64,000 nucleotides of DNA from Thiothrix subterranea (GTDB taxonomy: Bacteria; Pseudomonadota; Gammaproteobacteria; Thiotrichales; Thiotrichaceae): contig NZ_CP053482.1 in assembly GCF_016772315.1 (NCBI RefSeq), forward strand, positions 2,294,001 to 2,358,000, in the 5' to 3' direction. The position numbers and the translations under genes were made by a program. The notes under the pieces were generated by a model. That model made no database searches. It was not told the origin of the DNA and was given only the letters and a program-made list of their open reading frames with translations. Of the stretch, positions 1 through 64,000 are shown piece by piece; within the stretch, counting starts at the first letter, position 1, and each line of letters opens with the position of its first letter.

Positions 1-1002
1 CTGGAGACCACCCGCCGTAATTTGCCGGAAGCGCGGATTGATGGCGTGACCGTGGAAAGCATGTACCACAGCAATTCCTCGCGGGAACTGATGATCGGCG
101 TGGTGCGTGACCCGGTATTCGGCCCGGTGATAAGTTTCGGCATGGGCGGCACCTCGGTGGAAATTCACCGCGACCGCGCCGTGGCATTGCCACCCTTGAA
201 CGATTACATGATTAAGAAAACCGTGTGCCGTACCCGTGTGGCGCGTTTGCTGGGTAAATTCCGCAATATGCCGCCGATCCATTTCGATTCCTTGTGGAAA
301 GTGATGCAGCGCGTCTCCGAAATGGTGTGTGAATTGCCGGAAATAGTGGAAATGGACATCAATCCACTGATGGCGGATGCTAACGGGGTAATGGCGGTGG
401 ATGCGCGTTTCATCATCAACTACCCGCCAACCACGGCGCGGCGTTATGATCACATGGCGATTCACCCCTACCCGAATGATTTGGTGAAGCGTCAGCAGTT
501 GCCGGATGGCACGGATATTGTGATTCGCCCGATTCGCCCCGAAGACGCGGAAATGGAGCAAGAGTTCGTGCGCAACTTGTCGAAAGAATCGCGTTACATG
601 CGTTTCATGCAGGCATTGCGCGAACTCACGCCCGACATGTTGGTGCGTCTTACGCAAATTGATTATGACCGTGAAATGGCGTTTCTGGCGCTGACCCGTC
701 AAGACGGGCAGGAAGTGGAAATGGGGGTGGCGCGTTACGCGATTAACCCCGATAAAATGAGTTGCGAATTTGCGCTGGTGATTGCCGATGGCTGGCAGAA
801 CCGGGGCTTGGGTGGCTTGATGATGCAAACCTTGATTGATGCGGCACGGGCAAAAGGCTTGCGTACCATTGAGGGCGAGGTATTGCCGCATAACCACGGG
901 ATGCTGAAATTGATGCAGCGTTTGGGGTTCACCCGTCATCAGGATGGGATGGACGATGGTGTCGTGATGGTGAGTAAACGGTTAGGAGATTCCTGTTGCT
1001 AA
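1..1002 (+). CDS. Pat-type protein acetyltransferase, C-terminal part (5' cut by window)
   Basis: The reading frame is open from the first base, so this is the 3' end of a longer gene. The visible protein (about 333 residues) has two parts. The first half looks like the end of an ATP-grasp/acyl-CoA-synthetase-like region (EMDINPLMADANGVMAVDAR, a typical ATP-grasp ending). From about residue 160 comes a GNAT acetyltransferase domain (IVIRPIRPEDAEMEQEFV, then the acetyl-CoA loop region around NRGLGGLMMQTLIDAARAKG). This order matches bacterial lysine acetyltransferases of the Pat/PatZ (YfiQ) type, which acetylate metabolic enzymes such as acetyl-CoA synthetase. The stop overlaps the TTG start of thiD by 7 nt, so the two are probably co-transcribed. 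The missing N-terminus would hold the CoA-binding domain. Confidence 0.85.
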   Translation: METTRRNLPEARIDGVTVESMYHSNSSRELMIGVVRDPVFGPVISFGMGGTSVEIHRDRAVALPPLNDYMIKKTVCRTRVARLLGKFRNMPPIHFDSLWKVMQRVSEMVCELPEIVEMDINPLMADANGVMAVDARFIINYPPTTARRYDHMAIHPYPNDLVKRQQLPDGTDIVIRPIRPEDAEMEQEFVRNLSKESRYMRFMQALRELTPDMLVRLTQIDYDREMAFLALTRQDGQEVEMGVARYAINPDKMSCEFALVIADGWQNRGLGGLMMQTLIDAARAKGLRTIEGEVLPHNHGMLKLMQRLGFTRHQDGMDDGVVMVSKRLGDSCC

Positions 1003-1799
1003 CAGAGCATAGCGTTGCATCGGCAGTGCCGGTGGTAATGACCTTGGCGGGGCATGACCCCACGGGTGGGGCAGGCATTCAAGCAGACAGTGAGGCGATT
1101 GCCAGTCAAGGCTGTCATGCGGTGAGTGTGATTACCTGTTTGACCGTACAAGATACCCGCAATGTGCAACGCATTGAGCCGCTGGCGGATTATTTGATTG
1201 AGCAGCAAGCAGAGGCGTTGTTGGCGGATATGCCAATTGCGGCATTCAAAATCGGTTTGCTGGGCAGTGTGGAAGTGGTGCAAGCGGTGCATCGCATTCT
1301 GTTGCAAGCGCCGGATGTGCCGGTGATTCTTGACCCGGTGTTGGCGGCTGGGGGTGGCAAGGACTTTGCCAATGCGCAATTGTTGGGGGCAATTCGTGAG
1401 TATTTGTTGCCCCTTACCACGTTACTGACGCCGAATGTGCCGGAAGCTACGCAACTGGCGGTACGTGGTGAGGCGCTGGATGAACAAGCCTTTTCCTTGC
1501 TGGATCAGGGTTGTGAATACGTGTTGCTGACCGGTACTCATGCCGAAACTGAGCGCGTGGAAAATGCGCTGTATGGCGATGGTAAGCGCTTGCGTACTTG
1601 GTTGTGGGAACGGCTGCCGGAAACTTACCACGGTTCGGGTTGTACGCTGGCTTCGGCGTGCGCGGCGAATCTGGCGAAGGGGATGGAAATGAGCAAAGCG
1701 GTGGCGGCGGCGCAGGCGTATACGTGGGGTAGCTTGCAGGCGGGGCGGAAGATCGGGCGTGGGCAGTGGATGCCGGATCGGTTTTATTGGACGAAGTAG
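996..1799 (+). CDS. thiD: Hydroxymethylpyrimidine/phosphomethylpyrimidine kinase ThiD
   Basis: ThiD phosphorylates hydroxymethylpyrimidine and its monophosphate to give HMP-PP, the pyrimidine half of thiamine. The ribokinase-fold signature MTLAGHDPTGGAGIQAD lies near the N-terminus, and the C-terminal catalytic motif is YHGSGCTLASACAANLAKG. Length 267 aa is normal for the family. The TTG start at 996 is preceded by AGGAG (984-988); an in-frame ATG at 1038 would give a 253-aa protein starting just before the conserved strand, so the start is not certain. The gene overlaps the acetyltransferase gene upstream. Its partner thiE lies 0.8 kb downstream beyond a toxin-antitoxin pair, and thiS-thiG are 22 kb away, so thiamine genes are scattered here. 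Confidence 0.93.
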   Translation: MLTEHSVASAVPVVMTLAGHDPTGGAGIQADSEAIASQGCHAVSVITCLTVQDTRNVQRIEPLADYLIEQQAEALLADMPIAAFKIGLLGSVEVVQAVHRILLQAPDVPVILDPVLAAGGGKDFANAQLLGAIREYLLPLTTLLTPNVPEATQLAVRGEALDEQAFSLLDQGCEYVLLTGTHAETERVENALYGDGKRLRTWLWERLPETYHGSGCTLASACAANLAKGMEMSKAVAAAQAYTWGSLQAGRKIGRGQWMPDRFYWTK

Positions 1800-1810
1800 G
1801 GTACATCACC

Positions 1811-2227
1811 TTACGGATTGAGAGGCTTGAAGGGGTTGAGAATAGTCAGGCTACCAATTTTCAAGCCGTGTTGCATGTCTTCAGAATAGACGATTGAACA
1901 GCTTGCATCTTGTGCTGTGGCAATGATCAAACTGTCCCAATAGGACAAACGATAAGCTTCCCGCAATGAGGATGCTCGCTGGATAATAGCCAGCGATACA
2001 TCCAGAATAGTATGGTTTGTCCGTAGATTTTCGATGGTTTGCTGAATTTCCTGCTCGTTGTAACCTGATTTGCGGATAAGGTTGCTACAAACCTCGTTGA
2101 CGACTTGAGTGCTTAGCACAATACCAGCCTGTGCAATTAATGCATTGGCGGTCGCATGTTTTGGCTCGGTTTCGTCCATAAACGCATATAGCCAGACGTT
2201 GGAGTCAACGAAATACTCAACGTTCAT
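1811..2227 (-). CDS. PIN-domain ribonuclease toxin (VapC-like)
   Basis: A 138-aa PIN-domain protein. It shows the family's spaced acidic residues: D8 in YFVDSNVWLYA, the central E in VVNEVCSNL, D118 in SYWDSLIIATA and a later acidic pair in IVYSEDMQHG. PIN toxins of this kind are Mg-dependent endoribonucleases cleaving tRNA or rRNA. The gene overlaps by 11 nt with the small upstream gene (2217-2402), the usual layout of an antitoxin-toxin pair. It is inserted between thiD (opposite strand, 12 nt away) and thiE. Family assignment is firm; that it is an active toxin is inference from the pairing. Confidence 0.88.
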   Translation of the reverse strand: MNVEYFVDSNVWLYAFMDETEPKHATANALIAQAGIVLSTQVVNEVCSNLIRKSGYNEQEIQQTIENLRTNHTILDVSLAIIQRASSLREAYRLSYWDSLIIATAQDASCSIVYSEDMQHGLKIGSLTILNPFKPLNP

Positions 2228-2402
2228 ACAGTTCTTCGCGGCTGAGCGGTTTAAATGGCTTCACTAATCTAGGTGCGATAGAGACCTTGCGGGTGCTGGT
2301 TTGGACGGGCTGAATGGTGTATTTTTGTAATAAAAATTGATAAAAATCCACCAATTCGCGGCGGGCAAATTCGGGTAGCGTATCCAGATGCAGTACTTGC
2401 AT
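2217..2402 (-). CDS. DUF2281-like antitoxin partner of the PIN toxin
   Basis: A 61-aa protein with a short helical N-terminus (LPEFARRELVDFYQFLLQKY) followed by a basic linker and the C-terminal KPLSREELYER. This pattern resembles the DUF2281 family of small proteins found immediately upstream of PIN-domain toxins, where the N-terminal half dimerises or binds DNA and the C-terminal part wraps the toxin. It overlaps the toxin gene by 11 nt, so translation is probably coupled. A small basic DNA-binding role is inferred, not shown. The call would be weak without the toxin context. Confidence 0.75.
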   Translation of the reverse strand: MQVLHLDTLPEFARRELVDFYQFLLQKYTIQPVQTSTRKVSIAPRLVKPFKPLSREELYER

Positions 2403-2493
2403 GGTGTTATCCTACGGTTGTGTTGTACGGGGTCAGATTAGCGCAGGACACTGAATAACGCAAACGGGTGGCAATAGCCAAATAGCGATTACA

Positions 2494-2593
2494 TCTGAAC
2501 TAGGATTTTTAGGATTCAAGGATTCGCTTGATGAAGATGCCATCCTCCTCTTAATCCTGAAAATCTTTTAATCTTGTAAATCCCAGTTCAAGA
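2494..2593. repeat. About 100-nt imperfect long palindrome made of GGATT-type units
   Basis: The left end reads TCTGAACTAGGATTTTTAGG and the right end is close to its reverse complement (AAATCCCAGTTCAAGA). Inside, GGATT/AATCC units recur every 7-9 nt, so the transcript could fold into one long imperfect hairpin. It ends 17 nt before the thiE start codon and thus sits in its leader. It looks like a copy of a dispersed non-coding repeat rather than a thiamine riboswitch: no TPP-riboswitch core was recognised. The rest of 2403-2493 shows no gene. Confidence 0.6.
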
Positions 2594-2610
2594 CAAGCAA
2601 AGGAAATATC

Positions 2611-3240
2611 ATGCAAGGACTCTACGTCATCACCGACGGCTCAACCGGCGACGTGCTGTTGAACAAAGTCGAACAAGCCCTACGCGGCGGTGCGGCTATC
2701 GTGCAATACCGCGACAAAACCACCGATCAAGCACGGCGCGAACAGGAAGCGACCGCCTTGCGCTCACTCTGCCAGCAACACTACGCACTTTTTATCATCA
2801 ACGACGATGTGGCCTTAGCAAAAGCGGTACAAGCCGACGGCGTACACGTCGGTCGTGACGATTCCGCTTTAACTGCTGCAAGGGAAGCCTTGGGAACAGC
2901 CGCGATTATCGGCGTATCCTGCTACAACCAGCTAGAGCTGGCACTGAATGCAGCGGAGCAGGGTGCAGATTACATCGCCTTCGGCAGCTTTTTCCCCTCG
3001 CCCACCAAACCCAATGCACCCCGCGCTACGCTGGAATTGTTACACCAAGCGCGTCAGCAACTCACGCTACCCATTTGTGCTATCGGTGGTATTACGTTGG
3101 AGAATGCCCCCGATTTGCTGGCAAACGGCGCAGATATGCTGGCGGTCATCACCGATGTATTCAATAGCCAGGCGATTGCAGAACAGGCGATCCGCTATCA
3201 GGCACTGATTCGGGAACATAGTCTGGCTCAGTCGGCATAG
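2611..3240 (+). CDS. thiE: Thiamine-phosphate synthase ThiE
   Basis: ThiE joins HMP-PP and thiazole phosphate to thiamine monophosphate. The 209-aa protein shows the TIM-barrel family motifs in order: GLYVITDG at the N-terminus, VQYRDKTTD, the metal/pyrophosphate region LFIINDDVALAKAVQADGVHVG, then IAFGSFFPSPTKP and CAIGGITLENAPDLLANGAD. Length is normal. AAGGAAATATC precedes the ATG. The last 80 nt overlap the end of the convergent gene at 3161-4660, an unusually long convergent overlap. Transcription must pass or start near the long palindrome in its leader. Confidence 0.96.
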   Translation: MQGLYVITDGSTGDVLLNKVEQALRGGAAIVQYRDKTTDQARREQEATALRSLCQQHYALFIINDDVALAKAVQADGVHVGRDDSALTAAREALGTAAIIGVSCYNQLELALNAAEQGADYIAFGSFFPSPTKPNAPRATLELLHQARQQLTLPICAIGGITLENAPDLLANGADMLAVITDVFNSQAIAEQAIRYQALIREHSLAQSA

Positions 3241-4660
3241 GCGTTTCTAGCGTGATCATGCTAAGCGCGTCCTGTAATGCCGAGCGTGCATCCGCGCTTA
3301 AATTGGGTTGTTGCAATTGAGCGGTGAGGCGTTGGCGCAATGCCGTATTGTTTTGCAGTTTATCCATCACTGGAACGCCTGCCATTTGTGCGCCCAAAAT
3401 CAAGCCCACCTGTTCGGCTAAGGTTTTGCTGTCGACAATGCGTTGGTAGTACACCGCATCGGCTTGTTCACGGTATTTGAGCAATTCCATGGCATAGCGC
3501 TGCGTCCCGTATTCGGAGAGTGAGTAGCGGTCTTGCAAGGTGGGTTGCGCCAAAGCATTGTCGAGGTATTGCAACAGTAGTTGCCGGTGTTGTTCGGGTA
3601 TCACTTTGTTGACGTTGGCTTCCGCCGCATTGGGGGAGAGTTCCATGAAAATGCTATTGCTGAACAGGGTTATTATGCTGCGCCGTTCTTCTGGGGGCAT
3701 GGCGGTGCTGTTAATGTCACGCAATAAGGCGGCGACATCGGTGTTCGGGTCAGTCAATTTCTGTTGCTGTAAGCGGAAGTTAAAATAGTAGTCGGGGTTG
3801 AGATGAACCCGTAAATTTTCCAGTTGTTGGGCGAATTGTTCGGCGGAAACCAAGCCGTGCGAATCTTGTGACATGGTGCGGTAAATCTCTAAATAGGCGC
3901 GGAGCACTTCGGGGTCGGTTTCGCGGGGGAATTGCATTTCCAGAAAATCTTTGATGTATTGCTGGCGGGGTGTGGCGCGTTGCACGGTTGCGGCGTTCAC
4001 ATTGCCATCGTAGTAACGGGTTTCCGGTGGTAGCAAGATGCTGAAGGCTAAGCTGGCACGCGCCAGCCCAGAATGTTCACCGGCGGCGGCTAATACGCTG
4101 AGCATGTCTTTAAATAACGCATCATCCAGTGTGTTACTCATGATGCTCAATGCTTGCGAACTCGCGGGGTCGTCTAGCCCCAGATTGAGCACTTGCTCCC
4201 ACACTGCCCGTTGCGCCAGCGGAATGGAAATATTTTTAGCTTGCAGAAAGAGTGTGTCGAGGCGTTCGGATAACGCATCAAGCCGAGGTTGGTAAGCTTC
4301 GCGCATTGCTTCATCGGCTTGTTGATAAGGGTCGTAGGGGTTGTAGAGCAGTTGTTGCAAGCTGGAAATTTCCAGCAAAATGGTGTGGATTTCACTGAGC
4401 AAGGGGTCAAGTTTGGCGAGCAATCCAGTGATGGCTGTTGGCGTTGGCGGGGCAATGCCTTGGGTAGCCTTCTGCGCAGTTGCTGTTAACGGTGTACTTG
4501 CTGCAAAAGGTAAGCGTGCGGCTGTATTCGGGGCGTCAAGGTGTGCTACTGTGGCAACAGATTGCGAGGGTGTAGCCGGTGTATCGGGCTTGCCATACCA
4601 GTAAGCTAAGGTGATAGCAATGGCTATCAATAAGCTGAAACCCAGTTTGTAACTGTTCAA
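3161..4660 (-). CDS. Membrane-anchored periplasmic protein of unknown function
   Basis: A 499-aa protein I do not recognise. Residues about 7-23 form one hydrophobic segment (FSLLIAIAITLAYWYG), followed by a Pro/Thr/Ala-rich linker (about 25-75) and then a long, mainly helical region rich in Leu, Gln and Ala with no cysteine-rich or catalytic motif that I can see. The likely topology is a single N-terminal anchor with the body in the periplasm, perhaps a scaffold or lipase-chaperone-like helical protein (the segment VLRAYLEIYRTM and the flanking helices recall that style, but this is a guess). It stands alone, divergent from hemL and overlapping the 3' end of thiE by 80 nt. Confidence 0.7.
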   Translation of the reverse strand: MNSYKLGFSLLIAIAITLAYWYGKPDTPATPSQSVATVAHLDAPNTAARLPFAASTPLTATAQKATQGIAPPTPTAITGLLAKLDPLLSEIHTILLEISSLQQLLYNPYDPYQQADEAMREAYQPRLDALSERLDTLFLQAKNISIPLAQRAVWEQVLNLGLDDPASSQALSIMSNTLDDALFKDMLSVLAAAGEHSGLARASLAFSILLPPETRYYDGNVNAATVQRATPRQQYIKDFLEMQFPRETDPEVLRAYLEIYRTMSQDSHGLVSAEQFAQQLENLRVHLNPDYYFNFRLQQQKLTDPNTDVAALLRDINSTAMPPEERRSIITLFSNSIFMELSPNAAEANVNKVIPEQHRQLLLQYLDNALAQPTLQDRYSLSEYGTQRYAMELLKYREQADAVYYQRIVDSKTLAEQVGLILGAQMAGVPVMDKLQNNTALRQRLTAQLQQPNLSADARSALQDALSMITLETPMPTEPDYVPESVPDSGSPVLQSPGY

Positions 4661-4718
4661 GCGTAAACCTCTCGCGTAAGATTATAAATCTTCCCTGTTA
4701 TCGTCAATTCTGCCAAGG

Positions 4719-6008
4719 ATGCCAGCCGTGACCCGTTCTGAAACGTTATTTGAGCAAGCCAAACATTCCATTCCCGGTGGGGTTAATTCCCCGGTACGTG
4801 CCTTTCGCAGTGTCGGCGGTTCTCCCCGTTTTATTGCCCGTGCTCAAGGGGCGTATATGTGGGATGCAGACGGCAATCGCCTGATTGATTACGTCGGTTC
4901 GTGGGGGCCGATGGTCGCTGGTCACGCGCACCCCGAAGTCGTCGCTGCGGTGCAAGCCGCTGCGGTGGATGGTTTGAGCTACGGTGCGCCCACCGCGTTG
5001 GAAATCACCATGGCAGAGCGCATTTGCGCCCTCATGCCGTCGATTGACATGGTACGCATGACCAGTTCGGGCACGGAAGCCACCATGTCGGCGATTCGCT
5101 TGGCGCGTGGTTTTACCGGGCGCGATTTCTTGGTCAAGTTTGAAGGGGGCTATCATGGTCATGGCGACTCGTTGCTGGTGAAAGCCGGTTCGGGGGCATT
5201 GACGTTTGGACAACCGAGTTCCCCCGGTGTTCCCGCAGCATTGGCGCAATACACCCTGACGCTTGACTATAACAATAGCACACAGGTGCGCGAAGTGTTC
5301 GCGGCGCGGGGGCATGAAATTGCCTGCATTATCGTCGAACCCGTTTCCGGCAATATGAATTGCATCCCGCCTGTCGACGGTTTCCTCGAAACCTTGCGCG
5401 AGGTCTGTGATCAATCCGGTGCGGTGCTGATTTTCGATGAAGTCATGACCGGCTTTCGCGTGGCACTGGGCGGTGCGCAGCAGGTGTACGGCGTGAAACC
5501 TGACATTACCACGCTGGGTAAAATCATTGGTGGCGGAATGCCGGTCGGCGCGTTCGGCGGCAGGCGTGACATTATGGAACAGTTGTCGCCGTTGGGCGCG
5601 GTGTATCAGGCTGGCACGTTATCCGGCAACCCGATTGCGATGACGGCCGGGTTGAAAATGCTGGAAATCATTGCCCGTGATGATTTTTACGCGGAATTGA
5701 CCAGCAAAACCACGTATTTACTGGAAGGTTTGCAGCAAGTTGCTGATGCTGCCGGTGTGCCGTTTACCACCCAGCAAGTGGGCGGAATGTTCGGTTTGTT
5801 TTTCACCACCGAACCACGCATTGACACTTACGCGCAAGTGACGCAATGCAATATTCAACAATTCAACCGCTTTTTCCACGGCATGTTAGACCGGGGCGTG
5901 TATCTCGCACCGTCGGCGTATGAGGCGGGATTTGTATCCAACGCTCATAGCCAAGCCGATTTGGATGAAACCATCGCCATTGCCAAAGATGTATTTGCCA
6001 GCTTATAA
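4719..6008 (+). CDS. hemL: Glutamate-1-semialdehyde 2,1-aminomutase HemL
   Basis: HemL converts glutamate-1-semialdehyde to 5-aminolevulinate, the committed precursor of haem, sirohaem and cobalamin. The 429-aa PLP enzyme of the class III aminotransferase fold shows [18 protein letters not shown] at the N-terminus, the cofactor motif [18 protein letters not shown], the aspartate motif [13 protein letters not shown], and the Schiff-base lysine K268 in [18 protein letters not shown]. Length matches the family. AAGGATGCC precedes the chosen ATG. It is followed 18 nt later by the secreted protease gene on the same strand; that link is probably positional rather than functional. Confidence 0.97.
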
Positions 6009-6026
6009 GCGGTAAGGAATGCCCTA

Positions 6027-7292
6027 GTGTCGTTAAGACTTTTGCTTTTGTTGGCGACCCTGTGGTTAGGGGTCGCCTTGCCGTCGTGGGCGGAAAACAG
6101 TTCTTCTTCCATTTATTCCGATGTGGAAGCATCGGTTTATCAAGTGCGGGTGATCAATCAGCAAACCGGCAAAAAAACCGCGATTGGCTCGGCGTTTGTG
6201 GTGATGCGCCCGGATATTATTGCGACCAATTATCACGTCGTCAGCACCTACATCAATAACCCGGAAGGCGATTTTGCTTTGGATTATTTGTCGACTTCCG
6301 GCAATACCGGGCGTTTGGAATTGCTGGCGGTGGATGTGTTGCACGACCTTGCGGTGTTGAAAGCCGATACCAATTTAGGCACACCGTTGCAAATTGCGAA
6401 GATTCCACCCAAGGGGGCGCGGTTATATTCCTTGGGAAATCCGATGGATAAAGGCTTTTCAATTGTGGAAGGCACCAATAACGGGGTGATGAAATCCAGC
6501 GATGATAATAATATCCTGTTTTCTGGCAGCCTGAATTCTGGGATGAGTGGCGGCCCTACCTTGGATGAGAACAAAAACGTGGTGGGGATCAACGTGGCGA
6601 CGTCGGGCAATGGCTTGAGTTACCTCGTACCGGCTGACTATTTGGCAATCATTCTGGAACGGCTGAAATTGACCGGATTTCAGGCGGATGCGGATATTGG
6701 GCAGCGCATTACGGAGCAATTGAAAAGCAACGCCGATAAGTATGTGCAAAATTTGCAGAAGCGGGAATGGACGCTTCAGCAACTGGGGCGTTTCAAAGTG
6801 CCGATGGATGTTACCAGCGTGGTGCGTTGCTGGGATAACAGCGATAAACCCAAACCGGATACCTTAATGCGTTCGTATTTCACCCAGTGCAGCAATGAGA
6901 GCAGCATTTATCTGGATGATGAGCTGGAAGTGGGTACTTTGGACTACGAGTATGTGTGGTTTGATGCGGGGGAAACGATTCCGGCACGCTTTTACCGTTA
7001 TTACGAGATTATGAATGCCAGCGTGTCAGCGAGTGGGGCGGGCAAGCAAGATGTGACCAATTTTGAGTGTTTCACCGATTTTACGCTGATTGCCGGGCAA
7101 GAATTCAAAATGACGGTGTGTCGGCGTGATTACCTCAATTATACCGGGCTGAGTGATTTGCTGGTGACGGCGGCGTTGGTGGGGCATAAGCGTCAGGGAA
7201 TGCTGTTTAATTTGGACATGACCGGCACAACGTTTGAGAGTGGCATGGCGTTGTTGCAGCGCATGTTGGGGGATTTCAAATGGCAACCATGA
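6027..7292 (+). CDS. Secreted trypsin-like (HtrA-type) serine protease, no PDZ seen
   Basis: A 421-aa protein starting with GTG and a clear signal peptide (residues 1-22, ending PSWA). The trypsin-fold triad is visible: H70 in ATNYHVV, D107 in LHDLAVLKAD and S174 in SGMSGGPTLDE, the spacing of S1C/HtrA proteases. The second half (about 230-421) has no recognisable PDZ domain. It carries several cysteines (VVRCWDNS, FTQCSNES, NFECFTDF, TVCRRDY) that may form disulfides and looks like a specific extracytoplasmic domain. The 3' end overlaps the next gene by 13 nt, coupling it to an FHA membrane protein. Substrate unknown. Confidence 0.85.
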   Translation: MSLRLLLLLATLWLGVALPSWAENSSSSIYSDVEASVYQVRVINQQTGKKTAIGSAFVVMRPDIIATNYHVVSTYINNPEGDFALDYLSTSGNTGRLELLAVDVLHDLAVLKADTNLGTPLQIAKIPPKGARLYSLGNPMDKGFSIVEGTNNGVMKSSDDNNILFSGSLNSGMSGGPTLDENKNVVGINVATSGNGLSYLVPADYLAIILERLKLTGFQADADIGQRITEQLKSNADKYVQNLQKREWTLQQLGRFKVPMDVTSVVRCWDNSDKPKPDTLMRSYFTQCSNESSIYLDDELEVGTLDYEYVWFDAGETIPARFYRYYEIMNASVSASGAGKQDVTNFECFTDFTLIAGQEFKMTVCRRDYLNYTGLSDLLVTAALVGHKRQGMLFNLDMTGTTFESGMALLQRMLGDFKWQP

Positions 7293-8239
7293 TTTTGGAA
7301 ATTCAAACACGCGGTTTGAATCAATACCACCGTTTGGAGCAGTTCCCGGTAACGATTGGGCGGGCGCTGGATAATGATGTGATTCTCTCCGATAACTCGG
7401 TGTCGCCCTACCATTTGCGTTTGGAGCAAGACGCTAAGGGGCAGGTATTCGTTCACAATTTGTCGAGTGAAAACGGTACGCGCCTGAATAAGCACCAGCT
7501 TGGCTTGCAGCCCGTGCAAGCGCCGATTCCGAGTCAACTATTGTTGGGTAATCGCCGTTTGCGCTTAGCGTCGACTGCGATGCCGGTGGAAACCACACAC
7601 GTTAGCCGTTGCGGGGGCTTGTTTACGCCTTTTTGTAAGCCGTTGTGGGCAGTGTTGTTGCTGTTGTTGACCGTGGTATCGCTGTTGCTGAACGATTATT
7701 TGAATGTGACAACGGCTAAAGATCCGCTGTTTTACATCAGTGGGGTGCTGCCGACCTTGGTGTGGATGCTGTTTGCGACCTTGGTGATTAGTGGCATGAC
7801 GCGCTTGTTTACACACCGTTGGGAATTTGCCCCTGCCTTGAGTGTGGTGTCATTGTTTAATCTCCTGCCGATGGTATTGGAAGAAATAAGCGGTTGGCTG
7901 AGTTATTTTCTGACCTCGGATGCGCCGTTTACCTGGCTCATGACCGGCGTCAGTGGTTTCGTGCTGATACCGGCGTTGTTGTATGCTTATCTGCATTGGG
8001 TATTGAGTCAGAAACGTTTGCCTGCTTTGGGTATCGCTTTGATTTTGAGCGCCTTGCCCTTGGGATTACGGGCGATTAGTGTGCTGGATCAAGTAACGCT
8101 GGCGAATGAGTTTTCCAGCGAGCCGTATTACCATCAGGGATTGAGTTCGTTGAATATTCACGCGAATCCGCCGCTGTCATTGGAAGCGTATTTGCAGCAA
8201 GCCGCAGACGCGCTGCCCTCGCAGTTGGAAGAAGAGTAA
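7280..8239 (+). CDS. FHA-domain integral membrane protein
   Basis: 319 aa. Residues about 5-80 are a forkhead-associated domain with all landmark residues: IGRALDNDVIL, SVSPYHLRL, then NLSSENGTRLN. FHA domains bind phosphothreonine peptides and here it would be cytoplasmic. From about residue 115 come several hydrophobic segments (WAVLLLLLTVVSLLLNDYL, LPTLVWMLFATLVISG, LSVVSLFNLLPMVLE, GFVLIPALLYAYLHWVL and others), so this is a polytopic inner-membrane protein. The start overlaps the protease gene by 13 nt, indicating co-expression. A plausible role is transmitting a cytoplasmic phosphorylation signal to a periplasmic protease; no kinase gene is adjacent. Confidence 0.85.
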   Translation: MATMILEIQTRGLNQYHRLEQFPVTIGRALDNDVILSDNSVSPYHLRLEQDAKGQVFVHNLSSENGTRLNKHQLGLQPVQAPIPSQLLLGNRRLRLASTAMPVETTHVSRCGGLFTPFCKPLWAVLLLLLTVVSLLLNDYLNVTTAKDPLFYISGVLPTLVWMLFATLVISGMTRLFTHRWEFAPALSVVSLFNLLPMVLEEISGWLSYFLTSDAPFTWLMTGVSGFVLIPALLYAYLHWVLSQKRLPALGIALILSALPLGLRAISVLDQVTLANEFSSEPYYHQGLSSLNIHANPPLSLEAYLQQAADALPSQLEEE

Positions 8240-8241
8240 GT

Positions 8242-8973
8242 TTACAAATCCCCAAAGCGGTGCTGGAGCAAGGCCAGTGCCGCGCTACTTGCCGTTTCCG
8301 CCCGCAATATCCTTGGCCCTAGCGAGACGGGCATTACCCCTGCTTGCACACAAGTTTCCACTTCTGCATCGGTAAACCCACCTTCGGGGCCAATCAAAAG
8401 CGCAATCGGCGTGGGTAAATCTGCGGGTAGAGCGTTAATGCGCGGAAAATCGCCGGGGGCGAGAATCAGCCGCGTACCCACAAAAGGCGTTTCCAGCCAG
8501 CGTTCCAGCGTTAACGGTGCTTGCACGGTCGGCATCCGGGTACGCCCCGATTGTTCGCACGCAGCCACGACAATGCCTTCCCAATGCTGCAATTTTTTAT
8601 CCACTTGCTCTTTGCCGATGCGCACGACGCTACGTTGCGTGATCAACGGCTGGATAGTATTTGCACCGAGTTCCACGGCTTTTTGCAGGGCAAAATCCAT
8701 TTTGTCGGGCTTGATGACGGCTTGCACGAGGGTGAGGTGGACGGGGGATTCGGTGTCAATCGCGGAAAAGCTGTCGATTAGCACCGAGGCACTACGTTTG
8801 CTGACGTTGCTTATCTGTGCGAGGTATTCGCCGCCTTCGCCGTTGAAGAGGATGAGTGGTTCGCCCACGCTTAAGCGCAACACTTGGATGGCGTGGCGAA
8901 ACGTCGTGTCGGGCAAGACGCATTCCTGCCCGACAGCAACAGGTTGCGGGACGTAAAAACGCGGGACGCGCAT
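8242..8973 (-). CDS. rsmE: 16S rRNA m3U1498 methyltransferase RsmE
   Basis: RsmE methylates N3 of U1498 in 16S rRNA using SAM. The 243-aa protein (start at MRVPRFYVPQ) has the N-terminal PUA-like domain (FRHAIQVLRLSVGEPLILFNGEGGEY) and the SPOUT knot motifs LLIGPEGGFTDAEVE and LGPRILRAETASSAAL. A longer frame to 9000 exists, but the ATG at 8971-8973 overlaps the metF stop as TAATG, the standard coupled junction, and fits the family start. It is the last gene of metK-ahcY-metF-rsmE, so a SAM user is co-expressed with the SAM cycle. Confidence 0.95.
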   Translation of the reverse strand: MRVPRFYVPQPVAVGQECVLPDTTFRHAIQVLRLSVGEPLILFNGEGGEYLAQISNVSKRSASVLIDSFSAIDTESPVHLTLVQAVIKPDKMDFALQKAVELGANTIQPLITQRSVVRIGKEQVDKKLQHWEGIVVAACEQSGRTRMPTVQAPLTLERWLETPFVGTRLILAPGDFPRINALPADLPTPIALLIGPEGGFTDAEVETCVQAGVMPVSLGPRILRAETASSAALALLQHRFGDL

Positions 8974-9845
8974 TAGTCTGCCAACCCGATGTTTTTCCAA
9001 ATACTCATGGTCGGTTCAACCCGATTCATGGTGTAGAAATGCAGCCCCGGTGCACCGGTTTCCAGCAAGTTTTCACACAGCAAGCTGATGAATTCCTCAC
9101 CGAATTGGGTAATCGCCTCCACATCATCGGCATACGTTTCCAGTTGCTTGCGCAACCAGCGCGGAATTTCTGCCCCGCACATATCTGAAAACCGTGCCAG
9201 TTGTGAATAATTGGTGATCGGCATAATGCCGGGGACGATGGGGATTTCCACGCCCTTTTTCACGCATTCATCCACGAAATGCCAATACGCATCCGCATTG
9301 AAGAAGTATTGGGTAATCGCACTGTTCGCGCCTGCCTGCACCTTGCGCACAAAGTTGTCGATGTCGACTTTGAGGTTCGGGGCTTGCGGGTGCATCTCCG
9401 GGTAGGCCGCCACTTCGATATTGAAATGGTCGCCGGTTTCCTTGCGGATAAATTCCACCAGCTCGTTGGCGTAGCGGAATTGCCCCAAATCGCGTGAACC
9501 GGACGGCAAATCGCCGCGCAACGCTACAATGTGCTTGATGCCGTTATTGCGGTAGGTATCCAAAATTTCGCGGATTTGTTCGGCACTGGAACCGACGCAC
9601 GACAAATGCGGCGCGGCTTCAATGCCAGAATCGCGTTGGATTTCTAGCACGGTGTTCAAGGTATTTGCTTGCGTTGAGCCGCCTGCACCGTAAGTGACCG
9701 AAAAGAAACGCGGGTTTAATGCCGCTAATTCATTACGTACTGCGCGTAGATTCTCCGCACCCTTGTCGGTTTTGGGCGGGAAAAACTCGAAGCTAAAGAT
9801 CAGATCATCGTGGTTTACGTGATCGTGTTGATGGTCGTCAGTCAT
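8973..9845 (-). CDS. metF: Methylenetetrahydrofolate reductase MetF
   Basis: MetF reduces 5,10-methylene-THF to 5-methyl-THF, the methyl donor for homocysteine remethylation, with FAD. The 290-aa protein has the family signatures FSFEFFPPKTDKGAENL, FFSVTYGAGGSTQ, PHLSCVGSS, IVALRGDLP and AITQYFFNADAYWHFVD, ending with the IVPGIMPITNYSQ region. A His-rich N-terminal tail (MTDDHQHDHVNHDD) precedes the core and looks like a lineage-specific extension. The stop overlaps the rsmE start (TAATG). Upstream, a GC-rich repeat (9864-9905) separates it from ahcY, so it may have partial transcriptional independence from the riboswitch-led operon. Confidence 0.96.
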   Translation of the reverse strand: MTDDHQHDHVNHDDLIFSFEFFPPKTDKGAENLRAVRNELAALNPRFFSVTYGAGGSTQANTLNTVLEIQRDSGIEAAPHLSCVGSSAEQIREILDTYRNNGIKHIVALRGDLPSGSRDLGQFRYANELVEFIRKETGDHFNIEVAAYPEMHPQAPNLKVDIDNFVRKVQAGANSAITQYFFNADAYWHFVDECVKKGVEIPIVPGIMPITNYSQLARFSDMCGAEIPRWLRKQLETYADDVEAITQFGEEFISLLCENLLETGAPGLHFYTMNRVEPTMSIWKNIGLAD

Positions 9846-9863
9846 AAACTTTCCGCTCTTGTT

Positions 9864-9905
9864 CCCCCTCTCCCCTTGAGGGAGAGGGGGCTAGGGGGTG
9901 AGGGG
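9864..9905. repeat. CCCTCTCC/GGGAGAGGG hairpin repeat, copy 1
   Basis: CCCCTCTCCCCTTGAGGGAG and its continuation form a strong stem-loop followed by a G-rich tail with GGGGTGAGGGG. A near-identical element is at 54235-54271. Both lie in short gaps between co-directional minus-strand genes (here ahcY and metF). It is an interspersed palindromic repeat; the hairpin could also act as a processing site or weak terminator. Confidence 0.8.
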
Positions 9906-9915
9906 TTCTTACACC

Positions 9916-11322
9916 TTAATAACGGTAATGGTCAGCCTTGTAAGGCCCTTCCACCGCAACGTTAATGTAATCCGCCTGTGTTTGGCTCAAAGTGCTGAGT
10001 TGCGCGTTGAGGGTTTTCAACTGCAAGCGAGCCACTTTTTCGTCCAAATGTTTCGGCAGGATGTAAATGCCCAGTGGGTATTTGCCAGAATCGCGTTCTG
10101 CCCACAGTTCGATTTGCGCAATGGTTTGGTTCGCAAACGAAGAGGACATGACGTAAGACGGATGACCTGTCGCACAGCCCAAGTTCACCAAACGACCCTT
10201 TGCCAGCAGCGTGATGCGCTTGCCGTCAGGGAAGATTACGTGGTCAACTTGTGGTTTGATTTCGTCCCACTCGTACTGTTCCAGTGAGGCTACGTCGATT
10301 TCGTTATCGAAGTGACCGATATTGCAAACGATAGCTTCGTTTTTCATCGCTGCCATGTGGTCATGGTTGATGACGTGGAAGTTGCCAGTAGCCGTGACGA
10401 AAATGTCTGCTTTGTCAGCAGCGTATTCCATTGTAACGACGCGGTAGCCTTCCATTGCCGCTTGCAGTGCGCAAATTGGGTCGATTTCTGTGACCCAGAC
10501 TTGTGCAGACAGCGCACGCAATGCTTGGCAAGAACCCTTGCCCACATCGCCGTAGCCACAAACCAATGCCACTTTGCCCGCAATCATTACGTCGGTAGCG
10601 CGTTTGATGCTGTCTACCAGTGATTCGCGGCAGCCGTACAGGTTGTCGAATTTAGATTTGGTAACGGAATCGTTGACGTTGATCGCTGGGAATTTCAGCT
10701 CGCCACGCGCGTGCATTTGGTACAAGCGATGTACGCCCGTGGTGGTTTCTTCCGTTACGCCACGGATTTCAGCCAAACGGGTGCTGTACCAGTTTGGTGA
10801 AGTTTCCAGACGTGCGCGAATTGCCGCGTACAGGAAGGTTTCTTCTTCAGACTCAGGTTTGGCAACCAAACTAGGGTCAACTTCAGCGCGTGCGCCCAAA
10901 TGCAGCAGCAATGTAGCATCGCCGCCGTCATCCAGAATCATGTTCGCTTGTTCGCCATTCGGCCACTCGAAGATTTTGTGGGTGTAATCCCAGTATTCTT
11001 CCAGTGATTCGCCTTTGTACGCGAATACTGGCGTGCCAGTCGCAGCAATCGCCGCCGCTGCGTGGTCTTGCGTGGAGAAGATATTGCAAGAAGCCCAACG
11101 CACGTCTGCACCCAGTGCTTTCAGGGTTTCAATCAACACGCCGGTTTGGATGGTCATGTGCAATGAACCCGCAATACGTGCCCCAGCCAATGGCTTGGTT
11201 TCAGCGTATTCGTGGCGGATAGACATCAAACCCGGCATTTCGTGTTCAGCGACGTTGAGTTCTTTACGGCCCCAAGCAGCCAAGCCCATATCAGCGACGA
11301 TATAGTCGTTAAAAGTAGTCAT
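9916..11322 (-). CDS. ahcY: Adenosylhomocysteinase AhcY (SAH hydrolase)
   Basis: AhcY hydrolyses S-adenosylhomocysteine to adenosine and homocysteine, relieving product inhibition of methyltransferases. The 468-aa protein is of the longer type and carries [20 protein letters not shown], the NAD-binding motif [38 protein letters not shown], and the C-terminal [20 protein letters not shown] and KADHYRY ending. A strong Shine-Dalgarno (TTTAGGAGAT) precedes the ATG. It lies 21 nt behind metK, under the same SAH riboswitch, which makes regulatory sense because SAH is its substrate. Confidence 0.98.
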
Positions 11323-11343
11323 AGTGTAATCTCCTAAATATTT

Positions 11344-12507
11344 TTACAGGCCAGCAGCAGCGCGTAATGCGTCAGCGCGGTCGGTGCGTTCCCAAGGCAG
11401 GTCAAGGTCGTCACGACCGAAGTGACCATAAGCCGCCGTACCGCGATAAATCGGGCGCAGCAAATCCAGCATTTTGGTGATGCCGTAAGGACGCAGGTCG
11501 AAGTGTTCGCGTACCAGATTTTCGATCAGGGTTTCATCGACCTTGTTGGTGCCGAAGGTTTCAACCGTGATGGAAGTTGGTTGTGCAACACCGATAGCGT
11601 AGGAGACTTGAATTTCGCAACGATCCGCTAAGCCCGCCGCGACGATGTTTTTCGCCACGTAACGGCCTGCATACGCCGCAGAACGGTCAACTTTGGATGG
11701 GTCTTTGCCGGAGAATGCGCCGCCGCCGTGACGTGCCATACCGCCGTAAGTGTCCACGATGATTTTACGCCCCGTCAAACCGCAGTCACCCACAGGGCCG
11801 CCGATCACGAAGTTGCCGGTTGGGTTGATGTGGAATTTGGTGTTCTTGTGTAGCCATTCTTGTGGCAGGACAGGGAAAATAACGTGTTCCATCACACCCA
11901 TGCGCAGGTCATCCAAGCTGATGTCTGGGCTGTGTTGGGTGGACAAAACCACTGCGTCGATGGCAACGATTTTGCCTGCTTCGTAACGCACCGTAACTTG
12001 GGATTTTGCATCAGGGCGCAGCCAAGGCAATGTGCCGTTTTTGCGCATATCCGCTTGTTGCTTCACCAAACGGTGGGCGTAAGTCAGTGCGGCTGGCATC
12101 AACACGTCGGTTTCATTGCTGGCGTAACCGAACATCAAGCCTTGGTCGCCCGCGCCTTGATCTTCTGGCTTGGCACGGTCAACGCCCATCGCGATGTCAG
12201 GGGATTGCTTGCCGAGTGCATTGATTACAGCGCAAGTGTGACCGTCGAAACCGATTTCGGAATTGTTGTAGCCGATGTCATTGACCACGCCACGCACGAT
12301 ACCTTCGTAGTCGATTTCCGCAGTGGTAGTGATTTCGCCTGCCAGTACGACCATGCCGGTCTTGGTCAGGGTTTCGCACGCAACCCGCGCATACGGGTCT
12401 TTAGCAATGATCGCATCCAAAATGGCATCGGAAATTTGATCCGCCATTTTGTCTGGGTGGCCTTCAGAAACAGATTCGGACGTGAAGAGGTAACTTCTCT
12501 CAGTCAT
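11344..12507 (-). CDS. metK: S-adenosylmethionine synthetase MetK
   Basis: MetK makes SAM from methionine and ATP. The 387-aa protein starts at [20 protein letters not shown], preceded by AGGAGAACATTA, which decides the start against an 18-residue longer frame. Further family motifs are [23 protein letters not shown] (methionine loop), [20 protein letters not shown] and [19 protein letters not shown]. It is the first gene after the SAH riboswitch (12541-12609) and leads metK-ahcY-metF-rsmE, a complete methyl-cycle unit apart from methionine synthase. Confidence 0.98.
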
Positions 12508-12540
12508 TAATGTTCTCCTAAAACTAAAAATTAAATGACT

Positions 12541-12609
12541 GAGCGCCGTTGGTATGTGCAACCACTATCTGAGCCTGGCGGGTTGTTCCCGTCGCAACGC
12601 TCCTCAGAT
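12541..12609 (-). promoter_or_regulatory. S-adenosylhomocysteine (SAH) riboswitch upstream of metK-ahcY
   Basis: Read on the minus strand, the leader contains GAGGAGCGTTGC, a short GGG/CCC hairpin, GCCAGGCTCAGAT and finally CAACGGCGCTC, 33 nt before the metK ATG. ATCTGAG pairs with CTCAGAT (P1), and GAGCG near the start pairs with CGCTC at the end (pseudoknot). This is the conserved core and layout of the SAH riboswitch class, which in proteobacteria switches on ahcY and other methyl-cycle genes when SAH accumulates. Confidence 0.92.
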
Positions 12610-12867
12610 ACCGTGGGTTTTTTCAGATGGCTAACTAGCCCAGTTAACATCCGATGGGCGGTATAATAACGAAAAAAATCCGGCGTTGCATCATTCCCTA
12701 TCGAAGAAAATGATAAAAATTTAACCTAAAGCGAATGTTCTCTATCCAACAAGGGAGAGTTGCCCCTGCTAGAGAAGTTCGACACAATACAAGACGTTAT
12801 ACTGCCTGCATAATAAATACCCAAAAGGCATCATGATTCCCGATTTGAAACTACAGGAGACCCGTCA
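12610..12867. other. Divergent intergenic region between metK riboswitch and tkt
   Basis: The 360-nt gap between metK and tkt holds the riboswitch at its left end; the remaining 258 nt contain no gene that I can see. A TATAAT hexamer lies at 12663-12668 and TTATACT around 12794-12800, either of which could be a -10 element, but no convincing -35 at the right distance accompanies them. On the minus strand GGCTAGTTAGCC forms a small hairpin before the riboswitch. AGGAG (12855-12859) is the tkt ribosome-binding site. Confidence 0.4.
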
Positions 12868-14865
12868 ATGACTACACGCCGCGAGCTGGCTAACGCAATC
12901 CGCGTATTGGCTATGGATGCCGTACAAAAAGCAAATTCCGGGCATCCGGGCGCACCGATGGGCATGGCAGACATTGCCGAAGTCCTGTTCAACGATTTCA
13001 TGTCCCATAACCCACAGAATCCTGCTTGGGCAAACCGTGACCGTTTCGTCATGTCCAACGGGCATGGCTCAATGTTGCCGTATTCTGTGCTGCACCTGAC
13101 TGGCTACGATCTGTCAATGGACGATCTGAAAGCGTTCCGCCAACTGCATTCCAAAACCCCAGGCCATCCTGAGTATGGCTATGCACCGGGTATTGAAACT
13201 ACCACAGGCCCACTGGGTCAGGGTATTACCAATGCTGTCGGTATGGCATTGGCTGAAAAAATCCTCGCCGCGCAATTCAACAAGCCGGGTCACACCATTG
13301 TTGACCATTACAGCTACGTGTTCTTGGGCGATGGCTGCTTGATGGAAGGTATTTCCCATGAAGCGTGTTCATTTGCTGGCACAATGGGCTTGGGCAAACT
13401 GATTTGCTTCTATGACGACAACAATATCTCTATCGACGGCGAAGTCGATGGCTGGTTCACGGACGATACTCCGAAACGTTTTGAAGCTTACGGTTGGCAC
13501 GTCCTGAGCATTGACGGTCACGATCCTGAGGCAATCAAAGCAGCAACCGAAGCAGCGAAAGCAGAAACCGGCAAGCCTTCCATGATTTGCTGCAAAACCA
13601 CCATCGGTTTTGGTTCACCGAACAAAGCCGGTTCACACGATTGCCACGGCGCACCACTGGGTGATGCTGAAATCGCGTTGACTCGCCAAGCATTGGGTTG
13701 GACTAACGCTGAACCGTTTGCGATTCCTGACAATGTTTACGCAGGTTGGGATGCTAAAGCCAAGGGTGCAGCGGCTGAAGAAGCATGGAACGGTACGTTT
13801 GCAGCTTATGCAGCGGCTTACCCGGCAGAAGCGGCTGAATTTAAGCGTCGCATGGCTGGCGAATTGCCTGCTAATTGGGCTGAAGCATCTGCGGCAGCGA
13901 TTGCAGCGATTGATGCAAAAGCTGAATCACCTGCAACGCGCGTGGCTTCCAAAAATGCACTGGATGCGTTTGCACCGTTGCTGCCTGAATTCCTCGGCGG
14001 CTCGGCTGACTTAACGCCTTCCAACAACACCTTCAACAAGTCCAGCAAGCACATCAGTGCAGGTCACGGCAAAGCGCAAGATTTCAGCGGCAACTACCTG
14101 TCTTACGGTGTGCGCGAATTCGGTATGAGCGCCATCATGAACGGTATGGCACTGCACGGCGGTTTGCTGCCATACGGCGCAACCTTCCTGATGTTCTCCG
14201 AATACGCGCGTAATGCGCTGCGCATGGCGGCTTTGATGAAAATTCAAAGCATCTTTGTTTACACCCACGACTCCATCGGTCTGGGCGAAGACGGCCCAAC
14301 GCATCAGCCGGTTGAGCAAATTCCAACGCTGCGCATGATCCCACGTATGTCCGTTTGGCGTGCCTGTGACGCGGTAGAAACTGCCGTTTCTTGGAAACAC
14401 GCCATCGAATACAAAGGCCCAAGCACCTTGATCTTCTCGCGCCAAAACCTGAAGCATCAGGTACGTGATGCAGCGACGATTGCTAACATCGCTAAAGGCG
14501 GCTACGTGTTGAAAGACACCGACGGCACACCTGACGTGATCGTGATTGCTACCGGTTCTGAAGTCGAATTGGCAATGCAAGCAGCGGCTAAATCTGATAA
14601 AAAAGTGCGCGTGGTTTCCATGCCTTCTTGCGACGTGTTCGATGCGCAAGATGCAGCGTACAAAGAATCCGTATTGCCAGCAGCCGTTACCGCCCGCGTT
14701 GCCGTTGAAGCAGCCATCGGTGATGCTTGGTACAAGTACGTGGGTCTGAACGGCAAGGTCATTTGCATGACCACGTTCGGCGAATCTGCACCGGCGGATC
14801 AGTTGTTCAAGCAGTTTGGCTTCACGGTTGACAACGTTTTGAACGCTATCAATAGCGTCGCGTAA
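12868..14865 (+). CDS. tkt: Transketolase
   Basis: Transketolase moves two-carbon units between sugar phosphates in the pentose phosphate and Calvin cycles, using thiamine diphosphate. The 665-aa protein has the family order: [20 protein letters not shown], the catalytic-loop region [14 protein letters not shown], the ThDP motif [17 protein letters not shown] with the NNISIDG end, then the pyrimidine domain ([18 protein letters not shown]) and [19 protein letters not shown]. Length is standard. It is the first gene of tkt-gap-pgk-pyk-fba, a gammaproteobacterial arrangement that serves both glycolysis and CO2 fixation. Confidence 0.98.
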
Positions 14866-14879
14866 GCACTATTACACCC

Positions 14880-14907
14880 GGCGGCTTTTCTGAGGAGAAG
14901 AGCCGCC
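14880..14907 (+). terminator. 12-bp hairpin between tkt and gap (terminator or processing site)
   Basis: GGCGGCTTTTCT and AGAAGAGCCGCC form a 12-bp stem (one G-U pair) around a GAGG loop. The sequence after it is CAACCATTTT, without a clean U-run, so this is a weak intrinsic terminator at best and may rather be a stability or processing hairpin in a tkt-gap transcript. It begins 15 nt after the tkt stop and ends 36 nt before the gap start. Confidence 0.55.
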
Positions 14908-14922
14908 AACCATTTTATCTGA

Positions 14923-15948
<1,026 letters not shown>

Positions 15949-16055
15949 GGTTCAAGAGGTGGGCGGGGAATCCCTCGCCCTCCTTCCCAGATCCGTCACA
16001 TAAATCATCCCGCGCTTTATTTGACTGATTTGATTTCTGCAAGGAGTTCCACCAC

Positions 16056-17237
16056 ATGGCTTTCATCAAAATGACCGATCTGGATCTGAAGGGCAAACGT
16101 GTTCTGATCCGTTCCGACCTGAATGTTCCTGTCAAAGACGGCAAAGTCACTTCCGACGCACGCATTACCGCATCAATGGCGACCATCAAGTTCGCAATGG
16201 ATGCGGGTGCAAAAGTGATGGTGACGTCTCACTTGGGTCGTCCGACCGAAGGCGAGTGGTCTGAAGCGGTTTCCCTGAAGCCGGTTGCTGACAATATTGC
16301 AGCGCGTTTGGGTTCAGATGTGCGCTTGATTAAGGATTGGGTTGACGGTGGTTTTGACGTGGCTGACGGCGAATTGGTCGTGCTGGAAAACTGCCGCGTG
16401 AATAAAGGCGAAAAGAAAAACGTTGAAGAAACCGCCAAGAAATACGCTGCCCTGTGTGACGTATTCGTGATGGATGCGTTTGGTACGGCGCACCGTGCCG
16501 AAGCTTCAACTTACGGCGTAGGCATGTTTGCCCCAGTCGCAGCCGCTGGCATGTTGCTGACTGAAGAACTGCTGGCGTTGGATAAAGCACTGGCAAACCC
16601 AGCTCGCCCAATGGTGGCTATCGTTGGTGGCTCTAAAGTTTCCACCAAACTGACTGTGTTGGAAGCCTTGTCTGAGAAGTGCGAACAGTTGGTTGTCGGC
16701 GGTGGTATTGCCAACACCTTCTTGAAAGCCACAGGCCACAACGTCGGTAAGTCGTTGTGTGAAGATGATTTGGTTGACACCGCCAATGCGCTGATTACCA
16801 AAATGACTGCTCGCGGCGCAATCATCCCCATCGCGGTTGACGTGGTGTGTGGCAAGAAATTCGACGCTAACGAACCAGCGGTTCTGAAAGACGCGAAAGA
16901 CGTAGCAGACGACGACATGATTTTCGACATCGGCCCTAAGTCTGCACAAGAACTGGTCGATATTATCATGAACGCTGGCACGGTCGTCTGGAATGGCCCA
17001 GTCGGTGTATTCGAGTTCGACCAATTCGGCGAAGGCACGAAAGCCATTTCAATGGCAATGGCTGAAACCAAAGCGTTCACATTGGCAGGCGGCGGCGACA
17101 CTATCGCAGCGATCCAGAAGTACGACATTTACGACAAAATCTCCTACATCTCCACTGCGGGCGGTGCTTTCCTCGAATACCTCGAAGGCAAAGTCCTCCC
17201 AGCGGTTGCCATGTTGGAAGAACGCGCTAAGGGTTAA
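16056..17237 (+). CDS. pgk: Phosphoglycerate kinase
   Basis: PGK transfers the acyl phosphate of 1,3-bisphosphoglycerate to ADP, or the reverse during CO2 fixation. The 393-aa protein has [44 protein letters not shown], the hinge [30 protein letters not shown] and the nucleotide loop [14 protein letters not shown]. Length is normal. AAGGAG precedes the ATG. The stop codon lies in a small perfect palindrome (AAGGGTT-AAT-AACCCTT, 17229-17245), followed by a larger hairpin. Confidence 0.98.
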
Positions 17238-17247
17238 TAACCCTTCC

Positions 17248-17276
17248 GTAGGGGGTGAAAAATATTTCACCCCTAC
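17248..17276. repeat. Hairpin repeat GTAGGGG..CCCCTAC after pgk
   Basis: GTAGGGGGTGAAA and TTTCACCCCTAC form a 12-bp stem with one bulged G around a short AT loop. No U-run follows, so it resembles the short palindromic repeats seen elsewhere in this window (its GTAGGGG/CCCCTAC ends recur in the xdhC element) more than an intrinsic terminator. It may limit read-through from pgk into pyk. Confidence 0.55.
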
Positions 17277-17346
17277 AATCCCACACAATTGACATAAAAC
17301 AAGCATAAACTAAGCACTTTACAGCACACAGTTAATAGGTAATCCA

Positions 17347-18789
17347 TTGAGAAGGACAAAAATTGTAGCGACTATGGGGCCTGCTACCGATACGCCGGAA
17401 GCAATCGAAGCGATTATTCGGGCGGGTGTGGACGTGGTGCGGATGAATTTCTCACACGGTACACACGCAGAACACGCGGCGCGTGCGGCTTTGGTGCGTG
17501 AATTAGCGCACAAAGCGGGACGTATCGTCGGTATTCTCGGCGACTTGCAAGGCCCTAAATTACGCATTTCACGTTTCCAAGATGGCAAAATTACCCTGAA
17601 AGCGGGCGATGCCTTCATTTTGGATGCCGATCTTGCCAGCGATGCCGGAACGCAAGAGCGCGTTGGCCTCGGTTACAAGGAGCTGGTCAATGACGTGAGT
17701 GCCGGAGACGAACTTTGGTTGGATGACGGGCGCATTGTGTTGGAAATCGTCGAGGTGAGGGGGCAGGAAATCCATACCCGCGCCATCAACGGCGGTATTT
17801 TATCCAACAACAAGGGCTTGAATCGGCGCGGCGGTGGCTTGAGTGCGGAAGCCTTGACCGACAAAGACCGGGAAGACATTGCTGCTGCTGCCAGCATTGG
17901 CGTGGATTTCCTCGCTGTGTCATTCCCGCGCTCGGCTGATGATATTCACGAAGCCCGCCGTTTGGCATTAGACGCTGGTTGCAAAGCCGCTATTGTTGCC
18001 AAAATGGAACGGGCTGAAACCATGCAGGAAGCGATTCGCGACGAAATCATTCTGGCATCCGACGTGATTATGATTGCTCGCGGCGATTTAGGCGTGGAAA
18101 TCGGCGATGCGAAGTTGCCACAGGCGCAGAAATGCTTGATCAGCCGCGCGCGTACCCTGAACCGTGCGGTGATTACCGCGACGCAAATGATGGAAACCAT
18201 GACCGAAAACCCGATCCCGACGCGGGCGGAAGTCTTCGACGTGGCAAACGCTGTCATGGATGGCACGGATGCAGTGATGTTATCGGGCGAAACCGCGACC
18301 GGCAAACACCCTGCACTGGTCGTGAAAACGATGGCTGCGATTTGCAAAGAAGCGGAAAATTCCAACGAAAATCGCCGTTCTGGGCATCGTATGGAAGACC
18401 GTTTTGAGCGTATCGACGAAGGCATTGCGATGGCAACCATGTACACCGCCAACCACATGGGAGTACGGGCGATTGCTACTTTGACCGAATCCGGTGCAAC
18501 CCCATTGTGGATGTCGCGGATTCGTTCCGGTATCCCAATTTACGCGCTGACCTCCAGTGATGAAGCAGCACGGCGGGTGAGCATGTATCGCGGGGTTTAT
18601 CCGGTGAAATTGCATGAACCGTTGAAAGACCCGAAAATAGCTAACCGTCAAGCGGTTGAATTAATGATTGAAGAAGGCATCGTGGAAAATGGTGATCTGG
18701 TCATTATCACCAAAGGCGACCTGATGGGTACGAAAGGCGGCACCAATCAGCTCAAGATTCTGCGTGTCGGCGAACACCAGAACGGCTAA
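17347..18789 (+). CDS. pyk: Pyruvate kinase
   Basis: Pyruvate kinase converts phosphoenolpyruvate and ADP to pyruvate and ATP. The 480-aa protein begins RRTKIVATMGPATDTPEAI and continues with VDVVRMNFSHG, GILGDLQGPKLRIS, the active-site segment ILASDVIMIARGDLGVEIG, ATQMMETMTENPIPTRAEV and the C-terminal domain with LMGTKGGTNQLKILRVG. The apparent start is TTG at 17347, placing RRTKIVAT exactly at the family N-terminus; no nearby ATG or GTG serves as well, and the Shine-Dalgarno is weak (TAGGTAA), suggesting modest translation. It lies between pgk and fba. Confidence 0.96.
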   Translation: MRRTKIVATMGPATDTPEAIEAIIRAGVDVVRMNFSHGTHAEHAARAALVRELAHKAGRIVGILGDLQGPKLRISRFQDGKITLKAGDAFILDADLASDAGTQERVGLGYKELVNDVSAGDELWLDDGRIVLEIVEVRGQEIHTRAINGGILSNNKGLNRRGGGLSAEALTDKDREDIAAAASIGVDFLAVSFPRSADDIHEARRLALDAGCKAAIVAKMERAETMQEAIRDEIILASDVIMIARGDLGVEIGDAKLPQAQKCLISRARTLNRAVITATQMMETMTENPIPTRAEVFDVANAVMDGTDAVMLSGETATGKHPALVVKTMAAICKEAENSNENRRSGHRMEDRFERIDEGIAMATMYTANHMGVRAIATLTESGATPLWMSRIRSGIPIYALTSSDEAARRVSMYRGVYPVKLHEPLKDPKIANRQAVELMIEEGIVENGDLVIITKGDLMGTKGGTNQLKILRVGEHQNG

Positions 18790-18834
18790 GGCAGAACACA
18801 TTAACAGTTTACATAACATTTTGAGGAGAACAAC

Positions 18835-19899
18835 ATGGCTTTGATTTCTTTGCGTCAATTACTGGATCACGCGGCTGAAAACGGCTACGGGATGCCAGCG
18901 TTCAACGTCAACAACATGGAGCAAATCCACGCCATCATGCAAGCGGCTGATGCGTGCAACTCCCCTGTTATCCTGCAAGGTTCTGCCGGTGCGCGTTCTT
19001 ACGCAGGCGAACCGTTCCTGCGTCATTTGGTACTGGCAGCGGTCGAAATGTACCCGCACATCCCAGTGGTTATGCACCAAGACCACGGCTCTGAGCCAGC
19101 GGTTTGCTTCCGTTCTATCCAGTCCGGCTTCTCATCCGTGATGATGGATGGCTCGTTGATGGCGGATGCGAAAACCCCATCCAGCTACGAATACAACGTT
19201 GAAACCACTCGCAAAGTGGTTGAGCTGGCTCATGCTTGCGGCGTTTCTGTCGAAGGCGAACTGGGTTGCTTGGGTTCACTCGAAACCGGCATGATGGGCG
19301 AAGAAGACGGTCACGGTGCAGAAGGCGTGTTGGATCATTCCCAACTGCTGACTGACCCAGAAGAAGCGGCTGACTTTGTGCGCAAGACCGGCGTTGACGC
19401 GCTGGCCATTGCGATTGGTACGTCTCATGGTGCATACAAGTTCACTAAGAAGCCTACCGGCAATGTATTGCGTATCGACCGTGTGAAAGAAATCCACGCT
19501 CGCATCCCGACCGTTCACTTGGTTATGCACGGCTCTTCTTCTGTACCCGAAGATTGGCTCGCGATCATCAACAACTACGGCGGCGACATGGGTCAAACCT
19601 ACGGCGTGCCGGTTTCTGAAATCGTTGAAGGCATCAAGCACGGCGTGCGTAAGGTCAATATCGACACTGACTTGCGTATGGCATCCACTGGTGCAATCCG
19701 TAAGCATTTGGCTGAAAACACCGCTAACTTTGACCCACGCAAATTCCTGAAAGAAGCCACTAAAGCGATGTCAGGCATCTGCAAAGACCGCTTTGAAGCG
19801 TTTGGTTGTGCCGGTCAAGCCAGCAAAATCAAACCGGTTTCACTGGAAGTCATGTTCGGTGAATACAAAGCTGGCAAGCTCGACCCGAAAGTGTCGTAA
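18835..19899 (+). CDS. fba: Fructose-bisphosphate aldolase class II, Calvin-cycle subtype
   Basis: A zinc-dependent aldolase that condenses DHAP with glyceraldehyde-3-phosphate (and with erythrose-4-phosphate in autotrophs). The 354-aa protein has the zinc-binding and catalytic motifs [65 protein letters not shown] and [13 protein letters not shown]. It is nearest to the CbbA subtype of Calvin-cycle bacteria rather than to E. coli FbaA. TGAGGAG precedes the ATG. It is the last gene of the carbon cluster, followed by a repeat and a strong terminator. Confidence 0.96.
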
Positions 19900-19909
19900 A
19901 CCAGCCAAT

Positions 19910-19937
19910 GTAAAGATGCAAGATTTTGCGTCTCTAC
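19910..19937. repeat. Degenerate 28-nt palindromic repeat (TTTTGCGTCTCTAC family)
   Basis: The right half TTTTGCGTCTCTAC is identical to the half-site of the perfect palindrome at 36758-36785; the left half differs from it at three positions. It lies between the fba stop and its terminator. A dispersed palindromic repeat is the simplest explanation. Confidence 0.75.
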
Positions 19938-19960
19938 GGCAAGCGCCTGCATAGCGCGTA

Positions 19961-19990
19961 AAAAAGGGAGCTTCGGCTCCCTTTTTGTTT
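19961..19990 (+). terminator. Rho-independent terminator after fba
   Basis: AAAAAGGGAGC-TTCG-GCTCCCTTTTT: a GC-rich stem extended by A/T pairs around a stable TTCG tetraloop, ending in a T-rich stretch. It closes the tkt-to-fba cluster. Confidence 0.93.
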
Positions 19991-20083
19991 GAGGTAGCCA
20001 ACCGAATGGTTTCTACGATAGAGTATCGGTGAATTTTCCAAATTAAAAAAACGATCAAACAAGATAAAAAGGAGGAGTAACCC

Positions 20084-20602
20084 ATGATAAACATAATTTT
20101 TTCCAAGACCCCCAAAGGTTTCGAGGAAGTTCAAACCAAAGCGAATGGTTTATCCAGAGTAGAGCGCTCGGTATTGATTTATGTGGACGGCAAACGCCGC
20201 TTTGAAGAGCTGAAAACCTTGCCGCGTGTTGATGATTTGAGCGGTATTCTACGCTTTTTGGAAACGGGCGGTTACATTGCACCTGTCAATAATTCACCCA
20301 CGAATATTGCAACCCCATCTGCTGCTAAACAAATCTCTGATGCAGACTTTCGTCTTTTTCGTGAGTTACCAGCAACCTTTGAGCCTGCCAAGTTCAGTAT
20401 GGCCAAGAACTTTATGATGAATAGCCTAAATGCTTTTAAGGGAGCTTATGGCGCAACCCATTTGGTGCGAAATATTGAGCGTTGCCAAACGCACGTCGAA
20501 TTGCGTGCTTTGTTTGAAGCGTGGCATGAAGAAATTGCCAATACCCAGCAAGGGCAAAAACAGGGTAAAGATTTACGCGAAAAGCTACTGGCGGTCATTT
20601 GA
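20084..20602 (+). CDS. Conserved-looking protein of unknown function
   Basis: A 172-aa soluble protein that I cannot assign. Its first 75 residues (FSKTPKGFEEVQTKANGLSR, then VLIYVDGKRRFEEL and LSGILRFLETGGYIAP) look like a small winged-helix-type module, of the sort that in other proteobacterial proteins starts with KTPKGREEI-like sequence and precedes other domains. A Pro/Thr/Ala linker (about 76-92) follows, then a helical C-terminal part. AAGGAGGAG precedes the ATG. It stands alone between the fba terminator and the convergent alkene reductase. No signal peptide or membrane segment is visible. Confidence 0.75.
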   Translation: MINIIFSKTPKGFEEVQTKANGLSRVERSVLIYVDGKRRFEELKTLPRVDDLSGILRFLETGGYIAPVNNSPTNIATPSAAKQISDADFRLFRELPATFEPAKFSMAKNFMMNSLNAFKGAYGATHLVRNIERCQTHVELRALFEAWHEEIANTQQGQKQGKDLREKLLAVI

Positions 20603-20626
20603 AGCACCAAACGCCGCCAATCTCTG

Positions 20627-21688
20627 TTAACTAAACGGATAGTCGGTATACCCCACCGCGAAATCTGGATTGCCCATTGGGTAGAATGTATCAAAGTTGG
20701 GCGGATTCAACGGCAAATTTTCCTGCAAACGGCGTGGTAAATCGGGGTTAGCAATAAACTTCTGACCAAACGCCACCGCATCGGCATTGCCTGCTGCTAG
20801 TATCTGTTGCGCCGTTTGCGCATCGAAGTTTTCGTTAGTGATGAAAAATCCCCCGAAGGCTTGTTTCATCGCGGGGCTAATGCTGTCAGCGCCCACGGCT
20901 TCGCGGGTGAAAATAAACGCGATGTGGCGTTTGCCTAGAGCTTGCGCCACGTAGGTGAACGTTTCTAGCGGGTTAGAATCGCCCATCGTGTGCGCATCGC
21001 AACGCGGTGCAAGGTGCACGCCGACCCGTGCAGCACCCCACACCTCAATCACGGCATCGGTCACTTCGAGCAGCAAACGCGCCCGATTTTCCAGCGTTAC
21101 ACCGTAAGCATCGGTGCGTTGATTGGTGCTGTCTTGCAGGAATTGGTCGAGTAAATAGCCATTCGCCCCGTGGATTTCCACCCCGTCAAAGCCTGCCAGT
21201 TTCGCGTTTTCTGCCCCCAAACGGTAAGCGCTGACAATGCCCGGAATTTCATGCGTTTCCAAAGCGCGTGGCACTTCGTAGGTTTTTTCGGGGCGCACTA
21301 AACTCACATGGCCTTGCGCTGCAATCGCGCTGGGGGCAACGGGCAGCTCGCCATTCAAATAGCTGGAATCAGAAATGCGCCCAACGTGCCACAGTTGCAG
21401 GAAAATTAGCCCGCCCACTTGATGCACTGCATCGGTGATGAGTTTCCAGCCTGCGACTTGTTCTTGTGACCAAATCCCCGGCGTATCAGGGTAGCCCACG
21501 CCCATTGGCGTCACGGAGGTGGCTTCGGTTAAAATTAAGCCTGCGCTGGCACGTTGTTGGTAATACTGTGCCATGAGTGCATTCGGCACACGTCCGCTAC
21601 TGGCACGGCAACGGGTCAGCGGTGCCATAATAATGCGGTTGCGCAAGGTAAGATCGCCCAGTTGAGCGGAGTCGAATAAAGTGGTCAT
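20627..21688 (-). CDS. Old-yellow-enzyme family alkene reductase (NemA-like)
   Basis: A 353-aa FMN-dependent oxidoreductase with the OYE barrel motifs LRNRIIMAPLTRCRA, GLILTEATSVTPMGVGYPDTPG, LQLWHVGRISDSSY, the substrate-binding pair in FDGVEIHGANGYLLDQFLQD and VGVHLAPRC, ending AVAFGQKFIANPDLPRRL. Such enzymes reduce activated C=C bonds and nitro compounds with NAD(P)H. It closes the long minus-strand run that begins at hisA, 26 nt behind purU. The physiological substrate cannot be read from sequence; detoxification of electrophiles is the usual proposal. Confidence 0.92.
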   Translation of the reverse strand: MTTLFDSAQLGDLTLRNRIIMAPLTRCRASSGRVPNALMAQYYQQRASAGLILTEATSVTPMGVGYPDTPGIWSQEQVAGWKLITDAVHQVGGLIFLQLWHVGRISDSSYLNGELPVAPSAIAAQGHVSLVRPEKTYEVPRALETHEIPGIVSAYRLGAENAKLAGFDGVEIHGANGYLLDQFLQDSTNQRTDAYGVTLENRARLLLEVTDAVIEVWGAARVGVHLAPRCDAHTMGDSNPLETFTYVAQALGKRHIAFIFTREAVGADSISPAMKQAFGGFFITNENFDAQTAQQILAAGNADAVAFGQKFIANPDLPRRLQENLPLNPPNFDTFYPMGNPDFAVGYTDYPFS

Positions 21689-21713
21689 TGCAATCTGTTC
21701 CTGCTAGAGGTGG

Positions 21714-22577
21714 TTATTTGAATACCACGGTTTTATTGCCATCCATAAACACGCGCCGCTCAATGTGTAAGCGCACGGCTTTGGCGAGAGCACTGTTTTC
21801 GAGGTCGCGCCCCAATGCAGCGAGGTCTTCGGGTTGGTAGGTGTGGTCGACGCGCTCTACCGATTGCTCGATGATCGGACCTTCATCCAAATCGGAGGTA
21901 ACGTAATGCGCGGTCGCCCCAATCAGTTTCACCCCACGGTCGTAGGCTTGGTGGTAAGGGCGTGCGCCTTTGAATCCGGGCAGGAATGAATGGTGAATAT
22001 TGATGCACATACCCGCCAATTTCCGGCACGTGTCGTCCGAAAGGATTTGCATGTAACGCGCCAGCACCACCAATTCGGCTTGGGCGTCGGCAACAATTTC
22101 CAACATTCGCGCTTCTTGTTCGGCTTTATTGGTTTTGTCGACAGGCAGGCATACAAAGCGGATGCCTTCACGTTCTACTAATGAGCGCAAATCCATGTGA
22201 TTGGAAACCACGCAGACGACGTTCATATTCAAATCGCCTTTGTTCTTGCGGTACAGCAAATCCACCAAACAATGATCCGCTTTGGAGACCATGAGCACCA
22301 CGCGGGTGGCGCGGGTGGCATTGGTGATGCCCCAGTGCATCGCAAAATTTCCGGCAATCACCGCAAATTGCTGGCGCAGCGTGTCAAGCGCAGGCGATAA
22401 CTGGCTATCGCGGCGGAACATAATCCGGCAGAAAAATTTCTGGGTCATCTCGTCATCGTATTGCGCCATTTCGGTAATGTAGCATTGGGATTCCGCTAAA
22501 AAGCCGGTGACAGCAGCGACGATCCCGGTTTTGGCGGGGCAGGTGACGGTAAGAATGTAGTTGGCTTCGGTTGTCAT
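21714..22577 (-). CDS. purU: Formyltetrahydrofolate deformylase PurU
   Basis: PurU hydrolyses 10-formyl-THF to formate and THF, balancing one-carbon pools. The 287-aa protein has an N-terminal ACT regulatory domain (YILTVTCPAKTGIVAAVTGFL) and a formyltransferase-fold domain with VLARYMQILSDD, the catalytic INIHHSFLPGFKGARPYHQA and GATAHYVTSDLDEGPIIEQ. The Asn-His-Asp set of the family is present (N in CINIHHS, H in NIHHS, D in TSDLDEGP). Six nt separate it from trmB upstream. Confidence 0.96.
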   Translation of the reverse strand: MTTEANYILTVTCPAKTGIVAAVTGFLAESQCYITEMAQYDDEMTQKFFCRIMFRRDSQLSPALDTLRQQFAVIAGNFAMHWGITNATRATRVVLMVSKADHCLVDLLYRKNKGDLNMNVVCVVSNHMDLRSLVEREGIRFVCLPVDKTNKAEQEARMLEIVADAQAELVVLARYMQILSDDTCRKLAGMCINIHHSFLPGFKGARPYHQAYDRGVKLIGATAHYVTSDLDEGPIIEQSVERVDHTYQPEDLAALGRDLENSALAKAVRLHIERRVFMDGNKTVVFK

Positions 22578-22583
22578 AACTTA

Positions 22584-23273
22584 TTAATTTTTTTGGTAAA
22601 GCAAATCCCAAACGCCATGTCCTAATTTTAACCCACGGTTTTCAAATTTGGTTAGTGGACGCGTGTCTGGGCGGGGTGAATAGGGTGGTTCAGACGCAAG
22701 ATTAACGAAGTCCGGGCTGGTTTGCATAACCTCAGCCATGTATTCGGCGTAGTTTTCCCAATCAGTGGCCATGTGGAACACGCCACCGGTTTGCAAGCGC
22801 GAGGCTAATAGGCTCACAAACGGTAATTGCAGGATACGGCGTTTGTGGTGCTTTTTCTTGTGCCAAGGGTCAGGAAAAAACAATTGCACCCGATCCAGTG
22901 AATGGGCGGGGATGCGTTGTTTCAGGATTTCGACCGCATCGGTATTCATCACCCGCACATTTTGCAAACCCTGATCGCCGATCAGTTTGAGCAAATGCCC
23001 GACACCGGGGGTATGCACTTCAATGCCGATGAAATCACGTTCCGGCGCGGCGGCTGCCATTTGCGCGAGGGAATCACCATTGCCGAAGCCGATTTCTAGC
23101 GTTACCGGGGCAACGCGCCCGAATAGGCTGGGGAAGTCGAGCGGCGTGTCACTGGGTTCGATGCCGAAAACCGGCCACAGGTTCGTTAATGCTTCTTCCT
23201 GCGCCTTGGTGACGCGACCTTGACGCAAGACGAAACTCTTAATGGCGCGATGCGGTGCTGTTGTTGTATCCAT
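22584..23273 (-). CDS. trmB: tRNA (guanine46-N7)-methyltransferase TrmB
   Basis: TrmB forms m7G46 in the variable loop of tRNAs. The 229-aa protein shows the SAM-binding motif [29 protein letters not shown], the catalytic region [18 protein letters not shown], and [14 protein letters not shown] basic N-terminal stretch ([14 protein letters not shown]) matches the family. It lies between thiG (14 nt away) and purU in the minus-strand run. Confidence 0.97.
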
Positions 23274-23287
23274 GACTCTGCCAGTGT

Positions 23288-24070
23288 TTAGAAGAACGTG
23301 CCTTCCAGCGGTGAGGAGGCAGAAGCGTAACGTTTACGTGGCATCCGCCCTGCAAGGAAGGCTTCACGCCCCGCTTCAATGGCTTTTTTCATGGCAGACG
23401 CCATTAGCACGGGGTTTTTCGCGCCCGCAATGGCGGTATTCATTAACACGCCGTCACAGCCCATTTCCATCGCAATCGCCGCATCTGAAGCCGTGCCTAC
23501 GCCCGCATCCACAATGATTGGAACCTTAGCGTTTTCAATGATTTCGAGAATGTTGTAAGGGTTGCGAATGCCCAAGCCTGAGCCAATCGGTGCTGCCAGC
23601 GGCATGACAGCCACGCAGCCGATTTCTTCCAATTGACGCGCAATCAAGGGGTCGTCGCTGGTGTATACCATGACATCAAAGCCATCTTTTACCAGAATTT
23701 CAGCCGCTTTCAGGGTTTGAATCGTGTCAGGGTAGAGGGTTTTGGCATCGCCCAGCACTTCGAGTTTGACCAGCTTGTGACCATCCAGCAATTCACGCGC
23801 TAGGCGGCAAGTGCGCACCGCATCATCCACGTTGTAACAGCCTGCGGTATTCGGCAGCAGGGTGTATTTATCCAAGGAAATCACATCCAGCAGATTGGGT
23901 TCGTCTTTGTTCTGACCGATGTTGGTGCGGCGAATCGCGACGGTAATAATTTGCGCACCGCTGGCTTCGGTGGCGGCTTGGGTTTCTGCTAAGTCTTTGT
24001 ATTTGCCAGTGCCAACCAACAGACGGGATGAATAGACCTTGCCTGCAATGGTGAGGGTGTCGTGTTGCAT
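23288..24070 (-). CDS. thiG: Thiazole synthase ThiG
   Basis: ThiG builds the thiazole phosphate ring of thiamine from deoxyxylulose-5-phosphate, dehydroglycine and ThiS thiocarboxylate. The 260-aa TIM-barrel protein shows [14 protein letters not shown], the Schiff-base lysine K102 in [51 protein letters not shown] and [20 protein letters not shown]. It follows thiS by 18 nt. No thiF or thiH/thiO is adjacent, so sulfur transfer and dehydroglycine supply must come from elsewhere in the genome. Confidence 0.98.
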
Positions 24071-24088
24071 GATGAATTCCTTATTGTA

Positions 24089-24289
24089 TTAACCGCCACC
24101 GATGGCGTGGACGATTTCAACCGTATCATGGGGTTGCAGTACCAAGCTGTCAAATTGGCTACGCGGTATCAGTGTTTGATTGATTTCGAGGGCGAGGCGT
24201 TTGCCTTGTAAGTCTAAAATCACCAACAACTGCGCTGCTGTCGTGCCTTCCGCCACGAGGTGCGGTGTGCCATTCACGAGTATTTCCAT
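24089..24289 (-). CDS. thiS: Sulfur-carrier protein ThiS
   Basis: ThiS is the ubiquitin-like protein whose C-terminal glycine carries sulfur as a thiocarboxylate for thiazole synthesis. The 66-aa protein has the beta-grasp pattern (MEILVNGTPHLVAEGTTAAQ, then LALEINQTLIPRSQF) and the required C-terminal diglycine in VHAIGGG. It begins 2 nt after the gpmI stop and precedes thiG. Confidence 0.96.
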   Translation of the reverse strand: MEILVNGTPHLVAEGTTAAQLLVILDLQGKRLALEINQTLIPRSQFDSLVLQPHDTVEIVHAIGGG

Positions 24290-24291
24290 GC

Positions 24292-25863
24292 TTAGTAAGC
24301 TCCCACTGGGCGGTGGCCTTTGGGAAGTTCTTCCAGCAATAAGGATTTGCCTTTCATGCCATCCGGTTTGGGCAGCCCCATTAAGTGCAATACCGTCGGC
24401 GCAAGATTGCTCAAGCCGCCTTCAGTCGATAGCCGCCAGTTGGATTTGTCCATAATCAGGCAGGGCACGGGGTAAACGGTGTGCTGGGTATTGGGTTCGC
24501 CGGTCAGCGGGTCAATATATTCGTCGCAGTTACCGTGGTCAGCCGTCAAAATCACCGAGTAATCGTGAGCAACCGCGCTGTCTAACAAACGCCCAACTTC
24601 ACGATCCATCGCTTCCACCGCTTTAATCACCGCACCGGGAACGGCGGTGTGCCCTACCATGTCACCATTGGCAAAATTCACCACGATGAAGCAATATTTG
24701 TCCTGCTCAATCGCACTGATAATGGTGTCAGCGACTTCTTTCGCGCTCATTTCCGGCTGATCGTCGTAAGTTTCTACCTTAGGCGAGGGGATGACGATAC
24801 GGTCTTCGCCCGCGTAAGTGCGTTCGCGCCCGCCGTTGAAGAAGAAGGTGACGTGGGCGTACTTTTCGGTTTCCGCACAATGCAGTTGTTTCAAGCCCGC
24901 TAAGCTAATGGTTTGCGCCAAGTTGGTGGCGGGGCGTTCCGGTGAAAAAATCACCGGGGCAAGCAGGCGTTTGTCGTATTCCGTCATGGTGGTGAGCGAG
25001 ACTGGCTCGAAATCACCCCGGTCAAAATCGGCAAAGTCCGGGTCAGCCAAGGCTTTCGCGGTTTGGCGGGGGCGGTCATTGCGGAAGTTGAAAAACAGCA
25101 CGGTGTCATTGCTTTGGATTAACTCAGCACCCGGCATAATGCGCGGTTTGATGAATTCGTCGGTTTCCCCAGCGGCATACGCATCATCCACCGCTTGCAA
25201 GGCGCTGCTGGCGGGTGTGCCGATGCCGCGTACCATCGCGTCCCACGCGAGTTTGGTGCGTTCCCAGCGGTTATCCCGATCCATCGCGTAAAAACGCCCG
25301 GTGACAGTGGCAATTTCACCGCCCGTCATTTCCATCACCCGTTGAATTTGCTGGATAAATTGCTTGGCAATTTTAGGTGCGGTGTCACGCCCGTCGGTAA
25401 TGACATGCAACACCGGCTTCACATCGTGTTCCATGCACGCTTTCAGCAAGGCGATAATGTGTGTCGTGTGGCTGTGTACGCCGCCGTCTGACACTAAACC
25501 GAGTAAATGCAGCGGGCGGTTGTCGGCTTTGGCGTTTTCCAGTGCATTCAACAGGGAATGGTTTTTGTAGAAACTGCCGTCTTCAATCGCATCTTCAATA
25601 CGCACCAAGTCCTGACGCAACACCGTGCCACAGCCAATGGTCATGTGCCCAACTTCCGAGTTGCCCATTTGCCCATCCGGTAGCCCGACTGCCCGCCCGG
25701 AGGCTTGCAGGGTGGTGTGCGGGTAGCTGCCGAAATAGCGGTCAAAATTGGGCGTGTCGGCTTCGTGTACCGCGTTAAAGCGTTTGCTAGGGTTAACGCC
25801 TACACCATCCAAAATCACCAGAATGGTTTTGCGGCGCGGCACGTTGGGGTGTTTTGATTTCAT
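24292..25863 (-). CDS. gpmI: 2,3-bisphosphoglycerate-independent phosphoglycerate mutase GpmI
   Basis: GpmI interconverts 3- and 2-phosphoglycerate, using two Mn ions and a phosphoserine intermediate. The 523-aa protein shows D19 in VILDGVGVNP, the catalytic S69 in GQMGNSEVGHMTIG, LHLLGLVSDGGVHSH, HVITDGRDTAPK, NFANGDMVGHT and LTADHGNCDEY. Length is typical. The start overlaps the tatC stop by 4 nt (ATGA). It complements the tkt-gap-pgk-pyk-fba cluster functionally but is in another operon. Confidence 0.97.
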   Translation of the reverse strand: MKSKHPNVPRRKTILVILDGVGVNPSKRFNAVHEADTPNFDRYFGSYPHTTLQASGRAVGLPDGQMGNSEVGHMTIGCGTVLRQDLVRIEDAIEDGSFYKNHSLLNALENAKADNRPLHLLGLVSDGGVHSHTTHIIALLKACMEHDVKPVLHVITDGRDTAPKIAKQFIQQIQRVMEMTGGEIATVTGRFYAMDRDNRWERTKLAWDAMVRGIGTPASSALQAVDDAYAAGETDEFIKPRIMPGAELIQSNDTVLFFNFRNDRPRQTAKALADPDFADFDRGDFEPVSLTTMTEYDKRLLAPVIFSPERPATNLAQTISLAGLKQLHCAETEKYAHVTFFFNGGRERTYAGEDRIVIPSPKVETYDDQPEMSAKEVADTIISAIEQDKYCFIVVNFANGDMVGHTAVPGAVIKAVEAMDREVGRLLDSAVAHDYSVILTADHGNCDEYIDPLTGEPNTQHTVYPVPCLIMDKSNWRLSTEGGLSNLAPTVLHLMGLPKPDGMKGKSLLLEELPKGHRPVGAY

Positions 25864-26903
25864 GGCTTGTTCCCATCTTCTTGTTTACGGAAGTTGTCTT
25901 CCATGCGCTTGAATTCTTCATCCATGCGTTCCAGTTCCGCTTCCATTTCTTCGTCGGTCAAGGGGCGAAATTCGTCATCATCCGTGGATTGTACTGGCAC
26001 GGTTTCCTCGAAAATGTATTGGTCATTTTCCCAAGCAGTCGTCGCTGCTGCTGCCGCTGCCCCGGTTGCTGTTGCGGTGGTAGCGGGCGCTGCCGGTGGT
26101 TTAATTTCACGCTGGTATTCGAGTTTCTCGCGAGCTTCTCTTTCCGCACTCGCTTTCTCTACGTGTTGGTCAAACAGGCGGCTGGCAAGCAAACCCACTT
26201 CAAACAGTAACCACATGGGTACGGCTAACATTACCTGTGATAATACATCCGGTGGCGTTAAAAACATGCCGACGATAAAGGCAATAACGATCACGTAAGG
26301 ACGTGATTGTTCAAGTGTTTCACGACTGGCAATGCCGGTGGTGATTAATAAGATAGTCGCAACTGGCATTTCAAAGCCAATGCCGAATGCCATGAACATC
26401 ATCATCACGAAATCAAGGTATTCGGCAATATCCGGGGTGACATCGACATTGGAAGGGGCGAAGCCCGGCAAGATGCTAAACATCATTGGCAGCACTAAGA
26501 AATAGGCAAATGCCATGCCGACATAAAACAGTGCCACGCTGGAGAGTAATAGTGGTGTGACAATTTTCTTTTCGTGCTGGTACAAACCGGGGGCAATAAA
26601 TCCCCATACTTGATACAACACATAAGGTAACGCCAAGACAAACGCGACCATCATGGCGAGCTTGTAAGGGATAAAGAAGGGTGAAGCCACCCCAACCGCA
26701 ATCAGTTTTTGACCTTCTGGTAAATGCCGCACCAGTGGGTCAGAGAGCAGGTTATACAAATCCTGTGCGAACGGCATGAGGATCAAAAACACAATGCCAA
26801 TCGCCAGCACCATGCGCAATAAGCGGTCACGCAACTCCACGAGGTGTTGCAAGAAACCGAGTTCCTCACCTTCCGGCGCGGACGTATTAGCTTTTTTCGT
26901 CAT
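25860..26903 (-). CDS. tatC: Sec-independent translocase subunit TatC with long acidic tail
   Basis: TatC is the six-helix receptor for twin-arginine signal peptides. The first 250 residues have the family features: LGFLQHLVELRDRLLRMVLA, LSDPLVRHLPEG, YQVWGFIAPGLYQHEKK and the last helices ending GLLASRLFDQHVEK. At 347 aa the protein is about 90 residues longer than usual. The extra C-terminus is a Pro/Ala/Thr-rich linker and then a highly acidic, helix-prone tail (DEFRPLTDEEMEAELERMDE) predicted to be cytoplasmic. It overlaps tatB by 17 nt and gpmI by 4 nt. Confidence 0.96.
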   Translation of the reverse strand: MTKKANTSAPEGEELGFLQHLVELRDRLLRMVLAIGIVFLILMPFAQDLYNLLSDPLVRHLPEGQKLIAVGVASPFFIPYKLAMMVAFVLALPYVLYQVWGFIAPGLYQHEKKIVTPLLLSSVALFYVGMAFAYFLVLPMMFSILPGFAPSNVDVTPDIAEYLDFVMMMFMAFGIGFEMPVATILLITTGIASRETLEQSRPYVIVIAFIVGMFLTPPDVLSQVMLAVPMWLLFEVGLLASRLFDQHVEKASAEREAREKLEYQREIKPPAAPATTATATGAAAAAATTAWENDQYIFEETVPVQSTDDDEFRPLTDEEMEAELERMDEEFKRMEDNFRKQEDGNKP

Positions 26904-27186
26904 GGGGCTTGGTGGCGTCTTCGATACTGTGGCGAACGTCTTGCGTATTTTGTTGCATCAAATTGCGCAATTCGCGGATTTCCTCTTCCTGACGGCTGAG
27001 CATTCCACGCATTTCTTCCGTGCGTAATTCACGCTCAATATCAGTGCGCGTGGTCGCAATGAAAGCACGCGCTTTGCCCAGCAAGCGTCCGGCTTTACGG
27101 GCAAGCCCGGGCAGGCGCTCAGGGCCAATCACCAGCAGGGCAATGACACCCACTACCAGCATTTCGAGGAAACTGGATTCAAACAT
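26887..27186 (-). CDS. tatB: Twin-arginine translocase subunit TatB
   Basis: TatB forms the substrate-receptor complex with TatC. The 99-aa protein has one N-terminal membrane helix (FLEMLVVGVIALLVIGPE), the conserved GPERLPGLARKAGR turn into an amphipathic helix, and a charged tail (EMRGMLSRQEEEIRELRNLM). The E-rather-than-polar residue in the helix (FLEML) and the GPERLP sequence distinguish it from TatA. It lies between tatA and tatC. Confidence 0.95.
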   Translation of the reverse strand: MFESSFLEMLVVGVIALLVIGPERLPGLARKAGRLLGKARAFIATTRTDIERELRTEEMRGMLSRQEEEIRELRNLMQQNTQDVRHSIEDATKPHDEKS

Positions 27187-27209
27187 GGCTTGCGTTACCT
27201 GTTAGGTGC

Positions 27210-27452
27210 TTAAACCTTGTCTTTTTCTTTGGCTTCCGTGTCAATCACGCGCCCACCGGGAATGTTTTGCGGTGGTTGTTGCGAGACTTGTTCAGAGGTT
27301 TCTTCCTGTCCGTCTTTCATGGACTTTTTGAAGTTTTTGAAGGTTTCACCGAGGTCACTGCCCATATTGCGCAGGCGTTTAGTGCCAAACAATAACAGAA
27401 TAATGACCAGAATCAGTAACAATGACCAAGGGCTGATGCCACCTAAACCCAT
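27210..27452 (-). CDS. tatA: Twin-arginine translocase subunit TatA
   Basis: TatA oligomerises to let folded proteins cross the inner membrane. The 80-aa protein starts [20 protein letters not shown], followed by the [20 protein letters not shown] amphipathic helix and an acidic/basic tail. The ATG at 27452 is preceded by AAGGAG; the longer upstream frame runs into hisE and lacks TatA-like sequence, so it is rejected. tatA-tatB-tatC follow hisE, an order common in gammaproteobacteria. Confidence 0.96.
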
Positions 27453-27469
27453 TTCGTTTCTCCTTAAAG

Positions 27470-27793
27470 TTAATGTGTGCGGCTGGCTTTTTCGACCAGA
27501 CCGGAGACGCCAGAGCGCCGGGCTAATTCTGCCAGCACCGCATCGGGGTGTAAGCCCTGTTGTGCCAGTAATACCAGTGTATGAAACCATAAATCCGCGA
27601 TTTCATACACAATTTTATCTTTCTCACCGTCTTTTGCCGCCATGACGGTTTCGGTGGCTTCTTCGCCGATCTTTTTGAGGATCGCATCCAACCCTTTGGC
27701 GTAGAGTTTGGCAACATAAGAACTGTCTGGCGCAGCCTGTTTACGGCTTTCCAGCACCTCGGCAAGTTGTGCAAGTACGTTATCATTCATCAT
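27470..27793 (-). CDS. hisE: Phosphoribosyl-ATP pyrophosphatase HisE
   Basis: HisE performs the second step of histidine synthesis, hydrolysing PR-ATP to PR-AMP. The 107-aa MazG-like helical protein has [33 protein letters not shown] and [20 protein letters not shown], with the metal-binding E-E-E-D set of the family. It is a stand-alone domain, not fused to HisI. Two tandem ATGs begin the gene. It precedes tatA by 17 nt. Confidence 0.95.
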
Positions 27794-27808
27794 GGGGCTG
27801 GAGTATAC

Positions 27809-28342
27809 CTAATTCAATTGGTGTGCGGCGACTGGTGAAGCGGTTTCGGTAATGTTTGGTAACAAAGCGGTCATTTTCCAGTCGGATTGTTGCGCCGCAT
27901 CGTCCAATAATTTGCACAGCAAGTGCAACAGCTCGTTGCTCAAGTTGAGATCGACACCTTTGTCATGGTTGTCTTTGAAGGCAATTTGCAACGCGCCGTT
28001 CTCTTTGTGCCGAAAGCCTGCTTTCACTACCAGCAACGGGTTTGTGCCCAGCGGCAAATGATCGGCGTCGCGAAACGGGTTGTTGAACGCGGCTTTGCTT
28101 TGCGCCCGTTCGTGTTCAAACGCGACAATCGCTTGGCGGGAACTGTAATCGCTGTGCTGTTTGACCGCAGGCGATGACATTAAGGCATCCTGCAACACCG
28201 GCCAGAGACGCATGAGAAAGCGCCGCGTTAGCCAGAAGCGAAATTCTTCACTTGCCACGGTATTGATGCGCATCAGAATGCGATCTTCTTCCTGAATATA
28301 GCGAATTTGGATTTGCGCCGGTGCTGCTGCCATCAGATTCAC
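27809..28342 (-). CDS. Unknown 177-aa protein in the place usually held by hisI
   Basis: I do not recognise this protein. It starts with GTG overlapping the hisF stop (GTGA) and ends 15 nt before hisE, so it is a regular member of the operon. N-terminal residues ([18 protein letters not shown], then [19 protein letters not shown]) suggest a beta strand-rich start followed by an amphipathic helix. The middle contains [19 protein letters not shown] and the end is helical ([20 protein letters not shown]). No HisI (PR-AMP cyclohydrolase) motif is present, although this is where hisI commonly sits. No signal peptide or membrane segment is visible. A regulatory or moonlighting role is speculation. 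Confidence 0.8.
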
Positions 28343-29112
28343 AGCCTCATCTCAATGCCTTGGGCTGCCATGTAGCGTTTGGCATCGCCCACGGTGTATT
28401 CCCCAAAGTGGAAAATACTCGCGGCAAGCACCGCATCCGCCCCGCCTTTGAGTACGCCATCGGCTAAATGCTGCAAATTACCCACGCCGCCGGAAGCGAT
28501 CAGCGGAATACCTACGCGGTCAGTAATTGCACGGGTTAAGCCGAGGTCAAAACCAACTTTCGTGCCATCGCGATCCATGCTCGTGACCAGCAATTCACCC
28601 GCGCCGTATTGCGCCATTTTTTCTGCCCATGCCACTGCATCAATGCCGGTGCGGTTGCGCCCGCCGTGGGTGAAGACTTCCCAGCGATCCGGTTTGCCCG
28701 GTTCATTGACGCGCTTGGCATCAATCGCGACCACGATGCATTGCGAGCCGAAATAGTCGGTGCATTCGCGTACCAAATCGGGGTTGGTAATCGCGGCGGT
28801 GTTAATCCCGACTTTATCCGCCCCGGCATTCAACATGCGGCGCACGTCTTCGGGTTTGCGGATACCGCCGCCGACTGTGAGCGGAATGAAAACCTGGGAG
28901 GCAACAGCTTCCACCATGTGCACGATGGTATCGCGGTTGTCGGAACTGGCGGTGATGTCGAGGAAGGTAATTTCGTCCGCGCCTTCGCGGTTGTAACGGG
29001 CGGCGATTTCCACCGGGTCGCCCGCGTCACGAATGTCGACGAAGTTCACGCCTTTGACAACGCGACCGTTGTTCACGTCAAGGCAGGGGATAATGCGTTT
29101 GGCGAGTCCCAT
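28339..29112 (-). CDS. hisF: Imidazole glycerol phosphate synthase subunit HisF
   Basis: HisF is the cyclase subunit that, with ammonia from HisH, makes IGP and AICAR. The 257-aa barrel has [21 protein letters not shown]-rich [56 protein letters not shown] and [13 protein letters not shown]. Both catalytic Asp residues (D11 and D130 in E. coli numbering) are present. Its start overlaps the stop of the upstream DNA methyltransferase by 1 nt, while hisA lies 2.1 kb further upstream, beyond the restriction-modification pair. Confidence 0.97.
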
Positions 29113-30341
29113 TATTTCTTTTCCACAAAAAGCGTAAAGTCGGTATTGCTGGCATTGAATAGCGGCAATGTATTGGTTTTGGCTGGTGTATTCACAAAGT
29201 CTCCCATGCGTTTTGTGCCATTCGCGAAGCGGTGCAAGATGGTTTTGATGGCTTCATCGCTGCGGTCAATGCCAATCCATTGCCGGTTCAGGCTGGCAGC
29301 GGCGGCGAGTGTTGTACCAGAACCGGCATAACAATCGAGTACCCAGTCACCGGGGTTAGAGGATGCTTCAATAATCCGCTCCAGCATAGCAAGGTTTTTT
29401 TCGGTTGGATAACCGGTAATCTGGATATTCTGATTGTGGGCATCTTTCATGTCCAGCCAGATGTCTTGCACGGGGATACCGGCACTGTTTTCTAAGTAAA
29501 CTTTACGGCGTGGGTTGCCCGTTGGCGACCAGTAAATTTCACCGCGTGCATCCATTTCATCCAGTTTATCGGGGGTGTATTGCCAGTGCTTGCCGGGAGG
29601 CGGCGGCATACCGCGCCATAATTTGCCGGTTTCACCGTTGCGCACACCGGGTGCGTGAACAGGGACTTTTTTATAACGCCGTCCCCGTTCATCGCTACAC
29701 GGGTATTCTTTGAGAATGCGGGCTTCATCCCACGGTTCTAAGGCACGATTCCATACATACTGGTCGGTTTTGGTATAGAACAGAATGTAATCGGCGGTTG
29801 TGCCGTAGGTTTTGCGTGTGTAGTTTTTAGGGTTACATTTTTTGCGGGTAATGCAGTTACGGAACTGTTGTTCACCAAATATTTCGTCCAGAATCAAGCG
29901 CATATGGAAGACCATGCGACTATCCAAATGTAAGTACAATGAGCCATCATCTGCCAATAAGCGATGAATGAGAATCAGGCGTTCACGCAATGCTTCCACA
30001 AAAGTAGTGCCTGTTAGATGGTCATCGTAAGCGTGTTGTTGTTGGCGTGATTCAAATGCCGAATCCGTGGCAAAGGGTGGGTCGATATACACTAAACGGA
30101 TTTTTCCCGCCAGTGCGGGGTCATGAGCCAATGCTGCCAATGCCCCTAAATTGTCAGCATGGTATAGGCGATTATCTCCCCCGCAATACTCACGGCTGGT
30201 TTGATAATGGCCTGCGGGTGTCGCAAGAATCTCAATGGGATGTTTTTTTCCAGCATATTCGAGGCGAAAGCCACCGGGTAGGCTCTCTCCCGTTTGGCGT
30301 GGTTGCAGTGGGTACAAGCGTTTCGGAATACCAACAGCCAT
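29112..30341 (-). CDS. DNA methyltransferase, beta-class (adenine-N6 or cytosine-N4)
   Basis: A 409-aa DNA amino-methyltransferase. The catalytic motif DPPF is at residues 87-90 and the SAM-binding motif CYAGSGTT at 337-344. Motif IV before motif I with the target-recognition region between them defines the beta class. Other landmarks are GDNLxxL-like [11 protein letters not shown] and WIGIDRS near the end. It is coupled to the upstream gene (stop TGA, 1 nt, then ATG) and its stop touches the hisF start. With that upstream gene it forms a likely type II restriction-modification pair inside the his operon. Recognition sequence not predictable from sequence alone. Confidence 0.92.
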
Positions 30342-30342
30342 C

Positions 30343-31215
30343 TCAGCTCCTCAACCATGCAGCGGTGATACGTTCAGGGATCATGCGTAAAGTGACTACT
30401 TTTACCCGCCCCGTCCACCGGGTTTCCAGATAAGCGTAGTCGCGCCACATGGAGCCTAGCAGTAATCCGGGGCCATCGTTGACGTACACAATTTTGATAT
30501 GTGACATACCATGAGCATCAGCGTAGCTGATAATTTCTTGTGCCACTTCACGGTACTGCCCGGTGCGGTCGTCTTCTTGTGCGCCCCCTCGATCAGAATC
30601 ATAACGTGCCAAACCAATCGCGAGAATGCGCAGCCCTTCACTAATGACAAAATCCACCGGGCGATCCGGTTTGGGATAATCATCAAAAATGCTGCCTAGC
30701 AACACGTCTTTGCCAGCACGTTCCGGGCCAATCAAAGTGCAATCGGGGTGTTGGCTACGCAGTAAATCGAATGCCCGCTCAGTGAGGTCGTAACCTTTTT
30801 TGCCTCGGTCTTTGTATTCCCATAGCAAGGCACATAACGTTTCATCAGGCATAGGGCGTTGATTGAAATGTTGCTGGACTTCGGCAATGTGGCGAAAGCC
30901 TGCTCCAAACTGTTCACAGATGTGAGTGGCTTGGTTTTTAACCTTGAGCATTTCAACAGGGGTTTGTGGACTGACATATTTTTTGAAAACACGGCACAGT
31001 TGAATACGCATCCATTGATTAGGCGTTGCGGCAATGGATTTAAACAGAAATTCTGAAGAATGGGCGCGTTGCAATAATTGACCAAATTCAACCAGCACGG
31101 GTTCATACAAGCGGCAAGCATGATTCAAAATGTCTGGATAGTAGTCGCCTGTTGCCAGCGTAATCCATACCGCCGCTTCATTTTGGTAGTCACTGAATTC
31201 CCGTTCTTGCGACAT
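30343..31215 (-). CDS. Probable type II restriction endonuclease partnered with the adjacent methyltransferase
   Basis: A 290-aa protein that I cannot place in a named endonuclease family with confidence. The case for a nuclease rests on position (immediately before a DNA methyltransferase, which restriction genes often are) and on the segment PDRPVDFVISEGLRILAIGL at residues 183-202, which resembles the PD...(D/E)xK strand-turn-strand but without an obvious ExK. Around it are basic residues and KDRGKKGYDLTERAFDLLR (about 135-153). Its ATG overlaps the hisA stop as TAATG, and its stop is 1 nt from the methyltransferase ATG. It could also be a specificity or regulatory subunit. Confidence 0.7.
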   Translation of the reverse strand: MSQEREFSDYQNEAAVWITLATGDYYPDILNHACRLYEPVLVEFGQLLQRAHSSEFLFKSIAATPNQWMRIQLCRVFKKYVSPQTPVEMLKVKNQATHICEQFGAGFRHIAEVQQHFNQRPMPDETLCALLWEYKDRGKKGYDLTERAFDLLRSQHPDCTLIGPERAGKDVLLGSIFDDYPKPDRPVDFVISEGLRILAIGLARYDSDRGGAQEDDRTGQYREVAQEIISYADAHGMSHIKIVYVNDGPGLLLGSMWRDYAYLETRWTGRVKVVTLRMIPERITAAWLRS

Positions 31216-31955
31216 TAGGTGTTTCCGTTGGAATCGACGTATTGTTGCGCGGCTGCCAGATCAATCGTGCCTTCGTAGATCGAGCGACCGAGGATTGCGC
31301 CCATAATGCCTTGGTCTTCCACCGCGCACAGGGCTTTAATGTCGTCCATATTGGTCACGCCACCGGAAGCGACGACGGGAATCTTGATGCTGGCGGCAAG
31401 TTTCGCGGTTTCTTCCACGTTCACGCCTTTCATCATGCCATCGCGGGCAATGTCGGTGTAAACAATCGCGCTGACACCGGCTTGCTCAAATTGTTTGGCA
31501 AGCTCAATCGCGGAAACGGAGGAAACTTCCGCCCAGCCATCGGTTGCCACCATGCCGTTTTTGGCATCAATGCCAACGATAATGTGACCGGGGAATTGCT
31601 GACACAGGTCGATGACAAATTGCGGTTCTTGCACCGCTTTTGTGCCGATAATGCAATATTGTACGCCTGCTTCCAGATACGCCGCTACCGTGGCTGCATC
31701 GCGGATACCGCCGCCGATTTGCACCGGAACGTTGGGAAAACGAGCCGCGACTGCACGAACCACGTCGCCATTCACCGGCTTGCCTGCAAATGCACCGTTT
31801 AAATCGACCAGGTGCAGGCGGCGTGCGCCAGCATCGACCCAGCGTTGGGCAACATCGACGGGGTTGCTGGCAAAAATGGTGGTGTCATCCATACGACCTT
31901 GGCGCAGGCGCACGCATTGGCCGTCTTTCAAATCAATCGCGGGAATCAGTAGCAT
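31215..31955 (-). CDS. hisA: Phosphoribosylformimino-AICAR ribotide isomerase HisA
   Basis: HisA carries out the Amadori isomerisation in histidine synthesis. The 246-aa barrel begins [20 protein letters not shown], followed by [63 protein letters not shown] and [16 protein letters not shown]. The start at 31955 fits the family N-terminus; the 17 extra residues of the longer frame do not. Its stop overlaps the start of the putative restriction gene (TAATG), so the his operon continues into an R-M system before reaching hisF. Confidence 0.97.
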
Positions 31956-32041
31956 AGTCACATCCTTGGTTGGGTTGCTGTATCCTACCGTAAAACGGGT
32001 GTACAAGTCACAGCCTTGAAACAGAAGAAAAGGAGCGTGTT

Positions 32042-32541
32042 ATGCAGCAGGCAATGTTTGGTTTGGGGTGCTTTTGGGGCGTGGAACGCAAGTTTTGGCA
32101 AACACCGGGCGTCATCCGCACCGCTGTCGGTTACGCGGGGGGCGCACCGAAAATCCCACTTATCGCCAAGTATGCAGCGGTACGACGGGGCATAATGAAG
32201 TGGTGTGGATGGAGTTCGATCCAGAACAAATCAGTTACGATGCTTTGCTGACAGTGTTTTGGGAAGCACACAACCCGACTCAAGGAATGCGTCAAGGCAA
32301 TGATGCGGGTGAACAATACCGTTCTGGTATTTACACCTATTCCCCTGAGCAGCAAGCTGCGGCGGAAGCGCGTCGGGCGCGTTATCAGGTGGCATTAACA
32401 GCGGCGGGATTAGGCAAAATTACCACGGAAATTCTGGCTGCGCCGACGTTTTATCCCGCCGAAGAGTACCACCAGCGCTATTTAGAGAAAAATCCGCGCG
32501 GGTATTGCGGCTTGGGTGGCACGGGAGTCACGTGCGGCTAA
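32042..32541 (+). pseudogene. msrA: Peptide methionine sulfoxide reductase MsrA, frameshifted
   Basis: MsrA repairs methionine-S-sulfoxide. The N-terminal frame starts [20 protein letters not shown] with the catalytic Cys in GCFWG and runs to VGYAGGA; the family continuation [18 protein letters not shown] is found only in the -1 frame. That frame carries the rest of the protein ([36 protein letters not shown]) to a normal stop. One base is missing near 32145-32148, beside a GGGGGG run at 32137-32142, so the copy needs either a repair of the read or ribosomal slippage to be functional. AAGGAGCG precedes the ATG. The stop abuts queG. Confidence 0.88.
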
Positions 32542-33591
32542 ATGGAGATTGCGCGTATTCAAGCCATTGGGCAGGCACTCGGTTTTAATGCCGTCGGTGT
32601 CAGCAATATCGACCTGTCGCTTGCCGAACAGCGTCTGCTAGATTGGTTGGCAGAAGGCTATCACGGTGACATGGCGTGGATGGCGCATCACGGCACAAAA
32701 CGCAGTCGTCCCGCCGAATTGGTTTCCGGCACGTTGAGCGTGATCAGTGTGCGCATGGATTATTTACCGCCGGATAGCATGGATGCAGTAACGATCCTCA
32801 ACCACCCCGAACGCGCTTACATTTCCCGCTATGCATTAGGGCGTGATTATCACAAGGTGATCCGGCAGCGGCTGGAAAAATTTGCGCAACAGTTGCAAAC
32901 CGAGATCGGTGCATTCGGCTACCGCGTGTTCACCGACAGCGCTCCGGTACTGGAAAAGCCGCTTGCGGTGAAAGCAGGGTTGGGATGGATGGGTAAGCAC
33001 ACCAATATTCTCAGCCGTGACGCGGGTTCGTGGTTTTTCCTTGGTGAGATTTACACCGATTTGCCCCTAGAGGAAACGGGCAGCGTATCTGAGCATTGCG
33101 GTCAATGCACCGCATGTATTGACGTATGTCCCACCCAAGCCATTATTGCGCCGTATGTATTGGATGCACGGCGCTGCATTTCCTACCTCACGATTGAATA
33201 CCACGGCAGTATTCCAGTTGAGTTGCGTCCGCTCATGGGCAATCGTATTTATGGCTGTGACGACTGCCAACTCATTTGCCCTTGGAATCGCTTTGCGCAA
33301 ACGTCGCCGGAAGCAGATTTTGCAGTGCGCAACGGCTTGGACAGTGCGCGATTAAGTGAGTTGTTCGAGTGGAGTGAAAGCGAATTTATGCGCAAGCTGG
33401 AAGGTTCGCCGATTCGCCGGATTGGTTACGAACGCTGGCTGCGCAATATTGCGGTGGCACTGGGCAACGCGCCACCGAGCCGAAGTACACTGGCTTTGTT
33501 GCAGCATCAATACCGTGTATCGGACAGTGTGTTGGTGAAGGAACATATTCAATGGGCAATTGAGCAACAAAAACAGTCGATTAGCGGTTGA
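32542..33591 (+). CDS. queG: Epoxyqueuosine reductase QueG
   Basis: QueG reduces epoxyqueuosine to queuosine in tRNA wobble positions, using cobalamin and two 4Fe-4S clusters. The 349-aa protein has the ferredoxin motif CGQCTACIDVCPTQAI (C186, C189, C192, C196) and the second cluster set C212 and CDDCQLICPWN (C239, C242, C246). Other signatures include AWMAHHGTKRSRP, FTDSAPVLEKPLAVKAGLGW and GKHTNILSRDAGSWFFLGEI. Its ATG follows the msrA stop directly, without a spacer, so it is probably translated by coupling. Cobalamin dependence gives a weak link to the cobH gene at 36.1 kb. Confidence 0.95.
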   Translation: MEIARIQAIGQALGFNAVGVSNIDLSLAEQRLLDWLAEGYHGDMAWMAHHGTKRSRPAELVSGTLSVISVRMDYLPPDSMDAVTILNHPERAYISRYALGRDYHKVIRQRLEKFAQQLQTEIGAFGYRVFTDSAPVLEKPLAVKAGLGWMGKHTNILSRDAGSWFFLGEIYTDLPLEETGSVSEHCGQCTACIDVCPTQAIIAPYVLDARRCISYLTIEYHGSIPVELRPLMGNRIYGCDDCQLICPWNRFAQTSPEADFAVRNGLDSARLSELFEWSESEFMRKLEGSPIRRIGYERWLRNIAVALGNAPPSRSTLALLQHQYRVSDSVLVKEHIQWAIEQQKQSISG

Positions 33592-33699
33592 TTTTACAGC
33601 TTATCCATTATTTTAATCCGAACATCAGTAGGCGCTATGCATAGGCACTGATTTTGGGCATGATAGCCACATCACAAACCCAAACCCCAAAACAACGCG

Positions 33700-33996
33700 A
33701 TGAAAACAAAAATAGTGAGTGTGTTGTGGACGTTGTTAGCAGTGGCTGTATTGCCCGGCTGCACGACCGTGAAAGAAAATAATTTATACAGTATGTGGGA
33801 AGAACGTGCCTACGGTGCTTATGGAATGCCTGTGCCAGCCGCAGCGCCTGCCAGCTCGTTCATGAATGCCGCGATGCCATACCGTCCAGTCATGACGAAC
33901 CCATTAGATACCGTTTCAGCGGCACTTTTGAATGTTTCACGCACTGTTTCGGAGCAAGAAACAAAATTTATCTCGCAATATTACTCACTACAATAA
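33700..33996 (+). CDS. Small putative lipoprotein of unknown function
   Basis: A 98-aa protein with an N-terminal lipoprotein signal: basic MKTK, hydrophobic core and lipobox AVLPGCTT (Cys21). The mature part (YSMWEERAYGAYGMPVPAAA, then LDTVSAALLNVSRTVSEQET) has no motif that I recognise. No strong Shine-Dalgarno is seen. It stands between queG and pdxH with a clear terminator downstream, so it is a monocistronic unit. Confidence 0.65.
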   Translation: MKTKIVSVLWTLLAVAVLPGCTTVKENNLYSMWEERAYGAYGMPVPAAAPASSFMNAAMPYRPVMTNPLDTVSAALLNVSRTVSEQETKFISQYYSLQ

Positions 33997-34091
33997 TATT
34001 GTATGCTATAAACCCTATTTGTTAGCCCCTGGAGTCCAACGCGGACTCCACTTTGACGCAAAGGTCTTAGCCCTTCCTTTGTGTCTTTTTG

Positions 34092-34123
34092 GCCAGACCT
34101 ACTTTTTTGGGTCTGGCTTTTTT
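34092..34123 (+). terminator. Rho-independent terminator before pdxH
   Basis: GCCAGACC and GGTCTGGC form an 8-bp stem around a T-rich loop, followed by TTTTTT. It ends the lipoprotein transcript 63 nt before the pdxH start. Confidence 0.88.
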
Positions 34124-34186
34124 ATGTTGGGTGTCAATTCAGGTAGAATCCGCGCCAGCCACACAATAATTATTGGGAGTGAGAGC

Positions 34187-34822
34187 ATGGATATTTCATC
34201 ATTACGTCACGAATACACCAAAGCAGGCTTAAGCCGTCAAACACTAGACCCCGATCCTTACCAACAGTTCAGTCTGTGGCTCAAGCAGGCGATAGACGGC
34301 GAAGTGATCGAACCCACCGCCATGCAGATTGCGACCGCATCCGCGACGGGAAAACCCACGCTGCGCACGGTGCTGCTGAAATCTTTCGACGCGAATGGCT
34401 TTGTGTTTTTCACCAATTACCACAGTCAAAAAGCCCAACAAATCACCGAAAACCCGCAAGTGGCGTTATTGCTGTTCTGGAAAGAGTTGGAGCGTCAGGT
34501 GGAAATTACCGGACGCGCTGAAAAAATTCCTACCTTAGAATCCTTGCGTTATTTTGTGACGCGCCCGCGTGGGAGTCAGTTGGGTGCATGGGTTTCGGCG
34601 CAAAGTTCGGTGATTACTTCACGCACGTTGCTAGAAATCAAGCTGGATGAAATGAAGCGCAAATTCAGCGCAGGCGACATTCCGCTGCCGGACTTTTGGG
34701 GTGGCTACCGCATCGTGCCGGATACCATCGAATTTTGGCAAGGTCGCCCCAGCCGTTTGCATGATCGCTTTGAATACCGGCGTCAAGCCGATGGCTGGGA
34801 CATTGCGAGGTTAGCGCCATGA
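34187..34822 (+). CDS. pdxH: Pyridoxamine 5'-phosphate oxidase PdxH
   Basis: PdxH oxidises pyridoxamine or pyridoxine phosphate to pyridoxal phosphate with FMN. The 211-aa protein starts MDISSLRHEYTKAGLSRQTL and carries DPYQQFSLWLKQAID, PTLRTVLLKSFDANGFVFFT, VALLFWKELERQVEITGRAE and the C-terminal WGGYRIVPDTIEFWQGRPSR plus RLAP ending. A longer upstream frame through the terminator has no family similarity, and GGGAGTGAG precedes the chosen ATG. It overlaps the next gene by 4 nt (ATGA). Confidence 0.97.
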   Translation: MDISSLRHEYTKAGLSRQTLDPDPYQQFSLWLKQAIDGEVIEPTAMQIATASATGKPTLRTVLLKSFDANGFVFFTNYHSQKAQQITENPQVALLLFWKELERQVEITGRAEKIPTLESLRYFVTRPRGSQLGAWVSAQSSVITSRTLLEIKLDEMKRKFSAGDIPLPDFWGGYRIVPDTIEFWQGRPSRLHDRFEYRRQADGWDIARLAP

Positions 34823-35283
34823 GTTTTCTGCAATTGAAAATTCCGCCGCCAGTGTATTTGTTGACGTTTGCAGGGCTGATGTGGGGCGTCAATGCATGGT
34901 TGCCGCTGCTGCATGTGATTGCTGATCCGTGGAATCGGGCAGGCTTGCTGTTGATTGCAGCGGCGGTGTTGGTGGACTTTTGGTCGTTGGGTTTGTTTTT
35001 TCGTGCGCACACCACGTTTAACCCGATTCACCCCGAACGTACCCATGCGTTGGTGACGACCGGCCCTTACCGTTACACCCGCAACCCAATGTACGTGGGG
35101 ATGCTGGTGATTTTAAGCGGTTGGGGAATTTGGTTGGGCAGTCTTAGCCCATTTTTGCTGTTGCCGGTGTTCGTGTGGGTCTTGACGGCGATGCAAATTA
35201 TCCCTGAGGAAAAAATTCTGGAACAAACCTTTGGTGGCGCGTATCGTGACTATAAAGCGCAAGTGCGCCGTTGGTTGTGGTAA
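34819..35283 (+). CDS. Isoprenylcysteine carboxyl methyltransferase-family membrane protein
   Basis: A 154-aa integral membrane protein with four or so hydrophobic segments. It has the ICMT/PEMT signature at its centre: HPERTHALVTTGPYRYTRNP followed by MYVGMLVILSGW, and the C-terminal EEKILEQTFGGAYRDYKAQV. In this superfamily the HxxxxLVxxGPYxxxRHPxY-type motif binds SAM; bacterial members methylate lipids, quinols or unknown acceptors. It is coupled to pdxH by an ATGA overlap and followed 6 nt later by the DUF3298 gene. Substrate unknown. Confidence 0.85.
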   Translation: MSFLQLKIPPPVYLLTFAGLMWGVNAWLPLLHVIADPWNRAGLLLIAAAVLVDFWSLGLFFRAHTTFNPIHPERTHALVTTGPYRYTRNPMYVGMLVILSGWGIWLGSLSPFLLLPVFVWVLTAMQIIPEEKILEQTFGGAYRDYKAQVRRWLW

Positions 35284-35289
35284 GGATAC

Positions 35290-36120
35290 ATGATGTTAGC
35301 AAAATCAATGCTGTTAGCCGCCAGCCTGTTACTGATGACGGGCTGTAAATTGGAACTGCCGCTGCTCAGTGGTAGCAGTATCAGCGGGCCATTAACACTG
35401 GAAACGGTGACGTTTGAGCGAGCAGGGGGGCCTCAATGCCCTGACGTAGCGGGTACAACGCCGGAGAATATCCGCTGTGCCAGTTTGCGCCTGATTTACC
35501 CCAAGATTGTGGCGGCGGGTACGCCTGCGGCTGCGGCGGCAATGAATCAGTATATTCAAGCGCAATTGCTGGAATACTCGGATGCAGAGGGCAAGCCCCC
35601 GGCAACAGCGGACGAGCTTGCCAGCATGTTCGTGGCGGATTACAACGACGTGCCGGAAGCGGTGGGTTTGTGGGAAATGGTGCGCGAGGTGGAGGTGAGT
35701 TTTGCCTCCGAACATTTGGCTACCCTGGCTATCCGCGAATCGGGTTATACCGGCGGTGCGCACCCCTTCAGCGGGCAACGTTACGCGGTGTTTGATGTGA
35801 ACACGGGGCAGCAATTGACGCTAAAAGATTTGCTGGTGGCGGGCTACGAAGAAGGGCTGAATACAGCAGGTGAACAAGCGTTCCGTCGCGAACGCGGATT
35901 GGGGGCTAATACCAGCTTGGAAGAGGCCGGTTTTTGGTTTGCCAATGGTATGTTTAAGGTCAACACCAATGTGGGCGTGTCGGGCAATGGCTTGGTGTTT
36001 AACTTTAACCCGTATGAAGTCGCGCCGTATGCGCTGGGGCCGACAGAGTTTACCGTGGGGTATGACGCGATTAATGCGCTGATACCGGATGGCAGTTTGT
36101 TAGCGGCGCTGGCGCGATGA
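35290..36120 (+). CDS. DUF3298/DUF4163-type lipoprotein
   Basis: A 276-aa putative lipoprotein (lipobox LLMTGCKL, Cys19) with a C-terminal DUF3298-like domain. The domain is recognised by YTGGAHPFSGQRYAVFDVNT, LTLKDLLVAGYEEGLN, and the final FNPYEVAPYALGPTEFTVGY, the beta-rich layout found in RsiV-type and other peptidoglycan-linked extracytoplasmic proteins. The N-terminal part includes two cysteines (GPQCPDVAG, NIRCASLRL) that may pair. It overlaps cobH by 4 nt. Function unknown; a cell-envelope role is inferred from location and domain. Confidence 0.8.
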   Translation: MMLAKSMLLAASLLLMTGCKLELPLLSGSSISGPLTLETVTFERAGGPQCPDVAGTTPENIRCASLRLIYPKIVAAGTPAAAAAMNQYIQAQLLEYSDAEGKPPATADELASMFVADYNDVPEAVGLWEMVREVEVSFASEHLATLAIRESGYTGGAHPFSGQRYAVFDVNTGQQLTLKDLLVAGYEEGLNTAGEQAFRRERGLGANTSLEEAGFWFANGMFKVNTNVGVSGNGLVFNFNPYEVAPYALGPTEFTVGYDAINALIPDGSLLAALAR

Positions 36121-36761
36121 TCGAGTATTTGCGTGACCCGGAGCGTATCCACGAACAGAATTATGCCCGTTTGCGTGAGCAAGTCGATTTGAGTGCGTTT
36201 ACGCCAGAACAGCAGCTCGTGGTTATCCAGATGGTGTTGGCGTATGGCGACCCTGAACTGGTTAAGTACATTCGTTTTAGCGAAAACGCGGTAAGCGTTG
36301 CCCGCAAGGCGATCAAACAGCGCAATAATCTACTGTACGATGCAGACTTGGTTAAGCACGCGCTGAAAGAATCCTTACTGTATCAAGAGCCGCTGGGGTT
36401 TATGGGACGAGCGTCGGTGATTTCGCAAGCCAAAAGCACCAAGCAAACCCGTGCGATGACGGCAGTGGATTGTTGGAAACCGTATATGTCGGGCGGGATT
36501 GTGCTGATCGGGCAATCGGCAACGGCATTGTTGCATTTGGTGGAATTGCTTCAGGAGGGTGTGCGCCCACCTGCGCTGATCATTGCGTCCCCGCGTGGCT
36601 TTGTGAATGCCACCGAAGCCAAGAAACTGTTATGGAAACAGCATCAGGAATTGGGCGTGGAATGCATTGTGGTGGACGGCACGCGCGGCGGCGGGGTACT
36701 CGCAGCGGCGGCACTGAATGCCTTGTTGATGATGCAGGTGCAAGCGTCCCCCGCACCGTAG
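36117..36761 (+). CDS. cobH: Precorrin-8X methylmutase (CobH/CbiC)
   Basis: This enzyme moves the C11 methyl group to C12 to form (cobalt-)hydrogenobyrinate in corrin-ring synthesis. The 214-aa protein shows RFSENAVSVARKAIKQRNNL, LYQEPLGFMGRASVISQAKS, TAVDCWKPYMSGGIVLIGQS and the C-terminal IIASPRGFVNATEAKKLLW. Length is typical. No other cobalamin gene is nearby, so it is an orphan relative to the pathway. Its TAG stop is supplied by the palindromic repeat at 36758-36785. It is coupled to the lipoprotein gene by ATGA. Confidence 0.93.
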   Translation: MIEYLRDPERIHEQNYARLREQVDLSAFTPEQQLVVIQMVLAYGDPELVKYIRFSENAVSVARKAIKQRNNLLYDADLVKHALKESLLYQEPLGFMGRASVISQAKSTKQTRAMTAVDCWKPYMSGGIVLIGQSATALLHLVELLQEGVRPPALIIASPRGFVNATEAKKLLWKQHQELGVECIVVDGTRGGGVLAAAALNALLMMQVQASPAP

Positions 36762-36785
36762 AGACGCAAAATTTTGCGTCTCTAC
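36758..36785. repeat. Perfect 28-bp palindromic repeat overlapping the cobH stop
   Basis: GTAGAGACGCAAAA is followed directly by its exact reverse complement TTTTGCGTCTCTAC. The TAG of the first half is the cobH stop codon, and the element ends 3 nt before the convergent uvrD stop. A degenerate copy is at 19910-19937. It may act as a bidirectional terminator-like hairpin between converging genes. Confidence 0.88.
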
Positions 36786-36788
36786 CCG

Positions 36789-39005
36789 CTACAGCTTTTC
36801 TAAATTGGCGTAACCCAGCACCAGCCATTTAACGCCCACCGCTTTAAAATTCACCTGTACCCGCGAATGTGCGCCCGCGCCTTCGGAATCGGTGATGACG
36901 CCATCGCCAAACTTGGCATGACGTACCCGTTGCCCGACCCGATAGCCGGTTTCATTGAAGTTGGTGGTGCGCGTCACGGGTTTGGGGGCATTGGCTGGGG
37001 CGCGGAATTGGTTATTGCCGCCAAAGCCGGTGGAATAGGTTTTCACTTTCGGACGCACTTCTTCCACCAATTCCGCCGGTAATTCGCGCAGGAAACGTGA
37101 CGGCGGGTTGAATTGCTTACGTCCGTGTAACATGCGTTCCTCGGCGTAACTCATCACCAGTTCTTTTTCCGCACGGGTAATGCCGACGTAGCACAGGCGA
37201 CGTTCTTCTTCCAACCGTGCCGGGTCATCGGCGGACATTTGGTGCGGGAACAAGCCTTCTTCCAAGCCGCACAAAAACACCAGCGGGAATTCTAGCCCTT
37301 TGGCAGAGTGCAGCGTCATCATTTGCACGCAATCTTCACCGGCTTCGCCCTGACCTTCGCCCGCCTCCAACGCCGCGTGCGAGAGGAAAGCGGAAAGTTC
37401 GCTCATATCCGGGGTTTCTTCGGATTGCACGTAGGTGTAACCCTGTGCGGCGGTGACTAATTCGTTGAGGTTGTCGACGCGCCCTTGCCCCGCTTCGCCT
37501 TTTTCTTTGGCGAGGAAATGCGGTTTGAGTCCGGCAAGGTCGATGACGATTTCGACTTGTTCGCGCAAGGGCAGGCTATGAATGTCGCTTGCCATGCGTT
37601 TGATCAGTTGCACGAAACCGAGCACGCCATTGCTGGCTCGTGGGGTGAAATCGCCGATGTCAGCGGCTTGCGCGGCTGCTTCCCATAAGGACAGATTGGT
37701 GGCTCGGGCGTGGCTGCGCAGGATGTCGACGGTGCGTTCGCCAATACCGCGTGGCGGGTGATTGACGATGCGTTCAAACGAGGCATCGTCTTGGTGGTTA
37801 ACGGTGAGGCGCAAATACGCCAGCGCGTCCTTGATTTCGGCGCGTTCAAAGAAGCGTAGGCCGCCATAGACACGGTAGGGAATGCGGTTTTCGTTAAACG
37901 TGCTTTCAAATACCCGCGATTGCGCGTTGGAACGGTACAAAATGGCAACGTCGCGGCGCATTCCGCCCTGATCTACCCATTTTTGAATGCGCCCGGCAAC
38001 AAAACGGGCTTCGTCGATTTCGTTGAAGGCAGCGTAGAGGTGCAGGCGTTCGCCGTCTTTCCCATCCGTCCACAAGTTTTTGCCCAAACGCCCTTTGTTA
38101 TTATCAATCAAGGCATTGGCGGCTTTGAGGATATTGGCGGTGGAACGGTAGTTTTGTTCCAGCCGCACCGTTTCGCAATCGGGGAAATGTTTGGTGAAAT
38201 TGCGGATGTTTTCGATCTTTGCGCCGCGCCAACCGTAAATCGACTGGTCGTCATCGCCCACAGCAAACACCGGATTTCTATCCCCCGCCAGCAGGCGCAA
38301 CCATGCGTATTGCAGTGCGTTGGTATCTTGGAATTCGTCCACCAAAATGTGGCGGAAACGGTTGCGGTAATGCTGTTGCAGGTCGGGGTTGTCGCGCAGC
38401 AATTCCAGCGAGCGCAGCAACAGTTCGGCGAAATCCACCACGCCGTTGCGTTGGCAGGTTTGTTCGTACACGCTGTAAATTTGCACCATTTGGCGTTGGT
38501 TGAAATCGCCTTTGTCTTCAATGTGGTGCGGGCGTGAACCTTCGTCCTTACGGGCATTGATGAAACCAGCAACTTGGCGCGGCGGGAAGCGAGTTTCGTC
38601 GAGTTCCAACGATTTGAGGATGCGCTTGACCATGCGAATCTGGTCTTCGGAATCGAGAATTTGGAAGGTTTGCGGCAATTTGGCTTGTTGCCAGTGCAGG
38701 CGTAGTAAGCGGTGCGAAATGCCGTGGAAGGTGCCAACCCACATGCCGCCGCTGGGCAGTTGCAGCAGGTCTTGGATGCGCCCGCGCATTTCTGCCGCCG
38801 CTTTGTTGGTGAAGGTCACGGCAAGGATGCTTAATGGCGAGACGTTTTCGACTTCGATTAGCCAGGCAATGCGGTGGACTAGCACGCGGGTTTTACCGCT
38901 GCCTGCGCCTGCGAGGACGAGGACGGATTTGGGCGGCGCGGCAACGGCGAGTTGTTGCTGCGGGTTTAGGGGGGCGAGGATGGGGGATTGGGTATTCATA
39001 TTCAT
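36789..39005 (-). CDS. uvrD: UvrD/Rep-type DNA helicase (DNA helicase II)
   Basis: A 738-aa superfamily 1A helicase acting 3'-5' in excision and mismatch repair. It has motif I LAGAGSGKTRVLVHRIAWL, TFTNKAAAEMRGRI, DEFQDTNALQYAWLRLLAGD, VGDDDQSIYGWRGA, VRLEQNYRSTANIL, and motif V/VI LHSAKGLEFPLVFLCGLEEG and RRLCYVGITRAEKELVMSYA. The C-terminal tudor-like domain of UvrD (YRVGQRVRHAKFGDGVI to the end) is present. The start at 39005 overlaps the endonuclease stop (ATGA), so it is translated from the restriction operon transcript, an unusual context for a housekeeping repair helicase. Confidence 0.96.
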   Translation of the reverse strand: MNMNTQSPILAPLNPQQQLAVAAPPKSVLVLAGAGSGKTRVLVHRIAWLIEVENVSPLSILAVTFTNKAAAEMRGRIQDLLQLPSGGMWVGTFHGISHRLLRLHWQQAKLPQTFQILDSEDQIRMVKRILKSLELDETRFPPRQVAGFINARKDEGSRPHHIEDKGDFNQRQMVQIYSVYEQTCQRNGVVDFAELLLRSLELLRDNPDLQQHYRNRFRHILVDEFQDTNALQYAWLRLLAGDRNPVFAVGDDDQSIYGWRGAKIENIRNFTKHFPDCETVRLEQNYRSTANILKAANALIDNNKGRLGKNLWTDGKDGERLHLYAAFNEIDEARFVAGRIQKWVDQGGMRRDVAILYRSNAQSRVFESTFNENRIPYRVYGGLRFFERAEIKDALAYLRLTVNHQDDASFERIVNHPPRGIGERTVDILRSHARATNLSLWEAAAQAADIGDFTPRASNGVLGFVQLIKRMASDIHSLPLREQVEIVIDLAGLKPHFLAKEKGEAGQGRVDNLNELVTAAQGYTYVQSEETPDMSELSAFLSHAALEAGEGQGEAGEDCVQMMTLHSAKGLEFPLVFLCGLEEGLFPHQMSADDPARLEEERRLCYVGITRAEKELVMSYAEERMLHGRKQFNPPSRFLRELPAELVEEVRPKVKTYSTGFGGNNQFRAPANAPKPVTRTTNFNETGYRVGQRVRHAKFGDGVITDSEGAGAHSRVQVNFKAVGVKWLVLGYANLEKL

Positions 39006-39958
39006 AGTCTCACCAACCATTCGCATAAGGCAGCTAATTGATCATCGCTAGTCAAATTGGCGCAATTCGCCAACTCGCCTGTCTGGTATTGTGAAAAAAT
39101 TTCTCCCGCCATTGCTTGTTCAATAGCAGCCCCCACAAACAATAAGGGCAGTTTTCCAGCAAATGCGGTTCTGGCTCGACCTAACGCACTATTGGCTGTT
39201 TTCCAGTGTTCGTCTGCCCCTGCTGGGTCAATACCACCTTTTAGTTCACCAATAGCCAAGTAATGTGCGGTGTTGTCCAATAATTTTTTTAAATCCTGCG
39301 TTTTAGGTGCATCGGTTACGATGGCATCATTGAGCAATACAATATCAATATTCTTTTTAACAGGAGGCACATTGGTATCAAAGATTAAGATTCGCTGCTG
39401 GTTATTTTTATTAGACCAACGAATAGCTTTGATAGTATCAATATCCTCAACACCAAGCTGTTCTCCGGGTGTGGATCGGAGCTTTTTGTCTAAGTAGGAA
39501 AATTGGGTATCAGCTATTTGCAATTGAGAGATGATAAAGCGTGTTAATTTTTCTTTGGCGATAGAGCCAACAATATTACGCATTTTGCCGCCTAAAGCAT
39601 CACCAGAAGTCAGAAGATAGCGATAAACGACTTCATCAATATAAGCTTTGCCACTAGGCAATAAGATTTTTTCAATAAAATCATTGAGAAGTCCCTGTTT
39701 ATCGGATTCAGTCAAGTGCACTTTTGCCTTGACGGAAATGCCAGAGGCTTCTAATAAACTCTCCCTAATATTGGTGAGTGTTAATAAATCATTAGGCGAC
39801 TGCGTATGGACTTCCAATACCGCTTTGAGGGCTTTAGCTCGGTCAATAAAAGGAATCGACTCCTTATTTCGACGTAACGCATATTCCAAAAAACCACTGC
39901 GGCGGGCGGCGGGCGTTGTCACTAAATCAGTGGCTGCGGTGATGTGAATATTATTCAC
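39002..39958 (-). CDS. Type II restriction endonuclease, BsoBI/AvaI-like
   Basis: A 318-aa protein whose core matches the BsoBI/AvaI family of CYCGRG-cutting enzymes. It has E238-L-K240 in LAIGELKGGIDPAGADEHW and H251 thirteen residues after E238, the same spacing as the E240/K242/H253 active site that I recall for BsoBI. Upstream acids D205 and D211 (NIDIVLLND) could complete the set. Length is close to the family's. It starts with GTG, overlaps the beta methyltransferase gene by 8 nt and uvrD by 4 nt. The DNA here is visibly more AT-rich than the flanks, suggesting acquisition. CYCGRG specificity is inferred, not seen. Confidence 0.85.
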   Translation of the reverse strand: MNNIHITAATDLVTTPAARRSGFLEYALRRNKESIPFIDRAKALKAVLEVHTQSPNDLLTLTNIRESLLEASGISVKAKVHLTESDKQGLLNDFIEKILLPSGKAYIDEVVYRYLLTSGDALGGKMRNIVGSIAKEKLTRFIISQLQIADTQFSYLDKKLRSTPGEQLGVEDIDTIKAIRWSNKNNQQRILIFDTNVPPVKKNIDIVLLNDAIVTDAPKTQDLKKLLDNTAHYLAIGELKGGIDPAGADEHWKTANSALGRARTAFAGKLPLLFVGAAIEQAMAGEIFSQYQTGELANCANLTSDDQLAALCEWLVRL

Positions 39959-40355
39959 CTAAGTTATCCTCGAAAATTTGTGTCTTGATCGCAAGACCAA
40001 TCGCCTTGGCAAGCACGGGGGGAACTGCGTTACCAACCTGACCGAATTGCGTCATCGTGACAATGCGTTTGCTGCTGTATGAATCTAAACGTGTACCGAT
40101 GAATTCCCAATGGAGAGGAAACGTTTGTAAGCAAGCCAACTCACGTACCGTCAGCATTCGATCTTCATACGGATGGATGAAATCGCGATAACCGCTACGG
40201 GTTACAGTTGGTGAAGGTTTCGTGGGATCAAGCCGCCGATAGGTGGAGCCAAACGTTTGTTTGATCTGACTGAGCTTGCCACCAATAGGGACAATTTTAA
40301 TTTTTTCCAACGTCGTTGGCGCGTGTGCCGTTTTTTGGTGATTTTTAATAACCAT
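39951..40355 (-). CDS. C5-cytosine DNA methyltransferase, beta subunit (C-terminal half of a split enzyme)
   Basis: A 134-aa protein containing the C-terminal part of a C5 methyltransferase: target-recognition segment, SPTVTRSGYRDFIHPYEDR, motif IX MLTVRELACLQTFPLHW (about residues 67-83) and motif X FGQVGNAVPPVLAKAIGLAI. The ATG at 40355 lies inside the end of the alpha gene and has its own Shine-Dalgarno, AAGGAAGGA, 9 nt upstream; a TTG three codons earlier is less well placed. Alpha and beta overlap by 11 nt. This is the same arrangement as M.AquI, a CYCGRG methyltransferase made of two separately encoded chains, so it is annotated as a genuine second subunit rather than frameshift debris. 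Confidence 0.85.
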   Translation of the reverse strand: MVIKNHQKTAHAPTTLEKIKIVPIGGKLSQIKQTFGSTYRRLDPTKPSPTVTRSGYRDFIHPYEDRMLTVRELACLQTFPLHWEFIGTRLDSYSSKRIVTMTQFGQVGNAVPPVLAKAIGLAIKTQIFEDNLGE

Positions 40356-41088
40356 GTCGGGCAATCCTTCCTTTTATCGTTCCCGCTACTTTCATCGCGG
40401 TATCGGAGGGTTCGTCGGCGTTTGGTAATGAACCAATGCCATCCCAGACCGATTGCCATGTTTGATGGTGCTTAGCAAATAGGTCTGCTTGGTGATTGGC
40501 AGGGGCTGTGTGCGTTGGTTTAGGAAACGTAAAGCTTTTTCCTATGCGATTACCGATAATAAAAATACGTTCCCTGAATTGGGGTGCACCAAAATCAACA
40601 GCATCCAATACTTGATAGGATACTTGGTATTGATAGATTTGATTTTGATACGTAATAGGTTGGGAGGCTTCATCTAAAATAGCTTTTAGTGCTTTCCCGC
40701 CTTCCCAATTCATCATGCCCTTAACATTTTCCATCACAAAGGCAACGGGTAATGCTTCGCGTACCACGCGCAGAAATTCTAAAACCAAACGACCTCTAGG
40801 GTCATCTAAGCCCATGCGTTTACCCGCTAAGCTAAAACTTTGGCAAGGGGGGCCACCAACTACTAAAGCAGGCTCCAAGGGTTGTAAACCTGCTTTAGCC
40901 AAAATCGCATGGGTGGGTAGTGTTGTAATATCGCCTTCGATAATTGGAGTATCCGACATATTTTTGCGTAACGTAGCGCAACAGGAACTGTCTTGTTCGA
41001 CGGCTACAGCAGTGATGAACCCGGCTTGGTGAAAACCTATGTCCATGCCACCTGCTCCCGAAAAAAGGCTAATGATTTTGTTTGGCAT
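40345..41088 (-). CDS. C5-cytosine DNA methyltransferase, alpha subunit (catalytic half of a split enzyme)
   Basis: A 247-aa protein with the N-terminal C5-methyltransferase motifs: I LFSGAGGMDIGFHQAGF (residues 8-24), IV GGPPCQSFSLAGKRMG with catalytic Cys82, VI FVMENVKGM (E120-N121-V122) and VIII APQFRERIFIIGNR (about 168-181). It ends soon after motif VIII, where the target-recognition domain would begin. Motifs IX and X are on the separate beta chain (39951-40355). From memory M.AquI has chains of about 248 and 139 residues, close to the pair here. The start follows the mazF stop with no gap (TAAATG). Confidence 0.9.
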   Translation of the reverse strand: MPNKIISLFSGAGGMDIGFHQAGFITAVAVEQDSSCCATLRKNMSDTPIIEGDITTLPTHAILAKAGLQPLEPALVVGGPPCQSFSLAGKRMGLDDPRGRLVLEFLRVVREALPVAFVMENVKGMMNWEGGKALKAILDEASQPITYQNQIYQYQVSYQVLDAVDFGAPQFRERIFIIGNRIGKSFTFPKPTHTAPANHQADLFAKHHQTWQSVWDGIGSLPNADEPSDTAMKVAGTIKGRIARHGY

Positions 41089-41442
41089 TTATAATATCCG
41101 TCGTTCGATCAATAGTTGCACGCCTGCAATGATTTCCTGCATCCGTTCTGCTGACACGTTACCGATTTTTTCGGTCAGTTCGTCCTTGTTGACGGTGTAG
41201 ATTTGGGAGACATTCACCACACTGGCTTTGGGGAGGTTTGCCTCACCTTTTTTTAGCAATACGTTGCCGGGGGATTGCGCCCGTTTGAGGTTAGAGGTGA
41301 GGCTGCAAACCACTACTGTGCTAATCAGGCTGGCATTGAATACGTCATTTTGCAGCACTAGATGCGGGTGGCGGTAGCCCGGTTCTGAACCTGCGGGTTC
41401 GCCTAAATCCACCCAATAAATCTCACCTTGCTTGATTACCAT
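41089..41442 (-). CDS. MazF/PemK-type endoribonuclease toxin
   Basis: A 117-aa toxin of the MazF/PemK barrel family: N-terminal KQGEIYWVDLGEPAGSEPGY, then RHPHLVLQNDVFN, VVVCSLTSNLKRA, and the catalytic-Ser/Thr region NLPKASVVNVSQIYTVNKDE. Such toxins cut mRNA at short sequences. It overlaps the antitoxin gene by 7 nt and abuts the methyltransferase alpha gene, so toxin and restriction-modification genes share one transcript. Confidence 0.93.
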   Translation of the reverse strand: MVIKQGEIYWVDLGEPAGSEPGYRHPHLVLQNDVFNASLISTVVVCSLTSNLKRAQSPGNVLLKKGEANLPKASVVNVSQIYTVNKDELTEKIGNVSAERMQEIIAGVQLLIERRIL

Positions 41443-41699
41443 GCCTCTGTCTCAAGACGGCGGGCTTGTTTTTGTTTCATGGCGGTTTGTATGTGTGTTT
41501 CTTCGGCATCCGACGCGGCATCGTCGTAAGCGGCGTTGATTTGCGCCAGTAATTGGCGATTTTTGTTTTTAGCGATGAAGTCTTCTACCGCCAGCATGAA
41601 CAGTTTGCTGCGGGAAATGTGCAATTCTTGCGCCAGTTGGTTGATGGCATCAAACAAGTCTTGTTGGATGGAAATGGCTGTTTTGATACTGGTCGACAC
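41436..41699 (-). CDS. Ribbon-helix-helix antitoxin partner of MazF
   Basis: An 87-aa protein with an N-terminal ribbon-helix-helix fold ([20 protein letters not shown], then [19 protein letters not shown]) for operator binding, and a charged C-terminal tail ([20 protein letters not shown]) that would neutralise the toxin. It is the first gene of the antitoxin-toxin-methyltransferase-endonuclease-uvrD operon. A perfect inverted repeat (41734-41770) lies 35 nt before its start and is the obvious candidate for its binding site. Confidence 0.88.
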
Positions 41700-41733
41700 G
41701 GTAACACCTGCTTAAATGGGGCAAATTCCACTG

Positions 41734-41770
41734 ATAGTATTGACGTTGGTTATACTGGTGTCAATACTAT
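41734..41770. promoter_or_regulatory. Symmetric operator/divergent promoter of the toxin-antitoxin-R-M operon
   Basis: ATAGTATTGAC and its exact reverse complement GTCAATACTAT are separated by 15 nt. Each arm contains a -35-like TTGAC for one strand and a -10-like AATACT for the other, with TTGACR and AATACT 17 nt apart on both strands. A single symmetric element could thus drive both the minus-strand operon and the plus-strand YaiI/YqxD gene and be bound by the ribbon-helix-helix antitoxin. Confidence 0.65.
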
Positions 41771-41798
41771 GGGCAATACTGTTACCAAGGAAACCACC

Positions 41799-42263
41799 AT
41801 GCAAATCTGGGTCGATGCCGATGCCTGCCCCAATGTAATCAAGGAAATCCTATTTCGCGCGGCGGAACGCTTGCAAATTCGCACCACGCTGGTGGCAAAT
41901 CAACCCCTGCGGATTCCGCCGTCACTCTACATCAAAACCATTCAAGTGCAGGCGGGCTTTGATGTGGCGGATAACCGCATCGTGCAAGATTTGGAAGCAG
42001 GCGATTTGGTGATTACCGCCGATATTCCCTTGGCGGCAGAGGTGATCGAAAAACAGGGACACGCGCTGAATCCACGCGGGCAATTTTACACCCCGGAAAA
42101 TATTCGCGAACGTTTGCGGGTACGCAATGCGATGGAAGAAATGCGCAACAGCGGGGTGATGACCGGCGGGCCTGCGACCTTGAGTTTGAGTGATCGGCAG
42201 GCGTTTGCGAATCAGTTAGACCGTTTCCTCACCAAACACGGCTTAACGCCGCGTAAGATTTGA
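41799..42263 (+). CDS. YaiI/YqxD (DUF188) family protein
   Basis: A 154-aa protein of the conserved YaiI/YqxD family, which has a PIN-like fold. Landmarks are [20 protein letters not shown] at the N-terminus, [40 protein letters not shown] and the C-terminal [20 protein letters not shown]. The invariant Asp residues of the N-terminal motif are present. The start is the ATG at 41799, after CCAAGGAAACC; an earlier in-frame ATG at 41769 lies in the operator. It is divergent from the antitoxin operon and converges on arsJ. Biochemical role unsettled in the family; a nuclease activity is suspected from the fold. Confidence 0.93.
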
Positions 42264-42270
42264 ACGGATT

Positions 42271-43464
42271 TTAGGCGTGGCGCAGTCGCGTCAGCGGCAA
42301 TGAGAGTAATAATGCGGCGAATACAAACGCGGTGGAAAACCACAAACAGCCTTCCAACCCGTATTGCTGATAACCCCAGCCGGATAATACCGTGCCTGCC
42401 AAGCGCCCTCCGGCATTTGCCATGTAGTAAAATCCGACTTTCAGAGCCACTTTGTCGTGATCGGCATACGCCAGAATCAGGTACGAATGCAGCGCTGAAT
42501 TGATGGCAAATACCACGCCGAAAATCAGCAAGCCGGTGACTAACACCGTTCCGGCATCCCAACCTTGCGCGAGTGCGATGGCAATGCCTGCCGGAATCAC
42601 CAGCAATACCAATGCCCAAAATTGCGCCGCACCCGCACCCAGCGAATGCGCTTTCAACCGCAATAAAGCGGGCGCACTGGCTTGCACCACGCCGTAACCG
42701 ATGACCCACGCCGCCATGAAAGTACCGACTTGGGTAAAACTCCAGCCCAACACGCCCGACATAAACACCGGCACGGCAACCACAAACCACACATCCCGCG
42801 CCCCGAACAGGAAAAACCGCGCTGCTGACAACCAATTAATCGCCGCATTATTGGAAAATACCTGCGAAAATTTCGGTTTAGATTTGGATTTACCAATCTC
42901 ATCGGGCAACAGCAACAGCGTCATCAAGGTCACGGCAAACAAACTACCCGCGAGGATCAGCATTGCATCTTGGAAGCCAACGCCTTGCAACAACACTGCA
43001 CCGAGGAAAAAGCCCGCGCCTTTCAACGCATTTTTCGAGCCGGTCAGAATTGCCACCCATTTGAATAAGCGCGTATTCGCATCCTTCGGCACGAGGGTTT
43101 TGACACTGGCTTTCGCCGACATTTTGTTTAAGTCTTTGGCAATGCCTGAAAGGGCTTGCGCTGCCATCACATACGGCACCGAGAGCAAATGCGTGGGAAC
43201 GAGCATCCCCAACGCCACGATTTGCAACACCATCCCCATGTGCATGGTGACATTCAGTCCCAATCGTGCCGCCAGCCAACCGCCGACCAAATTGGTCACA
43301 ATGCCGAAAAATTCGTAGAACAAAAACAGCATCGCCACCTGAAACGGCGAATAACCGAGCTGGTGAAAATACAGCACCACCAGCATACGGATTGCGCCAT
43401 CGGTGAGGGTGAATGCCCAGTAGCCGAAGGTGACGGTGAGGTAATTGCGCAGGTCGGTTGTCAT
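42271..43464 (-). CDS. arsJ: Organoarsenical efflux MFS transporter ArsJ
   Basis: ArsJ exports 1-arseno-3-phosphoglycerate, made by a partner GAPDH from arsenate. The 397-aa, 12-helix MFS protein begins [20 protein letters not shown] and continues [40 protein letters not shown] and [20 protein letters not shown], sequence characteristic of ArsJ. The ATG at 43464 overlaps the GAPDH stop (ATGA), which sets the start against a 19-residue longer frame. With GAPDH and a divergent ArsR regulator it forms the known arsenate resistance module. Confidence 0.93.
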
Positions 43465-44459
43465 GGCAGGCTTGCGACTACTTTTGCCGCCAGTTCCATC
43501 ATGCGATTCATGTAGCCCCATTCATTGTCATACCAAGCATAGATTTTCACCTGTGTGCCGTCGATGACCATGGTGGAGGGTGCGTCAATAATCGACGAAC
43601 GTGGGTCGTGTTTGTAATCCACCGACACCAGCGGGCGTTCTTCGTAACCCAAAATGCCTTGCAGGTAAGTTTCTGAGGCTTCTTTGAAATAACCGTTCAG
43701 CTCTTCGGCGGTGACTTCGCGTGCGGCTTCAAACACGAAGTCGGTGAGGGAGGCATTCAGTAACGGGATGCGCACCGCGTGACCGTTCAATTTACCCGCG
43801 AGTTCGGGGAAGATTTTGGTGATGGCTTTGGCAGAACCTGTGGTGGTGGGGATCATGGATTCGCCACATGCGCGTGCGCGGCGTAAATCCTTATGCCCCT
43901 TGTCGATAATGGTTTGGGTGTTGGTGATGTTGTGCAGCGTGGTCATGCAGCCGTGCTTGATGCCGACTTTTTCGTGCATGACTTTGACCACAGGTGCTAA
44001 GCAGTTAGTGGTGCAAGACGCGGCGGTAATCAGGTGGTGTTCTTCGGGTTTGTACCAGTCGTCATTCACTCCGTACACGATGTTCAACGCGCCTTCGACG
44101 GGAGCGGCAACAATGACTTTTTTCACACCCTGATCGAAATATGCCTGTAATTGCTCGATTTTGCGGAATTTGCCGCTGCATTCCAGCACGATGTCGCAGC
44201 CTGACCAATCGGTGTCTTCAATGGCTTTGTTGGAGGTGTAGGCAATCGTTTGCCCGTCAATCAGCATATTGTCACCATCAGCACTGCATTCTGGCGACCA
44301 GATGCCGTGGATAGAGTCGAATTTCAGCAGGTGGGCGGAAGTGGCGGCATTGCCTGCAATTTCATTGACTTGCGTGAAGGTAAACGCTGGGTTGCCCCAT
44401 GCGGCGCGAAGACCTAGGCGCCCCATGCGCCCGAAGCCGTTGATACCAATCGTTGCCAT
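43461..44459 (-). CDS. ArsJ-associated glyceraldehyde-3-phosphate dehydrogenase
   Basis: A 332-aa GAPDH with the Rossmann start [20 protein letters not shown], catalytic cysteine in [38 protein letters not shown] and the C-terminal [20 protein letters not shown]. It differs clearly from the housekeeping gap at 14944-15948. Coupled to arsJ by ATGA, it is the arsenic-module enzyme that forms 1-arseno-3-phosphoglycerate from arsenate and glyceraldehyde-3-phosphate for export. The module works as an arsenate extrusion route without arsenate reduction. Confidence 0.94.
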
Positions 44460-44613
44460 CGTGATGTTCCCGTTTATTGCACAGTGGCGAGGATTGTATA
44501 TGCCAAGGCGAATATAAGGAAACCCCTGTCACAAAAACTTCATGCGGGCGCTTGCCTGCTAAAGCAGGGCTATCCGCGCTATACTCAGCGTTGTTTTTCA
44601 GGATTCGCCGCGT

Positions 44614-44958
44614 ATGTTATTGGAAACATTTACCAAAGCCCTTGCCGATCAAACCCGTTTGCGTCTGTTGCTGTTGTTAGCCAATGGGCGCGAGTTGTGC
44701 GTGTGCGAACTCACGCAAGCGCTGGAGTTGGCGCAACCGAAGATTTCGCGGCATTTGGCGATTTTGCGCGAAGCCAGTGTGTTGCAGGATAGGAAAGCAG
44801 GGCTGTGGGTGTATTACTGCTTGCACCCTGAATTGCCGACGTGGGCGCTGGGGGTATTGGCGGGTTTGCAAAGCGGGAGTGCGGGTGAAGCCATTTTTCA
44901 GTTGGATCAACAGCGTTTGTCGGCGGCAGAGCGGCAGGTGGCGAGTTGTATGTCGTAG
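44614..44958 (+). CDS. arsR: ArsR-family metalloregulator
   Basis: A 114-aa winged-helix repressor with FTKALADQTRLRLLLLLANG, the arsenic-binding-type cysteine pair in ELCVCELTQALELAQPKIS, SRHLAILREASVLQDRKAGL and WVYYCLHPELP. It is divergent from the GAPDH-arsJ pair, whose shared 154-nt intergenic region (44460-44613) would hold the operators; there I see CTGCTAAAGCAG and an ATAT-flanked imperfect dyad near 44498-44515, neither decisive. The CxC motif resembles type I ArsR proteins that release DNA on binding As(III). Confidence 0.92.
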   Translation: MLLETFTKALADQTRLRLLLLLANGRELCVCELTQALELAQPKISRHLAILREASVLQDRKAGLWVYYCLHPELPTWALGVLAGLQSGSAGEAIFQLDQQRLSAAERQVASCMS

Positions 44959-45027
44959 TGTTTGATTGGGGGCGAGTTCAGCAAAACTGACCGCAATATT
45001 GTGGGCTTTGAGTGGGAAAATGCGTGA

Positions 45028-48000
45028 TTAACTGCTGTTTTCTAACAAGGTGATTTCTTCCCGCGTCAGTTCAAACAGCGCGTACACCGCTTGATTCAAT
45101 AACGCTTCTTTGCTTGCCAATTCCGCACTTAAGGCTTGCACTTGTTGGGTACGTTCGGTGAGTAAGTCTGCCCAATCGTCGCGTTCTTTGAGTGGAATTT
45201 CAGCTTTGAGACATTTTTTTACTTCGGTACGGAAGTTGGTGAAGTTGAGTTGCCACCACGCTTGCAGTTTTTGATTCAATTTGGCTTCGTGGTCGGGTGT
45301 GCAGAGGTCGGCAGCGATGCGGCGGCACATGCGTTCTTCAATGCGGTAACGTTGTTCGGCTAATTGTTGGCAGCTTTCCGCCAATCGTGCAATTTCTTGG
45401 CGTTGTGCGTCCGTCGCCTCTGGAATCGGCAATGTCTCAATGTACTGAACTCGCACTTCATAGAACCCACCGCGTACCGCCGGACACATGGCAGCGATTA
45501 AATACCAGAAGGGTTTTGAATTGAGTAAACCGAGCAAGTAAAAATCGGGATTGGGAATGAAATAGCTTTTGTCATTGGAATGAAAGCCTTGTTTTTCATA
45601 GGAAAACAAGGCATTCGGTGAGAAATGACCGTAAATAATTTTATCTTTTTGCATCAATGGGGCATAAGCGGCTTGGGCTTGTTGTAGCTCGAACCATGCC
45701 TGTTTGGTAGCACGTTGTTCGAGTTTGTTTTTGAATGGCAGCATGTAGGCTTTGATGGCTGGGTAATTATCAATATCTAGTACATTTTTCGGGATGTAGA
45801 TAAGCCATAAATCACGCGGTTCAATACGCCATTGCTTCAAATCTTTGCCTTCAAGGAAAGGTTTCAGCAATTCGGCAGAACGCGGGTCTTCGGCAATTAA
45901 ACGATCGCGAGTAGCACGATCCACGACAAATGCTTCATTTAATCCGGTTTTGATGCCGTAAAGGGGTGAGCCGTAAACGTCTTTTAGGGTGCGTTTGCCT
46001 GCGGTCAATTTGGTGCGTAAGTCAGCCAGCGCGGTGTCTTCAAATTGCCAGCTTTCACCTGTTAAACGGTGTTGCGGCATGGTTTTGGCGGCATCGCTAA
46101 ATTGCTGGGCTAATTCACTGCCCAACTGTTCACTGACTTTCAGAAAACGTATGTCACTATCGCCCGTGGCTTTTTCCATCACTAAAATGGCGGGATACGT
46201 TGTTACCCCTTCAAAAATCTGGGTATCCCCAAAATCCACAATAGTGTCCAGCCGCGCCTGTGTCCGCAAATGCTGGCGTAGCCGCTCACCACTGCCGGTG
46301 CGGAAAAACGTGCTGGATGAAATGTACCCCAGCTTACCGTTCGGCTTGAGCAATTTTAGCCCCAGCTCGAAGAAGTAAGCGTATAAATCCGCCCGATCAG
46401 AAGCCACAGCGTAATGCTTTTCCAGATAAGGCTTGATCGGCTTGAGCAATTCCATGCGCACATACGGCGGGTTGCCCAGCACCACATCAAAACCACCTTC
46501 GGCAAACACCTGCGGGAATTCAGCCTGCCAGTCAAACGCCTGCCTATCCACCGTCGCGTCCGCTACCACACTGTTACCGCAGCGGATGGCACGGTCTAAA
46601 TTCTCCAGTGGTTTGCCCCATTCTGCCGTTTTTAACCACAATGACAAGCGCGTGATTTCCACCGATTCGGCATTCAAATCAACCCCGTATAAGTTGTGAT
46701 TGAGGATGGTTTTATTCAGGTCGAAGACATCATACGCCCCGGTCAAATCGTGTAAAGTGTCGTTAATGCGCTTGTATTCCGTCACCAAGTAATCGAACGC
46801 CGCCACCAAAAACGCCCCAGAACCACACGCCGGGTCAAGAATACGCAAACTTTTCAAGCGTTCACGCCACGCATACCAAAACGCGCGTTCTGCCATCTGC
46901 GCTTTCCAGCGTACTTCGCCGCTTTTCAACACTTTTTGGTAGCCGGTGGCTAATTGCTGAAATTCGCGTTGTAAATAACTGCCCAGTGTTTGTTCGACGA
47001 TAAAACGGGTAATGTGGTTGGGGGTGTAAACCACGCCGTATTGCTTGCGTTTGCCAGTAGTGGCGCGTGCTTTGCTGGTGTCTTCGTGCAGCACCGCGCC
47101 GCTGGCAAGCTGTTCTTGCAATTGTTCCAGATCAGCGATGGATTGCTCGAAAATATGCCCCAGTACCGTCACGCTGACTTCTGAGGCAAAGTCGTAACGC
47201 GCCAAATCACGAAAACCTTCGCACAGTGCATCACTGAGTTGCACTGCATCCAGCCCCGCATCAGCGGCGAATAAACCACCGTTGTACGCCGGAATTTTTA
47301 ACGCTGCATTACCCTTGTCGATAGCCCTAAACAAGCCGTTAAAATTGTGCCAAACGGGTGAAGGGTTGAACGGATTTTGTTGTTCGTAAGCGCGTTCAAT
47401 GATGCGGTCGGGCAATAAGCCCTTGTCTTCTGCAAACGCAATGAACAGTATCCGGTCAATAATCGTTTGGGCGTATTGCAAGAGTATGTGGGATGCCAGT
47501 TCGGGATAATTCGCTTGCAATTCCGTAATCAGACTCATCCGTAAGCGGCGATAATCGGCATACAGGCTATTGGTAATGTCTTTCTCGACTTTTTCGTTTT
47601 CCAGCAACAGGTTTTCGGTGTAGCCCTCCAATAAATGCGCGGCGCACAATAACGCATGAAACCGGGCGTATTCGGCGGGTTGATGCAAGGTTTCAAGTTG
47701 CCAACTTTCATACGCCTGCATCCCGTAGCCCACCGCGTACAAACGCAGTTCACGGTAATTGCTAACCAATGCCCATTTTGCACCGGGTACTTTCATCGCG
47801 TAACGCCACGCCTGTTGAACCGGCGTTTCGTGGCGTTTCGGCATGACCGCATCAAGATTGGCGGTGTCTAAGCCTTTGAGTTCCAAAGGGGCGATAATGC
47901 GGGTGGTTTTGGCGGTAAATTTCCCTAAACCGACGTCGATGCTATCCCGCTGCACTGGGCATTCATGGTAGGCAGTCCATTCATCGCCTTCAACGGTATA

Positions 48001-48183
48001 CCCCAGCAAGCGCACTAAAATTGTCTGGATGAAAAGGTTATGGGCGGATACTTCCCCCAATTTTCCTAACTTGCCATTGGTTATGTCACGCTGCCATTCG
48101 CGTATGGCCTGCAAATGCTCAGGCGGCACTACAGCGGGAATAGTCAGGTGTTTTTCGAGTAACTTCGGTTGGAACAGGGGCAT
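45028..48183 (-). CDS. Type IIG restriction-modification enzyme (Eco57I-like fusion of nuclease and N6-adenine methyltransferase)
   Basis: A 1051-aa single-chain R-M protein. The N-terminal nuclease domain has an ExK in RIIAPLELKGLDT (E101-x-K103) preceded by acids in QRDSIDVGLG. The methyltransferase domain has SAM motif I ILDPACGSGAFLVAAFDYL (about 448-466) and motif IV LGNPPYVRME (about 569-578), the N6-adenine gamma-class order. After about residue 700 comes the target-recognition region and a helical C-terminus (coiled, EELTRE-like ending). The start at MPLFQPKLLEKHL (48183) fits the family better than the in-frame M six codons earlier. It stands alone, with its own recognition domain, so no separate S or R gene is needed. 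Confidence 0.92.
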   Translation of the reverse strand: MPLFQPKLLEKHLTIPAVVPPEHLQAIREWQRDITNGKLGKLGEVSAHNLFIQTILVRLLGYTVEGDEWTAYHECPVQRDSIDVGLGKFTAKTTRIIAPLELKGLDTANLDAVMPKRHETPVQQAWRYAMKVPGAKWALVSNYRELRLYAVGYGMQAYESWQLETLHQPAEYARFHALLCAAHLLEGYTENLLLENEKVEKDITNSLYADYRRLRMSLITELQANYPELASHILLQYAQTIIDRILFIAFAEDKGLLPDRIIERAYEQQNPFNPSPVWHNFNGLFRAIDKGNAALKIPAYNGGLFAADAGLDAVQLSDALCEGFRDLARYDFASEVSVTVLGHIFEQSIADLEQLQEQLASGAVLHEDTSKARATTGKRKQYGVVYTPNHITRFIVEQTLGSYLQREFQQLATGYQKVLKSGEVRWKAQMAERAFWYAWRERLKSLRILDPACGSGAFLVAAFDYLVTEYKRINDTLHDLTGAYDVFDLNKTILNHNLYGVDLNAESVEITRLSLWLKTAEWGKPLENLDRAIRCGNSVVADATVDRQAFDWQAEFPQVFAEGGFDVVLGNPPYVRMELLKPIKPYLEKHYAVASDRADLYAYFFELGLKLLKPNGKLGYISSSTFFRTGSGERLRQHLRTQARLDTIVDFGDTQIFEGVTTYPAILVMEKATGDSDIRFLKVSEQLGSELAQQFSDAAKTMPQHRLTGESWQFEDTALADLRTKLTAGKRTLKDVYGSPLYGIKTGLNEAFVVDRATRDRLIAEDPRSAELLKPFLEGKDLKQWRIEPRDLWLIYIPKNVLDIDNYPAIKAYMLPFKNKLEQRATKQAWFELQQAQAAYAPLMQKDKIIYGHFSPNALFSYEKQGFHSNDKSYFIPNPDFYLLGLLNSKPFWYLIAAMCPAVRGGFYEVRVQYIETLPIPEATDAQRQEIARLAESCQQLAEQRYRIEERMCRRIAADLCTPDHEAKLNQKLQAWWQLNFTNFRTEVKKCLKAEIPLKERDDWADLLTERTQQVQALSAELASKEALLNQAVYALFELTREEITLLENSS

Positions 48184-48350
48184 GACAAACCATGACAGCA
48201 ATTAATGTGGCGATATTTTGAACTTTATACGGCACTGAATCAATCGAATTTATTTGTTGTGATGGTTTTAGATAAGCACTTTAATGGTAACTCAGTGCTG
48301 ACTTGATTAATTCTTAATTGAATTTTTCTGAGGTAAGTCTTTGAAAATAT

Positions 48351-48426
48351 TGGCGCACCCGGCTGGAATCGAACCAGCGACCCTCGGCTTCGGAGGCCGA
48401 TACTCTATCCCCTGAGCTACGGGTGC
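48351..48426 (-). tRNA. tRNA-Arg (anticodon CCG), CCA encoded
   Basis: Read on the minus strand: acceptor GCACCCG/CGGGTGC, D-arm with GTAGCTCAGGGGATAGAG, anticodon stem TCGGC/GCCGA around loop CTCCGAA (anticodon CCG), T-arm GCTGGTTCGATTCCAGC, discriminator G and encoded CCA. All arms pair, 76 nt in total. The intergenic region 48184-48651 contains no other gene apart from regulatory sequence before the cytochrome gene. Confidence 0.97.
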
Positions 48427-48503
48427 GTTGTAGAGAGTGCATCATACCCAAGGAGCGCCGTCACGTCTATCATCGGTTAGTGCGGAAACTTGCATTGTTT
48501 AGT

Positions 48504-48517
48504 ATGATTCAGGTCAA
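48504..48517. promoter_or_regulatory. Possible FNR/ANR-type site upstream of the cytochrome c gene
   Basis: ATGATTCAGGTCAA agrees with TTGATnnnnATCAA at 8 of 10 defined positions and lies about 140 nt before the start codon. An AATATT hexamer (48541-48546) about 30 nt downstream could be the -10 of a class II FNR-dependent promoter. TATAAT is also present at 48559-48564. Confidence 0.3.
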
Positions 48518-48651
48518 GTTTTCGTTGCCGACACATAGCGAATATTAGGGATTTTGAATATAATCCGTCGGTTTATGATTTTCTGATGCTTTTAGCTTTT
48601 AAGATTCACAGATTGTTAGGCGCTTAACGCCCAGTCTACAGGAGGATACAC

Positions 48652-49542
48652 GTGGCTCACTCTACACCTAAAGACCCTATGGCTACACCAATGCTGATTG
48701 GTGGTCTCGTTTTGATCGGCACAACAGTGGCCGTATTGGTTTCCAACTTGTTCACTACTATTGATAAAAATTCCATCAAAGGTGAAATCGACACCACTGC
48801 ACAAGTAGCGGTGGCGGATGCCAATCTTGCACCCATTGGTAAAGTTAACGCCGTGGATAAGTCTATCGTCAAGGTAGCACGTTCTGGCGAAGCGGTTTAC
48901 ACGGCTGTTTGTACCTCATGTCACGCGGCTGGTGTGCTCGGCGCTCCCAAGATTGATGACAAAGCCGCATGGGATCCACGGGTAGCACAAGGCTTGGATG
49001 GTTTGATGAAAAACGCCGTCAACGGCATCAATAATATGCCTGCGCGTGGTGGCGATCCGTCCATTACCGATGAAGAGCTGACCAATGCCATTATTTATAT
49101 GACAGACAAAGCCGGGCATGATTTGTCTGCACAAGCCAAGCCAGCAGCAGGTGCAGCACCCGCCGCCGCCGTTGCTGCTGCGCCTGCTGCTGAAGCTGCC
49201 CCGGTTCAAGCCGCCGCACCTGCTGCTGAAGCTGCCCCGGTTCAAGCCGCCGCGCCTGCTGCTGAAGCTGCCCCGGTTCAAGCCGCCGCACCGGTTGCTG
49301 CTATCGACGGTGAAAAAGTCTACAAAGGCATTTGCTTCTCTTGCCACGATGTCGGCGTTGCCGGTTCACCTAAATTTGGTGACAAGGCTGCATGGGCACC
49401 ACGCATTGCTACTGGCGCTGAAGCCTTGTATGCCTCCTCACTCAACGGTAAGGGTGCGATGCCTGCTAAAGGCGGCAACCCAGCACTGTCAGATGCTGAA
49501 GTCAAAGCAGCCGTGGATTACATGGTCGCTAACGGCAAGTAA
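48652..49542 (+). CDS. Membrane-anchored dihaem cytochrome c (c5-like domains)
   Basis: A 296-aa electron-transfer protein with an N-terminal membrane anchor (about residues 13-35) and two class I haem-c domains in the periplasm. Domain 1 has CTSCH at 87-91 with likely axial Met129 (NNMPARGG); domain 2 has CFSCH at 228-232 with Met270 (AMPAKGG). Both share the cytochrome c5 style (VLGAPKIDDKAAWDPR, VAGSPKFGDKAAWAPR), so they arose by duplication. An Ala/Pro-rich linker (163-215) with three AAPAAEAAPVQ repeats joins them. GTG start after AGGAGGA. A terminator follows. A role in respiratory electron transfer is likely; partner oxidase not in view. Confidence 0.93.
   Translation: MAHSTPKDPMATPMLIGGLVLIGTTVAVLVSNLFTTIDKNSIKGEIDTTAQVAVADANLAPIGKVNAVDKSIVKVARSGEAVYTAVCTSCHAAGVLGAPKIDDKAAWDPRVAQGLDGLMKNAVNGINNMPARGGDPSITDEELTNAIIYMTDKAGHDLSAQAKPAAGAAPAAAVAAAPAAEAAPVQAAAPAAEAAPVQAAAPAAEAAPVQAAAPVAAIDGEKVYKGICFSCHDVGVAGSPKFGDKAAWAPRIATGAEALYASSLNGKGAMPAKGGNPALSDAEVKAAVDYMVANGK
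49183..49290 (+). repeat. Three tandem 36-nt repeats encoding the cytochrome linker
   Basis: A 36-nt unit beginning CCTGCTGCTGAAGCTGCCCC occurs three times almost unchanged (starts at 49183, 49219 and 49255). Each codes for 12 residues, seen as AAEAAPVQAAAP. Repeat-number changes would keep the frame and alter linker length between the two haem domains. Confidence 0.9.
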
Positions 49543-49569
49543 TGGCGTGCAGCCAATCGGCACACTATC

Positions 49570-49600
49570 GAAAGGCGCTACAAAGCGCCTTTCTTTTTTG
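49570..49600 (+). terminator. Rho-independent terminator after the cytochrome c gene
   Basis: AAAGGCGC-TACAAA-GCGCCTTT followed by CTTTTTTG: an 8-bp stem with a T-run. It begins 28 nt after the stop codon. Confidence 0.92.
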
Positions 49601-49631
49601 CAACGCACGCAATAGCGGGTAGTATGCCCGC

Positions 49632-51416
49632 ATGAAAACACCTAGCACTTTACACACCTATTCTTGGCAAGAACTGTTTCAGCGGATGCTCACGCACCGC
49701 AAAGAACTGGTGATTGCCAACCTCGTGGCGATTTTCGCGGTACTCATTAGCGTACCGATTCCGCTATTGATTCCGCTGCTGGTTGATGAGGTATTGCTCG
49801 ATAAACCCGGCTGGTTAGTCGCGTGGATGAACGGTTTATTCCCCACCGAATGGCACGGCGCAGTGCTGTACATCACGTTCATTAGCGTGTTAACCGTGCT
49901 CATGCGTTTAATCGCGCTGGCAGCAGGCGTCTGGCAAAACCGCGAATTTACCCTGATCAGCAAGGAACTCACCTACAGCATCCGCCGCCGGTTGCTCGGG
50001 CATATTCAAACAGTGGAAATGACCGAATACGAAACCCTCGGCAGCGGCACAGTCAGCTCGCGGTTGGTGGTGGATGTGGAAACCATCGACAATTTCCTCG
50101 GCATCAGTATCAGCAAGTCGATTGTTGCGGTTCTCACCCTGATCGGGGTAACAGCAGTGTTGCTGTGGTTGCATTGGCAATTGGCGTTGTTCATTTTGCT
50201 GCTGAATCCGCTGGTCATCTTGCTGACCACCAAGCTGGGTTCTTATGTCAAAGACTTGAAAAAGCAAGAAAACAGCGCGTTTGAATTATTCCAGCAAGCC
50301 TTGACCGAAACCCTCGATACCATCCAACAAATCCGTGCCAGTAACCGCGCCAGCAGTTTTTTCGGGCGTGTCACCGAACACGCGCAACAGGTGAAACAAC
50401 ACGCGGGGCAATTTGCCTGGCGCAGCGATGCCGCCAGCCGCTTGTCTTTTACGGTATTCATTGCGGGGTTTGACCTGTTTCGTGCGGTCAGCATGTTAAT
50501 GGTGGTGTTTTCCGATCTTAGCATTGGCGAAATGTTCGCGGTGTTCAGCTACCTGTGGTTCATGATGGGGCCGGTGCAAGAAGTGTTGGCGATTCAATAC
50601 GGCTGGTACGGCGCAAAAGCCGCGTTACAGCGCATTAATACCTTGCTGGAAATGCAACCCGAACCCGCTTACCCGCACACGCACAACCCGTTTGCAGGCA
50701 AAACCACGGTCAGCGTGCGAGCGGAACACATCACCTTTGCTTACGGTGACAAGCCGCCGGTCTTGCGTGATGTGAATCTGACGATTCAGGCGGGGCAGAA
50801 AATTGCGCTGGTGGGCGCAAGCGGCGGTGGCAAATCGACCTTCGTGCAAGTGTTATTAGGCTTGTATCAGCCGCAGCAGGGGCAATTGTATTTTGACGGT
50901 GTACCCGTCACGGAAATCGGTTTGGATGTGGTGCGCGAACACGTTGCTACAGTATTGCAACAACCCGCGCTCTTCAATGACACGGTACGCGCCAACCTGA
51001 CCTTGGGGCGGCAAGCGTCGGATGATCAATTGTGGGAAGCCTTACGCATTGCGCAATTGGATGACACCATTCGTGAACAGGCGCAAGGTTTGGAAACGAT
51101 TGTAGGGCGGCAAGGCATCCGTTTATCCGGTGGGCAACGCCAGCGGCTGGCGATTGCGCGGATGATTTTATCCAACCCCAGCGTGGTGATTTTGGATGAA
51201 GCGACTTCGGCGCTGGATACGGCAACGGAGCAAAAACTCCACGCCGCGATGAGCGAATTCCTGCAAGGGCGCACCACCCTGATCGTGGCACACCGCTTGA
51301 GTGCGGTGCGCCAAGCCGATCACATTTTCGTGTTTGAAGACGGCGGCATCAGCGAACAGGGGAGTCATCAGGAGTTGCTGGAACAGGGTGGTCTGTACCG
51401 AAAACTGTACGGTTAG
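49632..51416 (+). CDS. ABC exporter half-transporter (membrane domain fused to ATPase)
   Basis: A 594-aa type IV ABC exporter half-molecule: about six membrane helices in residues 25-330, then a nucleotide-binding domain. Walker A GASGGGKST is at 395-403, the signature LSGGQRQRLAIARMIL begins at about 498, Walker B VVILDEATSALD at about 518, and the switch His in IVAHRLSAV. It should dimerise and export a lipid, peptide or drug; the substrate is not predictable. It follows the cytochrome terminator and its 3' end overlaps the convergent creD by 68 nt. Confidence 0.93.
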   Translation: MKTPSTLHTYSWQELFQRMLTHRKELVIANLVAIFAVLISVPIPLLIPLLVDEVLLDKPGWLVAWMNGLFPTEWHGAVLYITFISVLTVLMRLIALAAGVWQNREFTLISKELTYSIRRRLLGHIQTVEMTEYETLGSGTVSSRLVVDVETIDNFLGISISKSIVAVLTLIGVTAVLLWLHWQLALFILLLNPLVILLTTKLGSYVKDLKKQENSAFELFQQALTETLDTIQQIRASNRASSFFGRVTEHAQQVKQHAGQFAWRSDAASRLSFTVFIAGFDLFRAVSMLMVVFSDLSIGEMFAVFSYLWFMMGPVQEVLAIQYGWYGAKAALQRINTLLEMQPEPAYPHTHNPFAGKTTVSVRAEHITFAYGDKPPVLRDVNLTIQAGQKIALVGASGGGKSTFVQVLLGLYQPQQGQLYFDGVPVTEIGLDVVREHVATVLQQPALFNDTVRANLTLGRQASDDQLWEALRIAQLDDTIREQAQGLETIVGRQGIRLSGGQRQRLAIARMILSNPSVVILDEATSALDTATEQKLHAAMSEFLQGRTTLIVAHRLSAVRQADHIFVFEDGGISEQGSHQELLEQGGLYRKLYG

Positions 51417-52770
51417 GCGAATTCCCTGCTGTCAGCGCGTACCAGTCGAAGTGGCGGGTGGCTAACATCAGCAGCGCGAGTACCGCAAAAATCAGCACAC
51501 TACCCATCAGCAAGGCGTTTTCCTCTGCCTGCAAAATCAGGTAGAGCAGGGCATACAAACCCGCCAGTCCCGCGCCCAGCAGCAATCCCAGTTTGTGGCT
51601 GTGTAAAATTGCCCCAAAATACAGGGTGAGCAAGCCGGTGCTGGCGAATGCCGCCGCTGTGTACGCTCGCAGGAAATCGACGTGTTCTGACAATGAAATC
51701 AGCAACAGGTAGAACACCAGCAGCGCAAATCCCACCAAGGTGTATTGCACTGGATGCACCCGCAGTTTTTTCAGCAGTTCAAACAAAATCAGCACCACAA
51801 AGGTGAGAATAATGAACAGGGCGGCGTATTTAATGCTGCGTTCGGATTGCTGATACACATCCACCGGCTGGATTAGCTCGAAACCGACCGCCCGCTCCAG
51901 CAAGCCACTGCATTCACCGGCACGGCATTGCTCTAACGCCCCGCTGACGTTGTAGGAAAATGACGACGCTTTCCACAAGGCATTGAAACCATTGGCATGG
52001 ATGTCACGGGTTTCGGGCAGTAATTCACCGCTGAAGCTGGGGTGTGGCCAGTTGGCAGCGAGTTTTACCGCGCTGTTTTCGGCGAGCAGGGCGAAATTCA
52101 TGGAGCGCATTCCGCGCAATTCCAGCTCAAATTGAAACGGGATACGGCTGGCTTGGTTGAGGTCGAATGCGGGCAATTTGGCGTGCATCCCCGCGCTGGC
52201 ACTGCCGGGCAGGTTATTGCCGGGTTTGAAATTGACGGTTGCGCCGTTCCATTGCAGGCTGGGTGGGGCAGCAATGCCGCGTTGGTCGCGTACCATGACG
52301 GCGAGTTGTGGATTTTCCCAGCGGATTTGTTTGCCCTTGGTGTCAGCGATTAAATCGAGCAAGGGTTGGGTGTTGAATGTGCCGCTGACTTGCAAGCCGC
52401 TGCTGTAAACCGGCACGTCGTAAATGCCTCGGTAACGCAGTAAACTGTCTAAGGTGCTGGTGATGTCAAGTTGGTTGGGAATCAGGTGCAGCGCGTCTTG
52501 GTCGGTGACTTCGCGCAGGATTTCGCGTTCTTTGCCATCTTTGTCTTTGACCAGTTCTTTGACATTGTAAGTGAGTTGATAGGGGATGGTGAGCAAGGGG
52601 CCAGCAAGGGTTTGCATCCCCGGCCAACTTTGTTCGATGCTGCTGTAAGCTTGATGTCGCCAACTGACACGTTCGCCGACCAGCCCCAACATAAAGGCTT
52701 GCGGGATCAGCAAAAACAAAATCAGGCAGGCAATAATGACCAGTTTGAGGTAATAACGCTGGTTCGACAC
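51349..52770 (-). CDS. creD: Inner membrane protein CreD
   Basis: A 473-aa protein of the CreD family. It has an N-terminal helix (LVIIACLILFLLIPQAFMLG), a large periplasmic domain beginning with the family hallmark GERVSWRHQAYSSIEQSWPG and GPLLTIPYQLTYN, and later VGFELIQPVDVYQQSERSIK before a cluster of C-terminal helices (YAALFIILTFVVLILFELL and following). CreD is linked with envelope integrity and beta-lactam or colicin tolerance in enterobacteria. No creBC two-component genes are adjacent. Its end overlaps the convergent ABC exporter gene by 68 nt. The short gap 52771-52912 holds nothing recognisable. Confidence 0.92.
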   Translation of the reverse strand: MSNQRYYLKLVIIACLILFLLIPQAFMLGLVGERVSWRHQAYSSIEQSWPGMQTLAGPLLTIPYQLTYNVKELVKDKDGKEREILREVTDQDALHLIPNQLDITSTLDSLLRYRGIYDVPVYSSGLQVSGTFNTQPLLDLIADTKGKQIRWENPQLAVMVRDQRGIAAPPSLQWNGATVNFKPGNNLPGSASAGMHAKLPAFDLNQASRIPFQFELELRGMRSMNFALLAENSAVKLAANWPHPSFSGELLPETRDIHANGFNALWKASSFSYNVSGALEQCRAGECSGLLERAVGFELIQPVDVYQQSERSIKYAALFIILTFVVLILFELLKKLRVHPVQYTLVGFALLVFYLLLISLSEHVDFLRAYTAAAFASTGLLTLYFGAILHSHKLGLLLGAGLAGLYALLYLILQAEENALLMGSVLIFAVLALLMLATRHFDWYALTAGNSPNRTVFGTDHPVPATPDDSPVR

Positions 52771-52912
52771 GGGATGCTCCTTGAACTAGTGATGGGATTG
52801 AGCATCATCATAAATAAGAATAATGGAGGTTTGATGCGGGCGGTGTGGAAAAAGGGTGTAGGCAGGTGCAGGTTTGGTGCAGCGTTTTTGCAGGCAAACG
52901 GCAGAATGCCGG

Positions 52913-54217
52913 TTAATTGGATGCTTCCTCCCCCATAACCCACACCTTACTCACCACCCGATCATCCCCCAACATCATCAGCACAAACAGCAATTCCGCA
53001 ATACCCTGACAATGCCGCAAACGCCGTTCCAACAACGGTGTCGCTTTGGGGTTCAGCAATACAAAATCCGCCTCTTTACCGGGGGCGAAATTGCCGATCT
53101 TGTCATCCAGATACAGCGCCTTTGCTCCACCCAGTGTTGCCAGATACAGCATCTGGAACGCTGACAGTTTGTTGCCGCGCAACTGGGTCACTTTATAGGC
53201 TTCGTTCGCGGTTTGCAGCAAGCTAAAACTGCTACCGCCGCCCACATCCGTACCCATGCCGACCCGGATTCCATGCGCCTTGGTATCCATCACATCAAAC
53301 AGCCCGCTGCCGATAAACAGGTTGGACGTGGGGCAAAACGCCACCGCCGCGCCGGTTTCTGCCATGCACTGCTTATCCGCCTCATCCAGATAAATGCAAT
53401 GCGCCATCACGGAACGCGGTTTCAGCAAACCATGCTGGTGATACACATCCAGATAGCTGCGGCTGTCGGGAAACAGTTCCTGCACCCATGCCACTTCCGC
53501 TTTATTTTCAGCAACGTGGGTATGCAGGTAAACATCAGGAAATTCCTGCAACAATTGCCCTGCTTTGCTGAGTTGCTCCGGTGTCGACGTAGGGGCAAAA
53601 CGCGGCGTCACAGCGTAAGACAAACGCCCGCGCCCGTGCCACTTTTCAATCAATGCCTTGCTGTCCTGATACGCACTTTCCGGGGTATCTTGCAGATAAT
53701 CCGGGCAATTGCGATCCATCATCACCTTTCCGGCAATCATGCGTAGGTTGCGGGTTTCGGCAGCGGCAAAAAAAGCCTCCGCCGATTCGGGGTGTACCGT
53801 ACCGAATACGCACGCCGTCGTCGTACCGTTACGCAGTAATTCCCCCAGAAAGAAATCCGCGACTTCACGGGCATGGAGTGGGTCTGAAAACTGGCGTTCG
53901 GTGGGAAAGGTATAAGTTTCCAGCCATTCCAACAATTGTTCGCCATAAGACGCAATCATGTCGGTTTGCGGATAATGGATATGGGTGTCGATCATGCCGG
54001 GAATGATCAAATGATCAGGGAACTCCAGCAATTCGCAGCCTTCCGGCAAGTGTGGCAGTAACGCGCTGGCAGCCCCTACCGCACTTACATGACCGTTTTC
54101 CACCAACAGAATGCCGTCTTCAAAGTATTCAACCGCCGGAGGTGTAGGGTGCAAGTCATACCCCGGATCGTCCAGCAGATGAACAATGGCAGCCCGAAAC
54201 GCTTTTATTTGAGTCAT
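52913..54217 (-). CDS. guaD: Guanine deaminase GuaD
   Basis: GuaD deaminates guanine to xanthine. The 434-aa amidohydrolase shows the metal motif IPGMIDTHIHYPQTDMI (H79, H81), the family-typical SYGEQLLEWLETYTFPTERQF, RHTH-type VYLHTHVAENKAEVAWVQEL, SVMAHCIYLDEAD, and FCPTSNLFIGSGLFD with GMGTDVGGGSSFS near the C-terminus. It is the last gene of the purine block, feeding xanthine to the XDH encoded upstream. A hairpin repeat (54235-54271) separates it from the binding-protein gene. Confidence 0.95.
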   Translation of the reverse strand: MTQIKAFRAAIVHLLDDPGYDLHPTPPAVEYFEDGILLVENGHVSAVGAASALLPHLPEGCELLEFPDHLIIPGMIDTHIHYPQTDMIASYGEQLLEWLETYTFPTERQFSDPLHAREVADFFLGELLRNGTTTACVFGTVHPESAEAFFAAAETRNLRMIAGKVMMDRNCPDYLQDTPESAYQDSKALIEKWHGRGRLSYAVTPRFAPTSTPEQLSKAGQLLQEFPDVYLHTHVAENKAEVAWVQELFPDSRSYLDVYHQHGLLKPRSVMAHCIYLDEADKQCMAETGAAVAFCPTSNLFIGSGLFDVMDTKAHGIRVGMGTDVGGGSSFSLLQTANEAYKVTQLRGNKLSAFQMLYLATLGGAKALYLDDKIGNFAPGKEADFVLLNPKATPLLERRLRHCQGIAELLFVLMMLGDDRVVSKVWVMGEEASN

Positions 54218-54234
54218 GGTGGTTTCTCGCTTAT

Positions 54235-54271
54235 CCCCTCTCCCCTTGAGGGAGAGGGTTAGGGTGAGGGG
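54235..54271. repeat. CCCTCTCC/GGGAGAGGG hairpin repeat, copy 2
   Basis: CCCCTCTCCCCTTGAGGGAG with a GGTTAGGGTGAGGGG tail, nearly identical to 9864-9905. It lies between the ABC binding-protein gene and guaD and could lower expression of guaD relative to upstream genes. Confidence 0.8.
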
Positions 54272-54276
54272 TCTTC

Positions 54277-55383
54277 TTATTTCGGCAATTTGCCAGTAAT
54301 CCCTTTGACGTAAAACGCCATTTTCGACATATCTTCGTCCGACATATTGCTGCCAGCGGCGACGATTTCCTTACCGTCTTGATCAACGACTGGCCCTGCA
54401 AATGGGTGCAAACTGCCATCCTTGATTTTGCCTTTAGCTTCTTCCACCTTGGCTTTAACGTCGGCAGGAACCGCGTCATTCATGGGCGCTAAATCCACCA
54501 TGCCATCCTTGATACCGCCCCAGATGCTGCCGGGTTTCCACGTACCATCCAATTGGCTTTGCACTTGCTTGATGTAATAGTCACCCCAGTGATGGGTAAC
54601 AGCCGTCAGGTGTGCATCCTTGCCGTACTTGGACATATCGGAATGGTAAGCGATGGCGTACTTCTTCTTTTCCTGCGCGGCAATGACAGCAGCAGTGGAG
54701 TCGGTGTGGTGCGTAATAACATCTGCACCTTGGTCAATGAGAGTATCCGCCGCTTCACGCTCACGACCCGGATCGAACCATGAGTTCACCCACACCACAT
54801 TCATCTCGATTTTCGGATTAACGCTCTGCGCCCCCAGCATGTAGGCATTAATCCCCTGCAATACTTCGGGGATTGGGAAAGCGGCTACATAACCCAGCTT
54901 GTTATCCTTGGTCATTGACCCTGCGACCATGCCCGCCAGATAACGGCCTTCGTAGAAACGTGCATTGTAATTGCCCAGATTATCGGTGGTTTTGTAACCT
55001 GTCGCATGTTCAAAATGCGTATCCGGGAATGTCTTGGCAACTTTGAGCATCGGGTTCATGTAACCGAATGACGTGCCGAAAATCATCTTGTAACCGCTGC
55101 TGGCGAGTTCACGGGTAACACGTTCCGCTTCAGCACCTTCAGGGATCGTATCCAAAACCTTGACTTCGATTTTGTCGCCGAACTTTTCCTCCAGTGCTTT
55201 GCGCCCGGTGTCATGCTGGTATGTCCAGCCAGCATCCCCAATCGGGCTAACGTAAATGAAACCGACTTTGAGCTTATCTTCAGCCTGTGCCGCGCCCAAC
55301 AGCAGCGAACTGGCAACCAGTACCGACCCCAGCAGGGTTTTCAGTCGTGGTTTACGCTGAGTAGTGAACGGGTTTGTCATCAT
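54277..55383 (-). CDS. BMP-family purine/nucleoside-binding lipoprotein-like periplasmic protein
   Basis: A 368-aa substrate-binding protein of the BMP (PnrA/Med) family, which binds purine nucleosides. A signal peptide (TLLGSVLVASSLLLGAAQA, no lipobox Cys) precedes KLKVGFIYVSPIGDAGWTYQ, the family opening; further motifs are MIFGTSFGYMNPMLKVAKTF, GRYLAGMVAGSMTKDNKLGY and VITHHTDSTAAVIAAQEKKK. The start is ATG at 55383 (or the next codon), after CAGGAG. It is the fourth ABC gene in the order ATPase-permease-permease-binding protein, between XDH and guaD, which suggests purine bases or nucleosides as cargo. Confidence 0.92.
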   Translation of the reverse strand: MMTNPFTTQRKPRLKTLLGSVLVASSLLLGAAQAEDKLKVGFIYVSPIGDAGWTYQHDTGRKALEEKFGDKIEVKVLDTIPEGAEAERVTRELASSGYKMIFGTSFGYMNPMLKVAKTFPDTHFEHATGYKTTDNLGNYNARFYEGRYLAGMVAGSMTKDNKLGYVAAFPIPEVLQGINAYMLGAQSVNPKIEMNVVWVNSWFDPGREREAADTLIDQGADVITHHTDSTAAVIAAQEKKKYAIAYHSDMSKYGKDAHLTAVTHHWGDYYIKQVQSQLDGTWKPGSIWGGIKDGMVDLAPMNDAVPADVKAKVEEAKGKIKDGSLHPFAGPVVDQDGKEIVAAGSNMSDEDMSKMAFYVKGITGKLPK

Positions 55384-55397
55384 CAATCTCCTGTACG

Positions 55398-56327
55398 TTA
55401 ATGAACTTCACGATGGAAAGCCTGCCCCAATGACGCGGGGGCATTCAGGCGAATAGTCTTGGCATTGCGTGAAATCAGCACCAATACCGCAATCGTTGCC
55501 AAATACGGCAACATGGATAAGAACTGCGAGGGAATATCCACTCCCAGCCCCTGAACGTGAAACTGAGCAATGGTCACACCGCCGAACAGGAACGCGCCCA
55601 ACAGCACTCGCCCCGGTCGCCAAGTGGCAAACACCACCAATGCCAGCGCAATCCAGCCGCGCCCAGCGGTCATGCCTTCCGACCACAGTGGAGTATACGC
55701 CAGCGACAAGTATGCGCCGCCAATCCCCGCCATTGCCCCGCCAAACAGCACCGCTAAATAACGGATGCGAATCACCGGATAGCCCAGTGCGTGTGCCGAC
55801 GTCGGCGATTCACCAATGGCTCGCAATACCAAACCACCCCGACTGTGATACAAAAACCACACCAACAGCGGAAACAGCAGCAACGCCAGATACACCAGCG
55901 GGTCATAGCTAAACAGCAATTGACCCAACACCGGCAAATCACTCAGCAGCGGAATATGCAGGGATTTGATGCCTTCCAACGCCACACTGCTGTACGCCTG
56001 CCCCATGTAAGCACTCAAACCAATGCCAAAAATGGTTAATGCCAAGCCAGTAGCCACCTGATTTGCCATCAAGGTCAAGGTGATGAACGCGAAAATCAGT
56101 GCCATCAACATACCCGCCCCAGCGCCAGCCAGCACGCCCAGCCATAATTGCCCGGATTCGGCAGCCACCATGAAACCGCTGATTGCGCCGACAATCATCA
56201 TGCCTTCCACGCCCAAATTCAGGACACCGGATTTTTCCACCACCAGCTCGCCCAATGCGGCAAAAATCAGCGGCACACCGGCGGTAATCGTCGCCACCAA
56301 AATGAGAATAACGGTATCAGCATTCAT
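55398..56327 (-). CDS. ABC transporter permease (BMP-type importer), second subunit
   Basis: A 309-aa polytopic membrane protein with about eight hydrophobic segments and the family sequences GVPLIFAALGELVVEKSGVL, NLGVEGMMIVGAISGFMVA, and SPTSAHALGYPVIRIRYLAV for the coupling helix. It matches permeases of simple-sugar/nucleoside (YufQ/NupQ-type) importers. The ATG at 56327 overlaps the preceding permease stop (ATGA), which fixes the start. Works as a heterodimer with the 56324-57394 product. Confidence 0.93.
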   Translation of the reverse strand: MNADTVILILVATITAGVPLIFAALGELVVEKSGVLNLGVEGMMIVGAISGFMVAAESGQLWLGVLAGAGAGMLMALIFAFITLTLMANQVATGLALTIFGIGLSAYMGQAYSSVALEGIKSLHIPLLSDLPVLGQLLFSYDPLVYLALLLFPLLVWFLYHSRGGLVLRAIGESPTSAHALGYPVIRIRYLAVLFGGAMAGIGGAYLSLAYTPLWSEGMTAGRGWIALALVVFATWRPGRVLLGAFLFGGVTIAQFHVQGLGVDIPSQFLSMLPYLATIAVLVLISRNAKTIRLNAPASLGQAFHREVH

Positions 56328-57394
56328 GCTTTGCTCCTCCAAGTGGGTGTTAGGCGAAAATGGATTAACACATCAGTTGCTAGCAAAAAGAACAGCAGCA
56401 AGCCCTGAAACACGCCACTCACCGCAGCGGGCAGCGCCAATTGCATTTGTGCCGATTCACCGCCCAAGTACAGCAATGCCATTAACAGGCTTGCCAGCAA
56501 AATACCAATGGGATGCAAGCGCCCTACAAACGCCACAATGATCGCGGCAAAACCATAGCCCGGAGACAGCGGCATACTCAATTGTCCAATGGGGCCTGCG
56601 ATTTCATTCATCCCCGCAATACCAGCCGCCGCACCGCCCGTGAGTAAGCCAATCCAGATGGTGCGTTTGGCATTGAACCCGGCATAATCCGCTGCTCTAG
56701 GAGCAAGCCCCGCCACCCGCATTTGAAACGCCACCACACTCCAACGCATGAACACAAACACCATTACCAGCGCTATTAGCGTTAGCCAAATGCCCGCATG
56801 GGTGCGCGTGCCTTCCAACATAATCGGCAGAATTGCGGATTCAGTAAACTGCCGCGATTGCGGAAAACCAAAGCCATCCGGGTCACGCCAAGGCCCATGC
56901 ACCAACCAACTGAGCAACAGTTGCGCCACATACACCAACATCAAACTCACCAAAATTTCGCTGGTATGAAAACGGGTACGCAACACCGCCGGAATCGCTG
57001 CCCACACCATGCCGCCCAATGCGCCTGCCATAAACATCAGCGGCAACACCCAAGCACTGTCACTTTCGTAAAACCACAGCGCCACGCCTCCGGCGGCAAT
57101 CGCGCCGATAGTTAATTGCCCTTCCGCCCCGATATTCCACACATTGGCGCGAAAACCCACCGACAATCCCAAGGCAATCAGCGCCAACGGCGAGGCTTTA
57201 ATCAGCAATTCGCCCAAGCCGTACATATCATTGATAGGCTCGATGAAAAACGCATGAAATGCCTTGAGCGGGCTTTGCCCCAGCAAGGTGAAAATGACCA
57301 TGCCGACCAACAACATCAGTGCAATCGCCAGCAATGGCGATAACCAAACCATGCGTTGGGACGGCTGCGGGCGTGGTTGTAATTTAAATAGCAT
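56324..57394 (-). CDS. ABC transporter permease (BMP-type importer), first subunit
   Basis: A 356-aa membrane protein with nine or so hydrophobic segments, including LLAIALMLLVGMVIFTLLGQ at the start and the family signature FRANVWNIGAEGQLTIGAIA, followed by GLAPRAADYAGFNAKRTIW, the likely coupling region. It resembles YufP/NupP-type nucleoside permeases. The start MLFKLQ at 57394 has GGAGGA upstream and overlaps the ATPase gene by 11 nt. Confidence 0.93.
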   Translation of the reverse strand: MLFKLQPRPQPSQRMVWLSPLLAIALMLLVGMVIFTLLGQSPLKAFHAFFIEPINDMYGLGELLIKASPLALIALGLSVGFRANVWNIGAEGQLTIGAIAAGGVALWFYESDSAWVLPLMFMAGALGGMVWAAIPAVLRTRFHTSEILVSLMLVYVAQLLLSWLVHGPWRDPDGFGFPQSRQFTESAILPIMLEGTRTHAGIWLTLIALVMVFVFMRWSVVAFQMRVAGLAPRAADYAGFNAKRTIWIGLLTGGAAAGIAGMNEIAGPIGQLSMPLSPGYGFAAIIVAFVGRLHPIGILLASLLMALLYLGGESAQMQLALPAAVSGVFQGLLLFFLLATDVLIHFRLTPTWRSKA

Positions 57395-58919
57395 GATCAG
57401 TATCCTCCGTTTGCTCAACCAAACTGCCCCCGCCCATTAGGATGCCAATGTCTTCCAGCGTGGAGCTGCGGGCATTCATGGCAGGGGAGAGTTTGCCGTG
57501 GTGAATAACGGCGATGCGGTCGCAAATTTCAAACAACTCATCCAGCTCTTCGGATACCACCAGAATGGCCACATTGTCCTTGCGCAAATTCACCAACGTT
57601 TGACGGATAAAGCTGGCAGCGCCCACGTCTACGCCCCATGTCGGTTGCGCAATAATCAGCACCTCCGGTTTGAGCAGCAATTCGCGCCCCACTATGTATT
57701 TCTGCACATTGCCACCCGACAAGCTTTTGGCTTCGGCATGGTCGCCTGAGCATTTGACACTGAAGCGATCAATGCAATGACGTGAAAAGTCCCGCATTCG
57801 TTTGTGACTGATAAAGCCGGTGTTCGACATGCCGTCTTCATGCCCAGTGAGCAAGGCATTGTAAGCCAGTGACATGGCGGGAACTGCGCCGCGCCCCAGC
57901 CGTTCTTCCGGTACGAAACGCAGCCCCAGTTTGCGGCGTTGCGCGGGGTTTAAGCGTCCGGCGGGTTGACCTTTGATGAGAATATCGTTGGCGTGTGGCG
58001 AGGGTTTTTCACCGCTGAGGGCATACAGCAATTCCTGCTGACCATTGCCGGAAACGCCCGCAATGCCGAAGATTTCCCCGGCTCGCACACTGAGGTTGAT
58101 GTCGTGCAAATCCGTGCCAAACGGATCTTCCGATACCCGCGACAGTTGTTTGACTACCAAGCGTTCTGCGCCGTCGGTGCGGGCGGGGGCGTGTTCGCAC
58201 ACGGGAAGCTCTCTGCCGACCATCATTTCAGCAAGGCTTTTGGCGGTTTCCCGACGCGGATCGGCTTCACCGCTGACGCGCCCCATGCGTAATACGGTGG
58301 CTTTGTGGCAGAGTTCGCGGATTTCTTCGAGCTTGTGGCTGATGTAGAGGATGCTGCATCCTTCATCCGACAGTCGTCGCAGGGTTTCAAACAGCTTGCG
58401 CACCGCTTGCGGAGTGAGCACGGAGGTGGGTTCGTCCATGATCAGCAATTGCGGGTTTTGCAATAGGCAACGCACGATTTCCACTCGCTGACGTTCGCCC
58501 ACGGACAGGTCGTGTACCAAGCGGTGCGGGTTGAGGGGTAAGCCATAACTCTCGGATACTTCTTCGATTTGTTGCGCCAGTGCTTTCAGGTTTTGCTTAG
58601 CATCCATTGCCAGTGCAATGTTTTGGGTAACACTGAGGGTGTCAAACAGCGAAAAATGCTGGAATACCATGCCAATGCCCAGCTTACGGGCTTGCGCGGG
58701 GCTGTGGATATTGACTGGCTCGCCGTTCCAGAGAATCTCGCCCTTATCGGGTTTGACCACGCCATACACCGCTTTCATCAGGGTGCTTTTGCCCGCGCCG
58801 TTTTCACCCAGCAAGGCGTGAATTTCACCGGGCATGACCGTGAGGTTGACGTTTTCGTTGGCGATAACCGAGGGGTAATACTTGCTGATACCGCGCAATT
58901 CGAGGCGGGGTGCTGTCAT
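57384..58919 (-). CDS. ABC transporter ATPase with two nucleotide-binding domains (BMP-type importer)
   Basis: A 511-aa protein with two ATPase domains, as in sugar/nucleoside importers. Domain 1: Walker A LLGENGAGKSTLMKAVYG (37-54), signature LSVGERQRVEIVRCLL and LLIMDEPTSVLTP. Domain 2: degenerate Walker A region IAGVSGNGQQELLYALSG, signature LSGGNVQKYIVGRELLL and VLIIAQPTWGVDVGA, with Gln in place of the usual catalytic Glu/Asp partner, so only one site is probably fully active, as known for this family. It overlaps xdhC by 4 nt and precedes the permeases. Confidence 0.94.
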   Translation of the reverse strand: MTAPRLELRGISKYYPSVIANENVNLTVMPGEIHALLGENGAGKSTLMKAVYGVVKPDKGEILWNGEPVNIHSPAQARKLGIGMVFQHFSLFDTLSVTQNIALAMDAKQNLKALAQQIEEVSESYGLPLNPHRLVHDLSVGERQRVEIVRCLLQNPQLLIMDEPTSVLTPQAVRKLFETLRRLSDEGCSILYISHKLEEIRELCHKATVLRMGRVSGEADPRRETAKSLAEMMVGRELPVCEHAPARTDGAERLVVKQLSRVSEDPFGTDLHDINLSVRAGEIFGIAGVSGNGQQELLYALSGEKPSPHANDILIKGQPAGRLNPAQRRKLGLRFVPEERLGRGAVPAMSLAYNALLTGHEDGMSNTGFISHKRMRDFSRHCIDRFSVKCSGDHAEAKSLSGGNVQKYIVGRELLLKPEVLIIAQPTWGVDVGAASFIRQTLVNLRKDNVAILVVSEELDELFEICDRIAVIHHGKLSPAMNARSSTLEDIGILMGGGSLVEQTEDTDHAI

Positions 58920-59758
58920 AGCGGGTTCTCCTGTAGGTGTAATGCCAGCAATTGCGCGGCGACGGCAAGGGCAATGTGGGCGGGCTGCTTGCTGCGAATC
59001 TGCGGAATACCAATGGGGCAGGTGAGGCGTTCCAGCGCCGTATGGCTATGCCCTTTATCCAGCAAGTGCTTGCGGAATTTGCCGAGCTTGGTTTGCGAAC
59101 CGATCAGCCCCAGAAAGCGGAAACAGTTGTGGCGCAAGGCGGCATCGCAAATTGCCAAATCCAGCGCGTGGTCGTGCGTCATCACCAGCAGGTAGGCGTT
59201 GGCGGGTAAGGCTTCGATCAGGCTGGCAGGATTGGGGGCAATATAGGCTTTGGCATTGGTGGGCAATTCGGCGGGGAACTGCTCCTCACGACTATCGACC
59301 CAATACAAACGGCAGGGTTGGGTTGCTAGTATTGCCGCAAGTGCTTGCCCGACATGCCCTGCACCGAATAGCACAATTGGGAATTGGTTGGCGTTGACGG
59401 CATCGGGGTGTTGCCATTGCTGCGGGTCAGCGCAGTATTCGTAGTGGATGTGGACGCGCCCGCCGCAGCATTGCCCAAGCGTCGTGCCGAGAGTGAATTC
59501 GCGTTGGAGTTGAAGAGGGCGACCGCCGGTCGCCCCTACGAAGACCGTCCCCTGTAGGGGCGACCGGCGGTCGCCCTCTTCACGTTCTGCTACTGCTAAC
59601 AACGCCCGCGCTTCTGCCATCACCTGCTGTTCCAGCTTCCCCCCACCGATACTGCCCAATAATTCTTGCGCGGCAATCAGCATGTACGCCCCGTTTTCAC
59701 GCGGGGTTGAACCTTGCGTATCGGTAATGCGGGCAATAATGAAGGCGGCTGGAATCAT
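58916..59758 (-). CDS. xdhC: Xanthine dehydrogenase accessory protein XdhC with palindromic insertion
   Basis: XdhC binds, sulfurates and delivers the molybdenum cofactor to XDH. The 280-aa protein shows IITDTQGSTPRENGAYMLI-like start, GSIGGGKLEQQVMAEARALL, LGQCCGGRVHIHYEY (the Mo-cofactor Cys pair), VLFGAGHVGQALAAIL and LLVMTHDHALDLAICDAALR, plus FLGLIGSQTKLGKFRKHLL. About residues 60-82 (EEGDRRSPLQGTVFVGATGG) are encoded by a perfect 27-bp inverted repeat that has entered the gene in frame, in a loop between two conserved segments. Overlaps with XdhB and the ABC ATPase are 4 nt each. Confidence 0.93.
   Translation of the reverse strand: MIPAAFIIARITDTQGSTPRENGAYMLIAAQELLGSIGGGKLEQQVMAEARALLAVAEREEGDRRSPLQGTVFVGATGGRPLQLQREFTLGTTLGQCCGGRVHIHYEYCADPQQWQHPDAVNANQFPIVLFGAGHVGQALAAILATQPCRLYWVDSREEQFPAELPTNAKAYIAPNPASLIEALPANAYLLVMTHDHALDLAICDAALRHNCFRFLGLIGSQTKLGKFRKHLLDKGHSHTALERLTCPIGIPQIRSKQPAHIALAVAAQLLALHLQENPL
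59513..59580. repeat. Perfect 27-bp inverted repeat inserted in the xdhC coding region
   Basis: The left arm 59513-59539 (ending GGTCGCCCCTAC) is the exact reverse complement of the right arm 59554-59580, around a 14-nt loop. Each arm contains a smaller palindrome, GGGCGACCGCCGGTCGCCC. The structure looks like a mobile palindromic element; its GTAGGGG ends also occur in the post-pgk hairpin. Confidence 0.92.
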
Positions 59759-62061
59759 GCGTTGCCCTGCATGGTGTCACGCACGGCTTGCACCGCATTC
59801 AGAATGGCTTCCGGTGTTGCCGGTGCTTGCAACGGCGGGCTGCAACGGTAATCGCCGACGCTGGCAACCGCATCCCGCAGCGCAAAAAACACCGACATCG
59901 CCAGCATGAGCGGCGGTTCGCCTACGGCTTTGGAACGGTAAATGGTGTGTTCCACATTGGCATTATCGTCCAGCAGCTTCACCGTAAACTGCGCGGGAAT
60001 ATCGCCCGCCACCGGAATTTTGTAGGTGGATGGCGCATGAGTACGCAAACGCCCGCTGTTATCCCACCACAATTGTTCCGTGGTCAGCCAGCCCATGCCC
60101 TGAATGAAACCGCCTTCGATTTGCCCCGTATCCAGTGCCGGGTTCAGTGAACTGCCCACATCGTGCAGAATATCGACGCGCACTACCCGATTTTCGCCGG
60201 TCAAGGTGTCGATAATCACCTCAGACACAGCAGCACCATACGCAAAATAATAGAACGGTCGCCCGGTCATGGTTTGCGGGTCGTAATGGATTTTCGGGGT
60301 ACGGTAAAAGCCCGTGGCTGATAGCGAAATGCGATTGATCCAAGCATCGTGTGCTAGGTGCGCAAAACTCACGGTGTTTGCCGTGCCGAGATGGATTTGC
60401 CCGTCCTGAAACACAATGGCGGCAGCATCCACCCCGTAGTGGCTGGCGGCAAATTCGGTGAGGCGTTGTTTCAAGGTACGTGCTGCATCTTGCGCTGCCA
60501 TGCCGTTGAGGTCAGAACCGGAGGAGGCCGCTGTTGCCGACGCATTCGGCACTTTATCGGTGCGGGTAGCGGTGCAGCGGATTTGACTGAGCGGAATTTG
60601 CAATTCTTCCGCCACCACTTGCGCCACCTTGGTGTACAAGCCTTGCCCCATTTCCAGCCCGCCGTGATTGAGCTGTACCGAACCGTCGCTGTAAATGTGC
60701 AGCAATGCGCCTGCCTGATTGAAAAAGGTGGCGGTAAAGGAAATGCCGAATTTGACGGGGGTGAGCGCCATGCCTTTTTTCAACCAAGGGCTGTTATGGT
60801 TGAAGGCAATAATGTCGGCGCGGCGTTGTTGGTAGTCGGCACTGCTTGCCAGTTCATCGACAATGCGCTGGATAATATTGTCTTCGACCGCCATGCCATA
60901 CGGTGTTTGGCTACGCACACCGTTCGTGCCGTAGAAATTGGCACGACGCACTGCCAACGGGTCGCATTGCAGGTAACGCGCCACATCATCCAGCACGTAT
61001 TCAATCGCCATCATGCCTTGCGGGCCACCAAAGCCACGAAACGCGGTATTCGATTGCGAGTTGGTTTTGCAACGGTGCGAAACAATATCCACATGCTCCA
61101 AGTAATAGGCATTGTCGGCGTGGAACATGCTGCGGTCATTCACCGGCCCTGAGAGGTCAGCGGAAATGCCGCAGCGTGAGGCATACACCAGCTTTACGCC
61201 TTGCAGCACACCTGCGTCATCGAAACCGGCTTCGTAATGGATGTCATAACAATGGCGTTTGCCAGTGATGGTCATGTCATCGTCCCGATCCAGCCGGAGT
61301 TTCACTGGGCGTTGGGTTTTCAGCGCAAGCAGCGCGGCAATGCTGGCAAACAGTGCCGGTTGGCTTTCTTTGCCACCGAATGCGCCACCCATGCGGCGGC
61401 ATTCCAGCACAATGTCTTTCTCGGTTAGCCCTAAGACGCTTGCGAGGGTTTTTTGGTCGTGGTGCGGGTGCTGGGTAGAGCTATAGATCAGCACATCGCC
61501 GTGTTCACGCGGCAAGGCAAAGGCAATCATGCCTTCCAGATAAAAATGTTCCTGCCCGCCCAATTGAAAATGCCCGCTGAGGCGATGGGGGGCTTGTTGC
61601 AGGGCGGTTTCGGGTTGCCCGCGTTGCAGGTGTTTGCTAGGCAAGACGAATTGCTGTTGCTCGATGGCGTGTTGAATATCGAGGTTGTGCGGCAAGGAGT
61701 CGTAATCAATGACTGCCAAACGCGCCGCACGGCGGGCAGCTTCGACAGACGTGGCAGCCACGGCGAAAATGGCTTGCCCGATGTATTCCACGGTGTCGGT
61801 GGCAAATACTGGCTCATCCTGCATCGCCCCACCAAGGTGATTCACGCCGGGAATATCGGCGGCGGTGATGACGGCGATTACCCCCGCTGCTTGGCGCACT
61901 GCATCCAGATTCACGCTGCGCAAACGGGCATGGGCTTGTTGGCTGATACCGATGGCGGCGTACAAAGTATCGCGGGGTTCGGGCAAATCATCGGTGTAAT
62001 GCGCCGCGCCCGTGACATGCAATTCGGCACTGTCGTGTTTGATGGGTTTGCCAACGCTCAT
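59755..62061 (-). CDS. xdhB: Xanthine dehydrogenase molybdopterin-binding subunit XdhB
   Basis: The catalytic large subunit oxidises hypoxanthine and xanthine to urate at the Mo cofactor. The 768-aa protein starts MSVGKPIKHDSAELHVTGAA, has GQEHFYLEGMIAFALPREHG, LECRRMGGAFGGKESQPALF (cofactor-binding Gln region), TAFRGFGGPQGMMAIEYVLD, GGLEMGQGLYTKVAQVVAEE and the C-terminal KAVGEPPLMLAMSVFFALRD with the active-site glutamate. The ATG at 62061 overlaps the xdhA stop (ATGA); the 68 extra residues of the longer frame are out-of-frame-like xdhA sequence and are rejected. Subunit layout is the bacterial XdhAB type. Confidence 0.96.
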   Translation of the reverse strand: MSVGKPIKHDSAELHVTGAAHYTDDLPEPRDTLYAAIGISQQAHARLRSVNLDAVRQAAGVIAVITAADIPGVNHLGGAMQDEPVFATDTVEYIGQAIFAVAATSVEAARRAARLAVIDYDSLPHNLDIQHAIEQQQFVLPSKHLQRGQPETALQQAPHRLSGHFQLGGQEHFYLEGMIAFALPREHGDVLIYSSTQHPHHDQKTLASVLGLTEKDIVLECRRMGGAFGGKESQPALFASIAALLALKTQRPVKLRLDRDDDMTITGKRHCYDIHYEAGFDDAGVLQGVKLVYASRCGISADLSGPVNDRSMFHADNAYYLEHVDIVSHRCKTNSQSNTAFRGFGGPQGMMAIEYVLDDVARYLQCDPLAVRRANFYGTNGVRSQTPYGMAVEDNIIQRIVDELASSADYQQRRADIIAFNHNSPWLKKGMALTPVKFGISFTATFFNQAGALLHIYSDGSVQLNHGGLEMGQGLYTKVAQVVAEELQIPLSQIRCTATRTDKVPNASATAASSGSDLNGMAAQDAARTLKQRLTEFAASHYGVDAAAIVFQDGQIHLGTANTVSFAHLAHDAWINRISLSATGFYRTPKIHYDPQTMTGRPFYYFAYGAAVSEVIIDTLTGENRVVRVDILHDVGSSLNPALDTGQIEGGFIQGMGWLTTEQLWWDNSGRLRTHAPSTYKIPVAGDIPAQFTVKLLDDNANVEHTIYRSKAVGEPPLMLAMSVFFALRDAVASVGDYRCSPPLQAPATPEAILNAVQAVRDTMQGNA

Positions 62062-63542
62062 GCTTGCACCCCCGTTGTGTACAGGGAAAGCGATTCGCCG
62101 GTGGTTTCCAGCAGGCATTTCAGCAGCAAGTTTTTCGCCACACTCATGCGGTAGGTGGCGGAAGCCCGCATATCGGTAAGCGGTTGGAAATCGTGTTCCA
62201 GCGCCTTCATCGCTGCGGTGACGCTGGCTTGTTCCCACGCTTGCCCGCTTAATGCCGCTTCGCAATGGCTGGCGCGTTTGGGAATGCCTGCCATGCCGCC
62301 GTAGGCAATACGGGCTTCAGTGACGTGTTGTTGTGCATCGAGTTGAATGTGGAACGCGGCGCACACGGCGGAAATGTCTTGCTCAAAACGTTTGGAGATT
62401 TTATAGCAGCGCAGCAAGCCAGTTGCCGCATTCGGCAAGGGAATCCGTACCGCTTCTATGAATTCACCCGCAGCCAAATCTTTTTGTTGGTAAGCCAGAT
62501 AAAACGCTTCCAGTGGCAGTTCGCGGGTTGCCTCACCTTTGCGCAAGCGGATTCGCGCCCCCAGCACCAGCAGCGCAGGCATGGAATCACCGATGGGCGA
62601 ACCGTTGGCAATATTGCCTACCAATGTACCGGCATTGCGGATTGGCAATGAGGCAAAGCGTTCGTGCAATTCGCGCAGAGGCGGGTAATGGGCGACGATG
62701 GCTTGAAAAGCGGCTTCCAACGATACCGCAGCGGCGATTTCCAGCCAGCCATCTTGTGTGGTGATTTGATCCAGCCCCGCGACTTTGTTCAAGGAAATCA
62801 AGGTGGGTAAATCGCGGTGTTGTTTGGTAATCCACAAGCCAACATCGGTTGCGCCTGCCAGTAAGGTGGCATCGGGATAGCGTTCCAGCAAGATGGCAAG
62901 TTCGCCAAGGCTGGTGGGGGCGCAAAAGCGTTTGCCGTCGTGTTCCAGTAGCAGGCTGTGGGGTTGTTGCGCCCATTGCGTCAGGGTGGTAATCAATGCT
63001 GTTTCGGCAAAATCATCGTTTGGAAATGCGTGGGCGTATTCATACATGCGTTCCCCCGCATCCAGAATGGGGCGGTAGCCGGTGCAGCGGCACAAATTGC
63101 CAGACAGGGCTTGGCTAATTTGCAGGCGGCTGGCATTGGGTTGATTCTGGTACAAGGCAAACAATGACATGACGAAGCCGGGTGTGCAAAAGCCGCATTG
63201 CGAGGCGTGGCAATCGACCAGTGCTTGTTGCACCGGATGCAGTTGCTTGCCGCGTTGCAGGCTTTCGACCGTAAACAGGGCTTTGCCGTCGAGCGTTGCC
63301 AGCAACTGAATGCAGGCATTCAAGGCGCGATAACGCAAACGCCCGTGTTGCAGGTCGGCGACCACGACGGTACACGCGCCGCAATCGCCTTCGGCACAAC
63401 CTTCTTTTGTCCCTTTGCGGTACAAGTGTTCACGTAGGTAATTGAGCAAAGTGGTATCGGGGGCGAATGGCGGCGGGGTGTGCGCTTGCCCATCGAGCAT
63501 GAAGGTGATGCTGTGTTTGACTGTGACCTCGCCTGCATTCAT
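62058..63542 (-). CDS. xdhA: Xanthine dehydrogenase FAD/2Fe-2S subunit XdhA
   Basis: The small subunit passes electrons from the Mo site to NAD. The 494-aa protein has an N-terminal plant-type 2Fe-2S domain (GCAEGDCGACTVVVADL, with C49, C54, C57 and C77), a second helical 2Fe-2S domain (HASQCGFCTPGFVMSLFA and GNLCRCTGYRPILDAG) and a C-terminal FAD-binding domain (LLAGATDVGLWITKQHRDLP, ASLPIRNAGTLVGNIANGSP). All eight cluster cysteines are visible. It leads xdhA-xdhB-xdhC, coupled to xdhB. AGAGGA precedes the ATG. Confidence 0.96.
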   Translation of the reverse strand: MNAGEVTVKHSITFMLDGQAHTPPPFAPDTTLLNYLREHLYRKGTKEGCAEGDCGACTVVVADLQHGRLRYRALNACIQLLATLDGKALFTVESLQRGKQLHPVQQALVDCHASQCGFCTPGFVMSLFALYQNQPNASRLQISQALSGNLCRCTGYRPILDAGERMYEYAHAFPNDDFAETALITTLTQWAQQPHSLLLEHDGKRFCAPTSLGELAILLERYPDATLLAGATDVGLWITKQHRDLPTLISLNKVAGLDQITTQDGWLEIAAAVSLEAAFQAIVAHYPPLRELHERFASLPIRNAGTLVGNIANGSPIGDSMPALLVLGARIRLRKGEATRELPLEAFYLAYQQKDLAAGEFIEAVRIPLPNAATGLLRCYKISKRFEQDISAVCAAFHIQLDAQQHVTEARIAYGGMAGIPKRASHCEAALSGQAWEQASVTAAMKALEHDFQPLTDMRASATYRMSVAKNLLLKCLLETTGESLSLYTTGVQA

Positions 63543-63618
63543 CCGCTGTCCTCTGCTAAGAAGGGAGGGCAGAAGATTCTGCCCCCAACGACTCGAAGAA
63601 AAATTTACACGCTACATC

Positions 63619-64000
63619 TTAGAAATGGGCTTTGATCATGAACGCCGGGTTGCTTTCGTTTACGCCGTCAATCCCGAATTTGTTTTTCCATTCGGCGTGT
63701 TCAATCCCTACGTAAATCGGCTTTTTGGTGTTGAACAATTGCTTGCCTGCATCCCACTTGATTTGCGAGGTGAAGTTGGTTTCGGCGGCATGGTCGTCTT
63801 GTGCGGTGCTGGCATCAATAAAACCGTCGTATTGGAATTCGGCTTTGCCCACTTTGAAAGGTAACGCCCAAGTAACCGTGGCTTGTTCGTCATCGGCGAT
63901 TTTTTCGTTATTGACCTTGTACAGATTGACGTTGACGTATTTGAATTTGGGGACATTCAAACCCACGCCGACCCCGGCGAGGTAGTTGTCAAAACTGGGC
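63619..64000 (-). CDS. Tsx-like nucleoside-channel outer membrane protein, C-terminal part (5' cut by window)
   Basis: The minus-strand frame is open to the window edge, so the N-terminus is missing. The visible 127 residues have the alternating pattern of outer-membrane beta strands: SFDNYLAGVGVGLNVPKFKY, VNVNLYKVNN, ATVTWALPFKVGKAEFQYDG, FTSQIKWDAGKQLF, KKPIYVGIEHAEWKNKFGI, and a C-terminal Phe (AFMIKAHF) typical of porin assembly signals. The nearest family is Tsx/OmpK, nucleoside channels. Its position immediately upstream of xdhA and the BMP-type importer fits nucleoside or purine uptake across the outer membrane. Confidence 0.85.
   Translation of the reverse strand, partial: PSFDNYLAGVGVGLNVPKFKYVNVNLYKVNNEKIADDEQATVTWALPFKVGKAEFQYDGFIDASTAQDDHAAETNFTSQIKWDAGKQLFNTKKPIYVGIEHAEWKNKFGIDGVNESNPAFMIKAHF

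Follow-up and report, generated by a model that had tools for sequence, protein, structure and literature searches.

A predicted AquI-type restriction-modification system with a split C5 methyltransferase in Thiothrix subterranea

Genes and features of the cassette

The locus lies in a 64,000-nucleotide stretch of the Thiothrix subterranea genome, referred to below as the window. It contains the following features.

40345..41088, minus strand: alpha subunit of a C5 methyltransferase, 247 aa, with motifs I-VIII and the catalytic PPCQ
39951..40355, minus strand: beta subunit, 134 aa, with the target-recognition region and motifs IX-X
40345..40355, minus strand: 11-nt overlap ATGGTTATTAA that holds the beta start codon and the alpha stop codon, its position being the same in all 18 rows compared
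40356..40377, minus strand: purine-rich stretch AAAAGGAAGGAT, resembling a Shine-Dalgarno sequence, that lies inside alpha and precedes the beta ATG
39002..39958, minus strand: type II restriction endonuclease of the BsoBI/AvaI family, 318 aa from a GTG start
39000..41088, no strand: mobile unit, lacking at the corresponding locus of genome G382, its ends uncertain by a few bases
39066..39857, no strand: 792-bp stretch of the nuclease gene that is missing in frame in genome G381, where a 54-codon stump is left

The two methyltransferase products match successive parts of the Pfam DNA_methylase profile, alpha covering positions 2-193 of 324 (E 1.8e-48) and beta positions 236-323 of 324 (E 4.2e-11). 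Alpha carries PPC(82)Q and ENV at 120, and motif X is found in beta as QVGNAVPP. The beta ORF spans 39951-40364 on the minus strand and yields 137 aa from its TTG start or 134 aa from the ATG at 40355. Open reading frames and profile matches, together with PPC(82)Q in the case of alpha, agree with the sequence-only reading, which had assigned motifs I-VIII with the catalytic Cys to alpha and motifs IX-X to a beta chain of 134-137 aa. The nuclease matches positions 3-313 of 313 of Pfam Endonuc-BsobI (PF09194; E 1.2e-102) and, over residues 5-317, BsoBI itself (1dc1; E 3.7e-81). Its residues D205, E238, K240 and H251 align with BsoBI positions 212, 240, 242 and 253, and D212/E240/K242/H253 are what we take to be the BsoBI active site. 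The alignment to BsoBI, which had been proposed as a check, consequently confirms the earlier placing of E238-x-K240 and H251, and the catalytic positions are kept. The start of the nuclease gene lies within the end of beta (8-nt overlap), and the stop codon of a PemK-like gene immediately precedes alpha. Several other C5 methyltransferases are encoded in the same genome.

The junction between the two chains

The beta ATG lies 8 nt upstream of the alpha TAA and is preceded by GGAAGG at a spacer of 10 nt. We compared this junction in 18 rows, namely the window, the sister genomes G377 and G381 and 15 further loci. In every one of them (18/18) the overlap is 11 nt long, reads ATGGNTATTAA and places beta in the +1 frame. 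The beta start codon is ATG in 17 of the 18 rows and TTG in the remaining one (L037), and in one locus (L015) five extra codons follow the ATG.

Since beta continues the C5 methyltransferase profile where alpha ends, in the +1 frame, the pair might be taken for a single-chain gene broken by a frameshift, through sequencing error or recent mutation, with beta as a remnant. Against this stand the identical frames and overlap in 18/18 rows and the selection acting on both halves: between the window and G377, dN/dS is 0.06 for alpha (last 240 codons) and 0.08 for beta, so that both chains are under purifying selection. Moreover, alpha and beta are intact in the sister genome G381, which has lost most of the nuclease. 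Sequencing error is in practice excluded because the two sister genomes and the 15 further loci have the same two frames and the same overlap; the extra base near 40350 that the sequence-only reading had named as a possible refutation is contradicted by this agreement. Sequencing error and decay are rejected on the shared frames of the relatives, the dN/dS values and the intact G381 pair, which leaves a broken gene with a negligible probability. The earlier view that a beta chain with its own Shine-Dalgarno sequence inside alpha means two proteins is borne out by the recurrence of the overlap and by the selection on both halves.

Another way to read the constant +1 relation and the conserved overlap (18/18 rows) is programmed +1 frameshifting within the overlap, which would give a fused alpha-beta chain, perhaps beside the separate chains. 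Yet the start codon is retained throughout (ATG in 17, TTG in 1 of 18), also where the alpha residue is Tyr or Phe, and it is preceded by the purine-rich stretch; neither start nor stretch would be needed for frameshifting, which we regard as improbable. With two separate chains, translation of beta would probably be begun either by ribosomes just finishing alpha or by ribosomes binding the Shine-Dalgarno-like stretch inside alpha.

Codon use at the junction points in the same direction. Alpha ends in (H/Y/F)GY, and the beta start is kept even where the first of these residues is Tyr or Phe. The Arg codon within the purine-rich stretch is AGA or AGG in 18/18 rows. With the sister rows excluded, the codon is CAT wherever alpha has His (13/13, rough P 9e-4) and the Arg codon is AGR in 16/16 (rough P 4e-5); these values were calculated from each alpha's own codon use and treat the loci as independent, which exaggerates their significance. 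We interpret the invariance of these CAT and AGR codons at the junction as selection for a start codon and for a ribosome-binding stretch that lie concealed within alpha.

Relatives, origin and mobility

A scan with the nuclease alignment, one genome per species, confirmed 437 relatives, the best 80 of which were examined. Among these best 80 of 437, 15 have alpha, beta and nuclease in the same order, 63 have an N4-type methyltransferase and two (L016 and L047) have no methyltransferase in view, the nuclease being at a contig end in both. The 15 loci with a split partner come from Cyanobacteriota, Pseudomonadota, Bacteroidota, Fibrobacterota, Kiritimatiellota and one uncultured bacterium; they include Picosynechococcus PCC 7117 (L015) and Thiofilum flexile (L014). 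The proposed M.AquI-like two-gene layout next to a BsoBI-like nuclease is thus upheld by profile matches as well as by relatives with the same gene order. The sequence-only reading had also called such splits rare, which is fair in that few such enzymes have been characterised; as a statement about the architecture it does not stand, given its presence in 15 of the best 80 (of 437) nuclease relatives.

A quick nuclease tree was built from 85 rows (79 of the 80 loci, two plasmid loci, three viral loci and the window), leaving out L087, whose frame is broken, as well as L009 and L010, which duplicate the window and L014, respectively. The 16 rows with a split C5 partner, together with L016, make up one side of a branch with an SH-aLRT of 100. 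The other rows are 67 with an N4-type partner and the two without a methyltransferase in view, of which L016 falls inside the C5 clade. The tree requires one change between C5 and N4 partners; within the N4 type, two gene orders nearly sort by clade. No N4 match was found in L009, the 3,945 bases around the window nuclease. In a methyltransferase tree of 27 rows, all split forms, including those of phages and L015, form one starred clade (98/95), and the single-chain branches are so long that the neighbour of this clade is unsure. Because this one clade (98/95) holds L015 and its members have the same overlap, the window pair appears to share the descent of its split with the Picosynechococcus pair, and the split has an apparent single origin.

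As for where the chain was divided, beta begins just before the NH motif that opens the recognition region in most plasmid single-chain C5 methyltransferases; no clear NH is seen at that place in the single-chain L145, L146 and L149. According to the accessible part of PMC5944983, chains divided between motif VIII and the recognition domain, whether by nature or by design, complement efficiently, and natural circular permutants begin between the same two elements. That such splits, natural and artificial, are functional is also stated in the accessible part of PMC3404938, in line with PMC5944983. The same genome encodes a circularly permuted C5 methyltransferase (L141:3565-4644), in a cluster that also holds a further C5 methyltransferase and a nuclease of the Eco29kI type.

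How the split arose can be suggested only tentatively. It is possible, and we would put it no higher, that a single AquI-type split came about, probably through a frame-shifting short tandem duplication (16 nt, 3n+1) where the recognition region begins, creating stop and start in a single event; that the 11-nt overlap, frozen since, sets two-chain assembly; that the form spread to at least five phyla; and that large phages took alpha-beta without the nuclease as a self-methylating shield against CYCGRG-cutting hosts. The duplication is a post hoc idea, suggested by a 12-nt repeat at +16 with a mean of 7.9/12 identical positions over the 18 rows and 5/12 in the window itself; other offsets, up to 120 nt either way, average 3.5/12 (sd 0.9), the best of them 6.1. 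A close single-chain relative was sought in a search that was not exhaustive (the nuclease relatives, for instance, being the best 80 of 437), and none was found: plasmid beta matches were below 60% identity in 229/229 records; when 398 genomes drawn from the phylum were searched with a beta profile, the window's own copy was the sole match at E <= 1e-25; and the four high matches in the family, of which 63 genomes were covered, belong to the known split forms.

When viral contigs were scanned with the beta alignment, seven loci emerged: L255-L259 have identical match scores, L260 is distinct and one is a 109-nt fragment. The six usable loci have separate alpha and beta ORFs, and the 11-nt overlap is present in both phage sequences that were read (L255 and L260). 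L260 lies on a 297-kb contig, where a DNA ligase and the large subunit of a terminase are encoded nearby; no match to terminase family PF03237 was obtained in the six viral records. No nuclease match occurs beside alpha-beta in the six usable loci, and the nuclease alignment found nothing in the six whole viral records, which may be fragments and were searched with no positive control. The nuclease likewise had no match in 50,697 phage records. Three viral contigs do carry the nuclease, each with an N4-type partner. From these arrangements we infer that phage alpha-beta would serve for self-protection against CYCGRG-cutting hosts, and the nuclease-free copies suggest that the pair lends itself to ready anti-restriction use.

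Locally, the cassette moves as a whole, at a site whose cargo varies, as follows from the empty site, the swapped neighbouring genes and the G+C content (44% in the cassette vs 53% in the window). The empty site of G382 lies between uvrD and the PemK-like gene, with flanks 94.7-95.8% identical. In G377 the cassette is present and an AAA/DUF4143 gene replaces PemIK, and G383 has the AAA gene alone in that stretch. Among 16 genomes of the genus, the full nuclease is present in two and a remnant in one (G381), in which the alpha protein is unchanged and beta differs by one residue, both being intact. No DNA-level match to the cassette was found among plasmids.

Target site and known systems

CYCGRG is about 25-fold depleted in the window's genome (G000), with 7 sites seen and 180 expected in a 400-kb, 10% sample (O/E 0.039). 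In 400-kb samples O/E is 0.04 for G000, 0.07 for G377, 0.04 for G382 (unrounded 0.037) and 0.06 for G369 (0.064); the 96-100 kb samples gave 0.00 for G381, 0.43 for G378, 0.85 for G371, 0.06 for Thiofilum (G305) and 0.68 for E. coli K-12. The window has three sites in 64 kb, none of them in the cassette. Strong depletion is seen in each of the four alpha-beta carriers sampled (G000, G377, G381 and G305). Among non-palindromic hexamers, CCCGAG/CTCGGG ranks 3-4 of 4014 in G000, 3-4 of 4016 in G377 and 1-2 of 3872 in G305; in G381 it was seen 0 times vs 15.5 expected, too few for ranking. The cassette-less G382 (ranks 1-2) and G369 (ranks 5-6) are depleted to the same extent as the carriers. We therefore reject the depletion as proof of present activity: since G382 and G369 show it without the cassette, it is the result of long or repeated exposure in the group, or of another enzyme.

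A drift of nuclease and methyltransferase away from CYCGRG to some other specificity is conceivable, in that the target is deduced from kin and GRGCYC is depleted just as strongly in G000, and similarly so in most of the genomes sampled. We consider such a drift quite unlikely, because the recognition block of beta hardly varies in an alignment of 16 rows that includes both Picosynechococcus and the window, and because CYCGRG, judged by its asymmetric members, comes second in depletion among 286 degenerate palindromes in G000 and first among 274, level with GRGCYC, in Thiofilum, where the cassette is at another place. CYCGRG is thus supported as the predicted target by family membership and site depletion, which agree; the depletion is not confined to carriers of the cassette.

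Taken together, the locus can with high confidence be read as a complete AquI-type type II restriction-modification system. Alpha would provide SAM binding and catalysis and beta target recognition with motifs IX-X; the two products of neighbouring, overlapping genes would assemble into one C5 methyltransferase that marks CYCGRG, its methyl position being predicted as well, and the BsoBI-like nuclease would cut CYCGRG left unmarked. The 11-nt stop/start overlap would have been retained since a single old split. The split arrangement, already known and little charted (we found no survey of AquI-type pairs in the literature searched), turns out to be seemingly old, widely spread and present also in large phages. 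Three points are new: the overlap is conserved, the split appears to have arisen once, and large phage contigs carry copies without the nuclease. M.AquI, an oddity of the textbooks, thereby becomes part of a lineage that can be traced, apparently to one origin, and in which both the break point and the translational junction are fixed; why an enzyme stays split becomes a testable question. The break point is shared with natural circular permutants and with working artificial split methyltransferases, as far as the accessible parts of PMC5944983 and PMC3404938 show. Artificial split methyltransferases are wanted for targeted DNA methylation.

Agmenellum quadruplicatum, the source of AquI, is now Picosynechococcus, and we take Picosynechococcus PCC 7117 to be the lineage of AquI. 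Its chains of 248 and 139 aa presumably have the lengths of those of M.AquI. In PCC 7117 a BsoBI-family nuclease is adjacent, with order and junction as in the window; the nucleases are 59% and the beta chains 73% identical, and the PCC 7117 beta differs by five additional residues after the start. AquI itself has a two-chain C5 methyltransferase split after motif VIII, as here (PMC3404938, in its accessible part). The nucleases BsoBI and AvaI belong to the same family as that of the window, with the catalytic positions kept. M.BsoBI and M.AvaI are N4 enzymes, whereas no such partner lies next to the window's nuclease, and the split-C5 nucleases form a separate clade. M.EcoHK31I resembles the window's enzyme in being a two-polypeptide C5 methyltransferase, but has motif X in the large chain and IX alone in the small one (PMC3404938, accessible part), whereas in the window IX and X are both in beta; an EcoHK31I-type split is rejected on the position of motif X. 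Circular permutants of the M.BssHII, M.Alw26I and M.Esp3I kind have their new chain end at the place of the window's split (PMC5944983, accessible part), yet consist of one chain in the order IX-X-I-VIII, in contrast to the two chains of the window.

Cargo beside uvrD and palindrome avoidance

The cassette lies at a site with interchangeable cargo that we also found in other genomes of the genus.

39000-41800 of the window: interchangeable-cargo site adjoining uvrD (same site in G377, G381, G382 and G383)

Across the window and these four genomes, three kinds of cargo occur in varying mixes: alpha-beta-nuclease, an AAA/DUF4143 gene and the PemIK toxin-antitoxin pair.

Palindromes were counted in 400-kb samples of the own genome (G000), G377, G382 and G369, the last two being without the cassette. 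Avoidance is extreme in these samples, the observed/expected ratio being <0.1 for 13-17 of the 64 palindromic hexamers; CCGCGG is absent from the G000 sample (0 observed vs 164 expected). CYCGRG, the predicted target of the cassette, and GRGCYC are depleted about equally in most of the genomes sampled.

Split methyltransferases in viral contigs

The AquI-type split methyltransferase is also present in large phage contigs (L255-L260; 20-297 kb).

About 4190-5430 of each locus, L255-L260: alpha and beta

The alpha/beta overlap was read in L255 and L260, and no match to a BsoBI-type nuclease was found in the L255-L260 contigs. Phage alpha-beta without a nuclease match is likely to be an anti-restriction enzyme. 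Three viral contigs (L093-L095) carry a BsoBI-family nuclease and an N4-type methyltransferase.

Variant architectures and other C5 methyltransferases

4214-5608 of locus L024: alpha with an extra N-terminal part fused on
3565-4644 of locus L141, at about 2120564-2121643 on C1 of the own genome: C5 methyltransferase in circularly permuted form

The extra part of the L024 alpha (about 227 aa) has no match in Pfam, and beta is still a separate chain. In the own 4.08-Mb genome, C5 methyltransferases account for 14 profile stretches, or about 11 distinct enzymes when neighbouring pieces are counted together by hand. The permuted enzyme has a second C5 methyltransferase and a nuclease of the Eco29kI type as neighbours, and its start corresponds to the split point of AquI-type enzymes.
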